Shown here piece by piece: positions 1-64,000 of a stretch of 64,000 bases of DNA. How positions within the stretch are numbered: position 1 is the stretch's first letter; every line of letters begins with the position of its first letter. A program made the position numbers and the translations under genes. The stretch covers positions 62,001 through 126,000 of the forward strand of contig NZ_APNK01000001.1 of NCBI RefSeq assembly GCF_000732535.1, given 5' to 3'. The notes under the pieces were generated by a model. That model was given only the letters and a program-made list of their open reading frames with translations, was not told where the DNA came from and did no database searches. The stretch comes from Salinisphaera hydrothermalis C41B8 (GTDB taxonomy: Bacteria > Pseudomonadota > Gammaproteobacteria > Nevskiales > Salinisphaeraceae).

Positions 1-648
1 TCCGTCGACGCCATCGATGCCCTGTTGCCGCAGACTCAGTGCCGACGCTGTGGTTATGACGGCTGTCGGCCGTATGCCGAGGCGATTGCGGCCGGCGAGA
101 CGGATATCAATCGCTGCCCGCCGGGCGGCGCGGCCACGATCGACAATCTGGCCGAGCTGACCGGCATCGCACCCAAGCCGCTCGATCCGGAATGCGGTGA
201 TGCCAGCGTGGCCAAGGTCGCGTTCATCCGCGAGGACGAATGCATCGGTTGCACGCGTTGCATCCAGGTTTGTCCGACCGATGCCATCATCGGTGCCGCC
301 AAGCAGATGCACACGGTAATCGAAGCCGACTGCACCGGCTGCGAACTGTGCGTGCCGGCCTGCCCGGTCGATTGCATCGACATGCCAGAATCCACGCCCG
401 AAACCGGGCAGCCGCTGTGGCCGCCCCAACGCCCGATCGACGCCGAGCGCGCCGCCCGGGCCCGGCAGTTGTTCGAAGCACGCCAGAAACGGCTCAATCG
501 TCGGACGACCCGAAAACGCCGGGCCAATCGTCACGAGGCGACCCACGACGCGCGCGAAGACGCCGCCGCGACATCCGCGGCCAAGAAATCGACCATTGCG
601 GACGCCATCGCGCGCGCCCGGGCCAAGCGCACGCAACGTCAGGATTGA
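1..648 (+). CDS. rnfB: RnfB-like electron transport complex subunit B (5' end outside window)
   Basis: The frame is open from the first base, so the N-terminus lies upstream. Rnf complexes move electrons between ferredoxin and NAD at the inner membrane, and RnfB carries the cytoplasmic Fe-S clusters. Counting codons from base 1, cysteines 14, 17, 22 and 39 form the Fe-S domain that opens RnfB (LLPQTQC, then [12 protein letters not shown]). Two ferredoxin CxxCxxCxxxCP motifs follow, at 81-91 and 111-121. The C-terminal 70 residues are a basic Arg/Lys/Ala tail. No rnfC, D, G or E follows. The next genes are a gamma-glutamyltransferase-family gene and nth; in E. coli nth directly follows the whole rsx/rnf set. 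This may therefore be a solitary RnfB working with another partner, unless rnfA and others lie upstream. Confidence 0.85.
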
Positions 649-876
649 GTGGCGGCCGGCACGGGGCTCGTCCGACGATTCTCCGAGCATGCTCGCGGCC
701 ACAACGACGCCCGTACCCCGCTGCGATGCTTCACCCGCCGACATGTACATGTCGATAACAATCCACGCCGGCGTGTATGCCGTGCGCCGGCCATGGCGGC
801 CGATGTTGCTCGGATCGAAGCAGGGCTCTAAGTTGACGGCTGGGGCCGAACCGACGACAGCCACAGGGCGAACTGC

Positions 877-2478
877 ATGCATCATCCGACGAGACCGACC
901 GCCATGTCGCTTCGCGGCATGGTCTGCTCCCCTCATTATCTCGCGACCGCCGCCGGGCAGGCTATCCTGCGCGAGGGGGGCTCTGCCGTCGATGCAGCGA
1001 TCGCGGTCAACGCGGTGCTTGGCGTCGTCTTTCCGCATATGACCGGGATCGGCGGCGATGCGTTCTGGCTGATCCACTCGAACGACGCCAGCGCGCCCGT
1101 CGCGCTCAACGGGTCCGGGCGCGCAGTGGGCGCGGCAACAAGGGACTGGTATCGCGAGCGCGAGCTGGATGTGATCCCGCATCGCGGGGCTCTCGCGGCG
1201 CTGACCGTGCCGGGCGCCGTGGACAGCTGGTGCATGGCCCACGAGCGATATGGACGATTGCCGCTCTCCGTCGTGCTGGAGCCGGCCATCGAGCATGCCC
1301 GGCACGGTTATCCGGTGGGCGAATCGCAGGCGCGCTTCACGTCCGAATGCGTGGACGCGCTCAATGGCTGCCCCGTGGCTGCGGCGCAGTTTCTGCCCGA
1401 CGGCCGCGCGCCGCAGCCGGGGGATGTGATGCGTCAATCGGCACTGGCCGACACGCTGGAAACCATCGCCCGCCACGGCCGCGCGGGGTTCTATGAAGGC
1501 GACGTGGCGGCCGAAATCGTCCGTCATCTCGGCGCCGCCGGCCAGGCCTGGACGGCAAACGATCTGGCCGATCATCGCGGGGACTGGGCCGAACCGATCT
1601 CCACCCGGTATCGGGGCCTGGATTGCTATCAGACGCCGCCCAACTCGCAGGGCTTCGCGCATCTGATCATGCTCAATATTCTCGAGCAGTTCGATGTCGC
1701 CGCGCTGCATGACGATCCCGCGGCCTACGTCGATCTCGTCGTGGCCGCGACCCGCGAAGCCTTCCAGGTGCGCGATCAATACCTGACCGACCCGGTCTTT
1801 CACGACATTCCGTTGCCGCGCCTGCTATCGAAAGACTTTGCCCGCGAGTGCGCGGCACGTATTCGCGACGGCCAGCCCAACGAGTATCAGGCCCAGTCGA
1901 TCGGCGGCGATACCACGGCCACGACGGTGGTGGATGGCCAGGGCAACGCCGTATCGCTCATCCAGAGCATCTACCACGAATGGGGGGCAGCCACGATGGC
2001 CGGCGATACCGGCGTGCTGCTACAAAACCGCGGCGCGCTGTTTTCGCTCGCCGACGACCATGTCAACCGCCTCGAACCGGGCAAACGCTCGTTTCATACC
2101 CTCATGCCGAGCATGGCCTATCGCGACGGCCGGCCCTGGCTGGTGTACGGCACGATGGGCGGCGAAGGCCAGCCCCAGACCTGTACCGCGCTGCTGACGC
2201 GCATGCTCGATTTCGGCCTGGACCCGCAACGCGCGGTCGATGCGCCGCGCTGGCTCTACGGACGAAGCTGGGGCGCGGCGATCGACGGCCTGCGTGTGGA
2301 ATCCCGCTTCGACCCGGCGATGGATGCCAGCCTGGCGGCGCGCGGCCACGACGTCGACCGCGTCGGCGCCTGGGAGGGCGTCATGGGCCATGCCGTGGCC
2401 ATTCGGATCGACCCGACCAAGGGCGTGTTGCAAGGCGCCGCCGACCCGCGCGGCGAAGGTATTGCCCTGGGCTGGTGA
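877..2478 (+). CDS. gamma-glutamyltransferase-family protein (Ntn-hydrolase)
   Basis: This 533-residue protein belongs to the gamma-glutamyltranspeptidase family, which cleaves glutathione or related gamma-glutamyl amides and matures by self-cleavage before a threonine. The N-terminal half has the family pattern (ATAAGQAILREGGSAVDAAI, then TGIGGDAFW). The predicted catalytic threonine is Thr346 in the segment GGDTTATTVVDGQGNAVS. A glycine-rich stretch near the C-terminus (MGGEGQPQT) also fits. There is no signal peptide, so it looks cytoplasmic, like YwrD-type members and unlike periplasmic Ggt. Neither ATG 877 nor ATG 904 has a strong ribosome-binding site, so the start is uncertain. Substrate specificity cannot be told from sequence. 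Confidence 0.85.
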   Translation: MHHPTRPTAMSLRGMVCSPHYLATAAGQAILREGGSAVDAAIAVNAVLGVVFPHMTGIGGDAFWLIHSNDASAPVALNGSGRAVGAATRDWYRERELDVIPHRGALAALTVPGAVDSWCMAHERYGRLPLSVVLEPAIEHARHGYPVGESQARFTSECVDALNGCPVAAAQFLPDGRAPQPGDVMRQSALADTLETIARHGRAGFYEGDVAAEIVRHLGAAGQAWTANDLADHRGDWAEPISTRYRGLDCYQTPPNSQGFAHLIMLNILEQFDVAALHDDPAAYVDLVVAATREAFQVRDQYLTDPVFHDIPLPRLLSKDFARECAARIRDGQPNEYQAQSIGGDTTATTVVDGQGNAVSLIQSIYHEWGAATMAGDTGVLLQNRGALFSLADDHVNRLEPGKRSFHTLMPSMAYRDGRPWLVYGTMGGEGQPQTCTALLTRMLDFGLDPQRAVDAPRWLYGRSWGAAIDGLRVESRFDPAMDASLAARGHDVDRVGAWEGVMGHAVAIRIDPTKGVLQGAADPRGEGIALGW

Positions 2479-2621
2479 CGACGCCGGACGGGACGCTCGC
2501 CCTGCTCGGCCGGCGGCCGTGACGTACGCGCCGCAACCATGCGCCGCGCACGAGCGCGGCGCCGCGTTATCCTTGCCGCTCGCAGTCTTTTCGTCGGCCA
2601 GACGCCATCCAGTAGCCCCTG

Positions 2622-3266
2622 ATGAACAAGCAGAAACGTACCGAAATATTCGAACGGCTGAAGGCCGCCAATCCGGCACCGAAAACCGAGCTGGAATACA
2701 GCTCCACGTTCGAGTTGTTGATTGCGGTGATCCTGTCGGCCCAGGCCACCGACGTTGGCGTTAACAAAGCGACCCGCCAGTTGTTCCCGGTCGCCAATAC
2801 ACCACAGGCGATTCTGGATCTGGGCGAGGATGGCCTGAAGCGCTATATCAATACCATCGGGCTCTACAACAGCAAGGCCGCCAACATAATCAAGACTTGC
2901 CGGGCCCTGATCGACAACCACGACGGCGAAGTGCCGGCGACCCGCGCCGAACTGACTGCCCTGCCCGGCGTCGGCCGCAAGACCGCCAACGTCGTCCTCA
3001 ATACCGCGTTCGGCCAGCCGGCGATGGCGGTGGATACGCATATCTTTCGCGTATCCAACCGTACGGGCATCGCGCCGGGCAAAACGGTCCGCGAGGTCGA
3101 GGATCGGCTGCTGCGACGGGTGCCCAAACCCTATCTACAGGATGCCCACCACTGGCTGATCCTGCACGGCCGGTATGTCTGCAAGGCACGCACGCCCGCC
3201 TGCGACCAGTGCGTTATTGTCGATCTCTGCGAATACAAACACAAAAATCTTGGAGCCTCTGCATGA
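2622..3266 (+). CDS. nth: endonuclease III (DNA glycosylase/AP lyase)
   Basis: Nth removes oxidised pyrimidines in base excision repair and nicks the resulting abasic site. At 214 residues it has the usual family length. The helix-hairpin-helix LPGVGRKTANVV carries the catalytic Lys120, and VDTHIFRV carries Asp138, both at the E. coli numbering. The [4Fe-4S] cluster cysteines are 187, 194, 197 and 203 with C-x6-C-x2-C-x5-C spacing, also as in E. coli. The stop codon overlaps the start of the next gene (ATGA), so the two are probably translationally coupled. Confidence 0.97.
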   Translation: MNKQKRTEIFERLKAANPAPKTELEYSSTFELLIAVILSAQATDVGVNKATRQLFPVANTPQAILDLGEDGLKRYINTIGLYNSKAANIIKTCRALIDNHDGEVPATRAELTALPGVGRKTANVVLNTAFGQPAMAVDTHIFRVSNRTGIAPGKTVREVEDRLLRRVPKPYLQDAHHWLILHGRYVCKARTPACDQCVIVDLCEYKHKNLGASA

Positions 3267-3922
3267 CCGCTTCCCGCCAGGCCGACGCCTTTGCCTACCG
3301 CGGCACACCGCGTATTTTCTGTATCGGACGCAACTACGCCAAGCACATCGAGGAGCTGAACAACACGCTCCCCGGCGCCGAATGCGTCATCTTCATGAAA
3401 CCGGCGTCCTCGCTGGTCGCCCCCAATGAAGCCATCCGGCTCCCGGTCGGCGTCGGCGCGATCCATCACGAAGCCGAGCTGGTGGTCGAAATCGGTCTGG
3501 GCGGCCGCGATATTCGGCCCGAAGCCGCGCGCGAGCATATCCGCGGGCTCGGCCTCGGGCTGGACCTGACCCTGCGCGACGTTCAGACCGAGCTCAAGAA
3601 CAGCGGCGAGCCCTGGGAGCGTGCCAAGGCGTTTGACGCCAGCGCGCCGCTGGGGCCGATGGTCTCACTGACGGAGAATACGGATCTCAGCGATCTGCAT
3701 TTCGAGCTGGCGGTCGACGGCGAGGTCCGCCAGTCCGGCCATACCGCGCACATGCTGGTCGGCGTGGCCGACCTGATTGCCGTGGTCAGCCGGACCTGGG
3801 CGCTCATGCCGGGCGATCTCATCTTCACCGGCACCCCGGAGGGCGTCGGGCCGGTGCAACCCGGCCAGCACCTGAAACTGTCCGGTCCTGGTCTGGCCGG
3901 CGCGGAGTGGACCCTGGCCTGA
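3263..3922 (+). CDS. fumarylacetoacetate hydrolase (FAH)-family protein
   Basis: A 219-residue single-domain FAH-family enzyme. The family includes acylpyruvases, oxaloacetate decarboxylases and 2-oxo-hepta-3-ene-1,7-dioate hydratase/isomerases, which act on 2-oxo acids with a divalent metal. The N-terminal block (IFCIGRNYAKHIEELNN), the metal-binding segment with HHEAELVVEIG, and the C-terminal LMPGDLIFTGTPEGVGPV are all present. Length and layout match E. coli YcgM. ATG 3263 was chosen because it overlaps the nth stop as ATGA and opens exactly at the conserved domain. The likely role is clean-up of 2-oxo acids such as oxaloacetate or acylpyruvates; the true substrate is unknown. Confidence 0.88.
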   Translation: MTASRQADAFAYRGTPRIFCIGRNYAKHIEELNNTLPGAECVIFMKPASSLVAPNEAIRLPVGVGAIHHEAELVVEIGLGGRDIRPEAAREHIRGLGLGLDLTLRDVQTELKNSGEPWERAKAFDASAPLGPMVSLTENTDLSDLHFELAVDGEVRQSGHTAHMLVGVADLIAVVSRTWALMPGDLIFTGTPEGVGPVQPGQHLKLSGPGLAGAEWTLA

Positions 3923-4044
3923 TCGCCGGGCCACTCTATTCCGACGTATAAGATGAAAAGCTGAGTTTTCCCGACTGGGCAAAGCCGCTTCATCTATGCC
4001 AACAATAGGGGCCCGCCCGGACGTCGCGGGAGGAGGCGTCGTCC

Positions 4045-5193
4045 ATGGCCAACCCTTATAAACGCGGTCTGCTGATTTTCGTCGCTGTGATGGCGGTGCT
4101 CGCCATCGCGGTCGGGGTGATGTACGGCATGCGTGAAGTCAGCCACGGCACGCCCGAGCTGACACAAGCCAAGCAGGCAGAACTGGAGCAGCTCGCCCGG
4201 CTCCCCGGCGAGCTGGCCCCGCCGGACGAAAACCAATACAACCCGCTTGAGCGTGATGCCGGCCCACGCGATTCCGGACGCCACGGCGTCGGCCTGTTCA
4301 TTCGGCATACCTTCTTTCGCATTGTGGGGGGTATCGGCTTCGATACCGATACGCTGTCGGCGCTGCTCGTGCCGACCGACCCGCCCCGCCCGGTCACGCT
4401 CGACGATCCGACCTCGTTCGTGTTCAAGCCCCTGCACGGTTCGGTGATCATGCCGTCCAGCGCGCTGACCGCCCTGTTCAACCAGTACCTGACCGACTAC
4501 CCAGGCACTCAGCTACGCAACCTGTCGGTCTCGACCCGCGACGATGGCACGCTCGTGGTCGACGGCCAAACCCAGAAAGTGCCGGGACTGTGGCTGCCGT
4601 TTCATATGACCGGCCCGGTCCATCTGGTGCAGGGCCATCTGTTCATCTACACGCCCAAACAGATCAAGATCGCCCATCTGGAAGCCAAGGGGCTGCTCAA
4701 GGCCATCCGTTTGCAGCTGTCCAATCTGGTACAGATCGATACCCAGGGGGCCCGGATCGAGGGCGACTCGGTGGTACTGGACTTGAACCATTCGCTGCCG
4801 CCGCCGGCGCAGGATGTACACGTGGCATCCCTGAAGATCGACCACCGGGGCGTCCACCTGCGTTTCACCAGCGCCTTCGATCCGAAATGGCCGCAGCCCA
4901 TCGTCGATACCGATAGCTATATCCTGCTGGACGGCGGCGACGTCAAAACGTTTCGCAGCCTGATTACCCACGTGCGCCTGCAGATGGTGGCCGGAGACGG
5001 CGGCAAGCTCGATACCTCGCTCTATGCCTATCGGCAACAGATCGTCCATGGCCACTTCGAGGCCACACCGGCCGGCGAGCTGGTGGCCTATCTCGCGCCC
5101 TACCGGGCGGTGAGTTACCTGCCTCCGGCCAAGCCCGGCGGCAAGGCGAACGACGCGTCCGCACAGGGAGGCGACCATGACGACCGCCCGTAG
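4045..5193 (+). CDS. exported protein of unknown function, first of a tandem paralogous pair
   Basis: I do not recognise this family. The 382-residue protein starts with a short basic segment and one hydrophobic helix (about residues 9-29), then a soluble domain, so it is anchored in or exported across the inner membrane. A strong ribosome-binding site (GGGAGGAGG) supports ATG 4045. It is clearly related to the next gene: both share a PRDSG motif (near residue 74 here), GIGF, LDDP-S, an ALFN-Y motif (near 143), an LPPP motif (near 251), DSYI-L-GD and V-T/H-L-M towards the C-terminus. The alternating amphipathic strand pattern suggests a beta-rich, possibly lipid-binding fold, but that is inference. 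It overlaps the next gene by 17 bases. Confidence 0.75.
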   Translation: MANPYKRGLLIFVAVMAVLAIAVGVMYGMREVSHGTPELTQAKQAELEQLARLPGELAPPDENQYNPLERDAGPRDSGRHGVGLFIRHTFFRIVGGIGFDTDTLSALLVPTDPPRPVTLDDPTSFVFKPLHGSVIMPSSALTALFNQYLTDYPGTQLRNLSVSTRDDGTLVVDGQTQKVPGLWLPFHMTGPVHLVQGHLFIYTPKQIKIAHLEAKGLLKAIRLQLSNLVQIDTQGARIEGDSVVLDLNHSLPPPAQDVHVASLKIDHRGVHLRFTSAFDPKWPQPIVDTDSYILLDGGDVKTFRSLITHVRLQMVAGDGGKLDTSLYAYRQQIVHGHFEATPAGELVAYLAPYRAVSYLPPAKPGGKANDASAQGGDHDDRP

Positions 5194-6373
5194 ACCAGGC
5201 CGAGGGGCAACACATCGCAGCGTCGCGGTCGCGGTTGTACTCGTGCTGGCCATGCTCAGCGGCAGCGGCACCACCCTGGCAGCGGTCGCGTCGAGCGCGA
5301 GCGGCGATGGTCCCCCTAATCGACTCGATCGGCGGGACAAGCAACCGGTACCCGGCCTGCTACAGGACCAGCAGGCACGCTATCGTCATCTGGCGCATAT
5401 CTGGAACCATCGCGTGGTGCCGACCGGCCTGCCCAGGCCCAAGCGTACCGCCGACCCGCGCGACTCCGGCGTCGATGCTGTCGGCCTGGAAGCGCACAAC
5501 GTCGATTTCGAGCTGGGCGATGGCATCGGCTTCTATGTCAAGTCGCTCGCCGCGGCGATGGTGCCGCATAAGACGGGCGCACCGCTGGATTTCGACGACC
5601 CGGACAGCTACGACATCCATATCTATTCCGGCACCGTGGTCATTCGGCCCGACGATCTGGACGCGCTGTTCAACCGCTACGTGCTCACCAACGAACCTCG
5701 CAGCCTATCGTCGGTGAGCAACCACACCCGCGATGGCGCGCTTGAGGTGGATGTCGGCGCCCGCCTGTTCGGATTCATTCCCCCAGTCGGTGGCCTGCCG
5801 ACGCATCTATCCGGGCCGATCAAGATCAGCAAGGACGGCTGGCTGGTCTATACGCCGGACCACGTCAGCTCGCTCGGCCTGCCGCTGCTGGGTCTGCTGA
5901 AGACGACCGGGCTGAGCTTGGCCACGATCACACCGCTCGACCAGACCGGCGTGCAGCTCGAAGGCAACCAGCTGCTGATGGACCCGGAGCGCCTGTTTCC
6001 GCCGCCGCGCCTGCATATCGACCACATCAAAAGCGCGACCCTGTCGAAGGCAGGGCTGACGCTGGTCTTCGATAGCAGCAAGGCCGATCCGAAATTCTCG
6101 AAAATTCCGGTCTCGTCCGACAGCTATATCTGGCTGCAGTCAGGCGACGCTCGTTTCTTCAGCACGGTGCTGGTCAACACCCGCCTGTTGATGAAGAACA
6201 TCCACGGCAAGCGGCTGCATTTCGATCTATATCACTATCGTGCCCAAACCGCAGCGGGCCGTATTAACGGCCTGATGGACGGCAGCCTGGTCGTTAGCGT
6301 GCCCAACAGCTTCGATACCGGCGACGACGCCGATCCCTCGATCACCGAGAACGCCAAACCCGATCCGAACTGA
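5177..6373 (+). CDS. exported protein of unknown function, second of a tandem paralogous pair
   Basis: A 398-residue paralogue of the preceding gene, starting inside its 3' end with a good ribosome-binding site (AGGGAGG). A cleavable signal peptide is likely: a basic N-terminus, a hydrophobic stretch at about residues 18-35, then small residues. Shared motifs are PRDSG near residue 93, GIGF, LDFDDPDSY, DALFNRYVL near 163, GLLKTTG, GVQLEG, FPPP near 274 and DSYIWLQSGDARFF. This copy appears periplasmic while the first looks membrane-anchored, so the pair may form one complex. No enzymatic motif was seen. Function unknown. Confidence 0.75.
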   Translation: MTTARRPGRGATHRSVAVAVVLVLAMLSGSGTTLAAVASSASGDGPPNRLDRRDKQPVPGLLQDQQARYRHLAHIWNHRVVPTGLPRPKRTADPRDSGVDAVGLEAHNVDFELGDGIGFYVKSLAAAMVPHKTGAPLDFDDPDSYDIHIYSGTVVIRPDDLDALFNRYVLTNEPRSLSSVSNHTRDGALEVDVGARLFGFIPPVGGLPTHLSGPIKISKDGWLVYTPDHVSSLGLPLLGLLKTTGLSLATITPLDQTGVQLEGNQLLMDPERLFPPPRLHIDHIKSATLSKAGLTLVFDSSKADPKFSKIPVSSDSYIWLQSGDARFFSTVLVNTRLLMKNIHGKRLHFDLYHYRAQTAAGRINGLMDGSLVVSVPNSFDTGDDADPSITENAKPDPN

Positions 6374-6453
6374 CCACGCCTGGGCCGCAGAGCCAACCGA
6401 GCACGGCCCGATCAGCCATGACTTACGGGCATCCACCCCGGGGGCGGCGCCGG

Positions 6454-7197
6454 TCAGCTCGCCGCCGCCGAGGCCGATGTATCGAGACTGGCCCCCGCCA
6501 GCGCCTTGACGCGTTCCTCGTCGGCCGCGAGTTCCGCGGCCGAGCCTTCGTGAACGACCTCACCGTCCCCGAGTACGTAGGCCCGGTCGGCATCACGCAG
6601 CGCCAACCAAGCGTTCTGTTCGACCAGCAAGACGGCGATGCCTTCGTCGCGCATGGCCACAACGGTTTTCATCACCTCGTCCACGATCACCGGCGCCAGC
6701 CCCTGCGACGGCTCGTCCAGAATCAGGAACCGCGGGTTGAGCAATAGCGCCCGCGCGATCGCCAGCATTTCCTGCTCGCCGCCGGACAGTTGCCCGCCCT
6801 TGCTGGTGCGTCGCTCGGCCAGCCGGGGAAACAGGTCGTACACCGTATCCAGCGTCCAGCGGCCGGTGGTGGCGGCCGGCACCCGAAGATTGTCATGTAC
6901 CGTGAGGTGGCCGAATATCTTGCGCCCTTCCGGCACGTAGCCGACGCCGAGCTTGGCGATCCGGTGCGGCGGCCAGCCGGTGACATCCTGGCCGAACAGG
7001 CGGATGCGCCCCTGGCGCGGCGGCGTCAGCCCCATCAGGGAACGCAGCGTCGTCGTCTTGCCGGCGCCGTTGCGTCCCAGCAGGGTGACGATTTCGCCGG
7101 CGCCGACGCGCAACGACACGCCGTGCAGAATATGGCTCTTGCCGTAGTAAGTGTGCAGCTGGTCGGCGTCGAGAATATCGTTGCCTTCGTGGCTCAT
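6454..7197 (-). CDS. livF: branched-chain amino acid-type ABC transporter ATPase LivF
   Basis: A 247-residue ATPase of the LivF group. It powers uptake of branched-chain amino acids or chemically similar substrates together with LivG, LivH and LivM. It has Walker A (GRNGAGKTT), the signature LSGGEQEM, Walker B (FLILDEPSQGL) and the short LivF-type layout. Its ATG overlaps the LivG stop codon as ATGA. It is the last gene of a tight liv operon transcribed leftward. Liv-type systems also carry urea, short-chain amides and aromatic acids, so the substrate stays open. Confidence 0.93.
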   Translation of the reverse strand: MSHEGNDILDADQLHTYYGKSHILHGVSLRVGAGEIVTLLGRNGAGKTTTLRSLMGLTPPRQGRIRLFGQDVTGWPPHRIAKLGVGYVPEGRKIFGHLTVHDNLRVPAATTGRWTLDTVYDLFPRLAERRTSKGGQLSGGEQEMLAIARALLLNPRFLILDEPSQGLAPVIVDEVMKTVVAMRDEGIAVLLVEQNAWLALRDADRAYVLGDGEVVHEGSAAELAADEERVKALAGASLDTSASAAAS

Positions 7198-7943
7198 CGC
7201 GCCGCCCCCAAATAGGCTGCCTGTACATCCGCGTTGGCCGAGATCTCGGCCGGGGTGCCTTCGGCCAGCAGATGTCCGTTATCCAGCACGGTAATACGGT
7301 CGGCCACGTTGAAGATGATGCTCATGTCGTGTTCGATGAACAGCATGGTGATGCCGCGTTCCTGATGGAGATGACGGATCAGATCGGTCATACGGTCGGT
7401 TTCCTCGTCGCCCATGCCGGCGGTTGGTTCGTCGAGCAGCAACAGCCGCGGCTCGCGGGCCAGCGCGATGGCGATTTCCACCACGCGCTGATCGCCGTGT
7501 GCCAGCTCGCCGGCCATGCGATAGGCCAGATCCTCGAGATGCAGAGTCTGCATCAGCTCGTCGATATGAGCCCGCACCTGTCGCCGTCGGGCGGGTGAAA
7601 GCCAGGGCCGCAGATTCAGCCCGTGGGCGGTCTCCACGGCAATCTCGAGATTCTCGTACACGCTCAGATCGAGGAAAATTTCGGTGATCTGAAAAGTACG
7701 GATCATCCCGCGATGCACCAACTTTTCCGGCGGCACGCCCTTGACCGATTGGCCGTCGAACAACAACTCGCCTTCGCTGGGCGGAAAGAAACCGCTGATG
7801 AGATTGAACAAGGTCGTCTTACCGGCGCCATTAGGCCCGATGACCGCGCGCAATTCGCCCTGAGGCACTTCCATCGAGATGTTCGACAACGCGCTCAGCG
7901 AGCCAAACCGCCGGGTGACGTTTTTTAGCGAGAGCAGACTCAT
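7194..7943 (-). CDS. livG: branched-chain amino acid-type ABC transporter ATPase LivG
   Basis: The second ATPase of the Liv system, 249 residues from ATG 7943. That start overlaps the livM stop as ATGA and places MSLLSLKNVTRRFG at the N-terminus, so I prefer it to a start 39 bases upstream. Walker A is GPNGAGKTT and Walker B is LLLLDEPTAGMG. The segment ELAHGDQRVVEIAIAL is the LivG form of the signature, with AHGDQR in place of the usual LSGGQ. It couples with LivF as the heterodimeric motor under LivH and LivM. Confidence 0.93.
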   Translation of the reverse strand: MSLLSLKNVTRRFGSLSALSNISMEVPQGELRAVIGPNGAGKTTLFNLISGFFPPSEGELLFDGQSVKGVPPEKLVHRGMIRTFQITEIFLDLSVYENLEIAVETAHGLNLRPWLSPARRRQVRAHIDELMQTLHLEDLAYRMAGELAHGDQRVVEIAIALAREPRLLLLDEPTAGMGDEETDRMTDLIRHLHQERGITMLFIEHDMSIIFNVADRITVLDNGHLLAEGTPAEISANADVQAAYLGAAR

Positions 7944-8950
7944 TTCTTGAAGCGTCCCTGGAAGAAACCGAGCAGCCCCCACGGAAAGAACAGCACGGAC
8001 AGCACGAAGATCGCACCGATGAACGACATCCAGTTCACGGTGATGCTGCTCAGATAGTCCTGTACCACGACGTAGATCACCGAGCCCACCAACGGCCCCC
8101 AGAAGGTCCGCATACCGCCGAGCACGCAGATGATCACGAAGTCGCCGGACAGGATCCAGTTCATGTCCTCGGGCGAAGTGAAGTTGTTCAGCAGCGCATA
8201 CAGCGAGCCGGCCAGCGCGGCGACGAAACCTGAGATCGCGAACGCAATCCAGATATAAACGCCGATCGGCAGGCCGAGAAAACGCAGACGCTTCGGGTTC
8301 TCCCGAATCGCCACGAAGGTATGGCCCAACGGCGAACGCAATACCATCCAGACCACGAAACAGCCGATCGCAAAGAAGAACAGCGTGAAGTAATAGAAGT
8401 TCGTCGGGTTGTGGAGATCGAGCGTCCAGCCGCCGAAATGAACGTTGGTGCGCGCGAATCCGGTCAGGCCGTCCTCGCCGCCGGTCAGGCTGTTCCAGCG
8501 TACGGCGATGAAATAGAACATCTGGCCGATGGCGATGGTGATCATCGCGAAATAGATGCCCTTCCGGCGTACCGTGATCGGGCCCAGCAGCGTAGCCGCC
8601 AGCCCACCGACGAGCACGCCGACGAGAATCGCCAGCGGCGTGCTCGCGGTTACGAACTTGAGCATCAGGCCGGTGCCATAGGCCCCCAGCCCAAAATAGG
8701 CCGCATGCCCAAAGGACAGTCCGCCGGTAAAACCAAGCAGCAGATTGAGCCCGAGCGTCACCAGCGCGAAGATCAGTACGCGCGTGCCGAGCACGGTATA
8801 GCCGCCGACCAGCGGCAGCCAGAACGGCGCGCTGAGCAACAGCGCCCAGATGACCAGTGCCGCTGCCAGTCGCGGCAGATCGACCGACGACATGCCGGCG
8901 CGCGAGCCGCCCAAGGTCGAGGTTTTGTCCTGAATGGTCGTGGCATTCAT
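7940..8950 (-). CDS. livM: branched-chain amino acid-type ABC transporter permease LivM
   Basis: A 336-residue polytopic permease. It has repeated hydrophobic helices and the LivM hallmarks GLNLLLGFTGGLSFGHAAYFGLGAYG and a cytoplasmic coupling loop near SPLGHTFVAIRENPKRLRFLG. It pairs with LivH to form the membrane channel. Start and stop overlap the neighbouring genes by four bases on each side, which shows strict co-translation. Confidence 0.93.
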   Translation of the reverse strand: MNATTIQDKTSTLGGSRAGMSSVDLPRLAAALVIWALLLSAPFWLPLVGGYTVLGTRVLIFALVTLGLNLLLGFTGGLSFGHAAYFGLGAYGTGLMLKFVTASTPLAILVGVLVGGLAATLLGPITVRRKGIYFAMITIAIGQMFYFIAVRWNSLTGGEDGLTGFARTNVHFGGWTLDLHNPTNFYYFTLFFFAIGCFVVWMVLRSPLGHTFVAIRENPKRLRFLGLPIGVYIWIAFAISGFVAALAGSLYALLNNFTSPEDMNWILSGDFVIICVLGGMRTFWGPLVGSVIYVVVQDYLSSITVNWMSFIGAIFVLSVLFFPWGLLGFFQGRFKK

Positions 8951-9813
8951 TCGAGCAGCCCCTCTTGGCCGAGCAGCCCGCGCGGGCGCACGACGAGCAC
9001 TACCGCCATGATCACGTAGATCACCACGTCACTGGCCGCCGGGTAGTACGTGGTGACGATGCCGGCCGCCACGCCAATGATGATGCCGCCGAGCAGGCTG
9101 CCCAGCAGACTCCCCACGCCGCCGACGATGATGGCCACGAAACTCGGCATGATGAGCGAGGCCCCCATGGTCGGCGTCAGGCCGAGACGACCGGCCGCGA
9201 GTACGCCAGCCAGGCCGGCGAAGAGGATGCCGACGCCGAAGTTGATCGCGCGTAGCCGGTAGATGTTGATACCCAGCGCCGATACCGTCTCCAGATCGGC
9301 ATTGCCGGCTCGAATCCGTACCCCGATCCGGGTATAGCGCAGAAGCGCGAACAACGAACCGATCGCCAGCAGTGCGAGAACGACCAGGAACACGCGGTAG
9401 CCGGTGACGAAGAAATAGGTCTGGCTCAGCGGATGGCTCAGCGCAGCCGGTACGTTGAACGGCAGACCGTTCGCGCCCCAGAAGGTCCGAATCAGGTCTT
9501 CCATGATCATCGCCAGACCGAAAGTCAGCAGCAGGCTGAACAACGGATCACGCGAGTACAGCGGCCGGATCAGGATGCGTTCGACCACCAGCCCGAGCAA
9601 GCCGACAATGAACGGCGAGACGATCAGTGCGCCCCAGAACCCGATCACGGGCGACAGGCTGTAGGCGATATAACCGCCCAGCGCGAGAAAACCGCCGTGC
9701 GAGAAGTTGATGATCCCGTTGAGCCCCAGGATCAGGGACAGGCCGAGAGCCATCAGCGCATAGAAAATGCCGATGATCAGGCCATTGAAGATATTGAAGA
9801 GCAGGAGTTCCAT
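8947..9813 (-). CDS. livH: branched-chain amino acid-type ABC transporter permease LivH
   Basis: A 288-residue membrane permease of the LivH group. It starts with MELLLFNIFNGLIIGIFYALMALGLSLILG, continues with the conserved NFSHGGFLALGGYIAY, and ends in VVRPRGLLGQEGLLE. It partners LivM. The gap to the binding-protein gene (about 85 bases) holds a strong GC hairpin, which probably lowers expression of the membrane and motor genes relative to the binding protein. Confidence 0.93.
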   Translation of the reverse strand: MELLLFNIFNGLIIGIFYALMALGLSLILGLNGIINFSHGGFLALGGYIAYSLSPVIGFWGALIVSPFIVGLLGLVVERILIRPLYSRDPLFSLLLTFGLAMIMEDLIRTFWGANGLPFNVPAALSHPLSQTYFFVTGYRVFLVVLALLAIGSLFALLRYTRIGVRIRAGNADLETVSALGINIYRLRAINFGVGILFAGLAGVLAAGRLGLTPTMGASLIMPSFVAIIVGGVGSLLGSLLGGIIIGVAAGIVTTYYPAASDVVIYVIMAVVLVVRPRGLLGQEGLLE

Positions 9814-9856
9814 TCACCACCTCGGCGTACCGGAAAAGCATCGCGTCGCAATCGGT

Positions 9857-9889
9857 GCGGGCCGGGCCGGTCGTGCCGGCCCGGCCCGC
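9857..9889 (-). terminator. GC-rich hairpin between binding-protein and permease genes
   Basis: A perfect 14-base-pair stem (GCGGGCCGGGCCGG and its complement) with a five-base loop lies just after the binding-protein stop and before livH. There is no clear U-run, so it probably acts as a partial terminator or as a 3' stabiliser that makes the binding-protein mRNA more abundant than the rest of the operon. Confidence 0.6.
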
Positions 9890-9898
9890 CGCATTCCG

Positions 9899-11161
9899 CT
9901 ACGAGGGATAAGTGATCCGGCACCCCTTCTCTTCGACCGAGCGGGCGATCTTGCTCGAGTCCACCACGTCGGTGACCTGGAACAGATCGGGATACTTGCC
10001 GCCGGATTTGATCGTGCCCGGATATTCGCTGCCGATCAGCTGATGATCGCCGGCGCGATAGATGGCCTTGTTGGGCTGGAGCGCGACTTCCGGCGGAAGC
10101 TCCAGACCTTCGAGCGCCTTGGCCACTTTTTGGGCGTCGAGCGACTTGGCTTTCTCGGTGGCCAGCGCCAGTGCATGGGCGCTCGCAAAGCCGAACCAGC
10201 TACGCGCGGTCGGCGTCTTGCCGCCGTTCGCCTTGCGATACGCGTCGACGAAGTCGGCGACATGCGGCACGTTCGGCTGGTCCCAATACCACTCCATGTT
10301 CCACATGCCGTAGCGCGCGGCATCGGGCAGCGACTGCAGTACCTCCAGCTCCATCATCGGGCCGCCCACACCCATACTCTTGTTCAGGCCGAACTGGGTC
10401 GCCTGCTTGAGCGTGTTGATCATATCGTCGCCCGCGCCCAGCACGATCAGCGCGTCCGGATTGGCCGATTTCGCCTTGATCAGATAGGAAGAGAAATCGG
10501 TCGTGCCCAGCGGTGCCAGCGCGTTGCCGGCCTCGGTACCGCCGGCTTTTTTCAGCTGGGTCAGATAATCGTGATGCAGGGCATGGCCGAAGGAGTAATC
10601 CGGAGTGATGAAGTACCAGCGCTTGCCGTACTTGTCGAAAATCGCCTGGAAATCGCCGGCGGTGAGCAGCCAGGTCGTGGAACAAGTCCGGAACGTGTTC
10701 CAACTGCACTTATCGCCCGTGACCGCGTCGGCGTGCCCGCCGATATCCATGTAAATGGTGTTCATATCCTGGGCGGCCTGCGAGACAGCCAGCGCCACCG
10801 AGGAAGAAACCGCGCCCATCAGGAAGTGCACCTTGTCGCGGTTGACCAGCTTGCGTGCCTTCTGCACCGACTGGCCCACGTTGGCGGCACTGTCCTCGAC
10901 CAGCAACTGCAGGGGCCGCCCCATCACGCCGCCCTTGGCGTTGATTTGGTCGACCGCCAGTCGCGCACCGGCGATCTGATTGCCGCCTAGCGCCGCGTAG
11001 GTCCCGGTCTGCGGATCGATCTGGCCGATCTTGATCGGATCGTCACTCTTGGCGAAGGCACTCATCGCCGGATAGAGCAGCGTGGATGCCCCCACCGCCG
11101 CACTGGTCTTGAGCAGCGTCCTGCGGTTGATCTTGTAATCTTCGAAATCGAATATGCTCAT
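9899..11161 (-). CDS. Tat-exported substrate-binding protein of the Liv-type ABC transporter
   Basis: A 420-residue type I periplasmic binding protein, the substrate receptor for the LivHMGF genes downstream. ATG 11161 is preceded by GAGGAGAT. The N-terminus has a twin-arginine signal, INRRTLLK (Arg13-Arg14), then a hydrophobic stretch and SAFAKSDD, so it is predicted to be folded before export by Tat, which is unusual for this family. The mature part has the family pattern IKIGQIDPQTGTYAALGGNQIAGARLAVDQIN and AVSSSVALAVSQ. The ligand is unknown; Tat-dependent members often bind substrates other than leucine. Expression may be controlled by the terminator-like hairpin in its leader. Confidence 0.88.
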   Translation of the reverse strand: MSIFDFEDYKINRRTLLKTSAAVGASTLLYPAMSAFAKSDDPIKIGQIDPQTGTYAALGGNQIAGARLAVDQINAKGGVMGRPLQLLVEDSAANVGQSVQKARKLVNRDKVHFLMGAVSSSVALAVSQAAQDMNTIYMDIGGHADAVTGDKCSWNTFRTCSTTWLLTAGDFQAIFDKYGKRWYFITPDYSFGHALHHDYLTQLKKAGGTEAGNALAPLGTTDFSSYLIKAKSANPDALIVLGAGDDMINTLKQATQFGLNKSMGVGGPMMELEVLQSLPDAARYGMWNMEWYWDQPNVPHVADFVDAYRKANGGKTPTARSWFGFASAHALALATEKAKSLDAQKVAKALEGLELPPEVALQPNKAIYRAGDHQLIGSEYPGTIKSGGKYPDLFQVTDVVDSSKIARSVEEKGCRITYPS

Positions 11162-11194
11162 TTTAATTTGATCTCCTCGCTCGCGTGAATAGGC

Positions 11195-11229
11195 AAAAAA
11201 AAGCCCCAATCGCTTTCGCGATCAGGGCT
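11195..11229 (-). terminator. intrinsic terminator-like hairpin in the leader of the binding-protein gene
   Basis: Read on the minus strand, AGCCC and ATCGC arms pair with GCGAT and GGGCT around a GAAA loop, with a two-base internal mismatch, and are followed by eight U residues. It ends 33 bases before the start codon and directly before the ribosome-binding site. It therefore lies 5' of the gene it precedes, as expected of an attenuator. It could instead be a terminator for an unseen upstream transcript. Confidence 0.65.
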
Positions 11230-11910
11230 CGTCGCACTTCGAAAAGTAGACCGGAACGACGGCACCAAAGACCCTCACCCGATCTTTATCTTGAATATAT
11301 CGACGATCATGCAGCGTCTCACAGCTCCTGCCCTGAACGTCGGAAAGAACGACGGGGCGCCTTGCGAGCACGACGCCGAACAGCGCTCGTACATTCGCGA
11401 CATCTGCCACACATCCCCCTTTCATCGTATCGCCGGCCCGGGCTCCGGCAGCGGTCGAACCGCGTCTCACCTACTTGAGCCACTGGATTAGCAATCCCCT
11501 GAAAACCTGTCAAGAAATGTGATCACGTTGAGCACGATACGTCGCCGTCAGGCGCCGAAAAAACAGGCGCTGCCGACACGAAGTTATCGATCTCGCACCA
11601 TTTTTTGCCGTATGCACGTGTATGCGCGTCAGACCAGGCCGCCCGGCGGGAGGCGGCTCGACCATTAGTCGCATGGCTCGGAAATTAGAAAGAAAACCGG
11701 TCTGATTGCGCGGCCTTATATGGTGTATGGCACACCTATTCGAGCGCTGCGCGGCGGCTCGGACCGGCCAGCGAATAGCAAGGCAACGACGGCCCGCATG
11801 GGGCGCTGCGGTGTGGGCAGCCGCGACGAGCGCACTTACGCCGCTCCTACAGCGCTATTCCCATGACGCGCTGCTTTGACGATCACCCCAATGAGTGCGA
11901 TCGCGGCCGC
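11230..11910. other. long intergenic region (leader of binding-protein gene plus spacer)
   Basis: No convincing gene. On the minus strand a TTGACA at 11513-11508 sits 17 bases from a poor -10 (TAATCC, 11490-11485), giving a possible leader of about 300 bases before the hairpin at 11229-11195. An ORF from ATG 11425 ends with its TGA at 11224-11222, inside that hairpin. Around 11718-11735 there is a short inverted repeat, GGTGT with ACACC. Nothing else was recognised in 11520-11910. Confidence 0.4.
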
Positions 11911-11945
11911 TCAAACGCAAACCGCCGGCGCGAAGGCCGGCGGTT
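11911..11945 (-). terminator. rho-independent terminator of the FKBP lipoprotein gene
   Basis: A perfect 10-base-pair stem (AACCGCCGGC and GCCGGCGGTT, loop of six) lies 26 bases after the fkpA-like stop on the minus strand and is followed by a T-rich run (TTTGCGTTTG). Confidence 0.75.
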
Positions 11946-11971
11946 GCAAGAGGCAAAGAGAAACGGGGCGA

Positions 11972-12823
11972 TCAGTCGCCGCTGTCTCCGCTGCTGTTGT
12001 CCGGACTGGAGTCGGACTGGTCGCTGTCCTTGCCCGTTCCCTTGTTCTTGTCGACGCTGATGAGCTTGACGTCGAAGATCAGGGTTTCGTTCGGACCGAT
12101 CTGCGAACCGGCACCGCGCTCGCCGTAGGCCAGATCCGGCGGGATGAACAGCTTGTACTCGCCACCGGCGTGCATCAGCTGAAGCGCTTCGGTCCAGCCC
12201 GGGATCACGGCGTTGACCGGGAAGGTCACCGGCTTGCCGCGCTTTTTGGAACTGTCGAAGACCGTGCCGTCGATCAGCTTGCCGGTGTAGTCCACGGTGA
12301 CACTGTCGTTGGCATCGGGCTGCGGCCCGTCACCCTTTTTGATCACCTTGTACTGCAGACCGTCCTTGAGCGTCTTCACGCCGGGCTTGGTCTTGTTCTC
12401 GGCCAGGAACTTCTGGCCCGCCTTGAGATTGGCCACCGATTTCTGCTGCTGCTGTTTCTTCTGGGCGGCTTCCATATCGGAAACCACGCCCTGCATCACG
12501 GTGTGCAGCTGCTTCTGGCTCAGCTTGGTCTTACCACCGCTGACCACATCGCGCACGCCCTGCGTGAGCTCGTCCAAGTCCACGTCCATCGGCAGATCCT
12601 TGAGCGAGTTGCCGATGTCCATGCCCAGCGCATAGCTGCGCTTTTCCTTCTCGTTGGCGAATTGCCCGGACGAGTTGCCGTTGCCCTTGTCGTTCTCGGT
12701 CTGGCTCGTTTTCGCACCGGACTGGCTGTTGTCACCGCCGGACTGCGTATTGTCCGAGCTGGACTGGTTACCGCACGCCGACAGCGCGAACGCGCAGGCA
12801 AACAGTGCAATCGTTCGTTTCAT
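11972..12823 (-). CDS. fkpA: FKBP-type peptidyl-prolyl isomerase lipoprotein (FkpA/Mip-like)
   Basis: A 283-residue periplasmic folding helper. From ATG 12823 (ribosome-binding site GGAAAGAGG) the signal ends in the lipobox LSAC with Cys17, so it is lipid-anchored. The mature protein starts with a Ser/Asn/Gln/Asp-rich linker of about 45 residues. A helical dimerisation domain with the FkpA/Mip pattern follows (KRSYALGMDIGNSLKD, QKQLHTVMQGVVSDMEAAQKKQQQ). The FKBP domain comes next, with VTVDYTGKLIDGTVFDSS, VIPGWTEALQLM and IPPDLAYGERGAG. It ends in a Ser/Asp-rich acidic tail of about 20 residues. The disordered polar linkers fit a cell-surface or periplasmic protein from a saline habitat, which is inference. 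Confidence 0.92.
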   Translation of the reverse strand: MKRTIALFACAFALSACGNQSSSDNTQSGGDNSQSGAKTSQTENDKGNGNSSGQFANEKEKRSYALGMDIGNSLKDLPMDVDLDELTQGVRDVVSGGKTKLSQKQLHTVMQGVVSDMEAAQKKQQQQKSVANLKAGQKFLAENKTKPGVKTLKDGLQYKVIKKGDGPQPDANDSVTVDYTGKLIDGTVFDSSKKRGKPVTFPVNAVIPGWTEALQLMHAGGEYKLFIPPDLAYGERGAGSQIGPNETLIFDVKLISVDKNKGTGKDSDQSDSSPDNSSGDSGD

Positions 12824-12887
12824 GGCCTCTTTCCTATCCATTGTGGCAAGGCAAGCCTACGTGAAAGGCTCGATCAGCTAAAGAACG

Positions 12888-14099
12888 TCAGCGCTGGCGG
12901 TGGCCGAGCCGAAGTCGCAGCGCATTCAGGCGGATGAAGCCGGCCGCGTCCTTCTGATCGTAAGCACCGCGATCGTCTTCGAAGGTGGCGATCGCTTCGT
13001 CGAACAGGCTGTCGGATTCGGATGCTCGGCCGACCACGCTCACGCTACCCTTGTAGAGCTTCACGCGGACCACGCCGTTAACGTGTTTTTGCGACTGGTC
13101 GATCGCGGCTTGCAGCATCTCGCGCTCCGGCGAGAACCAGTAGCCGTTGTAGATCAGCTTGGCGTAGCGCGGCATCAGTTCGTCTTTCAGATGCGCGGCC
13201 TCGCGGTCCAGCGTGATCGACTCGATCGCCCGATGGGCGCGCAGCATGACGGTGCCGCCCGGGGTCTCGTAGCAACCACGCGACTTCATGCCGACATAGC
13301 GGTTCTCGACGATATCGATACGCCCGATACCGTGCGCACCAGCCAATTCGTTGAGCCGGGCCAGCACTTGGTAGGGCGTGAGCTTCTCGCCGTCGATGGC
13401 GACGATATCGCCGCGTTCGAAGGTGAGATCGATCTCCTGCGGCGCATCGGGCGCGTCTTCCGGCGACACGCTCCATTCCCACATGGAATCCTCGGCCGGC
13501 GTCCATGGGTCTTCGAGCACGCCGCCTTCATAGGAAATATGCAGCGCATTGGCGTCGGTCGAATACGGCGAACCGCCATCAACCTTCTTGCGGATATCGA
13601 TACCGTTGGCTTCCGCGTAGGCCAGCAGCCGTTCGCGCGAGTTCAGATCCCACTCGCGCCACGGCGCGATTACCTTGATGCCGGGCATCAGCGCATAGGC
13701 CGACAGTTCGAAACGCACCTGATCGTTGCCCTTGCCGGTGGCGCCATGCGCGATGGCATCGGCGCCGGTCTCCTGGGCGATTTCGACCAGACGCTTGGAG
13801 ATCAGCGGACGCGCGATCGAGGTGCCGAGCAGATACTCGCCCTCGTAAATAGCATTGGCGCGGAACATCGGATAGACGAAATCGCGTACGAACTCTTCGC
13901 GCAGATCGTCGATGAAGACTTCCTTGACGCCGAGCTTCTCGGCCTTGGGTCGGACTTCATCGAGCTCCTCGCCCTGGCCGATATCGGCGGTGAAGGTCAC
14001 CACCTCGCAATCGTATTCGTCCTGAAGCCACTTCAGGATGACCGACGTATCGAGCCCGCCCGAATAGGCCAGCACGACTTTGCGCACGTCACTGCTCAT
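12888..14099 (-). CDS. argG: argininosuccinate synthase
   Basis: ArgG joins citrulline and aspartate with ATP, the penultimate step of arginine synthesis in the cytoplasm. The 403-residue protein has the usual length for the short-form family. The ATP-binding loop [18 protein letters not shown] is at the N-terminus, with [13 protein letters not shown] and [11 protein letters not shown] as further family blocks. It is monocistronic between fkpA and the divergent rnt gene; no argH is nearby. Confidence 0.97.
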
Positions 14100-14197
14100 T
14101 GCTGCGATCCGCTGCCGTTAAGAATGATCAAGGGCCGACCAGTATACAGAATCGATTGCGCTCCCCGCCGAGGCAATGCAGCTGCTACCATGCGCGC

Positions 14198-14854
14198 ATG
14201 ACCGATTCGCATGAAGAAGCCGCGGTGACCCCGCGGATGGCCACCCGTTTTCGCGGCTTTCTGCCGGTGGTGATCGACGTGGAAACCGGCGGTTTCAATT
14301 CCGCCACCGATGCCCTGCTCGAAATCGCGGCCGTGACGGTCGGTTTCGACGACAACGGCCAACTCGCCGTGCGCGAGTCGGCGTCGTATCACGTCGCACC
14401 GTTTGAAGGCGCCAACATCGAGCCCGCCTCGCTCGAAGTTAACGGTATCGATCCGCATCATCCGCTACGCCCGGCCATTCCCGAGCGCGACGCGCTCGGC
14501 CGGATTTTTCGCATGGTGCGCGAAACGATGAAAACCGACGGCTGCAAACGTGCAGTGCTGGTGGGCCACAACGCGCATTTCGATCTCGGCTTTCTCAATG
14601 CCGCGATCGCGCGCACCGGCATCAAACGCAGCCCGTTTCACCCGTTCTCCTGCTTCGATACCGCGACCCTGTCCGGGGTCGCCTTCGGTCAGACAGTGCT
14701 GCGCCGCGCGGCGACTGCCGCCGGCATGAGCTGGGATAACGAAGCCGCGCACTCGGCACGCTACGATACCGAACAGACGGCCCACCTGTTCTGTACCATC
14801 GTCAATCGTTTCCAGCCCATCTTCGAGGCCGTGCCGCCCGAACCGCAGTCCTGA
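14198..14854 (+). CDS. rnt: ribonuclease T
   Basis: RNase T is a DEDD-family 3'-5' exoribonuclease that trims the ends of tRNA, 5S rRNA and other stable RNAs. The 218-residue protein has the three exonuclease motifs: [11 protein letters not shown] (Exo I), [13 protein letters not shown] (Exo II) and [11 protein letters not shown] (Exo III, with the DEDDh histidine). ATG 14198 was chosen because the family homology begins soon after it. The gene is transcribed divergently from argG, with under 100 bases shared for both promoters. Confidence 0.95.
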
Positions 14855-14988
14855 GAGCGGTCGCGCCGCCGGCATTGTCGCCTGCCAGCGACGCTGGCTA
14901 AACTGCGTTCGCGACGCCCGAACGGCCAAGCGACGGCCGTTCGTTGTTCTTTGTCGTACGCTTTGTGAATCGGTCCCGATACGCGCCT

Positions 14989-15795
14989 ATGTCCACGACT
15001 TCGTCATTCGATACGGATCATCCCCTGCTCAGCCGACTCGGACTCGGCTTGAAGGCCGTGCGCTTCGGCGGCACGCTGGTACTCGGCGTGGTGTTGCTGC
15101 CCGCGGTGCCCCTGCTGGGCCGGCGCAGCAAGTACCTGATCAACTGGTGGCTGGGGCGCATGCTCAACGCACTGCATGTGCGGCTGGACATCGACGGCAA
15201 CGTGCCGTCCGGCCCGATGCTGGTGGTGGCCAACCACTGTTCCTGGCTCGACATTCTGGTGCTCGGACGCGTGTTCAATACCGCGTTCGTATCCAAGGCC
15301 GAAGTTGGCGGCTGGCCGCTGGTGGGCTCGTTCGCCCGCGCCGGCGGCACGCTGTTTCTCGATCGCGGCCAGGGCAAGACCGGCGAAACCAGCGCCTCGA
15401 TTCGCGACATGCTCGAGTCCGGCCGCTCGGTCCTCTTCTTTCCCGAAGGCACGACCACGCCGGATCCCAATCCGCAACGCTTTCACGCACGGCTGTTCGC
15501 GGCGGCCATCGAAGGCGGCTACAACGTCCTGCCGGTGAGTCTGCGCTATTGTGACGACACCACGCCGCCCGGCATGCATCATGCGCTCGCGCCGTGGGTC
15601 AACGAAGCGCCGCTGTGGCCGCATTTCCGCGATCTGTTCAAGCTGCGCAAGATCTGCGCTGAGGTGCGCGTCTGTGCCCCGCTCGATCCGCGCGGCTACG
15701 ATCGCCGCAGCCTGGCCGAAGCGGCCCGCATGGCCGTCGCCCATCGCCAGGCCGTAGCCACCGCGCGCCACCTGCGCGAGAAAGCCAAACCCTAG
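14989..15795 (+). CDS. 1-acyl-sn-glycerol-3-phosphate acyltransferase-family protein
   Basis: A 268-residue membrane-associated acyltransferase of the PlsC family, which transfers acyl chains to lysophospholipids or related acceptors. It has a hydrophobic N-terminal segment (LVLGVVLLPAVPLLG), then the catalytic NHCSWLD (NHxxxxD), the acceptor-binding LFLDRG region and FPEGTTT. I chose ATG 14989 over a TTG 45 bases upstream because the upstream part looks non-coding. Such proteins in gammaproteobacteria include PlsC paralogues and OlsA-like enzymes; the exact acceptor is not decided by sequence. It runs convergent with the PHA operon, four bases away. Confidence 0.88.
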   Translation: MSTTSSFDTDHPLLSRLGLGLKAVRFGGTLVLGVVLLPAVPLLGRRSKYLINWWLGRMLNALHVRLDIDGNVPSGPMLVVANHCSWLDILVLGRVFNTAFVSKAEVGGWPLVGSFARAGGTLFLDRGQGKTGETSASIRDMLESGRSVLFFPEGTTTPDPNPQRFHARLFAAAIEGGYNVLPVSLRYCDDTTPPGMHHALAPWVNEAPLWPHFRDLFKLRKICAEVRVCAPLDPRGYDRRSLAEAARMAVAHRQAVATARHLREKAKP

Positions 15796-15799
15796 CCCA

Positions 15800-16837
15800 C
15801 TAAGTCGCCGGCTTCGACGCCTCCGACGTACGCCCGGGCAGTCGCGGCACGAGCGCGCCGTCCGGGCCGAGACCGCGGGCGGCGTAATAGTCGGCGCCAT
15901 CAGTGCCGTCGTAGCGGCGCTCGTTGAGGAAACGCCGGATCACGCCGGCCGATTCGTTAGCCCGCATCAACAGGAACAGATGCCCGCCCCCGCGGACGAT
16001 GTGCAGATAGGATTTGGGGATCAGCCAGTAGAGAATACGGCTGTTGATGAGAGGCACGATCGGGTCGTCGTCGCCGCCCATGATGAGCGTCGGGCAATGC
16101 AATCGATGCAGCCGATGGGCGCTGGTCCAGCCGAGCGACGCGATCAGCTGGTTGACGTAACCCCGCGTGCTCGGGCCGCTGGCGTAGCGCCCGCGACGCG
16201 TGATCAACTCGGGCCGCCGGCGCATCAGCCCGCCGTAGAGCCCGGCAACGGTCGCCGGCAATGTCCCCGAGCGCTCGTGGCGCCGCGCTGCCGCCAGTCG
16301 TTTGAGCGTGCTGGAGTGTGTCGCCAGGCTCGGCCAGCCGATGGAACTGGAGGCAAGTACGAGCCGATTGACTTGCGCGGGATAGTCCAAGGCGAACTGC
16401 TGGGCGAGCGAGCCGCCCCACGACAACCCGACGAGATCCAGCAATTCGTCGTAGCCCAGACGCTCCAGGAAAGTCGCGATCAGCGCCGCGTACCAACTCA
16501 GCCGATGCGGCATGCTGCGCGGCGGCGAACGTCCCGCACCGGGCATTTCCGGCACGATGATCTCGGCGTCATCGAGGGCATTGACCAACGGCAGCAACAT
16601 GTCGAGGTTGGCGCCGATGGTGTTCAGAATCAGCATCGGCCGGCCACGCCCGCGCCGAATGCCATATCGCAGGCGCACGCCGTCGACGTCGATCCAGTCG
16701 ACCTGAATGCGGGTCCGACGCCGCAGGACGCTGAGTTCCGGCGGCATCCGCCGGCCGGGCCGACGGATGGCGGTCAGCGATTGTATTTTGTTTGAGACAG
16801 AGTCCGACATCGGTCCGCGACTCGTTTCGTCGCTCAT
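15800..16837 (-). CDS. phaZ: PhaZ-like intracellular PHA depolymerase (active-site residues intact)
   Basis: A 345-residue alpha/beta hydrolase closely resembling the medium-chain-length PHA depolymerase PhaZ of Pseudomonas. It shares the patterns ILNTIGANLDMLLP, GLSWGGSLAQQFALDYP, GLGWTSAHRLHRL, GGDDDPIVPLINSRILYW and GGGHLFLL. The nucleophile is Ser139 in G-L-S-W-G, with Asp and His present in the last two motifs. PhaZ releases hydroxy acids from the storage granule. The C-terminus has about 30 extra residues. The start is uncertain: ATG 16837 lies 10 bases after the previous stop, while a GTG at 16861 would overlap it. It is the last gene of phaC-phaZ-like-phaZ. Confidence 0.88.
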   Translation of the reverse strand: MSDETSRGPMSDSVSNKIQSLTAIRRPGRRMPPELSVLRRRTRIQVDWIDVDGVRLRYGIRRGRGRPMLILNTIGANLDMLLPLVNALDDAEIIVPEMPGAGRSPPRSMPHRLSWYAALIATFLERLGYDELLDLVGLSWGGSLAQQFALDYPAQVNRLVLASSSIGWPSLATHSSTLKRLAAARRHERSGTLPATVAGLYGGLMRRRPELITRRGRYASGPSTRGYVNQLIASLGWTSAHRLHRLHCPTLIMGGDDDPIVPLINSRILYWLIPKSYLHIVRGGGHLFLLMRANESAGVIRRFLNERRYDGTDGADYYAARGLGPDGALVPRLPGRTSEASKPAT

Positions 16838-16847
16838 GATCTTGACA

Positions 16848-17687
16848 TTAGACCGCTTCACCGCCCGGCTGCAACGGGTGCGGCGTGTCCAGGAATTCCT
16901 CGATCCGGCGACTCGCCTCGTCCGGGCGCTCCAAAAGCAGCCAGTGGCCGGCGCCGCGCATGATCGACAGCCGGGAATCCGGGATCAGCAACCCGAGCAG
17001 ACGGACGTTGGGCAACGGCACGACCTGATCATCGTCGCCCGCCAGAACAAGCGTCGGCATCGTCAGCCGATGCAGCCACGGCAAACTGGAAAAACCAGCC
17101 ATGGCATAAAGCTGGGCCGCGAATGCCCGGCGGCTGGGCGCGCGATTCCGATGCAGTGCGCTGGCCACCGCCTCGCATTCGTCGGCACGCCGCCCGCCGA
17201 ACAGCTCGCGCACGTCACGCCCGTCGGCGACCACCGTACCCGGCCCGCCCGGCCAGGCCAGACGCCGCAGACTGGCCACACGCCCCGGCAGCATGAGCGG
17301 CCCGCTGGACGTGGCGACCAGTACCAGACGCCGAACGCGCGATGCATGGTCGCGGGCCAGACGCTGTGCCAAGAGGCCACCCCACCCCATGCCCAGGACG
17401 TCTACCTCGGGACAGTCGAGCACGTCGCACACACGTGACACGCGCTGTGCCAGCTGTGCCATTCGCCGCATCCGGGGCGTACCCGGCGCCTCGCCAATGC
17501 CGGGCATGTCGAAGCGGATCGTTGGCCGCGCGAGTGCGTCGCAGATCGTATCGAGCACCCCGTAACAGGCAAGAAAATCGTTGCACATCAACAAAGGCGG
17601 CCCGACGCCGGACGTACGGGCGACCACGACGGCTTCACCCTCGATATGGAAGGTTTCGACCCCGGCTGTGTCAGCGCTGGCGCACAT
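16848..17687 (-). CDS. PhaZ-like protein with nucleophile serine replaced by glycine
   Basis: A 279-residue alpha/beta-hydrolase paralogue of the PhaZ next door (same motifs: GDDDQVVPLPNVRLLGLLIP, RGAGHWLLLERP). In the nucleophile elbow it reads G-M-G-W-G-G where PhaZ has G-L-S-W-G-G, so the catalytic serine is Gly101. The Asp and His of the triad are still there. The reading frame is clean and full length, so this is probably a maintained pseudoenzyme, perhaps a granule-binding or regulatory partner of PhaZ or PhaC, not decay. ATG 17687 overlaps the phaC stop by 17 bases in another frame. Function is inference. Confidence 0.8.
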   Translation of the reverse strand: MCASADTAGVETFHIEGEAVVVARTSGVGPPLLMCNDFLACYGVLDTICDALARPTIRFDMPGIGEAPGTPRMRRMAQLAQRVSRVCDVLDCPEVDVLGMGWGGLLAQRLARDHASRVRRLVLVATSSGPLMLPGRVASLRRLAWPGGPGTVVADGRDVRELFGGRRADECEAVASALHRNRAPSRRAFAAQLYAMAGFSSLPWLHRLTMPTLVLAGDDDQVVPLPNVRLLGLLIPDSRLSIMRGAGHWLLLERPDEASRRIEEFLDTPHPLQPGGEAV

Positions 17688-19386
17688 AACGGCCCGGCGC
17701 CGCCTCGATCGGCTCGAAGTCGTCATTGCCGAAGATTTCGGGCGCGGCCACGGTCGGGCCACCCCGGGCCCGGCACCACTCGACCCAGTCCGGCCACCAC
17801 GACTGCTCGACCGCACGCGCGCCGCGACGCCAGTCGGCCGGATCGAGATCGTGGTCGTCGTTGATCCAGAACCCCCGCGCCGCGTCCGCGCGTCGGCCCC
17901 CCGGCGGACAGACCACGGCCTGAGCGTGTCCGCCGGCGCCGAGCACGAATCGCCGGCCGCCACGAAACATCTGCATGGTGCGATAACACGCCTGCCATGG
18001 CGCAATATGGTCCGCCGCCCCGGCGACCACGAATACATCCTGTTCGATCACCGACAGATCGATCATCTCGCCATCGAGGGTGAGACCGCCGGCGGCGCGC
18101 CCCCGATCGTCGCGATAGATGGCCAGCAGATCGGCATGCAGTCTCGCGGGCAGGCGCGTCGTGTCGCTGTTCCAGTACAGAATATCGGAGGCGGGCGGGG
18201 TCTGACCGAGGACGTAATTGTGCGCCACGAAGCGCCAGACCAATGCATCCGGCCGCTGCCAGGCGAAAGCGCGCGCCATGGCCGCGCCATCGAGCACACC
18301 GCTACTCGTCGAACGCGACAGCGCCCGAGCAATGGTTTCGTCGTCGCCGGTCGGCACAGCGGACACGCTGCGGGGCGATTCCAGCAGGGTCACGAACAAA
18401 GACAAACAGGCGATCCGGTCGCTCTTGCCGCCCATGGCCAGATGCGCCGCGGCGGCTGCCGCGGTCAGCCCGCCAGCACAGGCCCCGGCCAGTTTGACCG
18501 GCTGCTCTGCGCTCACGCGCCAAACGACATCGACCGCCTGTTCGACCGCCTCCACGTAATCGGACAGCCCCCAACGACGTTGCGCGGCTGTGGGGTTGCG
18601 CCAGGAGATGGCGAACACCTGTTGGCCCGATGCGAGCGCATAGCGCACCAGACTGTCCTCGCCGCTGAGATCGAACACATAGTATTTGTTGATCTGCGGA
18701 CCGACAAGGAGCACAGGCGCCGCATCGACTTGCCGGGTGTGCGGTGTGTACTGGATCAGCTCGCAGATCTCGTCGCGATAGATCACGGCTCCGGGCGTGG
18801 CCGCGATATTCACGCCCAGGGTGAATGCCGCTCTGTCGACCTGGCGTGGCAACCCCCGATTATCGCGCAGGTCGCGGAGCAGCTGGTATAGCCCGACGAG
18901 CGCCGATCGGCCCCGGGTGCTGACCAGATTGTCGTAAAACCCGGGATGGGTCAGAAACAGGTTGGCGGGCGATACAGCGGCGATCAGGTGTTCGACGGCA
19001 AACGACAGCTGTCGTCGGCGCGTGTCCGACAGTCCGGACACACTCACCAGTTCGCGCAGCGTATCCGCGAGCACGAGATACACGCTCGCGACCCGCCCGA
19101 ACACGGGGTTCGCCTGCCACGCCGGGTGCGCGAATCGCGGATCATCGAACGTCGGTCGGGGCCCGCCGCGCCCCCACAGCGCCAGCGTCAGTCGCGCGAT
19201 GAGCCGACCCTCGATACGCAAAGCGGCTGCGGGATGGCGCGCGAGCACGCCCAGCAGCTCGCCCGCGGCCCGGCCGATATCGGGCCAGCGGGCGTCCGCG
19301 GTGACGAACGCGTCCGGCGTTTCAGCGGTCATCGGCTCGCGCTCGACGCGTTCGACCGGATCCGATAACCGGGCTGGGTGATTCAC
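17671..19386 (-). CDS. phaC: class II-type polyhydroxyalkanoate synthase
   Basis: PhaC polymerises (R)-3-hydroxyacyl-CoA into storage polyester on granules. The 571-residue protein has the lipase-like box G-A-C-A-G-G with catalytic Cys303, Asp459 in GAADHIAPW and His487 in GGHAQAVV. It also has the synthase blocks VLLVGPQINKYYVFDLS, FAISWRNPTAAQRRWGLSDY and the tryptophan-rich C-terminal block. Length and context (next to phaZ) fit class II, medium-chain-length synthases. A GTG start at 19386 is preceded by AGGAGG four bases away; ATG 19332 is the alternative. No phaD, phaF or phaI is seen here, so phasins must lie elsewhere. Confidence 0.9.
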   Translation of the reverse strand: MNHPARLSDPVERVEREPMTAETPDAFVTADARWPDIGRAAGELLGVLARHPAAALRIEGRLIARLTLALWGRGGPRPTFDDPRFAHPAWQANPVFGRVASVYLVLADTLRELVSVSGLSDTRRRQLSFAVEHLIAAVSPANLFLTHPGFYDNLVSTRGRSALVGLYQLLRDLRDNRGLPRQVDRAAFTLGVNIAATPGAVIYRDEICELIQYTPHTRQVDAAPVLLVGPQINKYYVFDLSGEDSLVRYALASGQQVFAISWRNPTAAQRRWGLSDYVEAVEQAVDVVWRVSAEQPVKLAGACAGGLTAAAAAAHLAMGGKSDRIACLSLFVTLLESPRSVSAVPTGDDETIARALSRSTSSGVLDGAAMARAFAWQRPDALVWRFVAHNYVLGQTPPASDILYWNSDTTRLPARLHADLLAIYRDDRGRAAGGLTLDGEMIDLSVIEQDVFVVAGAADHIAPWQACYRTMQMFRGGRRFVLGAGGHAQAVVCPPGGRRADAARGFWINDDHDLDPADWRRGARAVEQSWWPDWVEWCRARGGPTVAAPEIFGNDDFEPIEAAPGRYVRQR

Positions 19387-19466
19387 GACGCCTCCTGTGG
19401 CAGCGGCCTCCGCCGACCAAGATTGATGGTTACAATGGCGCCACGCGTTTTTCAAGCGAGTCGTAC

Positions 19467-20873
19467 ATGGGAGTGCTCGGGGGCTTGGGTCGCCGTTTCG
19501 ACGCTATCGTCTGGCAGCCCGAGATCGAGCGGCTGCACGGGCCGCGCCGGTGGCTGCTCGTGGCGCTGCGTATTCTGATCACGCTGATCGAGGATTTCCG
19601 CAACGGCGAAATCACCATGCGCGCCATGGGGCTGGTTTATACCACGCTCGTGTCGCTGGTTCCCTTGCTGGCGCTGGCGTTTTCGCTACTCAAGGCGTTC
19701 GGCGTGGACAATGCCCTGCGCCCGGTGCTGCAGCGTTTTCTGGCGCCGCTCGGCGCGGGCAGCGGCCAGATCATCGACAAGATCGTGGACTTCGTACAGA
19801 ACGTCCAGGTCGGCGTGCTTGGCGCCATCGGCGTGGTGACGCTGCTTTATTCCGTGATCTCGCTGATCCAGAAGGTCGAGGCCGGCTGCAACTACATCTG
19901 GCACGTGCGCAAACCGCGCTCGATCGGCCGCCGGGTGACTGAGTACATCAGCGTGCTGGTCGCCGGCCCGTTGATCATCCTCGCGGCCGCCAGCATCACC
20001 GCGACTGTGGGCAACAACAGCACGGTGAGCTGGCTCACCTCGATCGAGCCGTTCGGCGCCGCGCTTTATCTGACCGGCCATATCCTGCCCTATATTCTCT
20101 ACAGCATCGGCTTTACGGTGCTGTTCAAGTACATCCCCAACACCCGGGTCCGACTGCTGCCGGCGCTCGGCGGCGGCGTGTTCTCCGGCGTGCTCTGGCA
20201 AACCGCCAGCCTGGGATTCGCGCTATTCGCGAAAAATGCCGGCAACGTCAACGCGATCTATTCCAGCTTCGCCATCCTGATTCTGTTGCTGATCTGGCTC
20301 TACGTATCCTGGATGATCCTGCTGCTCGGCTGCCGCGTGGCTTTTCTGCTGCAACACAACGAACGACTGACGCGCGGGCATTACCCGCCCCGCCTCGGCG
20401 CGGCCGAGCGCGAGCGTCTCGCGCTGCTGGTCACGACGCTGGTGGCCGATCGTTTCATGCAGGGCGGCGTGCCCTGGACGATCCCCGCGCTGGCACACAC
20501 ACTCCGCAGCGCGCCCGATCACGTCCAGGACATTGCCGATCAGCTCATCGCCGGCGGCCTGTTCATCGAGGCGGGCGAGCTCGATGCGACCCTGCTGCCT
20601 CGCCGCGACATTGCCGAGGTGCGAGTCTCGCGCGTACTCGACATCGTAAGAGCCGGCGAACCCGCAGCGCGCGCGCAACCGCGCGATGTGATGGTGGCGC
20701 AGACTGTCGATGCATTAACCGAGGAGGCAGAACAGGCCAAGCGTTCGATTTTTCGCGATCGTTCGCTGCGAGACATGGCATTGTTGCTGCACGACGAGCG
20801 CGAGAGTGTCGATCGGCGGCTGCCTGCCCAGGCCGACGCCGTTCACCACGCGACGCGTCGACAGCAAATATGA
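19467..20873 (+). CDS. YihY/BrkB-family inner membrane protein
   Basis: A 468-residue polytopic protein of the YihY/BrkB family (once called ribonuclease BN in error). It has about six transmembrane helices in residues 30-300, with family motifs [35 protein letters not shown] and [16 protein letters not shown]. The C-terminal 150 residues are cytoplasmic and resemble a winged-helix-like extension seen in longer members. The role of the family is not settled; transport or envelope functions have been proposed. It is followed by fadD on the same strand after 55 bases. Confidence 0.88.
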
Positions 20874-20928
20874 CAAGATAAATTTTCGCCGGTGTACGCC
20901 AACGACAACGGTTGTCAGAGGAGAGGCC

Positions 20929-22593
20929 GTGACTAAAACCTGGCTAGAGCAATATCCGGACGGGGTCCCCGCCGAAATCCAGCTCGACGACAAACGCACA
21001 CTCGTCGACGTCATCGAGGACAGCTGTCGCGAATTCGGTGACACGCCCGCGTTCTCGAACATGGACGTCGAAATGAGCTATCGGGAGCTCGAGGCCAAAT
21101 CCCGGCACTTCGCTGCCTATCTGCAGGACGAACTCGGCTTCGCCAAGGGCGATCGCGTCGCGATCATGATGCCCAACCTGCTGCAATATCCGATCGTGCT
21201 GTTCGGCATCCTCCGGGCCGGCATGGTGGCGGTCAACGTCAACCCGTTGTACACGGCGCGCGAACTCGAGCACCAGTTGTCGGACGCAGGCGCCCGGGCC
21301 ATCGTGATCGTCGAAAATTTCGCCGCGACGCTGGAAAAAGTCATCGACAAGGTGCCGCTGGAAACGGTGATCACCACCCAGATCGGCGACTGTCTGCCGA
21401 CGATCAAGCGCACGATCGTCAATTTCGCGGTCAAGCACGTCAAACGCATGGTGCCGGCGTTCAAACTGCCGGGCGCCATATCGCTGAACACGGCGCTGTC
21501 CGACGGCGCCAAGCAGTCGATGAAACCGGTAACGGTCGAACCCAACGATATCGCCTTCCTGCAATACACCGGCGGGACGACCGGCCTGGCCAAGGGCGCT
21601 ATCCTCACGCACCGCAACATGGTCGCCAACATCGAGCAGGCCCAGGCCTGGCTCGATCCGTGGACCGAAAAAGGCCGCGAGATCATCATCACGCCGCTGC
21701 CGCTGTATCACGTGTTCGCGCTGATGGCGAACTGCCTGGTCTTCCTACAGCAGGGCGGCAAGAACGTGCTGATCACCAATCCGCGCGATATTCCGGCCCT
21801 GGTTAAAGAATTCGGCAAACACAAGCCGACCGCCTTCACCGGCGTCAACACGCTGTTCAACGCACTGGTCAGCAACGACGATTTCGCCAAACTCGATTTC
21901 TCGCGCCTCAAGATCACGCTCGGCGGTGGCGCGGCCGTACAGAAGGCCGTGGCCGAGAAATGGCAGAAGATCACGGGCATACCGCTGATCGAAGCCTATG
22001 GCCTGACTGAAGCTTCGCCGGCCGTATCGATCAATCCGTTGAACCTGGAACGCTACAACGGCTCGATCGGCCTGCCGATTCCGTCGACCGAGATTTCCAT
22101 TCGCGACGAGGCCGGCAACGAAGTCGAGCCCGGTCAGCCGGGCGAGCTCTGCGTACACGGGCCTCAGGTCATGGCCGGTTACTGGAACAAGCCGGAAGAA
22201 AACGACAAGACCTTCTTTGCAGACGGCTACCTGCGCACCGGCGATATCGCCCAGTTCGACGACAAGGGCTTTCTGCATATCGTCGATCGCAAAAAGGACA
22301 TGATTCTCGTGTCCGGCTTCAACGTCTACCCGAACGAGATCGAGGACGTCGTGGCTTCGCATCCGAAGGTGATGGAAGCCGCCTGCGTGGGCGTCGAGGA
22401 CGAAAAATCCGGCGAAGTGGTCAAAGTGTTCGTGGTCAAACGCGACGATAGCCTGACCGAGGACGAACTTATCGAGTTCTGTCGCCAGGAGCTGACCGGC
22501 TACAAGGTGCCCAAGCAGGTCGTGTTCATCGACGAACTGCCCAAATCCAACGTCGGCAAGATTTTGCGTAAGGAGCTGCGCAGCACATCCTGA
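20929..22593 (+). CDS. fadD: long-chain fatty acid-CoA ligase
   Basis: FadD activates fatty acids to acyl-CoA with ATP at the inner membrane face, feeding beta-oxidation and PHA synthesis. The 554-residue protein has the AMP-binding motif [12 protein letters not shown] starting at residue 213, as in E. coli FadD. It also has YGLTEASP, the [26 protein letters not shown] core and the C-terminal lysine in [13 protein letters not shown]. The GTG start at 20929 follows AGAGGAGAG and gives the same N-terminus as known FadD proteins ([15 protein letters not shown]). It fits functionally with fadE at 32.7 kb and the phaC locus. Confidence 0.96.
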
Positions 22594-22602
22594 ACCGCGC
22601 AT

Positions 22603-22631
22603 ACGTCACGGGGCCCCGAGCCCCGTGACGT
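22603..22631. terminator. bidirectional hairpin between fadD and the AEC carrier gene
   Basis: A perfect 12-base-pair stem (ACGTCACGGGGC and its complement) with a five-base loop fills the gap between two converging genes. It has no T-run. It probably ends both transcripts. Confidence 0.65.
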
Positions 22632-23560
22632 CATTGCTGGATCAGATACAGGCACGCCGTAAGCGTCGCGAGCGAGCCGAGCGTCGAATACAAAATGGTG
22701 CCTGAAACCACCGACGCTTCGCGCTGATAGAACTCCGCCAGCATGTAGGGCCCGGTGCCGGTCGGCAGCGCCGCCAGCAGCAAGGCCGCGTTGGCCCACA
22801 GCGGCGGCAGATTGAAGACCCAAAAAGCCAATACCCAGGTCAGCACCGGATGCACGACCAGCTTGAGTGCACTGAGCGTGAAGGCGCCCTCGCCACGGCC
22901 CGCCGGCTTGGCCGCCAGAAACGCACCGAGCGAGACCAGCGCCCCCGGCGTGGTCGCCGCCCCGAGCAGATGCAGGAACTTGTCGGCCGGTTGCGGTAGT
23001 GTCCAGCCGGTTACAGCCCAAGCGGCACCCACAATCGGCGCGACGACCAGCGGGTTCTTGGCGAGGGCACGCAGTACCTTGGCCACCGCGTGATGCAGGG
23101 TTTTCTCGGCCTGCAACCCGACCTCGACACAGATCACCGCGATCGCGAACAGTACGCAGACCACGATCAGAGTCGCGATCAGGGCCGGCACCAGCCCATC
23201 GTTACCGAGCACGAGCACGCACAGCGGGATACCGATGTAACCGGTATTCGCATAGGCCGCGCTCAGACCGTCGATGCTCGCGTCGACCAGATGGCGCGGC
23301 GAGCGCCAGCGCACCGCCAGCGTCGCGACAAACACGCCCAGGGTGGCCAGCGCACACACCGCAACGAATCGCGGGTGCCAGATCTCGTCCCAGTTGGCCG
23401 TCGCGGTGACACGAAACAGAAGCGCGGGCAGACACAGCCAGACGACAAATTTATTGAGCTCGGCCGCGGCCGTCTCGCCCAAACGCGACGTGCGCCGACA
23501 GACATAGCCGGCCAGAATCAGACCAAAGATCGGTAACAGAACATGGGTGACCGAGGACAT
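22631..23560 (-). CDS. AEC (auxin efflux carrier)-family transporter
   Basis: A 309-residue membrane protein with about ten hydrophobic helices in the five-plus-five arrangement of the AEC family. Bacterial members export or import small organic acids such as malate or malonate. Family-like segments include LPIFGLILAGYVCRRT, YANTGYIGIPLCVLVLG and LLAALPTGTGPYMLAEFYQREASVVSGTILYSTLGS near the C-terminus. A divergent LysR-type regulator lies 107 bases away, the common arrangement for a regulator controlling its neighbour. Confidence 0.85.
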   Translation of the reverse strand: MSSVTHVLLPIFGLILAGYVCRRTSRLGETAAAELNKFVVWLCLPALLFRVTATANWDEIWHPRFVAVCALATLGVFVATLAVRWRSPRHLVDASIDGLSAAYANTGYIGIPLCVLVLGNDGLVPALIATLIVVCVLFAIAVICVEVGLQAEKTLHHAVAKVLRALAKNPLVVAPIVGAAWAVTGWTLPQPADKFLHLLGAATTPGALVSLGAFLAAKPAGRGEGAFTLSALKLVVHPVLTWVLAFWVFNLPPLWANAALLLAALPTGTGPYMLAEFYQREASVVSGTILYSTLGSLATLTACLYLIQQ

Positions 23561-23667
23561 CGATCGCGCTCGCGCTGGGGTGAAACCGAGGTTGAGAGAC
23601 TACGAACCGACGCCGATACCGTCTAATATTATTTGCACCCTCAATCCATACCGGTTCTGCATCGATC

Positions 23668-24564
23668 ATGGATTTCCGCCAGCTCCGTTACTTCGTTGCC
23701 CTGGCCGAAACCCTGCACTTCGGCCGGGCCGCGGCGCGGCTGCATATCACCCAGCCGCCGTTGTCGCGACAGATCGCCGCGCTCGAAGAGACGCTTTCGG
23801 TCCAGCTTGTGGCACGACATTCACGTCACGTCGAGCTCACCCCGGCCGGGGCCGACTTCTACGCGCATGCCGTGCGGCTGCTGGCGGATTTCGAGCGCGC
23901 CGGCGACTCGGCCCGGGCGACGGCCGCGGGCGCCGCCGGCGAGCTGCGACTCGGCTTCGCGATGTACGCCGCCTTCAGTCTGCTGCCACGCCTGGTGCGC
24001 GGATTCAGCGACGATCATCCACGCATCACGCTGGGGCTCGAGGAGATTCTGCCGCGTGATATCGAACAGGCCCTGGTCGAACAACGCATCGATATCGGCA
24101 TCGGCATGCCGATCGGCCGGCCGGGCCGGCTCGAATATCGACCGCTCGCCCGCGAGCCCCTGTGCGCGGTGCTGCCCGCCACGCATCCGCTGGCCGGGCA
24201 GGCCACCGTCGATGTCGCCCGGCTGGCGGACGAGCCGTTCGTGACCCTGCCGCGCACAACCGCCCCGGCGTTGCATGATGCGGTCCTCACCTGCTGTGCC
24301 GCGCACGGCTTCGTGCCGCGCATCCGCCTGGAAACCCACCTGCAACAGACCATTGTCACGCTGGTGGCCGAGGGCCTGGGCGTCGGGCTGGTCCCGGCCT
24401 CGCTGGCGCGTCTGCGCATGGACGGCGCGGTATTCGCTGCGATCGATCAGTCACCGCCGATCGAACAAGGGTTGTACTGGCGCCGCGGCGACGATAATCC
24501 CTGTCTCGCGGCCTTCATCGAGAGCGCACAGACCCGGGCGACCAGCAATGCGGCGCCGGACTGA
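23668..24564 (+). CDS. LysR-type transcriptional regulator
   Basis: A 298-residue LysR-family regulator. The winged helix-turn-helix is at the N-terminus (MDFRQLRYFVALAETLHFGRAAARLHITQPPLSRQIAALEE pattern). The two-lobed effector domain follows from about residue 90. It is divergent from the AEC carrier gene, and the shared 107-base intergenic region includes an AT-rich run (TAATATTATT) where a promoter or operator could lie. It probably controls that carrier in response to a small organic acid, which is inference from position. The downstream GMC gene is on the opposite strand. Confidence 0.9.
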   Translation: MDFRQLRYFVALAETLHFGRAAARLHITQPPLSRQIAALEETLSVQLVARHSRHVELTPAGADFYAHAVRLLADFERAGDSARATAAGAAGELRLGFAMYAAFSLLPRLVRGFSDDHPRITLGLEEILPRDIEQALVEQRIDIGIGMPIGRPGRLEYRPLAREPLCAVLPATHPLAGQATVDVARLADEPFVTLPRTTAPALHDAVLTCCAAHGFVPRIRLETHLQQTIVTLVAEGLGVGLVPASLARLRMDGAVFAAIDQSPPIEQGLYWRRGDDNPCLAAFIESAQTRATSNAAPD

Positions 24565-24578
24565 GCGTCCCGCCGTTG

Positions 24579-26204
24579 TCAGTGCCGGTCGGCGATGATC
24601 ATGTCGGCCGCTTTCTCGGCGATGGCGGTGGTCGGCGCGTTGGTGTTGCCGCCGACGATCGTCGGCATGATCGAGGCATCGACCACGCGCAGGGCCTCGA
24701 GCCCGTGCACCCGTAGCCGTTCGTCCACCACCGCATCGTCGCCCTGGCCCATCTTGCAGGTGCCCACCGGGTGATAGATCGTCTCCGCTCGGCGCCGGAC
24801 ATAGTTCTCGATCGCGGCGTCGTCTTCGATCGCGTCGCCCGGCTCCAGCTCGCCGTCGCGATGCGCGGCCAGCGGCGGGCTGCGCATGATCCGGCGGCCG
24901 ATTTTCACCGCCTTGACCAGCTGGGCGAGATCGTTCGGGTCATCGAGATAGTTCGGGTCGATATACGGATCGGCACGCGGGTCGGCGCTGGTCAGCCCGA
25001 TATGCCCGCGCGACTTCGGCCGCAGATCGCAGATGCGCAACGTATAGCCGTGATAACGGATTGTGTTCCAGAGCTGATGGCCATGGTCCTGCTCGATGGT
25101 CGGGATGAAATGCAGCTGCAGATCGCCCAGCTTTGGATCGTTGGTGCTGCTGATGAAGCCGCCCGACTCGGCCACGTTGCTGGTGAGCCAGCCGCGACCA
25201 TGGCGCAGATAATCCCAGAGCGCGACCGGGGCTTCCAGGAAAACGAACTTTGCACTGAGGCGCAGGCTGAGCGTGGTCTTCTCGCGGTCGATCACGCTGA
25301 TATCGAGATGATCCTGCAGGTTGCGTCCGACCCCCGGCAACTCGTGGTGCAGCTTGATGCCGTGCGGCTCGATCTGGTCGCGCGGGCCGACGCCGGATAA
25401 CAACAGCAGCTGGGGCGTGTTGATGGCGCCGCCGCAGAGCAAGACCTCGCGGCTTGCCCGGATCGTCCGCTCGCCCCCGAACCGGCCTTTGCGATACACC
25501 ACGCCCGTGGCGCGCCGGCCTTCAAAGGTCACACGGCTCGCGCGGGCGCGGGTGATCACCGTCAGGTTCTTGCGATGAGCGATCGGGTGCAAAAAGGCAT
25601 CGGCGTTGGAACAACGGCGACCGTTGTTCTGGGCCACGTTATAAAGCCCGACACCGACATCCGTCGCGCCGCCGAAATCGTCATTGCGCGGATAACCGCA
25701 GGCCTCGGCCGCGGCAATGAATTTTTCGTTGAGCGGATTATTGTGCCGGCCACGGCTGACACGATAGCCGCCGGCATCGCCGTGGTATTCGTTCGCTCCG
25801 CCCTCGAACCCTTCCGACTTGCGGAAATAGGCCAGCATGTCGCGGTAGCCCCAGCCCTCGTTGCCATCGGCCGCCCAGCGGTCGTAGTCGGCCGCATTGC
25901 CGCGCGTATAGCACATGGCATTGACCGCGCTGGAGCCGCCCAGCGTCTTGCCGCGCGGCCAGAACAGGCGGCGATTGGCCAGGCGCGTCTGCGGCGCCGT
26001 GTAATAGGCCCAATTGAACATCTTCGACCACATCAGGCCGATGATGCCGATCGGGATATGAATGAGGGGGTTCCAGTCGCGCGGTCCGGCTTCCAGCAGC
26101 GCGACCGACACGTTTTCGTCGGCGGAGAGCCGATTGGCCAGTACACATCCCGCGGAGCCGCCGCCAACGATCACATAGTCGAAGACTTGTTCTCGATCGG
26201 TCAT
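24579..26204 (-). CDS. GMC-family FAD-dependent alcohol/choline dehydrogenase
   Basis: A 541-residue GMC oxidoreductase. The FAD-binding motif is VIVGGGSAGCVLANRLS (Gly14-Gly19), followed by WPRGKTLGGSSAVNAM and the second GMC signature near GGAINTPQLLLLSGVGP. The active-site His478 sits in YHPVGTCKMG, and the C-terminus has GGNTNAPTTAIAEKAAD. The family includes choline dehydrogenase BetA and the alkanol dehydrogenase AlkJ. There is no betB or betI nearby, and the setting of fatty-acid genes makes a medium- or long-chain alcohol dehydrogenase plausible, but the substrate is not determined. Confidence 0.9.
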   Translation of the reverse strand: MTDREQVFDYVIVGGGSAGCVLANRLSADENVSVALLEAGPRDWNPLIHIPIGIIGLMWSKMFNWAYYTAPQTRLANRRLFWPRGKTLGGSSAVNAMCYTRGNAADYDRWAADGNEGWGYRDMLAYFRKSEGFEGGANEYHGDAGGYRVSRGRHNNPLNEKFIAAAEACGYPRNDDFGGATDVGVGLYNVAQNNGRRCSNADAFLHPIAHRKNLTVITRARASRVTFEGRRATGVVYRKGRFGGERTIRASREVLLCGGAINTPQLLLLSGVGPRDQIEPHGIKLHHELPGVGRNLQDHLDISVIDREKTTLSLRLSAKFVFLEAPVALWDYLRHGRGWLTSNVAESGGFISSTNDPKLGDLQLHFIPTIEQDHGHQLWNTIRYHGYTLRICDLRPKSRGHIGLTSADPRADPYIDPNYLDDPNDLAQLVKAVKIGRRIMRSPPLAAHRDGELEPGDAIEDDAAIENYVRRRAETIYHPVGTCKMGQGDDAVVDERLRVHGLEALRVVDASIMPTIVGGNTNAPTTAIAEKAADMIIADRH

Positions 26205-26266
26205 GGCGGCTCCTCGGGGTCAGATCATTATTGTCCTACCATGTGTATCTGCAATCGTGCCATTGA

Positions 26267-26530
26267 TCAATGTTTAGCTTCGGGCAGCGTGATATTGAGT
26301 TCGAGCACTTCCAGATCGCCCTCGCGCTCGATTTCCATCTGCACGGCGTCTTCGCCAACCTCGACATACTTGCGCAACACGGCCAGCAGATCCTGCTGCA
26401 GCTGCGGAAAATAGGCCGGCTGATCCCCGCGCCCGGTGCGCCGATGGGCGACCACGACTTGTAGGCGCTCCTTGGCCATTCTGGCCGAGCCCTTCTTCTC
26501 GTTAGAACGGAAAACGTCTAGCCAACCCAT
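26267..26530 (-). CDS. minE: cell division topological specificity factor MinE
   Basis: An 87-residue MinE. The N-terminal membrane and MinD-binding part (GWLDVFRSNEKKGSARMAKERLQVVVAHRR) stimulates the MinD ATPase. The C-terminal domain dimerises and confines division inhibition to the poles. It follows minD by three bases in the order minC-minD-minE. Confidence 0.96.
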   Translation of the reverse strand: MGWLDVFRSNEKKGSARMAKERLQVVVAHRRTGRGDQPAYFPQLQQDLLAVLRKYVEVGEDAVQMEIEREGDLEVLELNITLPEAKH

Positions 26531-26533
26531 GGT

Positions 26534-27340
26534 TTATCTCCCCATCAGTCGGTCGAAGAAGCCTTTCTTGGCCTGCGTGAACCGCAGCGGCCGGTCCTCA
26601 CCCAGAAAACGCGCGACCATATCCATGTACGCACCGCCGGCATCGGCGTTGTTTTCCAGCACCACCGGCATGCCGGAGTTGGAGGCATTGAGCACGGTCT
26701 CGGACTCCGGCACCACGCCCAGCAGCGGAATCGCCAGGATATCGCCGATATCGTCCAGCGACAGCATTTCGCCCTTGCCCACGCGATTCGGCGCGTAGCG
26801 CGTGACCACCAGATGCTCCTTGACCGGTTCGCGGCCTTCGATCGAGCGCTTGGTCTTGGAAGACAACATACCCAGCACGCGATCGGAATCTCGCACCGAG
26901 GAGACTTCGGGATTGGTCACCACCAGCGCCTCGTCGGCGAAATACATCGCCATCAACGCGCCTTTCTCGATGCCGGCCGGCGAATCGCAGACGATGTAGT
27001 CGAATTCCTCGGACAACTTGTTGAGCGTGCGCTCGACACCTTCCTCGCTCAGCGCATCCTTGTCACGCGTCTGGGAGGCGGCGAGAATCGAGAGATTATC
27101 GATCCGCTTGTCTCGGATCAGCGCCTGCTTGAGGTTGGCTTCGCCGTTGATGACGTTGACGAAGTCGAAAACCACGCGGCGCTCGCATCCCATGATGAGG
27201 TCGAGGTTGCGCAGGCCGACGTCGAAGTCGATCACGACCGTCTTGTGCCCCCGCATGGCAAGGCCGGCGGCGAACGACGCCGAGGTGGTGGTCTTGCCGA
27301 CCCCGCCCTTGCCCGACGTGACTACGATGATCTTGGCCAC
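26534..27340 (-). CDS. minD: septum site-determining ATPase MinD
   Basis: A 268-residue ParA/MinD ATPase that oscillates on the membrane and recruits MinC. It has the deviant Walker A GKGGVGKT (residues 10-17) and the motif DFDVGLRNLDLIMG. It also has VCDSPAGIEKGA and a C-terminal amphipathic membrane-targeting helix (KKGFFDRLMGR). The gap to minC is three bases. Confidence 0.97.
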   Translation of the reverse strand: MAKIIVVTSGKGGVGKTTTSASFAAGLAMRGHKTVVIDFDVGLRNLDLIMGCERRVVFDFVNVINGEANLKQALIRDKRIDNLSILAASQTRDKDALSEEGVERTLNKLSEEFDYIVCDSPAGIEKGALMAMYFADEALVVTNPEVSSVRDSDRVLGMLSSKTKRSIEGREPVKEHLVVTRYAPNRVGKGEMLSLDDIGDILAIPLLGVVPESETVLNASNSGMPVVLENNADAGGAYMDMVARFLGEDRPLRFTQAKKGFFDRLMGR

Positions 27341-27343
27341 TGA

Positions 27344-28096
27344 TTACTCCTGAAGTTCGATCAGCAAATTGTCGTTGTCCAGCCGGACCTGGACCGGCTT
27401 GGATCGCACCCCCTCGTCCATCGCATCGGCGACCTTGTAACAGCCGGCGATCGCGACCAGATCCGGTTCGAAGCGCTTGCAGTAGATGCGGGCTTCGGTA
27501 TCGCCAGATGCCCCGGCCAATGCCCGACCGCGCAGCGCGCCGTAGACATGAATATGACCGTCGGCCAGCACTTCCGCACCTTCCGACACCGAGGTCGCGA
27601 TCACCAGATCGCCGCCACGGGCATAGATCTGCTGACCGGACCGGATCGGCTTGGTGATCAAGCGCGTCGGGCTTCGCGCCGGCGCTTCGGGCTCGGGCGG
27701 CGTGGACGCGCTCGACTGGCGTGGTTCGACCGGCGCCTCGGCGACTTTCTTACGCTCCGGCTCTGGCGCGCTCGCCGAACGGGCCGGCGACGTGATTACG
27801 CCCAACCCCGCGTCACGCGCTGCCTCGGCGGCCGCGTCCGACGGATCGAGCACGCCGACCAACACCAGATCGGCCGCGGCCATGATGTCAGCGACACGCT
27901 TGAGATCCGGCAACACCTCCGGTAGCGACAACAGCACGGGCAGGCGGGTAAAAAAACCCGGCGCACGCGCCAGTTGTTCGTCCACCAGGGCCGCAATCCG
28001 ATCGCAATCGGCCTCACGGATCTCGAGGACGGAGAGCGTCATCATCCGTCCCTTGAAGACAACGCCAGAATCCGCGGTGGTTTTGGTTTGCGCCAT
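27344..28096 (-). CDS. minC: septum site-determining protein MinC
   Basis: A 250-residue FtsZ-assembly inhibitor. The N-terminal domain (about 1-110) is joined by an Ala/Pro/Glu-rich linker to the beta-helical C-terminal domain that binds MinD and dimerises. That domain has RSGQQIYARGGDLVIATSVSEGAEVLADGHIHVYG, then GDTEARIYCKRFEPDLVAIAGCY. It is the first gene of minCDE, divergent from the ATP-grasp gene with 140 bases between them. Confidence 0.95.
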   Translation of the reverse strand: MAQTKTTADSGVVFKGRMMTLSVLEIREADCDRIAALVDEQLARAPGFFTRLPVLLSLPEVLPDLKRVADIMAAADLVLVGVLDPSDAAAEAARDAGLGVITSPARSASAPEPERKKVAEAPVEPRQSSASTPPEPEAPARSPTRLITKPIRSGQQIYARGGDLVIATSVSEGAEVLADGHIHVYGALRGRALAGASGDTEARIYCKRFEPDLVAIAGCYKVADAMDEGVRSKPVQVRLDNDNLLIELQE

Positions 28097-28236
28097 GCCC
28101 GAGTCGTATTGGCTAAAGCGGCGAGTCTAGCACGCTGATCCAGGGCCTATCGCAGTGAAAATCGCCCCGCCAAACGACCTGCATTTTGTCCCGCGATCGC
28201 GTATAGATAGAGCATCGTTCCTGCTTCCGAACGGCC

Positions 28237-29709
28237 ATGTCCGGCGACGCCTGGCGGGGCTATCAAAGCCCTGGTTTTTTCGATGAGATGATCGACGAGC
28301 TGGGTCGTCCTCGCCCGGCCACCGCCGCGCTGGTCGGGCGCATCGGCGCACTCGGAGCCGACGAGCTCGCCGAGCGCCGCGCCGCCGCGGATCTGGCGAT
28401 CAAGTCCATGGGCATCACCTTCACGGTTTATTCGGATGCCGGCATGATCGACCGCGCCTGGCCGTTCGATATTCTGCCGCGGGTGATTCCGGCCAGCGAA
28501 TGGCAGCCGGTGGCCCGCGGCCTGGCCCAGCGGGTCGCCGCGCTCAATGCGTTCATCGCCGACATCTATGCCGAACAGCGCATCATCGCGGACGGCGTGT
28601 TCCCGGCCGAGGTTCTGGCGCAATCGGTGAACTTCCGCCCGGAATGCGTGGGCATGCGCCCGCCGGGCGACATCTGGGCGCATATCTGCGGCTCGGATCT
28701 GGTACGTGACGGCGAGGGCCGTTTCTATGTCCTCGAAGACAACCTGCGCGTGCCCTCCGGTGTGTCCTACATGGTCGAAAACCGGCTCGTGTCCAAGCGG
28801 GTATTCCCGGAACTGTTCGAGGCCCACGTGATCGGCCCGGTCGACGATTACCCATCGGAGCTGCTCGACGCGCTGGCCGCACTCTCACCGCGGCCGGATA
28901 TCACGCCGAACGTGGCCGTGCTCACGCCGGGCGTCTACAACTCGGCCTTCTTCGAGCACGTCTGGCTGGCCGGCCAGATGGGCGCCGAACTGGTCCAGGG
29001 CACGGACCTTTTTGTCGACGACGACGATTGCGTGTATGCCCGGACCATCTACGGGCCACAGCGTATCGATGTGATCTATCGCCGGGTCGACGATCTCTTT
29101 CTCGATCCGGACGTATTCCGGGCCGATTCCATGCTTGGCACACCGGGGCTGATGCGGGCCTGGCGCGCCGGGAACGTCGCCCTCGCCAATGCCCCCGGAG
29201 CCGGAGTGGCCGACGACAAGGTGGTGTATGCGTTCGTGCCCGAATTCATTCGCTACTACCTCGGCGAGGAACCAACGCTCGACAACGTACCGACCTGGCT
29301 ATGCATGAAGGACGACGAGCGCGAACATGTACTGGCGAACCTGGACTCGCTGGTGGTCAAGCCGGCCAACGAGTCCGGCGGCTACGGCATGCTCATCGGG
29401 CCACGCTCGAGTGGCGAGGAACGCGAGCACTTCGCCGAATTGATCCGTGCCAACCCGCGCAATTACATCGCCCAGCCGACACTGGCGTTGTCGACCGCAC
29501 CGACCCTGGTCGATACCGGCTTCGCCCCGCGCCACGTCGACCTGCGACCATTCATCGTGTCGCGCCCGGAGGCCCCGGCCTACGTCACCATGGGCGGGCT
29601 CACTCGGGTGGCGCTGCGCGAAGGCTCGCTCGTGGTCAACAGTTCACAGGGCGGCGGTAGCAAGGACACCTGGATCATCGACGATACCCAGCCGAATGGG
29701 AGCGCCTGA
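28237..29709 (+). CDS. circularly permuted ATP-grasp protein (type 2)
   Basis: A 490-residue member of the circularly permuted ATP-grasp family (DUF404/DUF407 type). Comparative genomics predicts these to be peptide or amide ligases, forming ATP-dependent bonds to a carboxylate. Diagnostic stretches are FYVLEDNLRVPSGVSYMVENR, VLTPGVYNSAFFEHVWLA, VKPANESGGYGMLIGP and FIVSRPEAPAYVTMGGLTRVA, then a glycine-rich end (SSQGGGSKDTWII). The next gene, two bases later, is an alpha-E protein, the standard partner. The substrate is not known. The usual transglutaminase-like gene is not seen nearby. Confidence 0.9.
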   Translation: MSGDAWRGYQSPGFFDEMIDELGRPRPATAALVGRIGALGADELAERRAAADLAIKSMGITFTVYSDAGMIDRAWPFDILPRVIPASEWQPVARGLAQRVAALNAFIADIYAEQRIIADGVFPAEVLAQSVNFRPECVGMRPPGDIWAHICGSDLVRDGEGRFYVLEDNLRVPSGVSYMVENRLVSKRVFPELFEAHVIGPVDDYPSELLDALAALSPRPDITPNVAVLTPGVYNSAFFEHVWLAGQMGAELVQGTDLFVDDDDCVYARTIYGPQRIDVIYRRVDDLFLDPDVFRADSMLGTPGLMRAWRAGNVALANAPGAGVADDKVVYAFVPEFIRYYLGEEPTLDNVPTWLCMKDDEREHVLANLDSLVVKPANESGGYGMLIGPRSSGEEREHFAELIRANPRNYIAQPTLALSTAPTLVDTGFAPRHVDLRPFIVSRPEAPAYVTMGGLTRVALREGSLVVNSSQGGGSKDTWIIDDTQPNGSA

Positions 29710-29711
29710 TC

Positions 29712-30644
29712 ATGCTGTCCCGCATTGCCGACAACCTGTTCTGGGCCGGGCGCTATATCGAGCGCGCCGAGGCCAGTGCGCGCCTGATCAACGCGACCAG
29801 CCTGCTGTTGTTCGACCTGCCCGACGGCCGCGATTTCGACTGGCATACGCTGGTCGAGATCATGGGCGCGGAAGCGGGTTTCGACGCGCGTCATGACGTG
29901 GCCGACGAAACGCGCGTGATGCGTTATCTGGCCACCGACCGCGAACACCCGGGGTCGATCGCGGCCTCGCTGGTCGCCGCGCGCGAGAACCTGCGCAGCG
30001 CCCGCGATCACGTCCCGCGCGAACTCTGGGAAGAAATCAACGAGCTGCATCTGTTCATGGCCGAAGCCCCCGACGTCGCCCGTCGCGTCACGCGCAGTCA
30101 TGTGATGGATCGCATCATCCGCACGGCGCGCACCGCCGACGGCCATATCGATGCCGGCATGAGCCGCGACGCGGCCTACGACATGCTCACGCTCGGGCTT
30201 GCCATCGAACGCGCCGACATGACGACCCGCGTACTGGATGTACGTACCGCCGATCTGCTCCCCAGCACGCCGGAGACCTTATCCCCGTATCGGAACGCCC
30301 AGTGGATCAGCGTGCTCAAATCGTTGTCGGCGTTCCAGATGTATCGGCGGCACGTGCGCACGCGGGTCAGCGGGCCTTCGGTGGTCCGCTTCCTGCTTAC
30401 CGACCCAGCCTTCCCCGGCTCGGCCTGGTTCTGTCTGCGCACGGCCGGCGACAAGCTGGCGCGCCTGCCGCGCCCCGGCCCGGTCCAGACCCAGCTCGCG
30501 CGGGCCCAGCGCACCGTCAACGGCGTGGACGCCGGGCAACTCTCGGGCGAGCGGCTATCGCATCTGCTCGATCGCATTCAGATCGAGATCGCCGACCTGT
30601 CCCAGGCCATTGCCGATCGCTACTTCGACGGTGCCCGCGGATGA
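29712..30644 (+). CDS. alpha-E domain protein (DUF403)
   Basis: A 310-residue all-helical alpha-E protein. It opens with the family hallmark MLSRIADNLFWAGRYIERAEASARLI, and later has SRDAAYDMLTLGLAIERADMTTRVLDVR and LLTDPAFPGSAWFCLR. The family is always found next to circularly permuted ATP-grasp enzymes and is proposed to scaffold or present the substrate of amide ligation. The two genes are separated by two bases, so they are surely co-translated. The biochemical role is unproven. Confidence 0.92.
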   Translation: MLSRIADNLFWAGRYIERAEASARLINATSLLLFDLPDGRDFDWHTLVEIMGAEAGFDARHDVADETRVMRYLATDREHPGSIAASLVAARENLRSARDHVPRELWEEINELHLFMAEAPDVARRVTRSHVMDRIIRTARTADGHIDAGMSRDAAYDMLTLGLAIERADMTTRVLDVRTADLLPSTPETLSPYRNAQWISVLKSLSAFQMYRRHVRTRVSGPSVVRFLLTDPAFPGSAWFCLRTAGDKLARLPRPGPVQTQLARAQRTVNGVDAGQLSGERLSHLLDRIQIEIADLSQAIADRYFDGARG

Positions 30645-30656
30645 TCGGTCCAGCAC

Positions 30657-31724
30657 ATGCGTGATTTTTTCTGCCAGTGCGGCAACATCTTGTATTTCCA
30701 GAACAACATGTGCCTGCAATGCGGGCGCAGCGTCGGCTATGTACCGCGCGCGGCGCTGATGACCGCCATCGAACCGATCGGACACGGTCGCTGGCAGGTC
30801 CCGGCCGCGGGCCAGATCGCCGGGCGCGAATACAAGCTATGCGAGAACACCGCGATCTACGATGCCTGTAACTGGCTGGTGCCGGCAGACGATCCGCATG
30901 CCCTGTGTGTGTCATGCCGGCTGACACGGACCATTCCCGACCTCGGCGTGGAACGCCACCTGGAGCTATGGCGTCGAATCGAGGCAGCCAAACGCCACCT
31001 GCTGTATTCGCTGACGGCACTGAAGCTGCCGATCATCGGCCGGGAAGCCGACCCGGAGCGAGGGCTCGTATTCGATTTTCTGGCGGATGCGGACGCGGCC
31101 TCGGAATTCACCGATCCTCTGCCCGGCCACGAGCCGGTAACCACGGGCCATGCCAACGGCCTGATCACGCTCAATATCGCCGAAGCCGACGACGTCGCCC
31201 GTGCCCGCATGCGCGAACAGATGGGCGAGCACTATCGCACGCTGCTCGGCCATTTCCGTCACGAAATCGGCCACTATTACTGGATGCAGCTGATCGAAGA
31301 CGGCCCCTATCTCGCTGGATTCCGGCGCCTTTTCGGCGACGAGCGCAGCGATTACGGCGCGGCGCTCACGCGACACTATGAACAAGGCCCGCCACCGGAC
31401 TGGAGCGAGCATTACATCAGCCGCTATGCCTCGGCCCATCCTTGGGAAGATTGGGCCGAATGCTGGGCGCATTATCTGCACATGCGCGATACGCTGGAAA
31501 CCGCGGCCAACCACGACCTGGTCAAGCCCCGCCCCTGGCAACGCGACGCCACCGATTTCGACACGCTGACCTATCAATGGACCCAGTTGACCATCGCGGT
31601 CAACGCCGTGAATCGGAGCATGGGCCTACCCGATGCCTATCCGTTCGCGCTCAATGTGGCGGCCAGCCAGAAACTGGCCTTCATTCACGACATCGTGGAT
31701 CGCGCCGGCCATGCCCAATACTGA
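30657..31724 (+). CDS. putative zinc-binding metallopeptidase (DUF2248-type)
   Basis: A 355-residue protein with an N-terminal zinc ribbon (Cys6, Cys8, Cys19 and Cys22), further cysteines including a CVSC pair near residue 83, and the metalloprotease motif HEIGH (His202-His206) with aromatic residues behind it. A downstream DWAECWAHYLHMRDT segment may supply the third metal ligand. It matches the putative zinc-binding peptidase family often encoded with ATP-grasp/alpha-E genes. It follows the alpha-E gene by 12 bases and overlaps the next gene by 14. It could process or remove the product that the ATP-grasp enzyme makes; that is inference. Confidence 0.85.
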   Translation: MRDFFCQCGNILYFQNNMCLQCGRSVGYVPRAALMTAIEPIGHGRWQVPAAGQIAGREYKLCENTAIYDACNWLVPADDPHALCVSCRLTRTIPDLGVERHLELWRRIEAAKRHLLYSLTALKLPIIGREADPERGLVFDFLADADAASEFTDPLPGHEPVTTGHANGLITLNIAEADDVARARMREQMGEHYRTLLGHFRHEIGHYYWMQLIEDGPYLAGFRRLFGDERSDYGAALTRHYEQGPPPDWSEHYISRYASAHPWEDWAECWAHYLHMRDTLETAANHDLVKPRPWQRDATDFDTLTYQWTQLTIAVNAVNRSMGLPDAYPFALNVAASQKLAFIHDIVDRAGHAQY

Positions 31725-32658
31725 CGCCGTGGCTTCGAGGCGGTCCGGGCCGGCCGTGCACGACGGCTTTCTTGCGTCACTCGAACGCCGGGTCATCGAT
31801 GACCGCGTTCAGGCTTTTCGGCGGTTCGGCCCCCGAGACGGTCGGCCGCTCGTGCTGCTGCACGGCCTCATGGACAACTCGGCCGGGTTCGCGCCGTTAC
31901 TGGCCGCGCTGGAAGCGGACGCGCCACTCGAACATGATGTGATCGCCCCCGACTGGCGCGGCCACGGCGACAGCGACGCCACCCCCGGTGCTTACTGGTT
32001 CCCGAACTATCTCGCCGATCTCGAGGCGCTACTCGATACGCTGGGCGTCACCGAACCCGCCGTACTGGTCGGCCACAGCATGGGGGGCCAGGTCGCCAGT
32101 CTTTATGCCGGCGCCCGGCCGGATCGCGTGGCCGGACTGGTCACGTTGGACAGTCTCAACGTGCCGGATAGCGACGCTGCCGACGCGCCGGCCCGCTATC
32201 GCGACTGGCTCGACACGCTGGCCCACGGCGCCGCGGCAGCCGAACGCGTCTACGACAGCATCGACGCATTCGCCGGGCGGCTGGCCCGCCGCTACCCCGA
32301 GCTCGATGCAGCCACGCGATATTATCTGGCCGAATCATGGCTGCGGCCGATAGCCGACGGGCGCTGGCAGTTACGCGCCGACCCGGCCCACCGGCGTCGC
32401 ATGCCCTACGGTTTTCGGGCCGACGAAGCGGCTGCGCTCTGGCGTGAAGTGCGCTGTCCCGTACTCTGCATCGACGGCGGCCGCTCGCCGGCGACATCGT
32501 TCGTGTCGGCCGAGACCCTGGCCGCTCGTCGGGCCTGTTTCGCCCGGATCGGGCATCGCACGCTGGCCGGCTGCGGGCACATGCTCCATCTCCAGGACGC
32601 GCCGGCCGTGGCCGCCGAACTACGCTCGTTTGTTCGCCGCCTCGATGCCGATCGCTGA
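31711..32658 (+). CDS. alpha/beta hydrolase, fourth gene of the ATP-grasp cassette
   Basis: A 315-residue alpha/beta hydrolase. The oxyanion region is VLLHGLMDNSAGF, the nucleophile is Ser123 in VGHSMGGQVAS, and the acid and His lie in VLCIDGG and LAGCGHMLHLQDAP. ATG 31711 overlaps the peptidase stop by 14 bases, so it belongs to the same operon. Family members are esterases, amidases or lipases. No signal peptide. It may act on an ester or amide intermediate of the cassette or be a plain lipid esterase; sequence alone cannot tell. Confidence 0.85.
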   Translation: MPNTDAVASRRSGPAVHDGFLASLERRVIDDRVQAFRRFGPRDGRPLVLLHGLMDNSAGFAPLLAALEADAPLEHDVIAPDWRGHGDSDATPGAYWFPNYLADLEALLDTLGVTEPAVLVGHSMGGQVASLYAGARPDRVAGLVTLDSLNVPDSDAADAPARYRDWLDTLAHGAAAAERVYDSIDAFAGRLARRYPELDAATRYYLAESWLRPIADGRWQLRADPAHRRRMPYGFRADEAAALWREVRCPVLCIDGGRSPATSFVSAETLAARRACFARIGHRTLAGCGHMLHLQDAPAVAAELRSFVRRLDADR

Positions 32659-32737
32659 TTTGCACCGCCTGCCGCGGCGTGCCTATGCTCGAAAATAATG
32701 CTTTTCGCACGCCGTTAACCGGCACAGGGGCCCGTAC

Positions 32738-35212
32738 ATGATCGCGTTGCTCTGGATCGTCGTTTTTATCGTTGCCTTCATGGCGCTGGCCTATGTCAGA
32801 GCGAGCCTGGTGACCACGACTATCGCCATCGGTGTCGTGCTGGCTATCTGCACGCTCACCAGCACCAACGCCCCCGTGGCGTTCGTGTTGTGGTTATTGT
32901 TCCTCGTGGTGTTCGGGGCGCTGAACATCCCCGCTGTCCGCAAGCCTTATCTGACCAAACCCGCGCTGCGCCTGTTCCGACAGGTGCTGCCGACGTTGTC
33001 GCCCACCGAACGCACCGCGCTGGATGCCGGCACGGTCTGGTGGGAAGGCGAACTGTTCTCGGGCATGCCCAACTGGCGGCGCCTCGAGGAGCTGCCCCCG
33101 GCCCGCCTGTCGACCGAAGAACAGGCGTTTCTGGACGGCCCCGTGCAGACGCTGCTCGATATGTGCGACGAGTGGCAGATCACTCATGAGGACGCCGACC
33201 TGCCGGCCGAGGCCTGGCAATACATCAAGGACAACAAGTTCTGGGGCATGATCATCCCCAAGCGCTACGGCGGGCTGGAGTTCTCGGCCTATGCGCATTC
33301 CTGCGTGCTCGCCAAGGTGGGCTCCGGCCCGGCCGGCGGCACCGTCGGCCCGATCGTGGCCGTACCCAACTCGCTCGGCCCGGCCGAACTGCTCATGCAC
33401 TACGGCACCGATGCGCAGCGCGATCATTATCTGCCAAGGCTGGCCGTCGGTGAGGAAATTCCCTGTTTCGGGCTGACCAGCCCGTTCGCCGGCTCCGATG
33501 CCGGCGCGATTCCCGATCGCGGCGTGGTCTGTCGTGGCGAGTGGAACGGCGAAGACGTCCTGGGCATGAAACTGACCTGGGAAAAGCGCTACATCACGCT
33601 CGCCCCGGTGGCCACCGTGCTCGGGCTCGCCTTCAAAATGTATGACCCGGACGGCCTGTTGGGCGGGGAGACCGAACTGGGCGTGACCTGCGCGCTGATC
33701 CCAACCGACACGCCCGGCTGTCATACCGGGCGCCGACACTTCCCCGCCAGCGCGCCGTTCCAGAATGGCCCGACCTGGGGCACGGACGTCTTTGTGCCGC
33801 TCGACCACATTATCGGCGGGCGCGAGATGATCGGCGAAGGCTGGCGCATGCTGATGGAGTGCCTGTCGGTCGGCCGTTCCATCTCGTTGCCGTCGGGCTC
33901 GACCGGCGACGCGATCGCCAACACGCGGCTGACCGGCGCCTACGCTGTCACCCGTCGGCAATTCAATATCTCGATCGGCGAATTCGAGGGCGTGCAGGAA
34001 GCGCTGGCGCGTATCGGCGGCAAGACCTATGCCTGTGAATCGGTCCGCCGCTTCACCGCCAACGCCGTCGATCTGGGCGAGAAGCCGTCGGTGGCCTCGG
34101 CGATCGCCAAGTATCACGTGACCACGCTGGCCCAGGACGTCGCCAAGGACGCGATGGACGTGCACGCCGGCAAGGCTGTCATGCTGGGCCCGTCCAACCC
34201 GGTCGCGCGCAGTTTCCAGGCCGCGCCGGTGAACATCACGGTCGAGGGCGCGAACATCCTCACCCGGTCGATGATGATTTACGGCCAGGGCGCGATTCGC
34301 TGCCATCCCTACGTGCTCGACGAGATCGAGGCGGCCAACAATCGCGACCAGGATGCCGCCCTCGATGCGTTCGACGGCCTGCTTTATCGGCATATCGGCC
34401 ACGACCTGACCGCGGCCGCTCGCTCGTTCGTGATGGGCTTCACCGGCGGCCTGGGCTCGAGCGCCGGGCGTGCCGCGAACCTCGCGCCCTACTACCGTGC
34501 CATGAACCGTTACTCGGCCAATCTGGCGCTGATTTCGGACGTCGCCATGGGCACGCTCGGCGGCACGCTGAAATTCCGGGAATCGTTGTCGGGCCGGCTC
34601 GGCGACGTGCTGTCGCATCTCTATATAGCAAGCGCCACGCTCAAGCGCTTCGTCGAGGACGGCGAACACGCCGAGGATCTGCCGTTCGTGGCCTGGGTCT
34701 GCGAACAGGCCTTCGCTGAGATCGAGACCGCGCTGGCCGGCGTCCTACGACACCTGCCGAACCGCCCCGCCGCGCTGATTGCCGGTGCCCTGATCTTTCC
34801 GCTCGGTCGTACCGCGCGCGTGCCAAGCGACGGCCTGGGCCGACGCATTGCGCGCCTGGTGCAGACACCGGGCGCCGCTCGCGACCGGCTCACGCCGCGT
34901 TGTTATATCTCGCAAACCAAGACGGACGGCGCACTCGCCCTGTTCGAACGCGCCATGCAGGCCACGCTCGAGACGGCCGAATTACACAAAACACTGGTCA
35001 AGGCGCGCAAGAGTGGCGAGATCGATGCCGATCACCCGCGCGACCAGATCGATCAGGCCGCGGCTCGCGAGATCCTGAGCGCCGAGCAGGCACAACAACT
35101 GCGCGCCGCATTCGAGCTGCAAATGAGCGTGATACGGGTCGACGATTTCGCCCCGGAAGAAATGCGCTCACGAGCCAAACAAGCCGCCGCTGATCCGGTG
35201 AATGAGGCCTGA
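32738..35212 (+). CDS. fadE: acyl-CoA dehydrogenase FadE
   Basis: The first dehydrogenation of fatty-acid beta-oxidation. The 824-residue protein has the FadE architecture: two or three N-terminal membrane helices (residues about 1-70), then the acyl-CoA dehydrogenase domain. Hallmarks include KFWGMIIPKRYGGLEFSAYAHS, PCFGLTSPFAGSDAGA, LVGRSISLPSGSTG-like (as SVGRSISLPSGSTG) and a long C-terminal FadE extension ending near residue 824. E. coli FadE is of similar length. It provides the function after fadD at 20.9 kb but is not in the same operon. Confidence 0.95.
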   Translation: MIALLWIVVFIVAFMALAYVRASLVTTTIAIGVVLAICTLTSTNAPVAFVLWLLFLVVFGALNIPAVRKPYLTKPALRLFRQVLPTLSPTERTALDAGTVWWEGELFSGMPNWRRLEELPPARLSTEEQAFLDGPVQTLLDMCDEWQITHEDADLPAEAWQYIKDNKFWGMIIPKRYGGLEFSAYAHSCVLAKVGSGPAGGTVGPIVAVPNSLGPAELLMHYGTDAQRDHYLPRLAVGEEIPCFGLTSPFAGSDAGAIPDRGVVCRGEWNGEDVLGMKLTWEKRYITLAPVATVLGLAFKMYDPDGLLGGETELGVTCALIPTDTPGCHTGRRHFPASAPFQNGPTWGTDVFVPLDHIIGGREMIGEGWRMLMECLSVGRSISLPSGSTGDAIANTRLTGAYAVTRRQFNISIGEFEGVQEALARIGGKTYACESVRRFTANAVDLGEKPSVASAIAKYHVTTLAQDVAKDAMDVHAGKAVMLGPSNPVARSFQAAPVNITVEGANILTRSMMIYGQGAIRCHPYVLDEIEAANNRDQDAALDAFDGLLYRHIGHDLTAAARSFVMGFTGGLGSSAGRAANLAPYYRAMNRYSANLALISDVAMGTLGGTLKFRESLSGRLGDVLSHLYIASATLKRFVEDGEHAEDLPFVAWVCEQAFAEIETALAGVLRHLPNRPAALIAGALIFPLGRTARVPSDGLGRRIARLVQTPGAARDRLTPRCYISQTKTDGALALFERAMQATLETAELHKTLVKARKSGEIDADHPRDQIDQAAAREILSAEQAQQLRAAFELQMSVIRVDDFAPEEMRSRAKQAAADPVNEA

Positions 35213-35618
35213 AATGCGCCGTACGTCAGCCGGTTGTCGACGTTCATGCAATTAGCGGCTGTCCGCTCGGCGAGGAAAAGCAAAAATAGAAACCCGGATT
35301 ACCCGATACGTGATGTAATGCGCAACCCAGCCGCCTCAGCAAGGCTCGGACCCAGGGTAAGACCAAGGTATAAATGATGATTTAGCGAGCTTTTTTCGGC
35401 TCTCGCGCCCAAGACTCGAACCATCAAAAGCCCGTGTCACAAGCGCTTCGGGGGAAGCGCCCAGCATGCCCATACGGTCGCCGCAGCATGTTCGTCCCGA
35501 CGGATGGTTTGAGCTATGGCGTCGTTCTTGACGGTTCGCTAGTCTCAAACGCGCGGAATTCTAAAAATACGGCGTGTCGCATTGAAACGAACACGTCCTG
35601 CTTCACAGGGAGAATATC
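35213..35618. other. intergenic region upstream of the Ig-like lipoprotein gene
   Basis: About 400 bases with no gene I can support. Isolated TATAAA (near 35369) and TTGACG (near 35529) sequences are present but without matching partners at promoter spacing, so I do not call a promoter. It must carry the promoter of the lipoprotein gene. Confidence 0.4.
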
Positions 35619-38600
35619 GTGCATAAGAAGCGACTTACCGGGGCACCGGCTGCTGCCCATGGCGGCGGTATGCCTGGGCCGAACGTAACCGAGGGGTTGG
35701 CACGAAGCAGTGGGCGTTGGGGCCGCTGCGTGGGCCTGTCGTTATTGCTCGCAGCTGCGGCCACGACGATGACGGCCTGCAGCAGCGGTAACGGGGGCAG
35801 TAACGGAGTCCCCCCGTCGCCGCAAGCTTCGGGATCGGTCTTTGCCTACCCGTACAACGGCCAGCAAGACGTCGTGCTCAACAGCCAGATCGTGACCAAG
35901 TTCGAACACGGTCTGTCCGTCAATGCCAGCAGTGCCCTCGCGTTGCGAGCCGGCTCACCGACAGCCAGCAATACGCCCGCTCAGATCAGCGCCGACAGCA
36001 ACAGCTCGAGCGATCAGGCCGGCATTGTGACCATCACGCCCTCGACCGATCTCAAGCCCAATACCACGTATTACATCGTGGCGACTCAGGATCTGGCCGA
36101 TACCACCTATAGCAAGGGCGACACCATCACCCAGTTCACGACCGGGCCGGCACCGGGGCGCCCCGCGGCCTCCGACCAGCTCACGGTCGTGCAAACCGCG
36201 CCCGGCGACGTGAATCCGGTCACGCACGCCAAAAGCGTGTTCACGCAGTTCAACTCGGTTCACGTCGTGTTCTCCGAGCCGGTCGACCCATCGAGCGTAG
36301 TGGCCGGCGATACCTTCAAGTTCACCAATGCCAGCGGCAATGAAATCCCCGGGCGCTTGACCGTGATCGGCCACGAGCTGACCTTCGATCCGACCGACGA
36401 TCTCGCCCCGGGCAAGTACACGCTGTCGCTGTCGGACGGCGTTACGTCGGAATTCGGCAAGTCGCTCAAGGCCTACAGCGAAACCAAGACCGTTCTCGAT
36501 GCCGGCAAGCTCGCGGTCGAGAACACCACCGTGACGCCGTCGTCCAACGATGTCGACGCGCTGCCGGACAACATTCTGGATGGCGGCCCGATCAACCTGG
36601 TGCGCATTTCGAACCAGCTTATTGGACTGAATAATCAGCCGGCGATGAACAGCCCGGCCCGCCAGGGCGTGCAGACCGTGCTCGCCCAGCCGGGCATGAA
36701 GGGATTCGGCGACGTACTGCCGGCCACCATTCGCGCCGGACAGAAATTCCAGCTGACGCCGCTGACGCTGCGCCTGGACGGTTCTGTCCCCACGCCGATC
36801 AAGAGCGGCCCGATCCAGGTGCAGTTCGCTAACGACGCGAATGTCTACCTGATGGCCAATGACCTGAGCAACGTCACCAAACCGACCGCGGTGCGCCTGC
36901 GCTTCGATCTCGCCATCAGCACGCTGATCGAAGCCAGCACCGATCAGGCCACCACGCTGATTCAGTCGTTGGCCGACGGCGTGTTCAATCAGAGCGTGCT
37001 CAATATCCAGGCTGCCGGCCTTGCGATCCCGCAGCAAAACGGCGATCTCAAGATCGATACACTCGGCACTTTCCCGATTCTGGTCAACCGAACCGACCGC
37101 GCCACGGTCGACTTCGAGCTTAGCCTGACCTTGCCGGGCGGCGACCAGACACCGGTGCAGAAAGACACGACGCCGCCTTATCTGGTGGCCCAGTCGCCCA
37201 GTGCCTGTCTCTACACGTTCGGCACGCCGGCCTACGACGCGGCTTACGCCCAGTACGGCGCCGCCCCCACTGCGCTGCCGGAACAGGCCTGCTTGCAGGT
37301 CCTGAATCAGGGCGGCGCGCTCGACACCGCCTCGGGCATCAACAACTTCCCGATCGAAGCCAGCCCCGCGGTGGTCTTCAGCGAGCCGGTCGACCCGAAC
37401 ACGGTCAACGACAACAGCATCCAGCTGACATCCGGCACAGGGAATGCGCAAGCGACTTATCAGGTCGATGGTTCGTCGGTGGTGATCAATCCGGACCAGC
37501 CACTGCAGCCCAACACCCAGTACACGATCACCCTGGGCAGCGGCGCGGCTATCAAGGATACGGCCGGCAATGCGCTGACGAATAACCCGACCGGTATCGG
37601 CCCGGGTCAAACCCTCACTTTCACCACCGAACCGCTGGTCGACACCCATCCGACACCGCCCATTCTTGGCGAGCTGACTCCCGGGGTACCGTGTGCGCTC
37701 AGCGGCGGGGATTTCGCCAGCGGCGGCGACACAGCCGGTCAATGCGTGGGTGATGCAGGCAACAACACCACCAATCCGTTGTCCGTATTCACCAGCCCGG
37801 CCAACGTGCCCGTCAACGCCTCGTTCTCGAAGTTCGTGACCAAGAGCTCGATCAAGCTGGCCGACGGCTGCTTGACCGACGGCAGCGGCAAGGCCAACAC
37901 GGTCAACGGCGCTACTGTCGCACTCGAACAGGTGGATGGCAGCGGACAATGCGTCGGGACTCCGGCGGCTGCGATCGGCTTCGCCAACCGTGACGGCGAT
38001 ACCACTCGCGGCTTTTCGATTGCCCCGGTAAACAACCTCGAATCGGGCAGCCGCTACGAGATCGTGATCTGCGGTACCGAAAACTCCGTTTGCTCGGCGT
38101 CCATCGTCGATACCGACGGCGAAGCGCTGAACACCGACCCGCTCAGTGGCAGCGGCTCGACCAACGCAAACAGTGCAGCCAACGTAGCCGGCGGCCCGGA
38201 CATCATCATGCCGTTCGATGTCACCGATGCCAGCACCGACTACTACGCCGATCAGTTCACCCTGCCGGCTACCGATTCCAACGGTAACGGTCAGTTCGAC
38301 GATGCCAACGGCGACGGTGCTTATACGTCCGGCGATGCCGACGAGCGGCCGCAGCCGGGCAATCGCGCACTGGTTGAACTGACACTGGCTGGCAGCCAGA
38401 TCAAGAACGCGAATCGCGATGACGGGCTGTACCCGGCCTATCTGTCCCTCACGCGCCCGATCGCTATCCGACAGACCTCGCAGGACTGCAGCGCGATCGA
38501 CAGCATCACGGATGACAATGGCAATAGCGTTGCCGGATCGACCCCGGACCAGTGCATTCAGGTCTCGCTGCTTCCGGGCGGCTTCAGCGCCCTAACCGGT

Positions 38601-39224
38601 ATCGGTATCGGCCTAACCGAGGCATTGCCGGCAGTCACGGGTTCAGTACTGACGCCCTTGCAGAACGCGGCAAACGCTGGAACCCCACTTGGCGATATTC
38701 CCGTTATCGGCCCGGTTCTCAACGGTACGTTTGATACGGTAAGCGCTGCTTTGACCGGAGTTACCCAAGCGGTTACCGGTGCGCTGAACGATCTGGTCCC
38801 TGTGAACGGTGACCCGATCAATACCGGCCGTGTGATTCTGCGATTCCCGGACCTCTCCGGTAATAGCGGGGGCGACCAAGGCACACAGTCGGGCTATATC
38901 GTCCCGGAATGTACCGGCAGCATCAACGGTACTGGCTACGACTATTCGCCGTGCTTCGTGGCTTCCCTTCAACTGGTTGCCAACGCGCCGGATGGCCAAG
39001 GGGTCACACTTGCTCAGCAGGACCTGACGGTGAATGTCGTGGGTCCGGTCACGTTCGAACAGAACGGCCGCCTGGTGATCTCGCTTCGGAATGCGAACAC
39101 CTTCGCCCTGAACGCCAGCGCGCTTGGACTGCTGCCCGCGAAAGCGACCATCGGACCGGGCAACCTGCACTACCAGCTGGTTGGCAACGCCGTCCACGGT
39201 GGTCGGGCGTATCCGCAACGCTAG
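35619..39224 (+). CDS. large multidomain Ig-like surface lipoprotein
   Basis: A 1201-residue lipoprotein. GTG 35619 has a good ribosome-binding site (AGGGAG); the signal ends in TMTAC, making Cys54 the lipidation site, with a Gly/Ser-rich linker after it. At least four bacterial Ig-like (Big_5-like) modules can be recognised by the repeated pattern of VVFSEPVDP, then ...LTFDP/VINPDQPLQPNTQYTITL. They lie at about residues 71-185, 190-300, 515-680 and 720-825. An EF-hand-like calcium loop with DSNGNGQFDDANGDG occurs near 885-900. The last 300 residues form a separate beta-rich domain with paired cysteines. It looks like a surface or periplasmic adhesion or scaffold protein. The OmpW-type barrel gene follows. 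The specific role is unknown. Confidence 0.8.
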   Translation: MHKKRLTGAPAAAHGGGMPGPNVTEGLARSSGRWGRCVGLSLLLAAAATTMTACSSGNGGSNGVPPSPQASGSVFAYPYNGQQDVVLNSQIVTKFEHGLSVNASSALALRAGSPTASNTPAQISADSNSSSDQAGIVTITPSTDLKPNTTYYIVATQDLADTTYSKGDTITQFTTGPAPGRPAASDQLTVVQTAPGDVNPVTHAKSVFTQFNSVHVVFSEPVDPSSVVAGDTFKFTNASGNEIPGRLTVIGHELTFDPTDDLAPGKYTLSLSDGVTSEFGKSLKAYSETKTVLDAGKLAVENTTVTPSSNDVDALPDNILDGGPINLVRISNQLIGLNNQPAMNSPARQGVQTVLAQPGMKGFGDVLPATIRAGQKFQLTPLTLRLDGSVPTPIKSGPIQVQFANDANVYLMANDLSNVTKPTAVRLRFDLAISTLIEASTDQATTLIQSLADGVFNQSVLNIQAAGLAIPQQNGDLKIDTLGTFPILVNRTDRATVDFELSLTLPGGDQTPVQKDTTPPYLVAQSPSACLYTFGTPAYDAAYAQYGAAPTALPEQACLQVLNQGGALDTASGINNFPIEASPAVVFSEPVDPNTVNDNSIQLTSGTGNAQATYQVDGSSVVINPDQPLQPNTQYTITLGSGAAIKDTAGNALTNNPTGIGPGQTLTFTTEPLVDTHPTPPILGELTPGVPCALSGGDFASGGDTAGQCVGDAGNNTTNPLSVFTSPANVPVNASFSKFVTKSSIKLADGCLTDGSGKANTVNGATVALEQVDGSGQCVGTPAAAIGFANRDGDTTRGFSIAPVNNLESGSRYEIVICGTENSVCSASIVDTDGEALNTDPLSGSGSTNANSAANVAGGPDIIMPFDVTDASTDYYADQFTLPATDSNGNGQFDDANGDGAYTSGDADERPQPGNRALVELTLAGSQIKNANRDDGLYPAYLSLTRPIAIRQTSQDCSAIDSITDDNGNSVAGSTPDQCIQVSLLPGGFSALTGIGIGLTEALPAVTGSVLTPLQNAANAGTPLGDIPVIGPVLNGTFDTVSAALTGVTQAVTGALNDLVPVNGDPINTGRVILRFPDLSGNSGGDQGTQSGYIVPECTGSINGTGYDYSPCFVASLQLVANAPDGQGVTLAQQDLTVNVVGPVTFEQNGRLVISLRNANTFALNASALGLLPAKATIGPGNLHYQLVGNAVHGGRAYPQR

Positions 39225-39230
39225 CGAGAC

Positions 39231-39261
39231 CGACGGCCCCGCCGACGCGGCGGGGCCGTCG
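39231..39261 (+). terminator. perfect GC hairpin between the lipoprotein and OmpW genes
   Basis: A 14-base-pair perfect stem (CGACGGCCCCGCCG and its complement) with an ACG loop begins six bases after the lipoprotein stop. No U-run follows, and the next gene starts 32 bases on. It is therefore more likely an mRNA-stabilising or partial-termination element than a full terminator. Confidence 0.6.
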
Positions 39262-39293
39262 CTACAACTGACAATATAAGAGGAGCAAGGGAG

Positions 39294-40247
39294 ATGACTC
39301 GTCAACAATCGCCGATCGCAAGATCGGCCGCCCGTATGGGGTGCGGGCTCGCGCTGGGCGCCCTGCTGGTACTGGGCTGGGGGGCTCAGGCCTCGGCGGC
39401 GCAAGACTACCGCCCCCAACCCGGCCAGACGCCGATCCAGTCGTCCGATAGCCAGAGCTTTTTCGGCAAGATGATGGATTACATCGAAAACAACAGCTAT
39501 GGCCGGCTGGGGGCAATGCGCTTTCAATATTACGGCAGCAGTTCCAATCTGCATGTCGATAACGCGACCGGGCTAGCGGCGCAAGCGTTCGGCCCGGGCG
39601 GCAGCGACCTGGCGCATACCGGCTCGTCGGCGGGCAACCTGACCACGCTGGGCGCGGTCCTCGGCTTGTATCTGCCCAAGACCGGCCATCATCTGGCGGT
39701 GGAAGTACAGCTGGCGCCTCCGCTCAAGCTCGACTTCCAGACCAGCGGCGATGCCGTCGACAAATCGCTGGCCCCGACGGCGCTCAATGGCGCCAATGGC
39801 GGGTCGATCCCGACCGGCGTGCCGCCACTTGGAAAGAATCTGGGCACGTTCAAGGCCTTACCGCCGAATTTCACGATTGTGTATCGGCCGTGGACCACAA
39901 CGCTGGTTCAGCCGTACATCGGCGCGGGAGCGATGTATTTGTATACCTATGACACGGACGTCAACAACAAGGTGCTCAATGCCTACGGCGAACCGTCGCT
40001 ATACCTGAGCAAGCCGGTGGCCTGTGTCGGGCAGCTGGGTTCCGACTTCAAGCTGCCGAACAATATGTTTCTCAACCTCGACGTGAAGTACGTCGGCTGC
40101 GCCGACGTGAAATCGCGGGTGAGCAACATCAAAGTCAATTCCCCCACGCTCAGCCCCACGTTCGGCGCCGTGGACGTTGGCAGCGTGAGCTCCACCAACC
40201 ACTTCCGGGCCGTACTTTATAGCCTCAGCTTCGGGATGCATTTCTGA
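39294..40247 (+). CDS. OmpW-family outer membrane beta-barrel protein
   Basis: A 317-residue outer membrane protein. The signal peptide ends at about QASA-A; the barrel ends with the outer-membrane signature of a C-terminal phenylalanine after alternating residues (LYSLSFGMHF). OmpW family landmarks include LGLYLPKTGHHLAVEVQLAPPL and VQPYIGAGAMYLYTYDT. OmpW proteins are small barrels implicated in uptake of hydrophobic compounds and in stress. The mature domain is longer than the E. coli protein (about 190 residues), with an added 40-50 residue stretch near the N-terminus. It is downstream of the large lipoprotein, probably in one transcript. Confidence 0.85.
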   Translation: MTRQQSPIARSAARMGCGLALGALLVLGWGAQASAAQDYRPQPGQTPIQSSDSQSFFGKMMDYIENNSYGRLGAMRFQYYGSSSNLHVDNATGLAAQAFGPGGSDLAHTGSSAGNLTTLGAVLGLYLPKTGHHLAVEVQLAPPLKLDFQTSGDAVDKSLAPTALNGANGGSIPTGVPPLGKNLGTFKALPPNFTIVYRPWTTTLVQPYIGAGAMYLYTYDTDVNNKVLNAYGEPSLYLSKPVACVGQLGSDFKLPNNMFLNLDVKYVGCADVKSRVSNIKVNSPTLSPTFGAVDVGSVSSTNHFRAVLYSLSFGMHF

Positions 40248-40272
40248 TCGCTTGATCAGGTCGTCTACAACC

Positions 40273-40306
40273 AAGCCCGGCGGCACTTCCCCGCCGGGCT
40301 TTTTTA
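40273..40306 (+). terminator. rho-independent terminator after the OmpW gene
   Basis: AAGCCCGGCGG pairs with CCGCCGGGCTT across a seven-base loop and runs into TTTTTTAT. A classic intrinsic terminator closing the lipoprotein-OmpW unit. Confidence 0.92.
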
Positions 40307-40654
40307 TTTGTCGTTTCTGTTCGAGGGCCTGTTGATTTGGCGTCCGAGTCCGCAGCCCGCACGGCCTCAGATATGACCGGGGCTGCAGAGACACGAGATA
40401 GCAGGCGCGTGACGTGGTCAGCCCTCCCGAGCGCGCCCCAAAAAACCGGATGGCCGCCGCGCGATTAGTCGTTGGCTGCCTTGTTCCTTGCCGGTCACTC
40501 CGGGCGGTTCGCGGCATCGCGGGCGCGGCTCACGGCGTACCGCGAGCCGGTCACTCCTGCCTTAAAAGGCACCGATGGGCGGTCGCCAATGCGGCGCCCG
40601 GCCGAACTCTACCAATACTAGAGACGGCCTCCGTGCATAGCGGAGCGCCGGTGA
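40307..40654. other. intergenic region between OmpW and MCE lipoprotein genes
   Basis: About 350 bases between two converging genes, with no supported gene. Short inverted repeats occur, including CGCCGGT/ACCGGCG around the next gene's stop, but without a T-run. Confidence 0.4.
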
Positions 40655-41203
40655 CTAACCGGCGTGGGCGACGATCTGCATGGCCAGTTCGCGTACCGCG
40701 GTCGACATGGCGCGAGCGATGGTATCGGCATTGCGGCTGGTTTTAGGCAGCGGCTCCTTGATCAGACTGTCGTTTCGGGCAACGACGTGATCATGGGCGT
40801 CGGTGACCCGCCACTCGGCCGCTAACACGACCTGGCCTGAAGGCTGGGGCTCGAACGTGTCGACATTGACGTGCACCTGATAGTGCTTGTCGCGCTTGTC
40901 CTGTAGCTTTTCGTCAATGGTCTGCTGCAGCAAGCGGGTCACCGCGACTGGCAGACGCTCGGCCCATTTGGCGTCGGGCAGCCGGGTGAGCACGTAGTCG
41001 TTGGTTCGCAGCTGGATATCGTAATTGTCGAGATATTCCGGCATCTGAACCCGACGAACCTGCCAATCGCTGGGCTTGGCGGCCAAGCGTTCGGTCTGGG
41101 GTGGCGATAACATCACACGCTTGAGCGGGGGCAACGAACTGCATCCCCCCAACCAGACTGTGGCGACAACGATAAACGCGAGCGTGCGGAGAACGGGTTT
41201 CAC
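40655..41203 (-). CDS. PqiC/YmbA-like auxiliary lipoprotein of an MCE transporter
   Basis: A 182-residue lipoprotein with signal peptide and lipobox LGGC. It belongs to the PqiC family of ABC-type transport auxiliary lipoproteins (pattern VRRVQMPEYLDNYDIQLRTNDY, RLPDAKWAERL, then VVLAAEWRV). PqiC proteins work with MCE-domain lipid carriers across the periplasm, anchored in the outer membrane. Here it is the last gene of a four-gene operon with MlaE-, MlaF- and MlaD-like genes, 195 bases after the MCE gene. There is no MlaB or MlaC, so the set resembles the three-part MCE transporters with a lipoprotein. Confidence 0.82.
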   Translation of the reverse strand: MKPVLRTLAFIVVATVWLGGCSSLPPLKRVMLSPPQTERLAAKPSDWQVRRVQMPEYLDNYDIQLRTNDYVLTRLPDAKWAERLPVAVTRLLQQTIDEKLQDKRDKHYQVHVNVDTFEPQPSGQVVLAAEWRVTDAHDHVVARNDSLIKEPLPKTSRNADTIARAMSTAVRELAMQIVAHAG

Positions 41204-41398
41204 GGGCGCCTCTTCGATTGGTTGATGCCGCCGCCGGCCATCGATCTCGAGTTCGGATCATCAAGGCACGGCGCCAGCGCATGCATTACAGCATGCGAAT
41301 ACATATCCCGACCGGACGTATCGACGTCCAACCGCCGCCGGTTTCGATTTCGCCTCGACGCGTAACGCGTCACGGGCGTAGCAGCGGCAGCCGGGACG

Positions 41399-42376
41399 CT
41401 AACGGGATCCCCCATAAAGCAGCGTATGCGGATCGCGCTCGATCTTCTCCGCAAAGCGACGCAGCGAGGACGCCGCGGCGGACAGATCGCGAACGGTGCT
41501 TTGTACGTCCTGGCGCGTGCCGGAGTCCGGATCGGTCAACTGGTCGAGATTCTTGCTGATCTTATTCAGATTCTGACTGGTCTGCTCGGCGTTACTCAAT
41601 AGCTTGTCGATCTGGCCATTGCGCTTGGCGATCTGGTCGTTGGCGGTATCGCTCAGCCGCTTCACGCTGGCCAGAGTGGCCTGCAACTGCTTGTTATTCG
41701 CGGCCACCGCCTTCTGCACCGTTTCCAGTGTCTGTTGCGTGGTTTTCGTGGTCTGATCGAGATTCGGCCGCAGGCTGTTCACGGTCTTGTCGAGATCCTG
41801 AGCGAGCTGGACCATTGTCGTCATGGTCTGATTGACCTGATTCAGCGTTTTCTTCCACGGAATCTGGGCCACCGTATCCTTGAGCTGGGATATCTCCGAG
41901 GGAATGGCCGGAATCTCGGGCAAATCGAGCTGCCCGGGCGGCACCACGAAGTTCGGTTTATTGTTCGGGTCAAAGTCCAGGTTCACGGCAAGCTGCGACG
42001 TGACGTAGCTATACACCACGAGTTGCGCCCGCAGGCCCCGTTTGACCATCTGCTGAATCGTGACGTCTTCAGGCAAGGCACGTCCGTTCGGCATAACCAC
42101 GTCGCTGCCCGACATCTCGATGGTCACCGCAATCCTGGCGCCACCGTGCGGGTTCAGGCGCAGTTGAACGCGGCGGACCGTCCCCACCTGCACGCCGCGG
42201 AACAACACGCGCGAGCCGTTGGTCAGACCCAGCACCGACTGGTTGAAAAAAATCACCGCCTGGCGTTCCTGCTTGAATAAGCCGGTGTTGCCGAAGGTGA
42301 GAATGCCCACGGCCACGAGCGCGATCGCCCCCAGCAGGAAGGCGCCGATGATGGTGTAGCTGCGATTACTCGCCAT
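41399..42376 (-). CDS. MCE-domain (MlaD-like) lipid-transport protein
   Basis: A 325-residue MCE protein. One N-terminal transmembrane helix (residues about 10-29) precedes an MCE domain (about 38-130, VIFFNQSVLGLTNGSRVLFRGVQVGTVRRVQLR). An extended coiled-coil region rich in Gln, Thr, Asn and Leu heptads then runs from about 160 to 310 (DLDKTVNSLRPNLDQTTKTTQQTLETV). E. coli MlaD is about 180 residues, so the C-terminal half is a long helical barrel as in larger MCE proteins. It probably bridges the periplasm for phospholipid movement. The order is MlaE-like, MlaF-like, this gene, PqiC-like. Confidence 0.9.
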   Translation of the reverse strand: MASNRSYTIIGAFLLGAIALVAVGILTFGNTGLFKQERQAVIFFNQSVLGLTNGSRVLFRGVQVGTVRRVQLRLNPHGGARIAVTIEMSGSDVVMPNGRALPEDVTIQQMVKRGLRAQLVVYSYVTSQLAVNLDFDPNNKPNFVVPPGQLDLPEIPAIPSEISQLKDTVAQIPWKKTLNQVNQTMTTMVQLAQDLDKTVNSLRPNLDQTTKTTQQTLETVQKAVAANNKQLQATLASVKRLSDTANDQIAKRNGQIDKLLSNAEQTSQNLNKISKNLDQLTDPDSGTRQDVQSTVRDLSAAASSLRRFAEKIERDPHTLLYGGSR

Positions 42377-42413
42377 GACTTGTGCTCATTCGTCGGTTCC
42401 CCTATCGATCCGG

Positions 42414-43223
42414 CTAGGCGCTTTCGCGCGCCGGTTCGTCGATCGGTTCGCGTTTGAGAAAGGCCCGTACGCGCGGCTCCGGCGTATTCTCGACCAGCTC
42501 GCGCGGATTGCCGTGGGCGATCGCGGTCTTGGATTCGTTGTCCAGATAGATGCTGTCATCCGCGATGGTGAAGATACTGGGCAGTTCGTGGCTGACCGCG
42601 ATCACCGACACACCGAGCGCATCGCGCAGCCGCATGATCAACGCGTCCAATCGCTGTGAAGTGATCGGGTCAAGCCCGGCGCTGGGCTCGTCCAGAAACA
42701 GATAATCGGGATCGAGCGCGATGGCGCGCGCCAGCCCGGCCCGCTTCTGCATGCCGCCGGACAACTCGCTGGGCATTTTGGACTCCTGCCCGGCGAGACC
42801 GACCAGCGCCAGCTTGAAGGCGACCTGATCGCGAATTTCCGGCGGACGCAGCTGCGTATGCAGCTGCATCGGCAGTGCAACGTTCTCGCCCACGGTCATC
42901 GAGCTCCATAGCGCCGTCGACTGGAACAATACGCCGATCCGGCTCTGCAGCATGGCGCGCTCGGCCGGATCGTCGTTAATCAGGCGCTGACCATCGAAAC
43001 AGATATCGCCGACATCCGAGCGCTGCAGATCGATGATATGGCGCAGCAGCGTACTCTTGCCGCAGCCCGACACGCCCATGATGACGAAAATATTCGCCGG
43101 CGCGACATAAAACGACAGATCGTGCTGGACGACGGTATCGCCGAACGCCATTCGCAAACCGCGAACGACCAGCCCTTTCTCGGGCATCGGCGCATCGGGG
43201 TTCAACTCGGCCATCGGACCCAT
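42414..43223 (-). CDS. MlaF-like ATPase of the MCE transporter
   Basis: A 269-residue ABC ATPase of the MlaF/Ttg2A group, supplying energy for inter-membrane lipid transport. Walker A is GVSGCGKST, the signature is SELSGGMQKRAGLARAIAL and Walker B is YLFLDEPSAGLDP. It starts with a proline-rich leader; an ATG nine bases inside (43214) is an alternative start. The C-terminal 20 residues extend beyond MlaF. Gap to the permease gene about 40 bases. Confidence 0.92.
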   Translation of the reverse strand: MGPMAELNPDAPMPEKGLVVRGLRMAFGDTVVQHDLSFYVAPANIFVIMGVSGCGKSTLLRHIIDLQRSDVGDICFDGQRLINDDPAERAMLQSRIGVLFQSTALWSSMTVGENVALPMQLHTQLRPPEIRDQVAFKLALVGLAGQESKMPSELSGGMQKRAGLARAIALDPDYLFLDEPSAGLDPITSQRLDALIMRLRDALGVSVIAVSHELPSIFTIADDSIYLDNESKTAIAHGNPRELVENTPEPRVRAFLKREPIDEPARESA

Positions 43224-43263
43224 CCCATGATGACAGGGGCGCCGACCGTGATTCGCGGCGACA

Positions 43264-44382
43264 TCAAATCCCCAGGGCGTTGGTACACAGCGCGGCTACC
43301 GCGTCGATGGAAATGATCCCGATGATACAGACCACCACCGTGCGCGTGGCCGCGCGTCCGACTTCGGCGGCGTTGCGTCCGGCATGCAGGCCGATATAAC
43401 AGCTCGTCAGCGCAATCAAGATACCGAAGGCCACCGACTTGATCAGACCGATCACGAACTGGCGAAAGGCCACCGCGTCCTGGAGTCGTTCGATGAAGGC
43501 GATCGGCGGCGTCCCCAGCACGATATGGGCCACTACCATACCGCCGACAATCGCGAGCGCCGTACCGTAGAGATACAGCAGCGGCATCATGAGCGTGAGC
43601 GCAGCCAGCCGCGGCAGGGCCAGAAATTCGAACGGCGATACGCCGATCATGCGCAGCGCGTCGATTTCCTCGTTCGACTCCATCGTCGCCAGATGCGCCG
43701 CAAACGTCGCGCCGATCCGGCCCGCCATGATGAAGGCGGTCATGATCGCCGCCATTTCTCGTGCCGAGGCGATCCCGACCAGGTCGGCCAGATACATGCC
43801 GGCACCGAAGGTGGCCAGCTGCACCGCGCCGATGAAGCCAAGCACGGCGCCGATCAGCAGGTTGACCACCGTCACCACAGGAAGCGAGGCGGCCCCCGTC
43901 TCGCGCACCAGATCCACAAAATCCCGCCAGCGTGTCTGCGCCCGACCGGTGACCAGGGCTGGCGTACGAGCGAGCGCCTGGCCGACCAACGCGGCCGCGT
44001 CCTGGCTGATGCGCACCTGGTTCTGAAACCGTGCACCGAGACTTGCCAGGAATCGCGGCTTTCGCTGAGTCTGGCGTACCGCCGCTGGCGGCGGGCTGGC
44101 CAACGCCACCAGTGCGTCCACATTCTGCGGTAATGCACGTTCGGTGACCGACACACCCGCCGCATCGAGCTCGTGGTGCAACGCATGAACGAAGGCAGCA
44201 ACCCGCGGATGGCCACTGGCCAGATCGCTGCCATCGATCACGACAGCCTGCGGCTGCCCCATGTCCCGATGAATACCGGCGGCCGAGGGCAGACGTTCCG
44301 CCCGACCCCAGTCGCCCGCAAGACAGACAACGCATTCACCGTCCGCGGCATCCAGACGATAGAGCGCGCCATCGCCGCTCAT
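43264..44382 (-). CDS. MlaE-like permease with N-terminal STAS-like domain
   Basis: A 372-residue inner membrane permease. The C-terminal 260 residues are the MlaE/YrbE-type membrane domain (VVTVVNLLIGAVLGFIGAVQL, AREMAAIMTAFIMAGRIGATFAAHLATM, LRMIGVSPFEFLALPR). The first 110 residues look like a STAS-like domain (VVIDGSDLASGHP), i.e. the MlaB role is fused to the permease, which is known for YrbE/MlaE homologues of this type. I chose ATG 44382; an in-frame TTG lies 18 bases upstream. It is the first gene of the MCE operon. No MlaB or MlaC gene follows. Confidence 0.88.
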   Translation of the reverse strand: MSGDGALYRLDAADGECVVCLAGDWGRAERLPSAAGIHRDMGQPQAVVIDGSDLASGHPRVAAFVHALHHELDAAGVSVTERALPQNVDALVALASPPPAAVRQTQRKPRFLASLGARFQNQVRISQDAAALVGQALARTPALVTGRAQTRWRDFVDLVRETGAASLPVVTVVNLLIGAVLGFIGAVQLATFGAGMYLADLVGIASAREMAAIMTAFIMAGRIGATFAAHLATMESNEEIDALRMIGVSPFEFLALPRLAALTLMMPLLYLYGTALAIVGGMVVAHIVLGTPPIAFIERLQDAVAFRQFVIGLIKSVAFGILIALTSCYIGLHAGRNAAEVGRAATRTVVVCIIGIISIDAVAALCTNALGI

Positions 44383-44497
44383 GGGGTGCCCGTCCGGCAA
44401 GCCGATAATCTAAGCCAAAGCATGCCGCATTCTAACGTGACGGCGCGATCGAACCGCATACGTAGTTCTCGCGACTGGCTCTACTGCCGACTCCGAA

Positions 44498-46105
44498 TCA
44501 GGGATTGTTTCCGGGCGCCGGCGCATTGGTGGTAGCCGCGTGCGCGCCATCCTTGGCGTTCTTGACGGGCGCATAGTCATTGGCCACTTCCTGCATGGCC
44601 GGCGTCAGCGAGTCGCTGTCGTCGGTCCAGCCGCCGCCGAGCGCCTTGTACAGATCCGCCGTGGCCGTAAAGCGCGCCGCGATGGCCTGCGCCAGGTTCA
44701 GCTGGCTCGAATACAGGTTGCGTTGCGCATCCAGCACGTCGAAATAATTCGTGCGGCCGACCTGATAGCGCAGATTCGCCAGTTTGAGCGTCTGCCGATA
44801 CGACTCGACCTGCTTCTGGACCTCCTGGAACCGCTCGCGACTGTACTTCACTTCGTCCAGGGCATTACGCACATCCTGGAACGCCTGACGCACGGTCTGA
44901 CGATACTGGATCTCGGCCTCGGCCTTCTGCGCCTTGGCACTCCGGTACTGCGCGTTGATGCGACCGAAATCCAGAATCGGCGCGGTAATCGAACCGCCGG
45001 CCTGCTCGACCTTGGTGTAGGGCTCGAACAGATTGTCGATGTTAAATGCCTGGGTGCCGATCATGGCCGACAGGTTGAAGGTCGGGAAGAACCGGGCCTT
45101 GGCCACGCCGACGTTGGCATTGGCCGCAATCAGACTGGCTTCCGCGGCGCGTATGTCCGGGCGCCGGTTGACCAGCGTCGAGGGCAATACCACCGGCAAG
45201 TCGCGCGGCAGCGTCAGATCCGAGAAATCGCCCTTCGGCAGCTTGGTATTCGCCATGATCTGGCGCGGCGTCTTGCCGGTCAGAATCGCCAGGGCGGTCC
45301 GAATCTTGGACTCCTGCTGCTCCAGCGGCGGCAGCTCGGCTCGCGCCGACTGCAGCGCCGACTGGGTCTGCAACAGCGTCAGCTTGTCGATCGCCCCGTA
45401 CTGATACCGTTTTTGATCCAGGTGATACTGCTGGACGCGCGTTTTGATGGTTTCCTTCGCGACCCGGATCTGGCGCTGATAGGAACGTAGCGACATGTAG
45501 TTCGTTACCACATCGGCCACAGTTTGTAGTCGGATCGAATCCTGGCTATAAGCCGAGGACAGCAGCTGCCCCCGCGCCTGCTCGTCAGCGCGGCGCAGCG
45601 CCCCCCAGAAATCGAGCTCATAGTTCAGGGTGCCAGCCACCGAGAACGTATTGAAGCGCCGGGCGCCCGAACCGCCACCGCTGGCAGCCGACGAGCCGCC
45701 GGCGCCCGATGAACCGGAGGATCCCGCGGATGACGAGGATGCCGACGAACCGCCGCTACTGGGAACGGCGCTGCCGACCCGCTCCCGCATGGCTTGAGCC
45801 TGACCTTGCACCGATGGATAGAGCTGAGCGTTCTGATAGCCGAGCTCGGCCCGCGCCTGGCGCACGCGCTGCGCCTGCAATGCGATGTCCAGATTCGAAT
45901 CCAGGGCTTCATCGATCAACTTGTTGAGCGTCGGATCCTTGTATCGCGTCCACCAGTAAGCCAGCGACTTCTGCTGCTTCTGGGAAAGCAGCGTCGAGTC
46001 GAAGGCCGACTTCGGCAGATCGATACTCGGCCGCTCGTAGTCTGGGCCGACCGCACAGCCGGCCAGCACCACCACGGCACACAGGATGAGCGCGCTACGC
46101 ATCAT
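44498..46105 (-). CDS. outer membrane efflux lipoprotein (OprM/NodT family)
   Basis: A 535-residue TolC-like outer membrane channel of the RND pump. It has a lipoprotein signal with lipobox LAGC and two TolC-type halves (YKDPTLNKLIDEALDSNLDIALQAQRVRQARAELG, and a second with RPDIRAAEASLIAANANVGVAKARFFP). An unusual Ser/Gly/Ala-rich insert lies at about residues 112-148, between LYPSVQGQ and FNTFSVAGTLNYELDFWG, where OprM has its first extracellular loop. The stop of the RND gene overlaps the start here by 11 bases. Several ATGs are possible; 46105 is taken because a GGGA precedes it and it leads straight into the signal peptide. Confidence 0.88.
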   Translation of the reverse strand: MMRSALILCAVVVLAGCAVGPDYERPSIDLPKSAFDSTLLSQKQQKSLAYWWTRYKDPTLNKLIDEALDSNLDIALQAQRVRQARAELGYQNAQLYPSVQGQAQAMRERVGSAVPSSGGSSASSSSAGSSGSSGAGGSSAASGGGSGARRFNTFSVAGTLNYELDFWGALRRADEQARGQLLSSAYSQDSIRLQTVADVVTNYMSLRSYQRQIRVAKETIKTRVQQYHLDQKRYQYGAIDKLTLLQTQSALQSARAELPPLEQQESKIRTALAILTGKTPRQIMANTKLPKGDFSDLTLPRDLPVVLPSTLVNRRPDIRAAEASLIAANANVGVAKARFFPTFNLSAMIGTQAFNIDNLFEPYTKVEQAGGSITAPILDFGRINAQYRSAKAQKAEAEIQYRQTVRQAFQDVRNALDEVKYSRERFQEVQKQVESYRQTLKLANLRYQVGRTNYFDVLDAQRNLYSSQLNLAQAIAARFTATADLYKALGGGWTDDSDSLTPAMQEVANDYAPVKNAKDGAHAATTNAPAPGNNP

Positions 46106-49100
46106 GGTCATTCCCGTCATTGGTCTCGTCGCGCCGCTCCAGCGCATCGGGCTTTTCGTCGTCATCGCCGGATCGCTTGCCGCGCATACGGGCCAGTTTA
46201 TCCGAGCCGCGCTCGATCAGGTCATAAGCCAACGGCACGAACAGAATCGCGAACAGGGTCGCCGCCAGCATACCGCCGATCACTGCGGTCCCGATGGCGA
46301 TACGGCTGTTGGCCGCGGCCCCGCTGGCCAGCGCCAGCGGCATACACGCCAGGATGAACGTCAGCGACGTCATCACGATCGGCCGGAAACGCAGCTTGGC
46401 CGCCGAATAGGCCGCATCGGCCGGCGACTTGCCCGTGCCCCGCTCGAGCACTGCGAATTCCACGATCAGAATCGCGTTCTTCGCGGCCAGGCCGATCAAT
46501 ACGAGCAGTCCGACGGTGAAGTATATATTGTTGTCGATACCCCGCAGCCAGACCGAAAGGTAGGCGCCCAGTGCCGCGAACGGCACGGCGGTGATCACCG
46601 CCAGCGGCAGACTCCATTTCTCGTATTGCGCGGCGAGAATCAGAAACACCATGACCACGCCGAACACGAGCGCGATCACCGCGGAACTGCCGACGTGCTC
46701 GGCCTGGTAGGCCGTGCCGGTGAACTCGAACTGGAAATTCGAGCCCAGCGTCTTCTGGGCCACCTGCTGGATCGCCGCGTTGGCCTGACCCGAACTGTAG
46801 CCCGGCGCCGGCGAGCCCATGATCTTGGCCGCCGGGAACACGTTGAACCGCTGCACCACGTCGGCCGACGACGTGCGCTTGACGCTGGTCAACGATGAGA
46901 CCGGAATCATGTCGCCGGTCTTGTCCGACTTCACGAACACCTGGCGCAGATCATCGGGATGCATCCGATACTGCGCATCGGCCTGCAGGCGGACCTGCCA
47001 GTTCCGGCCCAGGAAACTGAACTGGTTGACGTAGAGCTGGCCGAAGGTGGACTGCAGGGTATCGAACAGGCTCTTGATCGGCACACCCAGCTCCTTGGCC
47101 TTTTCCCGATCCACGGTGAGCTTGTAGCGCGGCACGTCGGTGCTCAGCGTCGTGCGCACCCGCTGCAGTTCCGGGCGCTTGTTGGCCGCGGCCACCAGTT
47201 TCTGAGCCTTCTGATACAGCTCGTTGTAGTCTGCCCCCTTGCGATCCTGAAGATAGCCTTCAAAACCACCCGTGGTGGACAGACCGATGATTGGCGGCGG
47301 GTTGAAGGCCAGGATCTGGGCGTCGGACATCTTCGCGCCGATGCCGAATACCTGGTTGACCAGATCGAACGAGGTCGCATCGCGATCGCCCCAGTCCTTT
47401 AGGGTCAGAAAGGCGATGCCGGCCCAGGTACGCGGTGAATTGGCCAGAAAATCGTACCCGGGCACGCTGACCATGCTTTCAATGCCGGACAGACCCGACA
47501 CGTTATCGTGCAACTGCTGACTGACTTTCCCGGTGCGCTGCAGCGACGCGCCGGGCGGCAGCTGATAGACCGCGAATATGTATCCCTGGTCCTCCTGCGG
47601 CACGAGCCCGGACGATACCTGGGTCGATACCAGCCAGGTCGACGCGATCACGCCCAAGAAAAGCAGTACGCCCAGCGCCGCCCGCTTGAGCAGGAAATTG
47701 ACGCCCCATAGATAAGCATTCGCTGCTTTGTCGAACCCTCGATTGAACGTTCGGAAGAAGACGTTCTTCTTTTCCTTGGACGGCTTGAGAAACAGCGCCG
47801 ACAGCGCCGGCGTCAGGGTGAGCGCGACAAAGCCGGAGATGACCACCGACACCGCGATCGTGATCGCGAACTGGCTGTACATCTGGCCCGACAGGCCGCC
47901 GAGAAAACCGACCGGCACGAACACCGCGTTCAGGGCCAGCACCACGGCGATCACCGGGCCGCTGACCTCTTCCATGGCCTTGATGGCGGCCTGTCTTGGC
48001 GGCGCCTTTTCCTCGGTCATGATGCGCTCGATGTTCTCGATCACGATAATCGCATCGTCGACCACCAGACCGATGGCCAGGATCATGCCGAACAGCGTCA
48101 GCAGATTGATCGAGAAACCGAGCAGATAGATGCCCGCGAACGCACCGACCACCGCGACCGGGACCGCCAGCAACGGAATCAGAGTGGCCCAGAAGTTCTG
48201 CAGGAACAGGAAGATGACCGCGATCACCAGCAGCAGCGAGATGAAGAAGGTGAAGATCACCTCATCGATCGACGCTTGCACGAACTTCGTGGTGTTGAAC
48301 GGAATATCGTACTTGAGCCCCTGCGGCAGATTCTCGCCGATCTGCTGCAATTTATCGCGGACACGCTGGGCCGTGGCCAGCGCGTTCGCGCCCGGCTGCA
48401 GATAGACGGCCGCGGGTACCGCCGGCTTGCCGTTGAACGATTGCTCGGTCGAATAGGACTGCGGCCCGAGCTCGATGCGCGCCACGTCTTTCAGATGCAG
48501 CACGCGCCCGTCGTCGGTCGAACGCAGAATGATGTTCTTGAACTGCTTCGGATTCGAAAACCGCCCGGCGGTACTCGCCGTGTAGGTAAAGGCGATATCC
48601 GCACCATCGGCATAAGGTCGGGCGCCAAAGCTGCCGGCCGCGAACTGCGAGTTCTGTTCGGAGATCGCGTTCTTGACGTCTTCGGTCGTGATGCCGTAAC
48701 GCGCCATCTTGGCCGGATCGAGCCAGATGCGCATGGAATAATCCTGCTGCGAGAACAGGCGCGCGTCACCAACCCCCGCCACACGCTTGAGCGGATCGAT
48801 GACGTTCACCAACATGTAGTTACTGATGAACGTCTCATCGAAGGACTGGTCCGGCGAGTAGAGCGTGAACACCTGCAGAATGCTGGTGGACTGCTTGCGC
48901 ACGGTCACACCGGTCTGCTGCACGGTGTCAGGCAGTTGCGACAACGCGGACTGCACGCGGTTGTTGACGTTAATCGTCGCCAGCTCGGGGTCGGTGCCGA
49001 CCTTGAAGCTGACGTTGAGCTGCATCTGCCCGGCGTCCGACGACGTCGAGGTCATGTAGATCATGTCCTGGACGCCGTTGATCTCGGTCTCCAGCGGAGC

Positions 49101-49289
49101 CGCCACCGTGGTGGCGATATCCTCGGCGCTGGCGCCCGGATAGTTGGCGCGCACCACCACCTCGGGCGGCACCACGTCCGGATACTGCGAAATCGGCAGC
49201 GAGCGCATCGCCAGAACGCCCGACAGCGTGATGACGATGGACAGAACCGTCGCGAAAACCGGCCGGTCAATGAAAAACTTCGATAGCAC
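46095..49289 (-). CDS. RND multidrug efflux pump inner membrane subunit (AcrB/MexB-like)
   Basis: A 1064-residue HAE1-type RND transporter. The proton-relay aspartates are Asp411 and Asp412 in VVDDAIIVIEN, and the lysine is Lys937 in LAAKNAILIVEFA. It has the N-terminal FFIDRPVFATVLSIVITLSG, SISQYPDVVPPEVVVRANYPGAS-type (as PISQYPDVVPPEVVV) entry, and the FXSK-like ends expected of AcrB. The C-terminus is a charged, Asp-rich tail. It assembles with the adaptor upstream and the OprM-like channel downstream, pumping drugs, detergents or solvents. It belongs to the operon repressed by the divergent TetR regulator. Confidence 0.95.
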   Translation of the reverse strand: MLSKFFIDRPVFATVLSIVITLSGVLAMRSLPISQYPDVVPPEVVVRANYPGASAEDIATTVAAPLETEINGVQDMIYMTSTSSDAGQMQLNVSFKVGTDPELATINVNNRVQSALSQLPDTVQQTGVTVRKQSTSILQVFTLYSPDQSFDETFISNYMLVNVIDPLKRVAGVGDARLFSQQDYSMRIWLDPAKMARYGITTEDVKNAISEQNSQFAAGSFGARPYADGADIAFTYTASTAGRFSNPKQFKNIILRSTDDGRVLHLKDVARIELGPQSYSTEQSFNGKPAVPAAVYLQPGANALATAQRVRDKLQQIGENLPQGLKYDIPFNTTKFVQASIDEVIFTFFISLLLVIAVIFLFLQNFWATLIPLLAVPVAVVGAFAGIYLLGFSINLLTLFGMILAIGLVVDDAIIVIENIERIMTEEKAPPRQAAIKAMEEVSGPVIAVVLALNAVFVPVGFLGGLSGQMYSQFAITIAVSVVISGFVALTLTPALSALFLKPSKEKKNVFFRTFNRGFDKAANAYLWGVNFLLKRAALGVLLFLGVIASTWLVSTQVSSGLVPQEDQGYIFAVYQLPPGASLQRTGKVSQQLHDNVSGLSGIESMVSVPGYDFLANSPRTWAGIAFLTLKDWGDRDATSFDLVNQVFGIGAKMSDAQILAFNPPPIIGLSTTGGFEGYLQDRKGADYNELYQKAQKLVAAANKRPELQRVRTTLSTDVPRYKLTVDREKAKELGVPIKSLFDTLQSTFGQLYVNQFSFLGRNWQVRLQADAQYRMHPDDLRQVFVKSDKTGDMIPVSSLTSVKRTSSADVVQRFNVFPAAKIMGSPAPGYSSGQANAAIQQVAQKTLGSNFQFEFTGTAYQAEHVGSSAVIALVFGVVMVFLILAAQYEKWSLPLAVITAVPFAALGAYLSVWLRGIDNNIYFTVGLLVLIGLAAKNAILIVEFAVLERGTGKSPADAAYSAAKLRFRPIVMTSLTFILACMPLALASGAAANSRIAIGTAVIGGMLAATLFAILFVPLAYDLIERGSDKLARMRGKRSGDDDEKPDALERRDETNDGNDHDA

Positions 49290-49303
49290 GAGAAAGTCCT
49301 CTG

Positions 49304-50560
49304 CTAACCGTTGTGCTGCGACGAACCGTCGTCAGCCGATGATGTCGAATCCTGCTGATCGGCATTGCCGTGCCCGCCCTTGTCGGCCGGGCTTCCGGCG
49401 TTGCTCTGCTGGTCCTGCTTCACCTTGACCGGTGCGCCGGACTTGAGGGTTCCGAGACCACTCGTGACGACTTGATCGCCGGCCTTGAGCCCGTCGGTAA
49501 TGACCTGCCCCTGAGCGGTGTTCGGCCCGAGCTTGACGGCCACGGCTTTCGCCTTGCCGTTTTCGACCACGAACACCTGGGTCTGCTGGCCGCTGGCGAT
49601 TGCCGCCTCGGGCACCGTGATCGCGTGCTGCAGCGTCTGGATACGCAGGCGCACACGCACATACCGGCCCGGCATGAGCTGATTGTGCGGATTCTTCACG
49701 ATCGCACGCAGGCGCACCGTGCCGGTATCCGGATCGATGGTGCTCTGGGTGAAGTCGACATCGGCCTTGTAGGGAAAATCCTGACCGTTGTTGAGAATGA
49801 TCGTGGCCTCGCGCGTGGCTTCGTCGCTGCTCTGCTTGCCCATCTCGGACAGCGCTTTCTGGCGCGCGAAGGCATCGTCTTCGGGCAGCGCGAACAGCAC
49901 GTAGACCGGGTCCAGCTGGGTAATGGTCGTCAGCTGGGTCTGATTGGCCTGCACGAGCGACCCAAGGTCGACGTCACGCAGACTGGTCACGCCGGTGATC
50001 GGCGCCTTGACCCGGGTGTAATTCAGATCGATCTGCGCCGATTCGAGATTGGCCTTGGCCTGTTGCACCGCGGCCTGGTCCGACTGGTAGGTCGACAACG
50101 CCTGATCGCGTTCGGCCTGACTGACCGCGTTGGCCTTGTAGAGCTTGCGCGTGCGTTTCCAGATCCGACTGGAGTTGGACAGTGCGGCCCGGGCGCTGGC
50201 GAGCTGCGCCTTACGCTGGTCCACCGTCGCCTGATAAGGCTTCGGGTCGATCTTGAACAGCAGATCGCCCTTGTGGACGATCGAGCCTTCGTCGTAGTTC
50301 TTCGACTCGAGAATACCCGTGACCCGGCCGATGACCTTGGCGGTCTGCTTGCCCTGCACACGGCCGGGATATTCGGCATACACATCGACCGAATGCGGTT
50401 CGACCTTGACCGCATGCACCGGTGTCGGCGGGGTCTTGGCCTGTGCCTGGCCGCCCCCGCTGCCCTGACCGCATGCCGCGAGAACGACAGTGGCACTCAG
50501 AACAATCAGCGCCCGAAGCGCTAGAGCGCCTCGAGACGCTTCGTAGTCATTATTACGCAT
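49304..50560 (-). CDS. RND efflux periplasmic adaptor lipoprotein (AcrA/MexA-like)
   Basis: A 418-residue membrane fusion protein. Lipobox LAAC anchors it. The lipoyl halves (EYPGRVQGKQTAKVIGRVTGILESKNYDEGSIVHKGDLLFKIDP and APITGVTSLRDVDLGSLVQANQ) flank a helical hairpin, followed by beta-barrel and membrane-proximal domains. It ends with about 35 Ser/Asp/Gln/Gly residues that look disordered. First gene of the operon, transcribed from the promoter/operator at 50599-50627. Confidence 0.93.
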   Translation of the reverse strand: MRNNDYEASRGALALRALIVLSATVVLAACGQGSGGGQAQAKTPPTPVHAVKVEPHSVDVYAEYPGRVQGKQTAKVIGRVTGILESKNYDEGSIVHKGDLLFKIDPKPYQATVDQRKAQLASARAALSNSSRIWKRTRKLYKANAVSQAERDQALSTYQSDQAAVQQAKANLESAQIDLNYTRVKAPITGVTSLRDVDLGSLVQANQTQLTTITQLDPVYVLFALPEDDAFARQKALSEMGKQSSDEATREATIILNNGQDFPYKADVDFTQSTIDPDTGTVRLRAIVKNPHNQLMPGRYVRVRLRIQTLQHAITVPEAAIASGQQTQVFVVENGKAKAVAVKLGPNTAQGQVITDGLKAGDQVVTSGLGTLKSGAPVKVKQDQQSNAGSPADKGGHGNADQQDSTSSADDGSSQHNG

Positions 50561-50598
50561 ACCGCCGGATCCTGAGGTTGGGTTCCCTGATTACTCGC

Positions 50599-50627
50599 AT
50601 GATACATACATTCGTGTATGTATGTAA
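50599..50627 (-). promoter_or_regulatory. sigma-70 promoter of the RND operon with an AcrR-type operator
   Basis: On the minus strand, TTACAT (50627-50622) and TATCAT (50604-50599) are 17 bases apart. Between and overlapping them, at 50603-50626, lies a 24-base near-palindrome with arms TACATACA and TGTATGTA. It matches the E. coli AcrR box at 22 of 24 positions by my count. Placing it across the spacer means a bound repressor would block RNA polymerase. Confidence 0.85.
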
Positions 50628-50675
50628 GATAGACACAGTCGCGCCCTATCGCGCGCGGCAGGCACGGACAGGACC

Positions 50676-51311
50676 ATGGCACGGAAGACGAAGACGGAAT
50701 CTGCCCAGACCCGGGCACGCATCCTCGATGCCGCCGAGACCGAGATGCTCGAACATGGCGTCACGCAGACGTCGCTCGAGCGTATCGCCCGGCGCGCCAA
50801 CGTCACGCGTGGCGCAATCTACTGGCATTTTGCCGACAAGACGGCATTGCTCGAAGCCATGGTTCAACGTACTGCCATGCCACTGCGTGATCTCCGCCAG
50901 TGTCTGGGCCAACACATCCCCGGTAACGAACCGATGCGCCTGATACGGGAAATGCTCCTGCATGGCATATCACGTCTGGCCAACGACGAACAGCATCGAC
51001 GCGTCTGCCATATCGTATTTCACCGCTGCGAGATGACCGAACGAGGACATGCCACCGGTCATCTACTCAGCGCGATGTTCGAGGACAGCCGTGAGGTCCT
51101 GGTCTCGCTGTGCGGCGAAATGTCGGCCATCTGCCCGCTGCGCGCGAGCCTGACCGCCGAGGATGCCGCGGATGTGCTGATCGCCTTCATGGTCGGACTG
51201 TATGAATGCAGCCTGCGCCATCCCGGGCTGTATTCGATCGAGCACAGCATGGAAGCCAAGGTCGACGCGCTGCTCGACGGCCTGTTCGAACGGCCCGAGG
51301 CCACAGGCTGA
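50676..51311 (+). CDS. TetR-family repressor (AcrR/TtgR-like)
   Basis: A 211-residue regulator, the usual length for AcrR/TtgR. The N-terminal helix-turn-helix matches the family (LERIARRANVTRGAIYWHFADKTALLEAM). The C-terminal ligand domain has the KGE-type layout with YECSLRHPGLYSIEHS near the end. It is divergent from the RND operon, and the operator at 50603-50626 is centred in the shared promoter region, so it probably represses both the pump and itself until a hydrophobic ligand binds. Confidence 0.93.
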   Translation: MARKTKTESAQTRARILDAAETEMLEHGVTQTSLERIARRANVTRGAIYWHFADKTALLEAMVQRTAMPLRDLRQCLGQHIPGNEPMRLIREMLLHGISRLANDEQHRRVCHIVFHRCEMTERGHATGHLLSAMFEDSREVLVSLCGEMSAICPLRASLTAEDAADVLIAFMVGLYECSLRHPGLYSIEHSMEAKVDALLDGLFERPEATG

Positions 51312-51329
51312 GCGCACTGGACACGGCGG

Positions 51330-52022
51330 TCAGCTGGAAGCGCGCTCCGCGATATATCCCCGGGCCGAGGACGGCCCCAGGTCGATCGGCCGATGCGGCC
51401 CCAAAAACCGCGGCCGGGTATGCAGAACATACAGATCCAGCACCGCCTTGACGCGCGCCAGATATTCGCGCGCCTCCGTGCGTAATGGCTGGCGCCGGTC
51501 CTCTTCCGGCCAGGTATAGCCGATCGCTTCGATGCCCTCGTGCTGGGCCAGAAACAGCGCCCGGTATTCGTGATAACGCTGCGACACGATCACGAACGCG
51601 TTCAGGCCGAAGATGCGCTGTGCCCGCACGATCGAATCGAGCGTCCGAAACCCGGCATAGTCGAGCGTGATAGCAGAATCCGGCACGCCGCGACGCCGCA
51701 GTGCCTGATACATCTTGCGCGGTTCGTTATACGCCCGACTCGGGTTGGCGCCGGACACCAGCAGATGCCGCACCCGGCCGTCATGATACAGCTGCGCGGC
51801 AGCCTTGATGCGATTGGTGAACAACGCGTTCGGGTTGCCAGTATGGGTATAGGGGCTGGTACCAAGCACGACCGCGAAATCGTAGACTGGCATGCGAGCG
51901 GGATCGTCGTAAATCCGCTCACGGGTACTGCCCAGCACCCAGGCATTGGCGGCAATGCCGAGCAGCAGCAGGCTACCGACCACGGTAACCGTCCAGCGCG
52001 AAATCTTGGCGAGCCGACCCAT
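51330..52022 (-). CDS. SanA/YdcF-family (DUF218) membrane protein
   Basis: A 230-residue protein starting with one transmembrane helix (residues about 10-28), then a DUF218 domain. Typical parts are DFAVVLGTSPYTHTGNPNALFTNRIKAAAQLYHDGRVRHLLVSG, then YRALFLAQHEGIEAIGY. This architecture is SanA, tied to envelope barrier function and vancomycin sensitivity in E. coli. ATG 52022 follows AGGGGAG and is the first residue of the helix-containing segment. It converges with the TetR gene, 18 bases apart. Confidence 0.88.
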   Translation of the reverse strand: MGRLAKISRWTVTVVGSLLLLGIAANAWVLGSTRERIYDDPARMPVYDFAVVLGTSPYTHTGNPNALFTNRIKAAAQLYHDGRVRHLLVSGANPSRAYNEPRKMYQALRRRGVPDSAITLDYAGFRTLDSIVRAQRIFGLNAFVIVSQRYHEYRALFLAQHEGIEAIGYTWPEEDRRQPLRTEAREYLARVKAVLDLYVLHTRPRFLGPHRPIDLGPSSARGYIAERASS

Positions 52023-52340
52023 GAACGCCGCGCTCCCCTTAGGCCGGATCCGGCTCGTCGCGGATCGCCTCCGCCCGGACAGCCCGGGGGCCCGAACCGG
52101 GCATCGTGGGCCACGTGAACCCCACGACACTCAAAATCGTCTGCTGGGACAGGGACATACCGTGCTCCGGGCGAAACGCGTCAGGCCAAAGCATCGGGTA
52201 AGCCGGATTTGGTGTCAACGCCCGAGATGCCGCAGAACGCCGCAGCAATTTGCAGCCAGCACCTGGCGCCAGCTTGTATGAGGGCCTCAACCGGCCCAGG
52301 CGCCGTTGTGCATTCAGGGCTTCGTTCGTCGAAGAAAAGA
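52023..52340. other. intergenic region, left part
   Basis: About 320 bases with no supported gene. A small hairpin (CTTCG, CGAAG) lies just before the inverted-repeat element starting at 52341. Nothing else is evident. Confidence 0.4.
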
Positions 52341-52535
52341 GATCCGCAGATGACGCAGATTAAACGGACGCGGTCGCGTTTTCGCGGTGTAGCAAATTCG
52401 AGGCCCTAACCCGCGCCGGCGTCGAACTCGAAGACTCGCCTTGGGAACAACGCCTCAACAGCGGTTCGCGCCCCGCTCGAAATCGCTCTTTCCACGACTA
52501 ACCGCCATCTGTGTCATCGGCGAAATCTGCGGATC
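52341..52535. repeat. 195-base inverted-repeat element (MITE-like)
   Basis: The left end reads GATCCGCAGATGACGCAGAT and the right end, in reverse complement, reads GATCCGCAGATTTCGCCGAT, so the first 11 bases match exactly and the similarity continues imperfectly. The 150 bases between hold no ORF. Such a palindromic layout in a non-coding gap suggests a non-autonomous element or REP-like repeat. No target-site duplication or transposase is visible. Confidence 0.5.
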
Positions 52536-52619
52536 AATGCCTTCAGGGACGAAGAGACAGATCACACGGCTGCCCAAACCACGTATGTGGCGAAACACGT
52601 GCGCATGACCTCGCCAGAG

Positions 52620-53798
52620 CTAGCCCGATAGCTCCGCCACCGCCGCGTCGAGCCCGTTCGGCGTCAGTTCGTACATACGGTCGTCCATCAGTTCACGCGT
52701 CATCTGAATCGACGGCGTGTACGCCCAGCGCTGGCGCGGCTCCGGGTTGAGCCATACGGCATGCGGGAATGCATCCAGCAGCCGCCGCAGCCAGACTTGG
52801 CCGGACTCGGCGTTCCAGTGTTCGACGGAACCGCCCGGATAGGCAATTTCGTACGGGCTCATGGTCGCGTCGCCGACGAAAATCGCGCGGTACTCGTGAT
52901 CGAAGGTATGACAGATCTCGTGGGTGTCGAAACGCTCGCTGCGACGCCGGGCATTGTCGCGCCACAGCCCTTCGTACGGGAAGTTGTGAAAATAGAAATA
53001 TTCGAGATGCTGGAATTCGGCGCGGACGGCCGAAAACAGGCTTTCACAGACGGCGACGTGGTCGTCCATCGAGCCGCCGACATCGAAGAACACCAACAGC
53101 TTGACGGCATTTCGTCGCTCCGGGCGCATCACCAGATCGAGGTGACCGGCGTTTCTGGCCGTACCCCGGATGGTGGCCTCCAGATCGAGTTCGTCGGCCG
53201 CGCCTTCGCGCGCGAAGCGCCGCAGGCGGCGCAACGCCATCTTGATGTTGCGCGTGCCGATCTCGCGATCACCGTCCAGATCGGCGAACTCACGTTTGTC
53301 CCAGACCTTGACCGCGCGTCGATGGCGCGATCGATCCTGGCCGATACGAATACCTTCGGGGTTGAAGCCGAACGCACCGAACGGCGAGCGTCCGGCCGTG
53401 CCGATCCATTTGTTGCCGCCCTGGTGCCGCTCGCCCTGCTCCTCCAGGCGCTGTTTGAGCGTTTCCATGAGCTTGTCCCAGCCACCGAGTGCCTCGATCT
53501 CGGCCTTCTGTTCCTCGCTGAGTTCCAGCTCACCACGCTTGTCCAGCCATTCCTGCGGGATGACGGTTTCGGGATCGAGCGGCAACGCCGCAATGCCCTC
53601 GAAGTAATGCGCAAAAACCTGATCGAAGCGATCGAACAGCGCTTCATCCTTGATCAGCGAGGCTCGCGCCAGATGATAGAACTGCGTGACACTCATGCCC
53701 GCGACATGGGCATCCAGCGCCTCGAGCAGTGTCAGGAACTCGGTCACCGAGGGTTTCAGCCCGGCATCGCGTAGTTCGTAGAAGAATTCGACCAGCAT
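52620..53798 (-). CDS. von Willebrand factor A (CoxE-like) protein, partner of MoxR
   Basis: A 392-residue VWA-domain protein. The metal-binding (MIDAS) motif reads D-V-G-G-S-M starting at Asp239 (canonical DxSxS with Gly in the second Ser position, as usual for this family), and is preceded by a conserved helical domain. The upstream MoxR-type ATPase (14 bases away) is the standard partner: MoxR/VWA pairs remodel or load cofactors into other complexes. The target here is unknown. It is the last gene of tkt-gapA-pgk-moxR-vwa. ATG 53798 opens exactly at MLVEFFYELRDAGL, a common start for the family. Confidence 0.86.
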   Translation of the reverse strand: MLVEFFYELRDAGLKPSVTEFLTLLEALDAHVAGMSVTQFYHLARASLIKDEALFDRFDQVFAHYFEGIAALPLDPETVIPQEWLDKRGELELSEEQKAEIEALGGWDKLMETLKQRLEEQGERHQGGNKWIGTAGRSPFGAFGFNPEGIRIGQDRSRHRRAVKVWDKREFADLDGDREIGTRNIKMALRRLRRFAREGAADELDLEATIRGTARNAGHLDLVMRPERRNAVKLLVFFDVGGSMDDHVAVCESLFSAVRAEFQHLEYFYFHNFPYEGLWRDNARRRSERFDTHEICHTFDHEYRAIFVGDATMSPYEIAYPGGSVEHWNAESGQVWLRRLLDAFPHAVWLNPEPRQRWAYTPSIQMTRELMDDRMYELTPNGLDAAVAELSG

Positions 53799-53812
53799 GG
53801 CCGGCTCAGGCT

Positions 53813-54661
53813 CTAACGGCGGCCGCGCCGGCTCATGAAGGCGAGCCGCTCGAACAGATGCACGTCCTGTTCGTTCTTGAGCAAGGCCCCGTGCATGGGC
53901 GGCAACGCATCGGCCGCGTCGCCGTGTAGCGCCTCGGCCGGGATGTCCTCGGCCAGCAGCAATTTCAACCAGTCGAGCAGTTCCGAGGTCGACGGCTTTT
54001 TCTTGATGCCGGGTACATCGCGGATATCGAAGAACAGATCGAGCGCATCGGACAGCAGGCGCGCCTTGATGCCCGGGAAATGCACGTCGACAATCTCCTT
54101 CATCGTGTCCTTGTCGGGGAACGCGATGAAGTGGAAAAAGCAGCGGCGCAAAAACGCGTCCGGCAGCTCTTTCTCGTTGTTCGACGTGATGATGATGATC
54201 GGCCGGTGGCGCGCGGCGATCGTCTGGCGTGTCTCGTACACGTCGAACGCCATGCGATCGAGTTCGCGCAACAGATCGTTGGGGAATTCGATATCGGCCT
54301 TGTCGATTTCGTCGATCAGCAGCACCGGCTGCTCGTCGGCGGTGAAGCAATCCCACAACGGTCCGGGCACGATGTAGTTGGAAATGTCGTGCACTTGCGC
54401 ATCGCCGAGCTGCGAGTCCCGCAGGCGCGACACCGCATCGTACTCGTACAGCCCCTGGGCCGCCTTGGTCGTGGACTTGATATGCCACTGGAACAGGGGC
54501 TTGCCCAGCCCGGCCGCGATCTCTTCGGCGAGCATCGTCTTGCCGGTGCCGGGCTCGCCCTTGATGAGCAGCGGCCGTGCCAAGGTCACGGCCGCATTGA
54601 CGGCCAGCTTGAGATCGTCGGTCGCAACGTAGCGCTCGGTGCCCTCGAACTGGCGGCTCAT
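53813..54661 (-). CDS. MoxR-family AAA+ ATPase
   Basis: A 282-residue AAA+ ATPase. Walker A is GEPGTGKT (residues 35-42), Walker B is VLLIDEIDKAD, and sensor 1 is IIITSNNEKELPDAFLRRCFFHFI. This is the MoxR/CoxD-type fold that works with VWA-domain partners in ATP-driven assembly of other proteins. It begins 10 bases after pgk and ends 14 bases before the VWA gene, so pgk, moxR and vwa probably share a transcript. Function in this organism is inference. Confidence 0.9.
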   Translation of the reverse strand: MSRQFEGTERYVATDDLKLAVNAAVTLARPLLIKGEPGTGKTMLAEEIAAGLGKPLFQWHIKSTTKAAQGLYEYDAVSRLRDSQLGDAQVHDISNYIVPGPLWDCFTADEQPVLLIDEIDKADIEFPNDLLRELDRMAFDVYETRQTIAARHRPIIIITSNNEKELPDAFLRRCFFHFIAFPDKDTMKEIVDVHFPGIKARLLSDALDLFFDIRDVPGIKKKPSTSELLDWLKLLLAEDIPAEALHGDAADALPPMHGALLKNEQDVHLFERLAFMSRRGRR

Positions 54662-54671
54662 ACTCGTCCCC

Positions 54672-55850
54672 TTACTTGCTACGGGCTTCGAGCGCAGCGA
54701 TCGCCGGCAAGGTCTTGCCTTCCAGGAATTCCAGGAATGCTCCGCCGCCGGTCGAGATATAGGACACCTGGTCACCGATGCCGTATTTCTCGATCGCCGC
54801 CAGCGTGTCACCGCCCCCGGCAATGGAGAACGCGTCGCTCTCGGCGATCGCGCGGGCCAGCGCTTCGGTGCCGCCACCGAACTGGTCGATCTCGAACACG
54901 CCCACCGGGCCGTTCCAGACGATGGTGCCGGCATTCTTGAGAATCGCGGCCATCTGCTCGCGCGCCTTCGGGCCGATATCGAGAATCATCTCGTTGTCGG
55001 CGACGTCGGCGATGTTGCGCGTCACCGCCTCGGCCGATTCCGAGAATTCGGTGGCCACGACGACATCCTCGGGCAACGGGATATCGCCACCGCGCGAGCG
55101 GATGTCCTCCAGAATCGATTGCGCGGAATCGACCAGGTCCGCTTCATAGAGCGATCCGCCGACATCGTGCCCGGCCGCCGCCAGGAACGTATTGGCAATA
55201 CCGCCACCGACGATGAGCTGATCGGCCAGCGTGGCCAGCGATTTCAGCAGCTCGAGCTTGGACGAAACCTTGGAGCCGCCCACGATCACGACCAACGGGC
55301 GCTTCGGCTCGTTCATCGCCGCGCGCAGCGCATCAACTTCGGCGGTCAGCAACGGGCCGGCACAGGCAACCGGCGCGTAACGCGCCACGCCTTCGGTCGA
55401 TGCCTGGGCCCGATGCGCGGTGCCGAAGGCATCCATCACGTAAACATCGCACAGCGCGGCCATCTTTTTCGACAGCGCTTCGTCGTTGGCTTTTTCGCCG
55501 ACGTTGAAGCGCACGTTCTCGCAGACCACCATCTCGCCGTCGGCGACTTCGACGTGACCGTCGAGCCAGTCGGTGACCAGCGGCACGTCACGGCCGAGTT
55601 CGTCGGAGAGCCATTTCGCCACCGGTGCGAGGCTGTCTTCCTCGGACGGCTCACCCTCGGTCGGCCGGCCGAGATGCGCCATGACCATAACCTTCGCCCC
55701 GGCCGCCATGGCCTTTTTCATGGTGGGCAGCGACGCGCGCAGACGCGCGGCAGAAGTCACTTCGCCGTTTTTCACCGGCACGTTCAGATCCTCGCGGATC
55801 AGTACGCGTTTGCCGGCGAGATCGACGTCGTCCATCGAGAGCATGGTCAT
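54672..55850 (-). CDS. pgk: phosphoglycerate kinase
   Basis: Glycolytic enzyme converting 1,3-bisphosphoglycerate and ADP to 3-phosphoglycerate and ATP. The 392-residue protein has the usual bacterial length. The N-terminal [15 protein letters not shown]-type motif, [33 protein letters not shown] and the C-terminal [30 protein letters not shown] are all in place. ATG 55850 is preceded by AGGA six bases off. A possible promoter precedes it (55913-55941). Confidence 0.97.
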
Positions 55851-55912
55851 ATCGGTTCCTTGTTCGGAATATGAGGCTGTGCGCCGCAGCAAGGCGGCCG
55901 TGTTACGACAGG

Positions 55913-55941
55913 AATTTAATGGTCGTTCGGCTTGAAGACAA
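55913..55941 (-). promoter_or_regulatory. possible sigma-70 promoter for pgk
   Basis: TTGTCT (55941-55936) and TAAATT (55918-55913) on the minus strand are separated by 17 bases and lie about 65 bases before the pgk ATG. Both hexamers match consensus at 4 of 6. Confidence 0.35.
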
Positions 55942-56172
55942 AGCCGTTTTGTTCGGCGTCGAAATCGCGGCGGGAAACAGTCCGCCAATGCACGCTAAAG
56001 CGCGCAAATAAACAGCGCTATACCGGCCGGTTGGTCTTGCCCCCGAGGTGCGCCGCGAGATTGTTTTGTTGCACCGCGCCCGCAGGCTTTAAAAACCGGC
56101 CCGATTGCGTTTGCGTTGTTTTTCGCGTTCATTCGCGGACGAGCCAAATAAGCGCCCCGTGCACGCGCCGAG
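55942..56172. other. intergenic part between gapA terminator and pgk promoter
   Basis: No supported gene. Contains GC-rich stretches and a run reading TTTAAAAACC; nothing specific was recognised. Confidence 0.4.
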
Positions 56173-56206
56173 CAGAAAAACAAAGACCGGACAGCGTCCG
56201 GTCTTT
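56173..56206 (-). terminator. rho-independent terminator after gapA
   Basis: On the minus strand AAAGACCGGAC pairs with GTCCGGTCTTT around a short loop and is followed by a T-rich tail (TTTGTTTTTC), about 25 bases after the gapA stop. It separates gapA from pgk. Confidence 0.85.
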
Positions 56207-56229
56207 GCAGGGCTCGTTATCGCGTCGGA

Positions 56230-57240
56230 TCAGCCGACGTTGGCCATGGCCAACGCGGTATCCAGCATGCGATTGGAGAAGCCCCATTCGTTGTCGTACC
56301 AGGAGCAGACCTTGATCAGACGCGAACCCGCGACCTTGGTCAGCTTGGAATCGACCGTGGACGACACCGAGCTGTGGTTGTAGTCCTGCGAGACCAACTC
56401 TTCCTCGGTATAGGCCAGCACGCCCTTGAGCTCGCCGTTGGCGGCGTTCTTGAGCACCTCGTTGACCTGCTCGACCGTGACGTCCTTGCCGACGTTGGCC
56501 GACAGATCGACGAACGATACGTTGATGGTCGGCACGCGCACGGCGAAACCGTCCAGCTTGCCGTTGAGATCCGGCAGCACCAGGCCGACCGCAGCGGCCG
56601 CGCCGGTCTTGGTCGGGATCATGTTCTGGGTGGCGCTGCGCGCGCGACGGATGTCCTTGTGATAGACGTCCGACAGCACCTGGTCGTTCGTGTACGAGTG
56701 GATGGTGTTCATCAGCCCGTACTCGATGCCGAACGCTTCATGCAGCGGCTTGACCAGCGGCGCCAGGCAGTTGGTGGTGCAGGAGGCGTTGGACACGACC
56801 TTGTCGTCCGGGGTCAGCGTGTCGTGGTTGACGCCGTAGACGATCGTCTTCAGATCGCTGCCCGCGGGCGCGGAGATCAGCACCTTCTTGGCGCCGCCCT
56901 TCAGATGCGCGCTGGCCTTGTCCTTGCTGGCGAACAGCCCGGTGCATTCCAGCACGACGTCCACGCCCAGGTCGCCCCAGGGCAGGCTGGCCGGATCGCG
57001 CTCGGACAGCACCTTGATCTTGTCACCGTTGACGACGAGATCCTCGCCCTCGGCCTTGACCTCACCGGGGAACGTACCGTGGGCGGTGTCGTACTGGGTC
57101 AGGTGGGCGTTCATCTTGGCGTCGCCGAGGTCGTTGATCGCCACGATCTCGATCTCGCCGGTGCGCTTGCTCTCATACAGGGCGCGCAGCACGTTGCGGC
57201 CGATACGACCGTAGCCGTTGATACCAATCTTGACTGCCAT
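56230..57240 (-). CDS. gapA: glyceraldehyde-3-phosphate dehydrogenase
   Basis: A 336-residue GAPDH. The NAD-binding start is [20 protein letters not shown]; the active-site cysteine is Cys154 in SNASCTTNC, with the partner histidine near SVVHSYTND-like (here [10 protein letters not shown]). It links central carbon flow with tkt and pgk. It follows tkt by about 43 bases and is separated from pgk by about 380 bases with a terminator between them. Confidence 0.97.
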
Positions 57241-57283
57241 GTTCGCTCCTCGAACTTGGAATTTGACTTGAGTTTGTTCCTGA

Positions 57284-59284
57284 TCAGCCCTTGGCCTGAT
57301 TCCGAAGCGCGTCGACGACGCCTTCGACGGTCACGCCGAGTTCCTTGTAGACCTCGGGGCCCGGCGCCGACAGCCCGAACTGATCGACGCCGACCACCTG
57401 CCCCGTCGGCCCGACGTAGCCGATCCAGCCGTCGGAAACACCGGCCTCGACCGCCACGCGCGCTGTGACCGACGGGTCCAGAACGCTATCACGATACGAC
57501 GCCGACTGTTCGCGGAAGAGATCCACGCAAGGCATGGAGACCACGCGGACCGCCATTTCGCCGGCCAGCTGGTCGGCGGCAGCCACTGCAAGTTCCAGCT
57601 CGGAACCGGTGGCCATGACGATGGCATCCGGCTTGCCGTCGGTATCGCGCAGCACGTAACCGCCCTTGGCAATCGCAGCGACCGTGTCGGCATCGCGATC
57701 CTGATGATCGACGTCCTGACGCGACAGCGCGATCGCACAGGGCCCATTCTCGCGCTCGATAGCGGTCTTCCAGGCCACAGCGACCTCGACATCGTCGCCC
57801 GGGCGCCAGACATGCAGGTTCGGGATCAGGCGCAGCGAGGCCAGATGCTCGACCGGCTGATGGGTCGGACCGTCTTCACCCAGACCGATGGAATCGTGGG
57901 TGTAGACGAACACGTTGCGCGACTTCATCAGCGCCGCCATGCGCACCGCGTTGCGGGCATAGTCGGAGAACGTCAGGAACGTCGCGCCGAACGGCACGAA
58001 ACCGCCATGCAGCGAGAGGCCGTTGGTGATCGCCGACATGCCGAATTCACGCACGCCGTAATAAACATAGTTGCCGTTGTAGTCTTTTGCGGTGACCGGC
58101 TTGTGGCCGTCGAAGTCGGTGCCGTTGGAGCCCGACAGATCGGCCGAACCGCCGAACAGATCCGGCAGCAGGTTCCAGACCGCGCCCAGAACCGCCTTCG
58201 AGGACTTGCGGGTCGCGGTGCGCTTGCCGTCGGCCTGGGTCGACTCGATCAGCTGGGCGATGCCCGCGTCCCAATCCGCCGGCATCTTGCCGGACAGACG
58301 ACGGTCCAGTTCGGCGGCCAGCTCCGGGTTCGCCTTGACGTACGCGTCGTGCACATCCTTCCAGGATTTCTCGACCGCAGCGCCGGCTTCGCGATGATCC
58401 CAGGCGGCATAGATGTCGTCCGGGATATTGAACGGCGTTTCGTCGGTCCAGCCGAGCTCCTTGCGGGTCGCGGCGACCTCGTCGTCGCCCAGCGGCGCAC
58501 CATGAACCTTGGCCGTGCCCTTCATGTGGGGCGAGCCATAACCGATCACAGTCTTGCAGCAGATCAGCGTCGGCTTATGGGTTTCCTTCTTGGCCGTCTC
58601 GATTGCGGTATTGATTTCACCGGCATCGTGGCCGTCGACATTACGCACGACCTGCCAGCCATAGGCTTCGAAGCGGGCCGGCGTGTCGTCGGTGAACCAG
58701 CCTTTGACCTCGCCGTCGATGGAGATGCCGTTGTCGTCGTAGAACACGATCAGCTTGCCCAGGCCCAGCGTACCGGCGAGCGAGCAGGCTTCGTGGGAAA
58801 TGCCTTCCATCAGGCAGCCATCACCCGCAAAACAATAAGTGCGGTGATCGATCACCTTGTGATCGGGCGTATTGAACTGCGATGCGAGCACCGCTTCACC
58901 GAGCGCCATGCCGACGGCGTTGGCCAGCCCTTGGCCCAGCGGGCCGGTGGTCGTTTCCACGCCCGGCGTCTCGGTGTTTTCCGGATGGCCCGGCGTGCGC
59001 GAATGCAGCTGGCGGAAGTTCTTGATGTCCTCCAGCGTCATGTCGTAGCCGGTCAAATGCAGAGCGGCGTACTGCAGCATCGAGCCATGCCCGTTGGACA
59101 GCAGGAAACGATCACGATCGGCCCACTCCGGATTGGCCGGATTGAACTTCAGATGATCGTTGAACAGCACTTCCGCGATGTCGGCCATGCCCATCGGCAT
59201 GCCGGGATGGCCAATGTTGGCTTTCTGAACGGCGTCGATGGCCAGAATACGAATCGCGTTGGCGAGATCTCGTCGTGAGGGCAT
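57284..59284 (-). CDS. tkt: transketolase
   Basis: A thiamine-diphosphate enzyme of the pentose phosphate pathway, 666 residues, the normal length. Key motifs: [20 protein letters not shown] at the N-terminus, [38 protein letters not shown] for thiamine and metal binding, and [23 protein letters not shown] in the middle domain. It is the first gene of the minus-strand block tkt-gapA-pgk. Confidence 0.97.
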
Positions 59285-59580
59285 TACAACAATCCCCGGG
59301 TACGGCTTGACAAAGGTTCGCCATTGTCTATTAAAGACGACCGGATCAGCAACATCGTCCCAGTCCCCGAGCCGGCGGGCCGTCGCTCTATGCGTATGCC
59401 GCCCAAAGACGCGCGGACGCCGATCGCAGAGCGCGCTCCTCTACCGCCGCCGTTCGATCCGCTGTACGCCTCGAGTCACCGGCGAGCGCTGATCGAGACA
59501 AGCGGGTTCAAGCGTATGCGGCCCGGTTCGCCGGCCGGGAAACGCCACCCCTCGGAACATATGACACCCGACGGACGACG
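59285..59580. other. intergenic region upstream of tkt, without a supported gene
   Basis: On the plus strand TTGACA (59307-59312) and TATTAA (59329-59334) lie 16 bases apart, a possible promoter reading rightward. A TTG-started ORF (59324-59584) of 86 codons follows but has no good ribosome-binding site and no recognisable domain, so I do not call it. The promoter of tkt must also lie here. Confidence 0.35.
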
Positions 59581-59660
59581 ATAATTGTTTTAATTTATAA
59601 CAAAAAATATAAATTCAATTTCGCACCTTATAGTTCATAAGAAAAATTATTTTTTATACG
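59581..59660. other. 80-base AT-rich island in a GC-rich genome
   Basis: By hand count only 13 of these 80 bases are G or C, far below the surroundings. It includes a possible plus-strand promoter (TTGTTT 59585-59590, 17-base spacer, TATAAA 59608-59613). The ferritin-like gene begins 157 bases downstream. It may be a promoter with UP-like elements or a silencer-protein target. Confidence 0.6.
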
Positions 59661-59817
59661 ACCTTTTGCTGAGAATCCTTTTCTCCCCGCGCCCGTACTT
59701 GCTCTATGACCCGGCGATTCATTAGGCATTCGCGGGCAGCTACTGAACCAGTATGGACGGACTTTTATTCCGCTCACTGATAACCGCACACGTCAGTTCA
59801 AAGCAGGGAGAAACATC

Positions 59818-60927
59818 ATGAAAAGAACAGAACGGCCCCAAACCGATCAGGCCACGACCGGCACGAACGAGGACCGCACGCAACAGCCGTCGACCAGCCG
59901 AAGTCGCCGCCGATTTCTCGCCAATGGCGGCATGTACACCGCCGGGCTGGTCGGCAGTGCGCTGCTTGGCGCCTGCAACAATCACAACAACAACGCCATC
60001 GCCGGCACCAATGACAACAACGTCTATGTGAGCGGCCCGCCCGACGAAGCGATTCTCAACTTCGCCCTGAATCTGGAATACCTCGAAGCCGAGTATTATC
60101 TGCAGGCGGTCACCGGCAACGGGCTGGCCGACAGCGACCGCGGCGACAACCCGGGCATGGTGACCATCAAGGGCTCGCCGCAGGTGGATTTCAGCAGCAA
60201 CAAGCTCATCGGCCAGTACGCAGCCGAAATCGCCCAGGATGAGCTGCATCACGTGCAGTTCCTGCGTGCGGCTCTGGGCCAGCATGCGGCCTCGGCGCCG
60301 GCCATCGATCTGAAGAACTCGTTCGCGGCACTCGGCAACCTGATCGGCGTATCTAACTTCGACCCGTTCTCGAGCCCGGAGAATTTCCTGCTCGGTGCGT
60401 TCATTTTCGAAGACGTCGGCGTCACGGCGTACCACGGCGGGGCACCGTTCATTAAGAACCGCACCTATCTCGATGCCGCTGCGGGCATTATGGCCGTAGA
60501 GGTCTACCACGCCGGCCTGGTTCGCACTTTCCTCACCGCAGCGGATTACAACAACGGCGACACAACATTCAGCGATCTGACGGACAAGATCTCCGGCGTG
60601 CGCGACAGTGTGGACGGCAACAAGGATGTCAGCGCCGACTATGCCAACGGCCAACCGCCGGTAGCCGCAGACGACGACCAGGGCATTGGCAAGGGCCAGG
60701 CTGTGGGTGATAGCAATGGCATGGTCACGCTCAACGGCAATATGTATGCCGCGAGCAACATCGTGCCGACAGACGCTAACGGTCTTGCCTATGACCGCAC
60801 GATCGCCCAGGTACACAACATCGCCTATGCCACGGCCGCCCAGGTCTCGAAAGGCGGGTTCTTCCCGAACGGCACCAATATCCCGGGGCATAGCGAATTG
60901 TCCGTGAGTGCCAACAACAGCGGCTGA
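59818..60927 (+). CDS. Tat-exported ferritin-like domain lipoprotein
   Basis: A 369-residue protein of the ferritin-like group (Ferritin_2/Rds1-like). The N-terminus has a twin-arginine signal (SRRRFLANGG), a hydrophobic stretch, and a lipobox-like LLGAC, so it is exported folded and probably lipidated. An Asn/His-rich linker follows. The four-helix core has the diiron-like motifs LNFALNLEYLEAEYY, EIAQDELHHVQFLR, FEDVGVTAYHGG and MAVEVYHAGLVRTFL, with Glu and His residues at metal-ligand positions. The C-terminal part contains another 100 residues. It has been seen with desiccation and oxidative stress in other bacteria, but the role here is not known. ATG 59818 follows AGGGAGA. Confidence 0.82.
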   Translation: MKRTERPQTDQATTGTNEDRTQQPSTSRSRRRFLANGGMYTAGLVGSALLGACNNHNNNAIAGTNDNNVYVSGPPDEAILNFALNLEYLEAEYYLQAVTGNGLADSDRGDNPGMVTIKGSPQVDFSSNKLIGQYAAEIAQDELHHVQFLRAALGQHAASAPAIDLKNSFAALGNLIGVSNFDPFSSPENFLLGAFIFEDVGVTAYHGGAPFIKNRTYLDAAAGIMAVEVYHAGLVRTFLTAADYNNGDTTFSDLTDKISGVRDSVDGNKDVSADYANGQPPVAADDDQGIGKGQAVGDSNGMVTLNGNMYAASNIVPTDANGLAYDRTIAQVHNIAYATAAQVSKGGFFPNGTNIPGHSELSVSANNSG

Positions 60928-61085
60928 TCCCGCTACAGTATGGCGTGGCACACCGCCACCCATCCGAGCCCTGGCCACCGGCCGGGGCCTTTTTATACGC
61001 GACGCGGCGCTTGCAAGCAGAATTAATGAGCGGTTACCGGCGCTCCGACCTGTTCGCCCGCGCCACGATCGGCTATGCTGCAGTT

Positions 61086-61227
61086 GTCTTCAGGGCGGGG
61101 TGCAATTCCCCACCGGTGGTAGGGCCGAGATTCGGCCGAGCCCACGAGCGCTTCCGATCCCCGTCGGAAGGTCAGCAGATCTGGTCAGAGTCCAGAGCCG
61201 ACGGTGATAGTCCGGATGAAAGAAGAC
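61086..61227 (+). ncRNA. FMN riboswitch (RFN element) aptamer
   Basis: The P1 helix GTCTTC (61086-61091) and GAAGAC (61222-61227) encloses the conserved RFN sequence: AGGGCGGGGTGCAATTCCCC, then CACCGGTGG, a CCCACGAGCG segment, GTCAGCAGATCTGGT, and CGACGGTGATAGTCCGGATG. It lies upstream of ribB and senses FMN to control riboflavin synthesis. Confidence 0.96.
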
Positions 61228-61318
61228 GCGTGGCGGCAAGACCCGGCGCAATCCGTGCGTTGGTGCGAGCCTTCTCGCCTAGCCCTGAAACGTTGACTCC
61301 ATGACAAGAGGACGTTTC
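61228..61318 (+). promoter_or_regulatory. riboswitch expression platform before ribB
   Basis: GCCCTGA at 61282-61288 is the exact complement of TCAGGGC (61090-61096) at the start of the aptamer, so an alternative structure can form without FMN. A second short pairing, AAACGT (61288-61293) with ACGTTT (61312-61317), brackets the ribosome-binding site AGAGGA (61307-61312). No U-run is seen, which suggests control of translation, not termination. Confidence 0.6.
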
Positions 61319-61975
61319 ATGTCAGCATCCACCGAATTCCAGGGTTTCCCGCGGCTCGCTGCCGCCATTCAGGCCTATCGCGCCGGCCGGCCCGTGCTGT
61401 TGCTGGACGACAGCGATCGCGAAAACGAGGCCGATATCGTCGCCGCGGCGGAAAATCTATCGGTCGATACCATGGTCAAGATGATCCGCGACGGCTCCGG
61501 TATCGTCTGCCTGTGCTTTCGCGGCGCCGAGATCGATAAGCTTGGCCTGCCACAGATGGTCAATAACAACCAGTCGAAGAATCGCACCGGCTTCACCGTG
61601 AGCATCGAAGCCGCGACCGGTGTGACGACCGGCGTATCGGCGGCCGACCGCGTGCGTACGATCGCGGCCTCGCTCGAAGCGCTCGACGGCGATCACGATG
61701 CCATCGTCAGCCCCGGCCATGTTTTCCCCCTGCGCGCGGTCGACGACGGCGTACTGGCGCGTCGCGGGCATACCGAAGGCTCGCTGGATCTGGCCATCCT
61801 CGCCGGCATGCGCCCCGCCGCCGTGCTCTGCGAGCTGATGAACGACGATGGCACCATGGCTGGCAATGCCGAGATCGAGGCCTATGCCGCTCGCCACGAC
61901 ATGCCGGTGCTGACCATCGACGAGATCGCGCGCTATCGCGAATCCCGGCTGGCCCACGCCACCGAGTGCGCCTGA
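61319..61975 (+). CDS. ribB: 3,4-dihydroxy-2-butanone 4-phosphate synthase
   Basis: RibB makes the four-carbon unit of riboflavin from ribulose 5-phosphate. The 218-residue protein is a stand-alone DHBP synthase without the RibA domain. The catalytic acidic loop [16 protein letters not shown] lies near residues 30-45, with [17 protein letters not shown] and the histidine-containing GHVFPLRAV and [12 protein letters not shown] following. ATG 61319 has AGAGGA before it. Its expression is set by the FMN riboswitch just upstream. Confidence 0.95.
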
Positions 61976-62006
61976 TCGGCCACCGATCGATGCCCGTATT
62001 GCACAT

Positions 62007-62033
62007 CCGCGGCCGGCGATCGGCCGGCCGCGG
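62007..62033 (+). terminator. GC hairpin after ribB
   Basis: A perfect 11-base-pair stem (CCGCGGCCGGC and its complement) with a five-base loop, about 30 bases after the ribB stop. No T-run. Confidence 0.5.
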
Positions 62034-62069
62034 GTGACGTGATCGGGGCTGGGGGCTATCCTTTGAAAG

Positions 62070-62864
62070 ATGAACAGTCTTTCGAGCGCCCCCGACAACG
62101 ACGGCTCCGATCGCGAATCGACGGAATTCTCCATCGATGAGCTGGCCCGCGAAACCGGCTCGACCGTCCGTAACATCCGCGCCTATCAGGATCGCGGCTT
62201 GTTGCCGCCGCCCGAACGACGCGGCCGACGCGGGATTTACAACGACGCGCATCTGTCGCGTCTGCGCATCATCAATCGGCTGCTGGAACGCGGCTATACG
62301 CTGTCCAACATTGGCGAGCTGATCGAAAGCTGGGAGTCGGGCAACGACATCGGCCAGTTGCTGGGACTGGAAACCGCGGTCGCCAGCCCCTGGTCGGACG
62401 AACTGCCGAGCTACCTGACCATGCCGCAACTGCTGCGCAAGTTCGGCGGGCAGTTCTCTAAGCGCGCCCTGGACAAGGCCGTCGAGCTGGACGTCATCCG
62501 GCCGGAAGGCATGCGCTATCGCGTGCCCAGCCCACGCATGCTGCATGCCGGCGCGGAACTGGTTGCGGCCGGCATCCCGCTTGAGGACATGCTCGACGTC
62601 GTGGCCCAGCTGCGGGCCAATGTCGAACAGGCCAGCGACGCCATGGTCCGACTGGTTGCCCATCATGTATTCGATCGCTACGGCGAGGGCCAATTGCCAC
62701 CCGGCGACGAAATGCCCGAGCTCGCCGACCTGATCTGGCGGCTGCGCCCGCTGGTCGAGATGGCGGTCCTGCCCGAGGTCGCCCGCGCCATGTCCAAGGC
62801 TGCTGACCAGCATCTCGGCGATCGGCTCGCCCAGGTGCTCGACCACCTCCACGACCCCAAGTAA
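62070..62864 (+). CDS. MerR-family transcriptional regulator
   Basis: A 264-residue MerR regulator. The winged HTH opens after about 18 residues (FSIDELARETGSTVRNIRAYQDRGLLPPPERRGRRGIYNDAHLSRLRIINRLLERGYTLSNI pattern). The effector part is long (about 180 residues) and helical, unlike the metal-sensing MerR proteins, so it more likely senses an organic molecule. It lies immediately upstream of, and in the same direction as, an epoxide hydrolase-like gene whose promoter has a 25-base perfect palindrome; a regulatory relation is likely but unproven. Confidence 0.9.
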   Translation: MNSLSSAPDNDGSDRESTEFSIDELARETGSTVRNIRAYQDRGLLPPPERRGRRGIYNDAHLSRLRIINRLLERGYTLSNIGELIESWESGNDIGQLLGLETAVASPWSDELPSYLTMPQLLRKFGGQFSKRALDKAVELDVIRPEGMRYRVPSPRMLHAGAELVAAGIPLEDMLDVVAQLRANVEQASDAMVRLVAHHVFDRYGEGQLPPGDEMPELADLIWRLRPLVEMAVLPEVARAMSKAADQHLGDRLAQVLDHLHDPK

Positions 62865-62970
62865 CCCGCACGACGCCCGGCAAAGCCGGGCCGGCATGAC
62901 GCTCCATAACTGAAGGCCGGCGCGGTGTGCCACCGGCCATAGGGCAGTTGCGCCCCGTATCTTTTTTGTG

Positions 62971-63000
62971 ACATCGTTCGATGTAACGATTACATCGAAC
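62971..63000. promoter_or_regulatory. palindromic operator upstream of the epoxide hydrolase-like gene
   Basis: Positions 62976-63000 form a perfect inverted repeat: GTTCGATGTAA, a CGA centre, TTACATCGAAC. An overlapping ACATCG (62971-62976) pairs with CGATGT (62979-62984), so three copies of one half-site are packed into 30 bases. It lies 6 bases before the ATG of the hydrolase. Confidence 0.7.
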
Positions 63001-63006
63001 AGAGTC

Positions 63007-63933
63007 ATGCCGAGCCGATCCACCGCAAACGAGCGCGTCGAACGCACCCCGGACGCCGTCATCGAGGGCGATGGCGTTCATCTAGCGTGCTATACCGACG
63101 GCGATCCGGCACAGCCGACGCTGGTGTTCGTGCACGGCTATCCCGATACGGCCCGCGTCTGGGACCGGCTGGTCAGCCATCTGGCGCATCGCTATCACTG
63201 CGTGCGCTACGACGTGCGCGGCGCCGGGCGATCGGAACGTCCCGCCTCGGTTTCGGCCTATAAGCTGGCGCATCTGGAACGGGATCTGAAGGCTGTCCTC
63301 GACTGGGCCTCGCCCAATGCGCCCGTTCACTTGATCGGCCACGATTGGGGCTCGATCCAGAGCTGGGAGGCTGCGACCGATCCAGCGATGGCCGACCGAT
63401 TGGCCAGCTTCACCACCATCTCCGGCCCCTGCCTCGATCACGTCGGCCATGGCCTGCGCTTGCAATGGCGGCGCAACCGCGCCGCGCTGGTGCGCCAGAT
63501 GAAACGATCCTGGTATATCGGCCTGTTCCAGCTGCCGTGGTTGGCGCCGCTGGGCTGGCGTCACGTGCTGGCCGAACGCTGGCCGGCAACACTGGCACGC
63601 CTCGAAGGCGAGCCCCTGCCGGTTGCGGCGACCTGGCGCGAGGACGGCCGCCACGGCATCAAACTGTACCGCGCCAACATCGCCCCCCGCCTGGCCCGCC
63701 CCCGGCAGCGCCCGGCGATCACGCCCGTCCATGCAATCGTCGCACGCCGCGATCCCTTTATCGGGCGCGGGCTGGTCGACGGCATGAAAGCCTGGGTTGC
63801 CGACCTGCAGATCGACGACATTGACGCGGGCCACTGGGCGATTGCCTCGCGGGCGCCCGAAGTAGCCGCGCTGATCGACGATTACATCGCCGTGAGAAAA
63901 AACAAACCAGCGGCGCCCGAAACCGCGAGCTGA
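63007..63933 (+). CDS. alpha/beta hydrolase of the epoxide hydrolase type
   Basis: A 308-residue protein from ATG 63007. It has the oxyanion pattern HGYPDTARVWD, a nucleophile Asp113 in GHDWGS (epoxide hydrolase and haloalkane dehalogenase style, not Ser), YDVRGAGRSERP after strand 4, and a base His276 in DAGHWAIAS. The cap-domain substrate residues cannot be read off with certainty. Upstream GTG at 62968 would lie within the operator and is rejected. Regulation by the neighbouring MerR protein is plausible. Confidence 0.83.
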   Translation: MPSRSTANERVERTPDAVIEGDGVHLACYTDGDPAQPTLVFVHGYPDTARVWDRLVSHLAHRYHCVRYDVRGAGRSERPASVSAYKLAHLERDLKAVLDWASPNAPVHLIGHDWGSIQSWEAATDPAMADRLASFTTISGPCLDHVGHGLRLQWRRNRAALVRQMKRSWYIGLFQLPWLAPLGWRHVLAERWPATLARLEGEPLPVAATWREDGRHGIKLYRANIAPRLARPRQRPAITPVHAIVARRDPFIGRGLVDGMKAWVADLQIDDIDAGHWAIASRAPEVAALIDDYIAVRKNKPAAPETAS

Positions 63934-63946
63934 TCCGGAGGATCCC

Positions 63947-64000
63947 ATGAGCACAGCGGCTATCGACTATCGCTTCAACCGTGAGCAGCCCGGCTACAGC
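63947..64000 (+). CDS. start of a further gene (truncated by the window end)
   Basis: ATG 63947 follows GGAGGATC at good spacing, 13 bases after the hydrolase stop. Only 18 codons are visible (MSTAAIDYRFNREQPGYS), too few to name a family. It probably shares the operon. Confidence 0.6.
   Translation, partial: MSTAAIDYRFNREQPGYS

Follow-up and report, generated by a model that had tools for sequence, protein, structure and literature searches.

PHA is a storage plastic made by bacteria. Its depolymerases of the PhaZ type act by an acyl-enzyme route, which needs a nucleophile. In the enzyme from P. putida, the catalytic triad consists of Ser102, Asp221 and His248, and either deletion of the FNGIG loop or a point mutation at Asn35 abolishes activity (PMC12504323). 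Polymer length changed when phaZ was knocked out in P. putida, and the study left open a contribution of PhaZ to synthesis (PMC3918157). The PHA depolymerase database records Ser lipase boxes in all families but one, which relies on Cys (PMC2666664). Taking into account that all families recorded there carry Ser or Cys, the clade described here, with Gly at the nucleophile position, represents a new variant. Our literature searches found no paper joining the terms 'PHA depolymerase' and 'pseudoenzyme', and none on PHA in Salinisphaera.

The window analysed, a stretch of 64,000 nucleotides from Salinisphaera hydrothermalis C41B8, carries phaC, phaZ1-G (encoding Z1) and phaZ2 (encoding PhaZ2, or Z2) in that order on the minus strand (Table 1). 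A sequence-only reading had described Z1 as a PhaZ-like protein with a GMGWGG elbow at Gly101, preserved Asp and His motifs and an intact frame overlapping phaC, adjacent to a PhaZ with the elbow GLSWGG. All of this was borne out, coordinates included. The nucleophile elbow of Z1 reads V-L-G-M-G(101)-W-G-G, Asp220 and His248 are in place, and the frame of 279 residues runs without stops from an ATG at 17687 that lies inside phaC, whose own stop codon occupies 17671-17673. The PhaZ2 Ser, numbered 139 in that reading, is Ser139 when counted from the internal ATG at 16837 and Ser147 when counted from the GTG start. Z1 and PhaZ2 share 37% identity over 242 residues.

Table 1. Features of the phaC-phaZ1-phaZ2 locus in the window
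Feature	Position	Strand	Remark
phaC: PHA synthase, class II-like, Cys/Asp/His intact	17671..19455	(-)	likely start ATG 19332
Overlap of 17 nt, phaC 3' end / phaZ1-G start	17671..17687	(-)	identical length in all 13 Salinisphaera; G015 has 4 nt
phaZ1-G (Z1): serine-less PhaZ-family protein, 279 aa	16848..17687	(-)	nucleophile replaced by Gly in all 14 orthologues
Z1 Asp37, codon GAT, replacing the invariant FNGIG-loop Gly (loop = 34-38 of P. putida PhaZ)	17577..17579	(-)	Asp, Glu or Asn in 14 Z1
Z1 Gly101, codon GGG, equivalent to the catalytic Ser102 of P. putida PhaZ	17385..17387	(-)	orthologues GGC/GGG/GGA, always Gly
Z1 Asp220 codon, triad Asp kept (equivalent to Asp221 of P. putida PhaZ; GDDDQVVP)	17028..17030	(-)	invariant
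Z1 His248 codon, retained triad His (GAGHW)	16944..16946	(-)	invariant
phaZ2 (Z2): downstream PhaZ paralogue with Ser, GLSWGG	15800..16861	(-)	start uncertain: GTG 16861, ATG 16837 or ATG 16810
phaZ2 Thr81, codon ACC, in place of the invariant loop Gly	16619..16621	(-)	loop Gly in 57/57 outside homologues
phaZ2 nucleophile Ser, codon TCG	16421..16423	(-)	retained

A search of relatives (60) identified the same gene in 12 more congeners and in one other genus of the Salinisphaeraceae, represented by G015; S. shabanensis, S. orenii, S. halophila and S. japonica are among the species sharing the locus. The nucleophile position is Gly in all 14 independent assemblies (13 Salinisphaera species and G015), with the frame intact in each. 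The gene order phaC-phaZ1-phaZ2 is identical in 14/14 loci, and the wider yihY/plsC/rnt/argG neighbourhood is also kept in the Salinisphaera loci examined. Two of the records, L040 (NZ_JAGHQU010000004.1, Endozoicomonas sp. G2_2) and L048 (PBAO01000015.1, Lysobacterales bacterium SP48), display the locus of Salinisphaera with its synteny unchanged; both were placed in Salinisphaera and are probably misnamed. We scanned one genome per species, across 84,980 species, for the peptides [LM]G[IM]GWGGLL or AGDDDx[IV]VP, and every Gly form recovered came from a Salinisphaeraceae locus; the patterns are strict, and rarer Gly forms elsewhere could have escaped them. A class-wide search of 369 genomes gave only two more homologues outside Salinisphaera, both with Ser. 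In most outgroup loci phaC is followed, directly or closely, by a single Ser-type phaZ. We therefore take the locus to be an old PHA operon and Z1 to be a modified copy within it, an addition peculiar to the Salinisphaeraceae. An apparent tandem PhaZ arrangement in Geodermatophilaceae and other actinobacteria (L051, L053, L067, L069) was set aside, as the gene lying between phaC and the phaZ-like gene reads, by eye, as an acyl-CoA dehydrogenase.

Z1 and Z2 proteins each group in a clade of their own, with support of 97/93 for Z1 and 100/100 for Z2. The two clades were not joined as sisters on the tree, and a sister grouping was not rejected (p-AU 0.229), so that duplication within the family and transfer are both compatible with the data. 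As for absence of the locus, one Salinisphaera genome, G006, is without phaC and phaZ, which at first reading was taken as co-loss; as the plsC flank is missing as well, we dropped this case as uninformative. The reduced genomes G014 and G016 are without phaC, phaZ and phasin, with plsC present.

Z1 is under purifying selection, with omega values of 0.10-0.27 (NG86, nine pairs) alongside 0.05-0.20 for phaZ2 and 0.06-0.22 for phaC, estimates that are rough where dS is near 1. If Z1 were a single-strain mutation, an assembly error or a decaying pseudogene, its faster evolution would be accounted for, as its omega is about twice that of Z2 in most pairs. This explanation is refuted by the Gly found in 14/14 assemblies, the intact frames, the omega values and the fixed 17-nt overlap, and we consider it barely credible. 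The sequence-only reading had proposed a maintained non-catalytic paralogue, and had suggested asking of its homologues whether the Ser-to-Gly change is conserved and under purifying selection. Both proved to be the case, and the former pocket ranks among the best-conserved regions of Z1; the opposite outcome foreseen there, that homologues retain Ser and the change is confined to one strain, did not occur.

Concerning the other catalytic elements, the alteration in Z1 extends beyond the nucleophile. The Gly on the oxyanion side, in the FNGIG loop, is replaced in all 14 Z1 proteins (Asp in 11, Glu in 2 and Asn in 1, that of GH4); this replacement, Asp37 in the window, and the Thr at the same position in PhaZ2 add to what the sequence-only reading had noted. 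The loop Asn is retained in 10/14. Among 57 homologues from outside the Salinisphaeraceae, Ser, Asp, His and the loop Gly are present in every one, and the loop Asn in 50. We could not identify a substitute nucleophile in the Z1 elbow (G-[MI]-G-W-G-G-L-L), in which there is no conserved Cys, Ser or Thr. Several residues are conserved among Z1 proteins and not among their Ser-bearing relatives, including D155, R160, F163, R166, C171, Y194, W249, E253 and R254, situated in the lid and the His loop.

The family membership of Z1 was then examined. The best NCBIfam model for both proteins is TIGR02240 (PHA depolymerase), with 135.6 bits for Z1 and 212.7 bits for Z2, both below the equivalog cut-off of 250.6 bits; Z1 orthologues score 140-189 bits. 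Z1 shares with the PhaZ proteins of TIGR02240 their homology, the triad Asp and His and an alpha/beta-hydrolase fold with a lid, and lacks a score above the cut-off, the Ser of GxSxG and the Asn-Gly pair of the loop. Its only Pfam matches are PF00561, PF12697 and PF12146; it has neither a PF06850 match nor a Cys nucleophile. The structure predicted with AlphaFold is confident (pLDDT 88.5, pTM 0.89), and comparison with the PDB matched the model to esterases and to B. thuringiensis PhaZ, both wild type and S102A. In sequence and predicted structure, Z1 thus resembles a pseudoenzyme among alpha/beta hydrolases, with a lost nucleophile in a fold that is conserved and under selection.

As read from the sequences, Z1 has lost the nucleophile and the loop Gly and has kept the fold, Asp and His, under purifying selection and with an invariant phaC overlap. 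Its job is very probably something other than ordinary cutting; with no Ser, an acyl-enzyme would not form and the PhaZ mechanism of PHA depolymerisation would be closed to Z1. Our overall interpretation, which we hold with about even confidence, is that Z1 is a fixed serine-less member of the intracellular PhaZ family of mcl-PHA depolymerases, specialised for a non-hydrolytic role in the Salinisphaeraceae PHA operon. Within this role, Z1 is probably an accessory protein that binds PHA, the granule or PhaC. It would be produced in coupling with PhaC, and its preserved pocket and lid would serve to bind the ends of 3-hydroxyacyl chains, the surface of the nascent granule, or PhaC. Such an accessory might shield chains from the hydrolytic PhaZ2 or regulate the access of PhaZ2 to them. 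Binding seems the most economical role because the pocket and lid remain, because of the coupling to PhaC, and because loss of PhaZ affects chain length in P. putida. The former-pocket positions of Z1 have a mean entropy of 0.33 bits compared with 1.13 bits overall (reached in 0/20000 permutations), which argues that the site is still in use; the set was picked by eye and pockets are conserved in any hydrolase family, a point that weighs against the accessory reading. The coupling to phaC could likewise be simple inheritance from an ordinary phaC-phaZ operon, and the invariance of Asp and His in a Ser-less protein might point to residual or new chemistry.

The last point raised the possibility that Z1 is a Ser-independent enzyme, in which Asp220-His248 would serve as general base alongside the new acid at residue 37, and the space at Gly101 would be filled by water or substrate, for another reaction on a PHA-related acyl compound. 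All 14 Z1 proteins and the five Ser-less Z2 proteins described below keep the Asp and His, position 37 is Asp or Glu in 13 of the 14, the pocket is strongly conserved, and the newly conserved charged and aromatic residues D155, R160, R166, W249, E253 and R254 lie in the lid and His loop. On the other hand, GH4 has Asn at position 37, the oxyanion-side loop is altered, the elbow offers no conserved Cys, Ser or Thr, and retention of Asp and His may be structural. We judge such an enzyme unlikely. An accessory at the PhaC/granule interface is favoured, both over this possibility and over a regulator of PhaZ2.

The sequence-only reading had taken the neighbouring gene for a normal phaZ. This is correct as regards the Ser; the loop Gly is lost, being Thr in the window, and the PhaZ2 of five relatives has no Ser at all. 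Given Thr81, the activity of the window PhaZ2 may be impaired. In seven species PhaZ2 is intact, with N-G-S-D-H at the five positions. In a subclade of seven species that includes the window, the loop Gly is changed to Thr or Ala, and five of its members have lost the Ser as well, with Ala in its place in Q1T1-3 and GH4 and Gly in UBA1666, S. japonica and SP48 (loci L042, L039, L046, L047 and L048, each with phaC intact). The loop Asn has become Gly in three of the five, and Asp and His are invariant in all of them. On the Z2 tree, at least two changes are needed for the loss of Ser; GH4 is placed elsewhere on the PhaC tree, and given this placement the history may include recombination. The Ser-less pair G010/G013 displays an omega of 0.080, within the 0.05-0.12 of Ser-bearing Z2 pairs, a range that omits the near-identical pair G011/G012. 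PhaZ2 in this subclade would have begun, or completed, the same conversion as Z1.

These results bear on a third possibility, that Z1 regulates PhaZ2, either in a heteromer or as a decoy on granule sites, and thereby limits or activates it. The two genes are in tandem, of common ancestry and co-retained in 14/14 loci. However, Z1 is still constrained in the lineages whose PhaZ2 is Ser-less (omega 0.258 for G010/G013 and 0.226 for G009/G013), and the fixed overlap ties Z1 to phaC rather than to phaZ2. A regulator acting only on PhaZ2 hydrolysis would be pointless in the five species, as PhaZ2 there has no Ser. This weakens the proposal, which we regard as distinctly unlikely.

We also examined the remaining PHA machinery. 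The Cys, Asp and His of PhaC are intact in 14/14, and every genome that carries phaC also encodes a Phasin_2 protein. Each of the five genomes with a Ser-less PhaZ2 has one phaC and a Phasin_2 protein, and no intact PhaZ of the TIGR02240 type was found in them, matches beyond the two locus copies reaching at most about 60 bits. Replacement by a Cys-type depolymerase was ruled out, as PF06850 has no match over the cut-off in Salinisphaera; such a protein is present only in G015. NF050089 gave only generic matches below the cut-off. With PF10503 the matches were weak and partial, two in GH4 just above the cut-off of 23 bits (24.2 and 23.1) and one below it in UBA1666. Completeness is 87% for UBA1666 and 81% for SP48, and the result that no recognised PhaZ with a nucleophile was found is therefore carried by Q1T1-3 and S. 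japonica, whose records are near-complete and not MAGs. It is possible that these two harbour an unrecognised hydrolase. G015 differs in its gene content, with three phaC genes in addition to the PF06850 depolymerase. It also encodes a third PhaZ-like protein that has Ser (GHSWGG, 257 residues; L120 1522-2295, contig 17), about 2 kb from a Phasin_2 gene.

A further explanation is that the locus as a whole, together with its PhaC, now serves a polymer or oligomer that is not ordinary PHA, and that the two PhaZ-like proteins are remnants retuned to this product. In all species tested (the window, S. shabanensis, S. japonica and G015), PhaC fails to reach the NCBIfam cut-off for either class I or class II, and the five species lack Ser in both PhaZ proteins, with no other PhaZ of the TIGR02240 type or PF06850 found. 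The intact PhaC residues and the phasin accompanying every phaC speak against such a shift, which seems to us very unlikely. Returning to the accessory reading, it can be extended to a catalytically dead PhaZ that has become an accessory part of a PHA synthase system. In five species both PhaZ proteins are without a nucleophile and the synthase and phasin are kept; either an unrecognised enzyme would mobilise the PHA of these species, or their PhaZ proteins would serve only synthesis or granule control. This extension is possible, though less likely than not.

A natural, selected Gly clade separates the binding or structural roles of PhaZ from hydrolysis. Across Salinisphaera, the series of an intact PhaZ2, a PhaZ2 with the loop Gly lost, one with Ser lost and one with Asn lost too offers natural steps in which the conversion of an enzyme to a non-enzyme within an operon can be studied. 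A further question is the way in which PHA is mobilised in S. japonica and its relatives, which matters for PHA accumulation in halophiles.

Compared with known systems, the intracellular scl-PHA depolymerase PhaZa1 of R. eutropha (PF06850) is, like Z1, a PHA-related alpha/beta hydrolase without GxSxG, but it belongs to another sequence family and has a catalytic Cys (PMC2666664), whereas the Z1 elbow has neither Cys nor Ser. B. thuringiensis PhaZ S102A (PDB 8ynw) is a PhaZ deprived of its Ser and matches Z1 in fold; it is a laboratory mutant from another PhaZ family, whereas Z1 is natural and selected. The pseudoenzyme principle is not new for the alpha/beta fold, with examples from other contexts. 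Neuroligins are alpha/beta-hydrolase pseudoenzymes in which a natural change of Ser to Gly occurred and the fold was retained for binding; unlike Z1 they are eukaryotic adhesion proteins, unrelated to PHA and homologous in fold only. PhaE and PhaR, the small subunits encoded with phaC and needed by class III and IV PHA synthases, may offer a functional analogy for an accessory role, with no relation in sequence or fold. Finally, the mcl-PHA PhaZ of P. putida and P. oleovorans (TIGR02240) resembles Z1 in sequence family, position after phaC, lid-bearing alpha/beta fold and triad Asp and His, and Z1 departs from it in the change of Ser102 to Gly, the change of the loop Gly36 to Asp, Glu or Asn, scores of 135-189 bits against 250.6, and a set of newly conserved lid residues.
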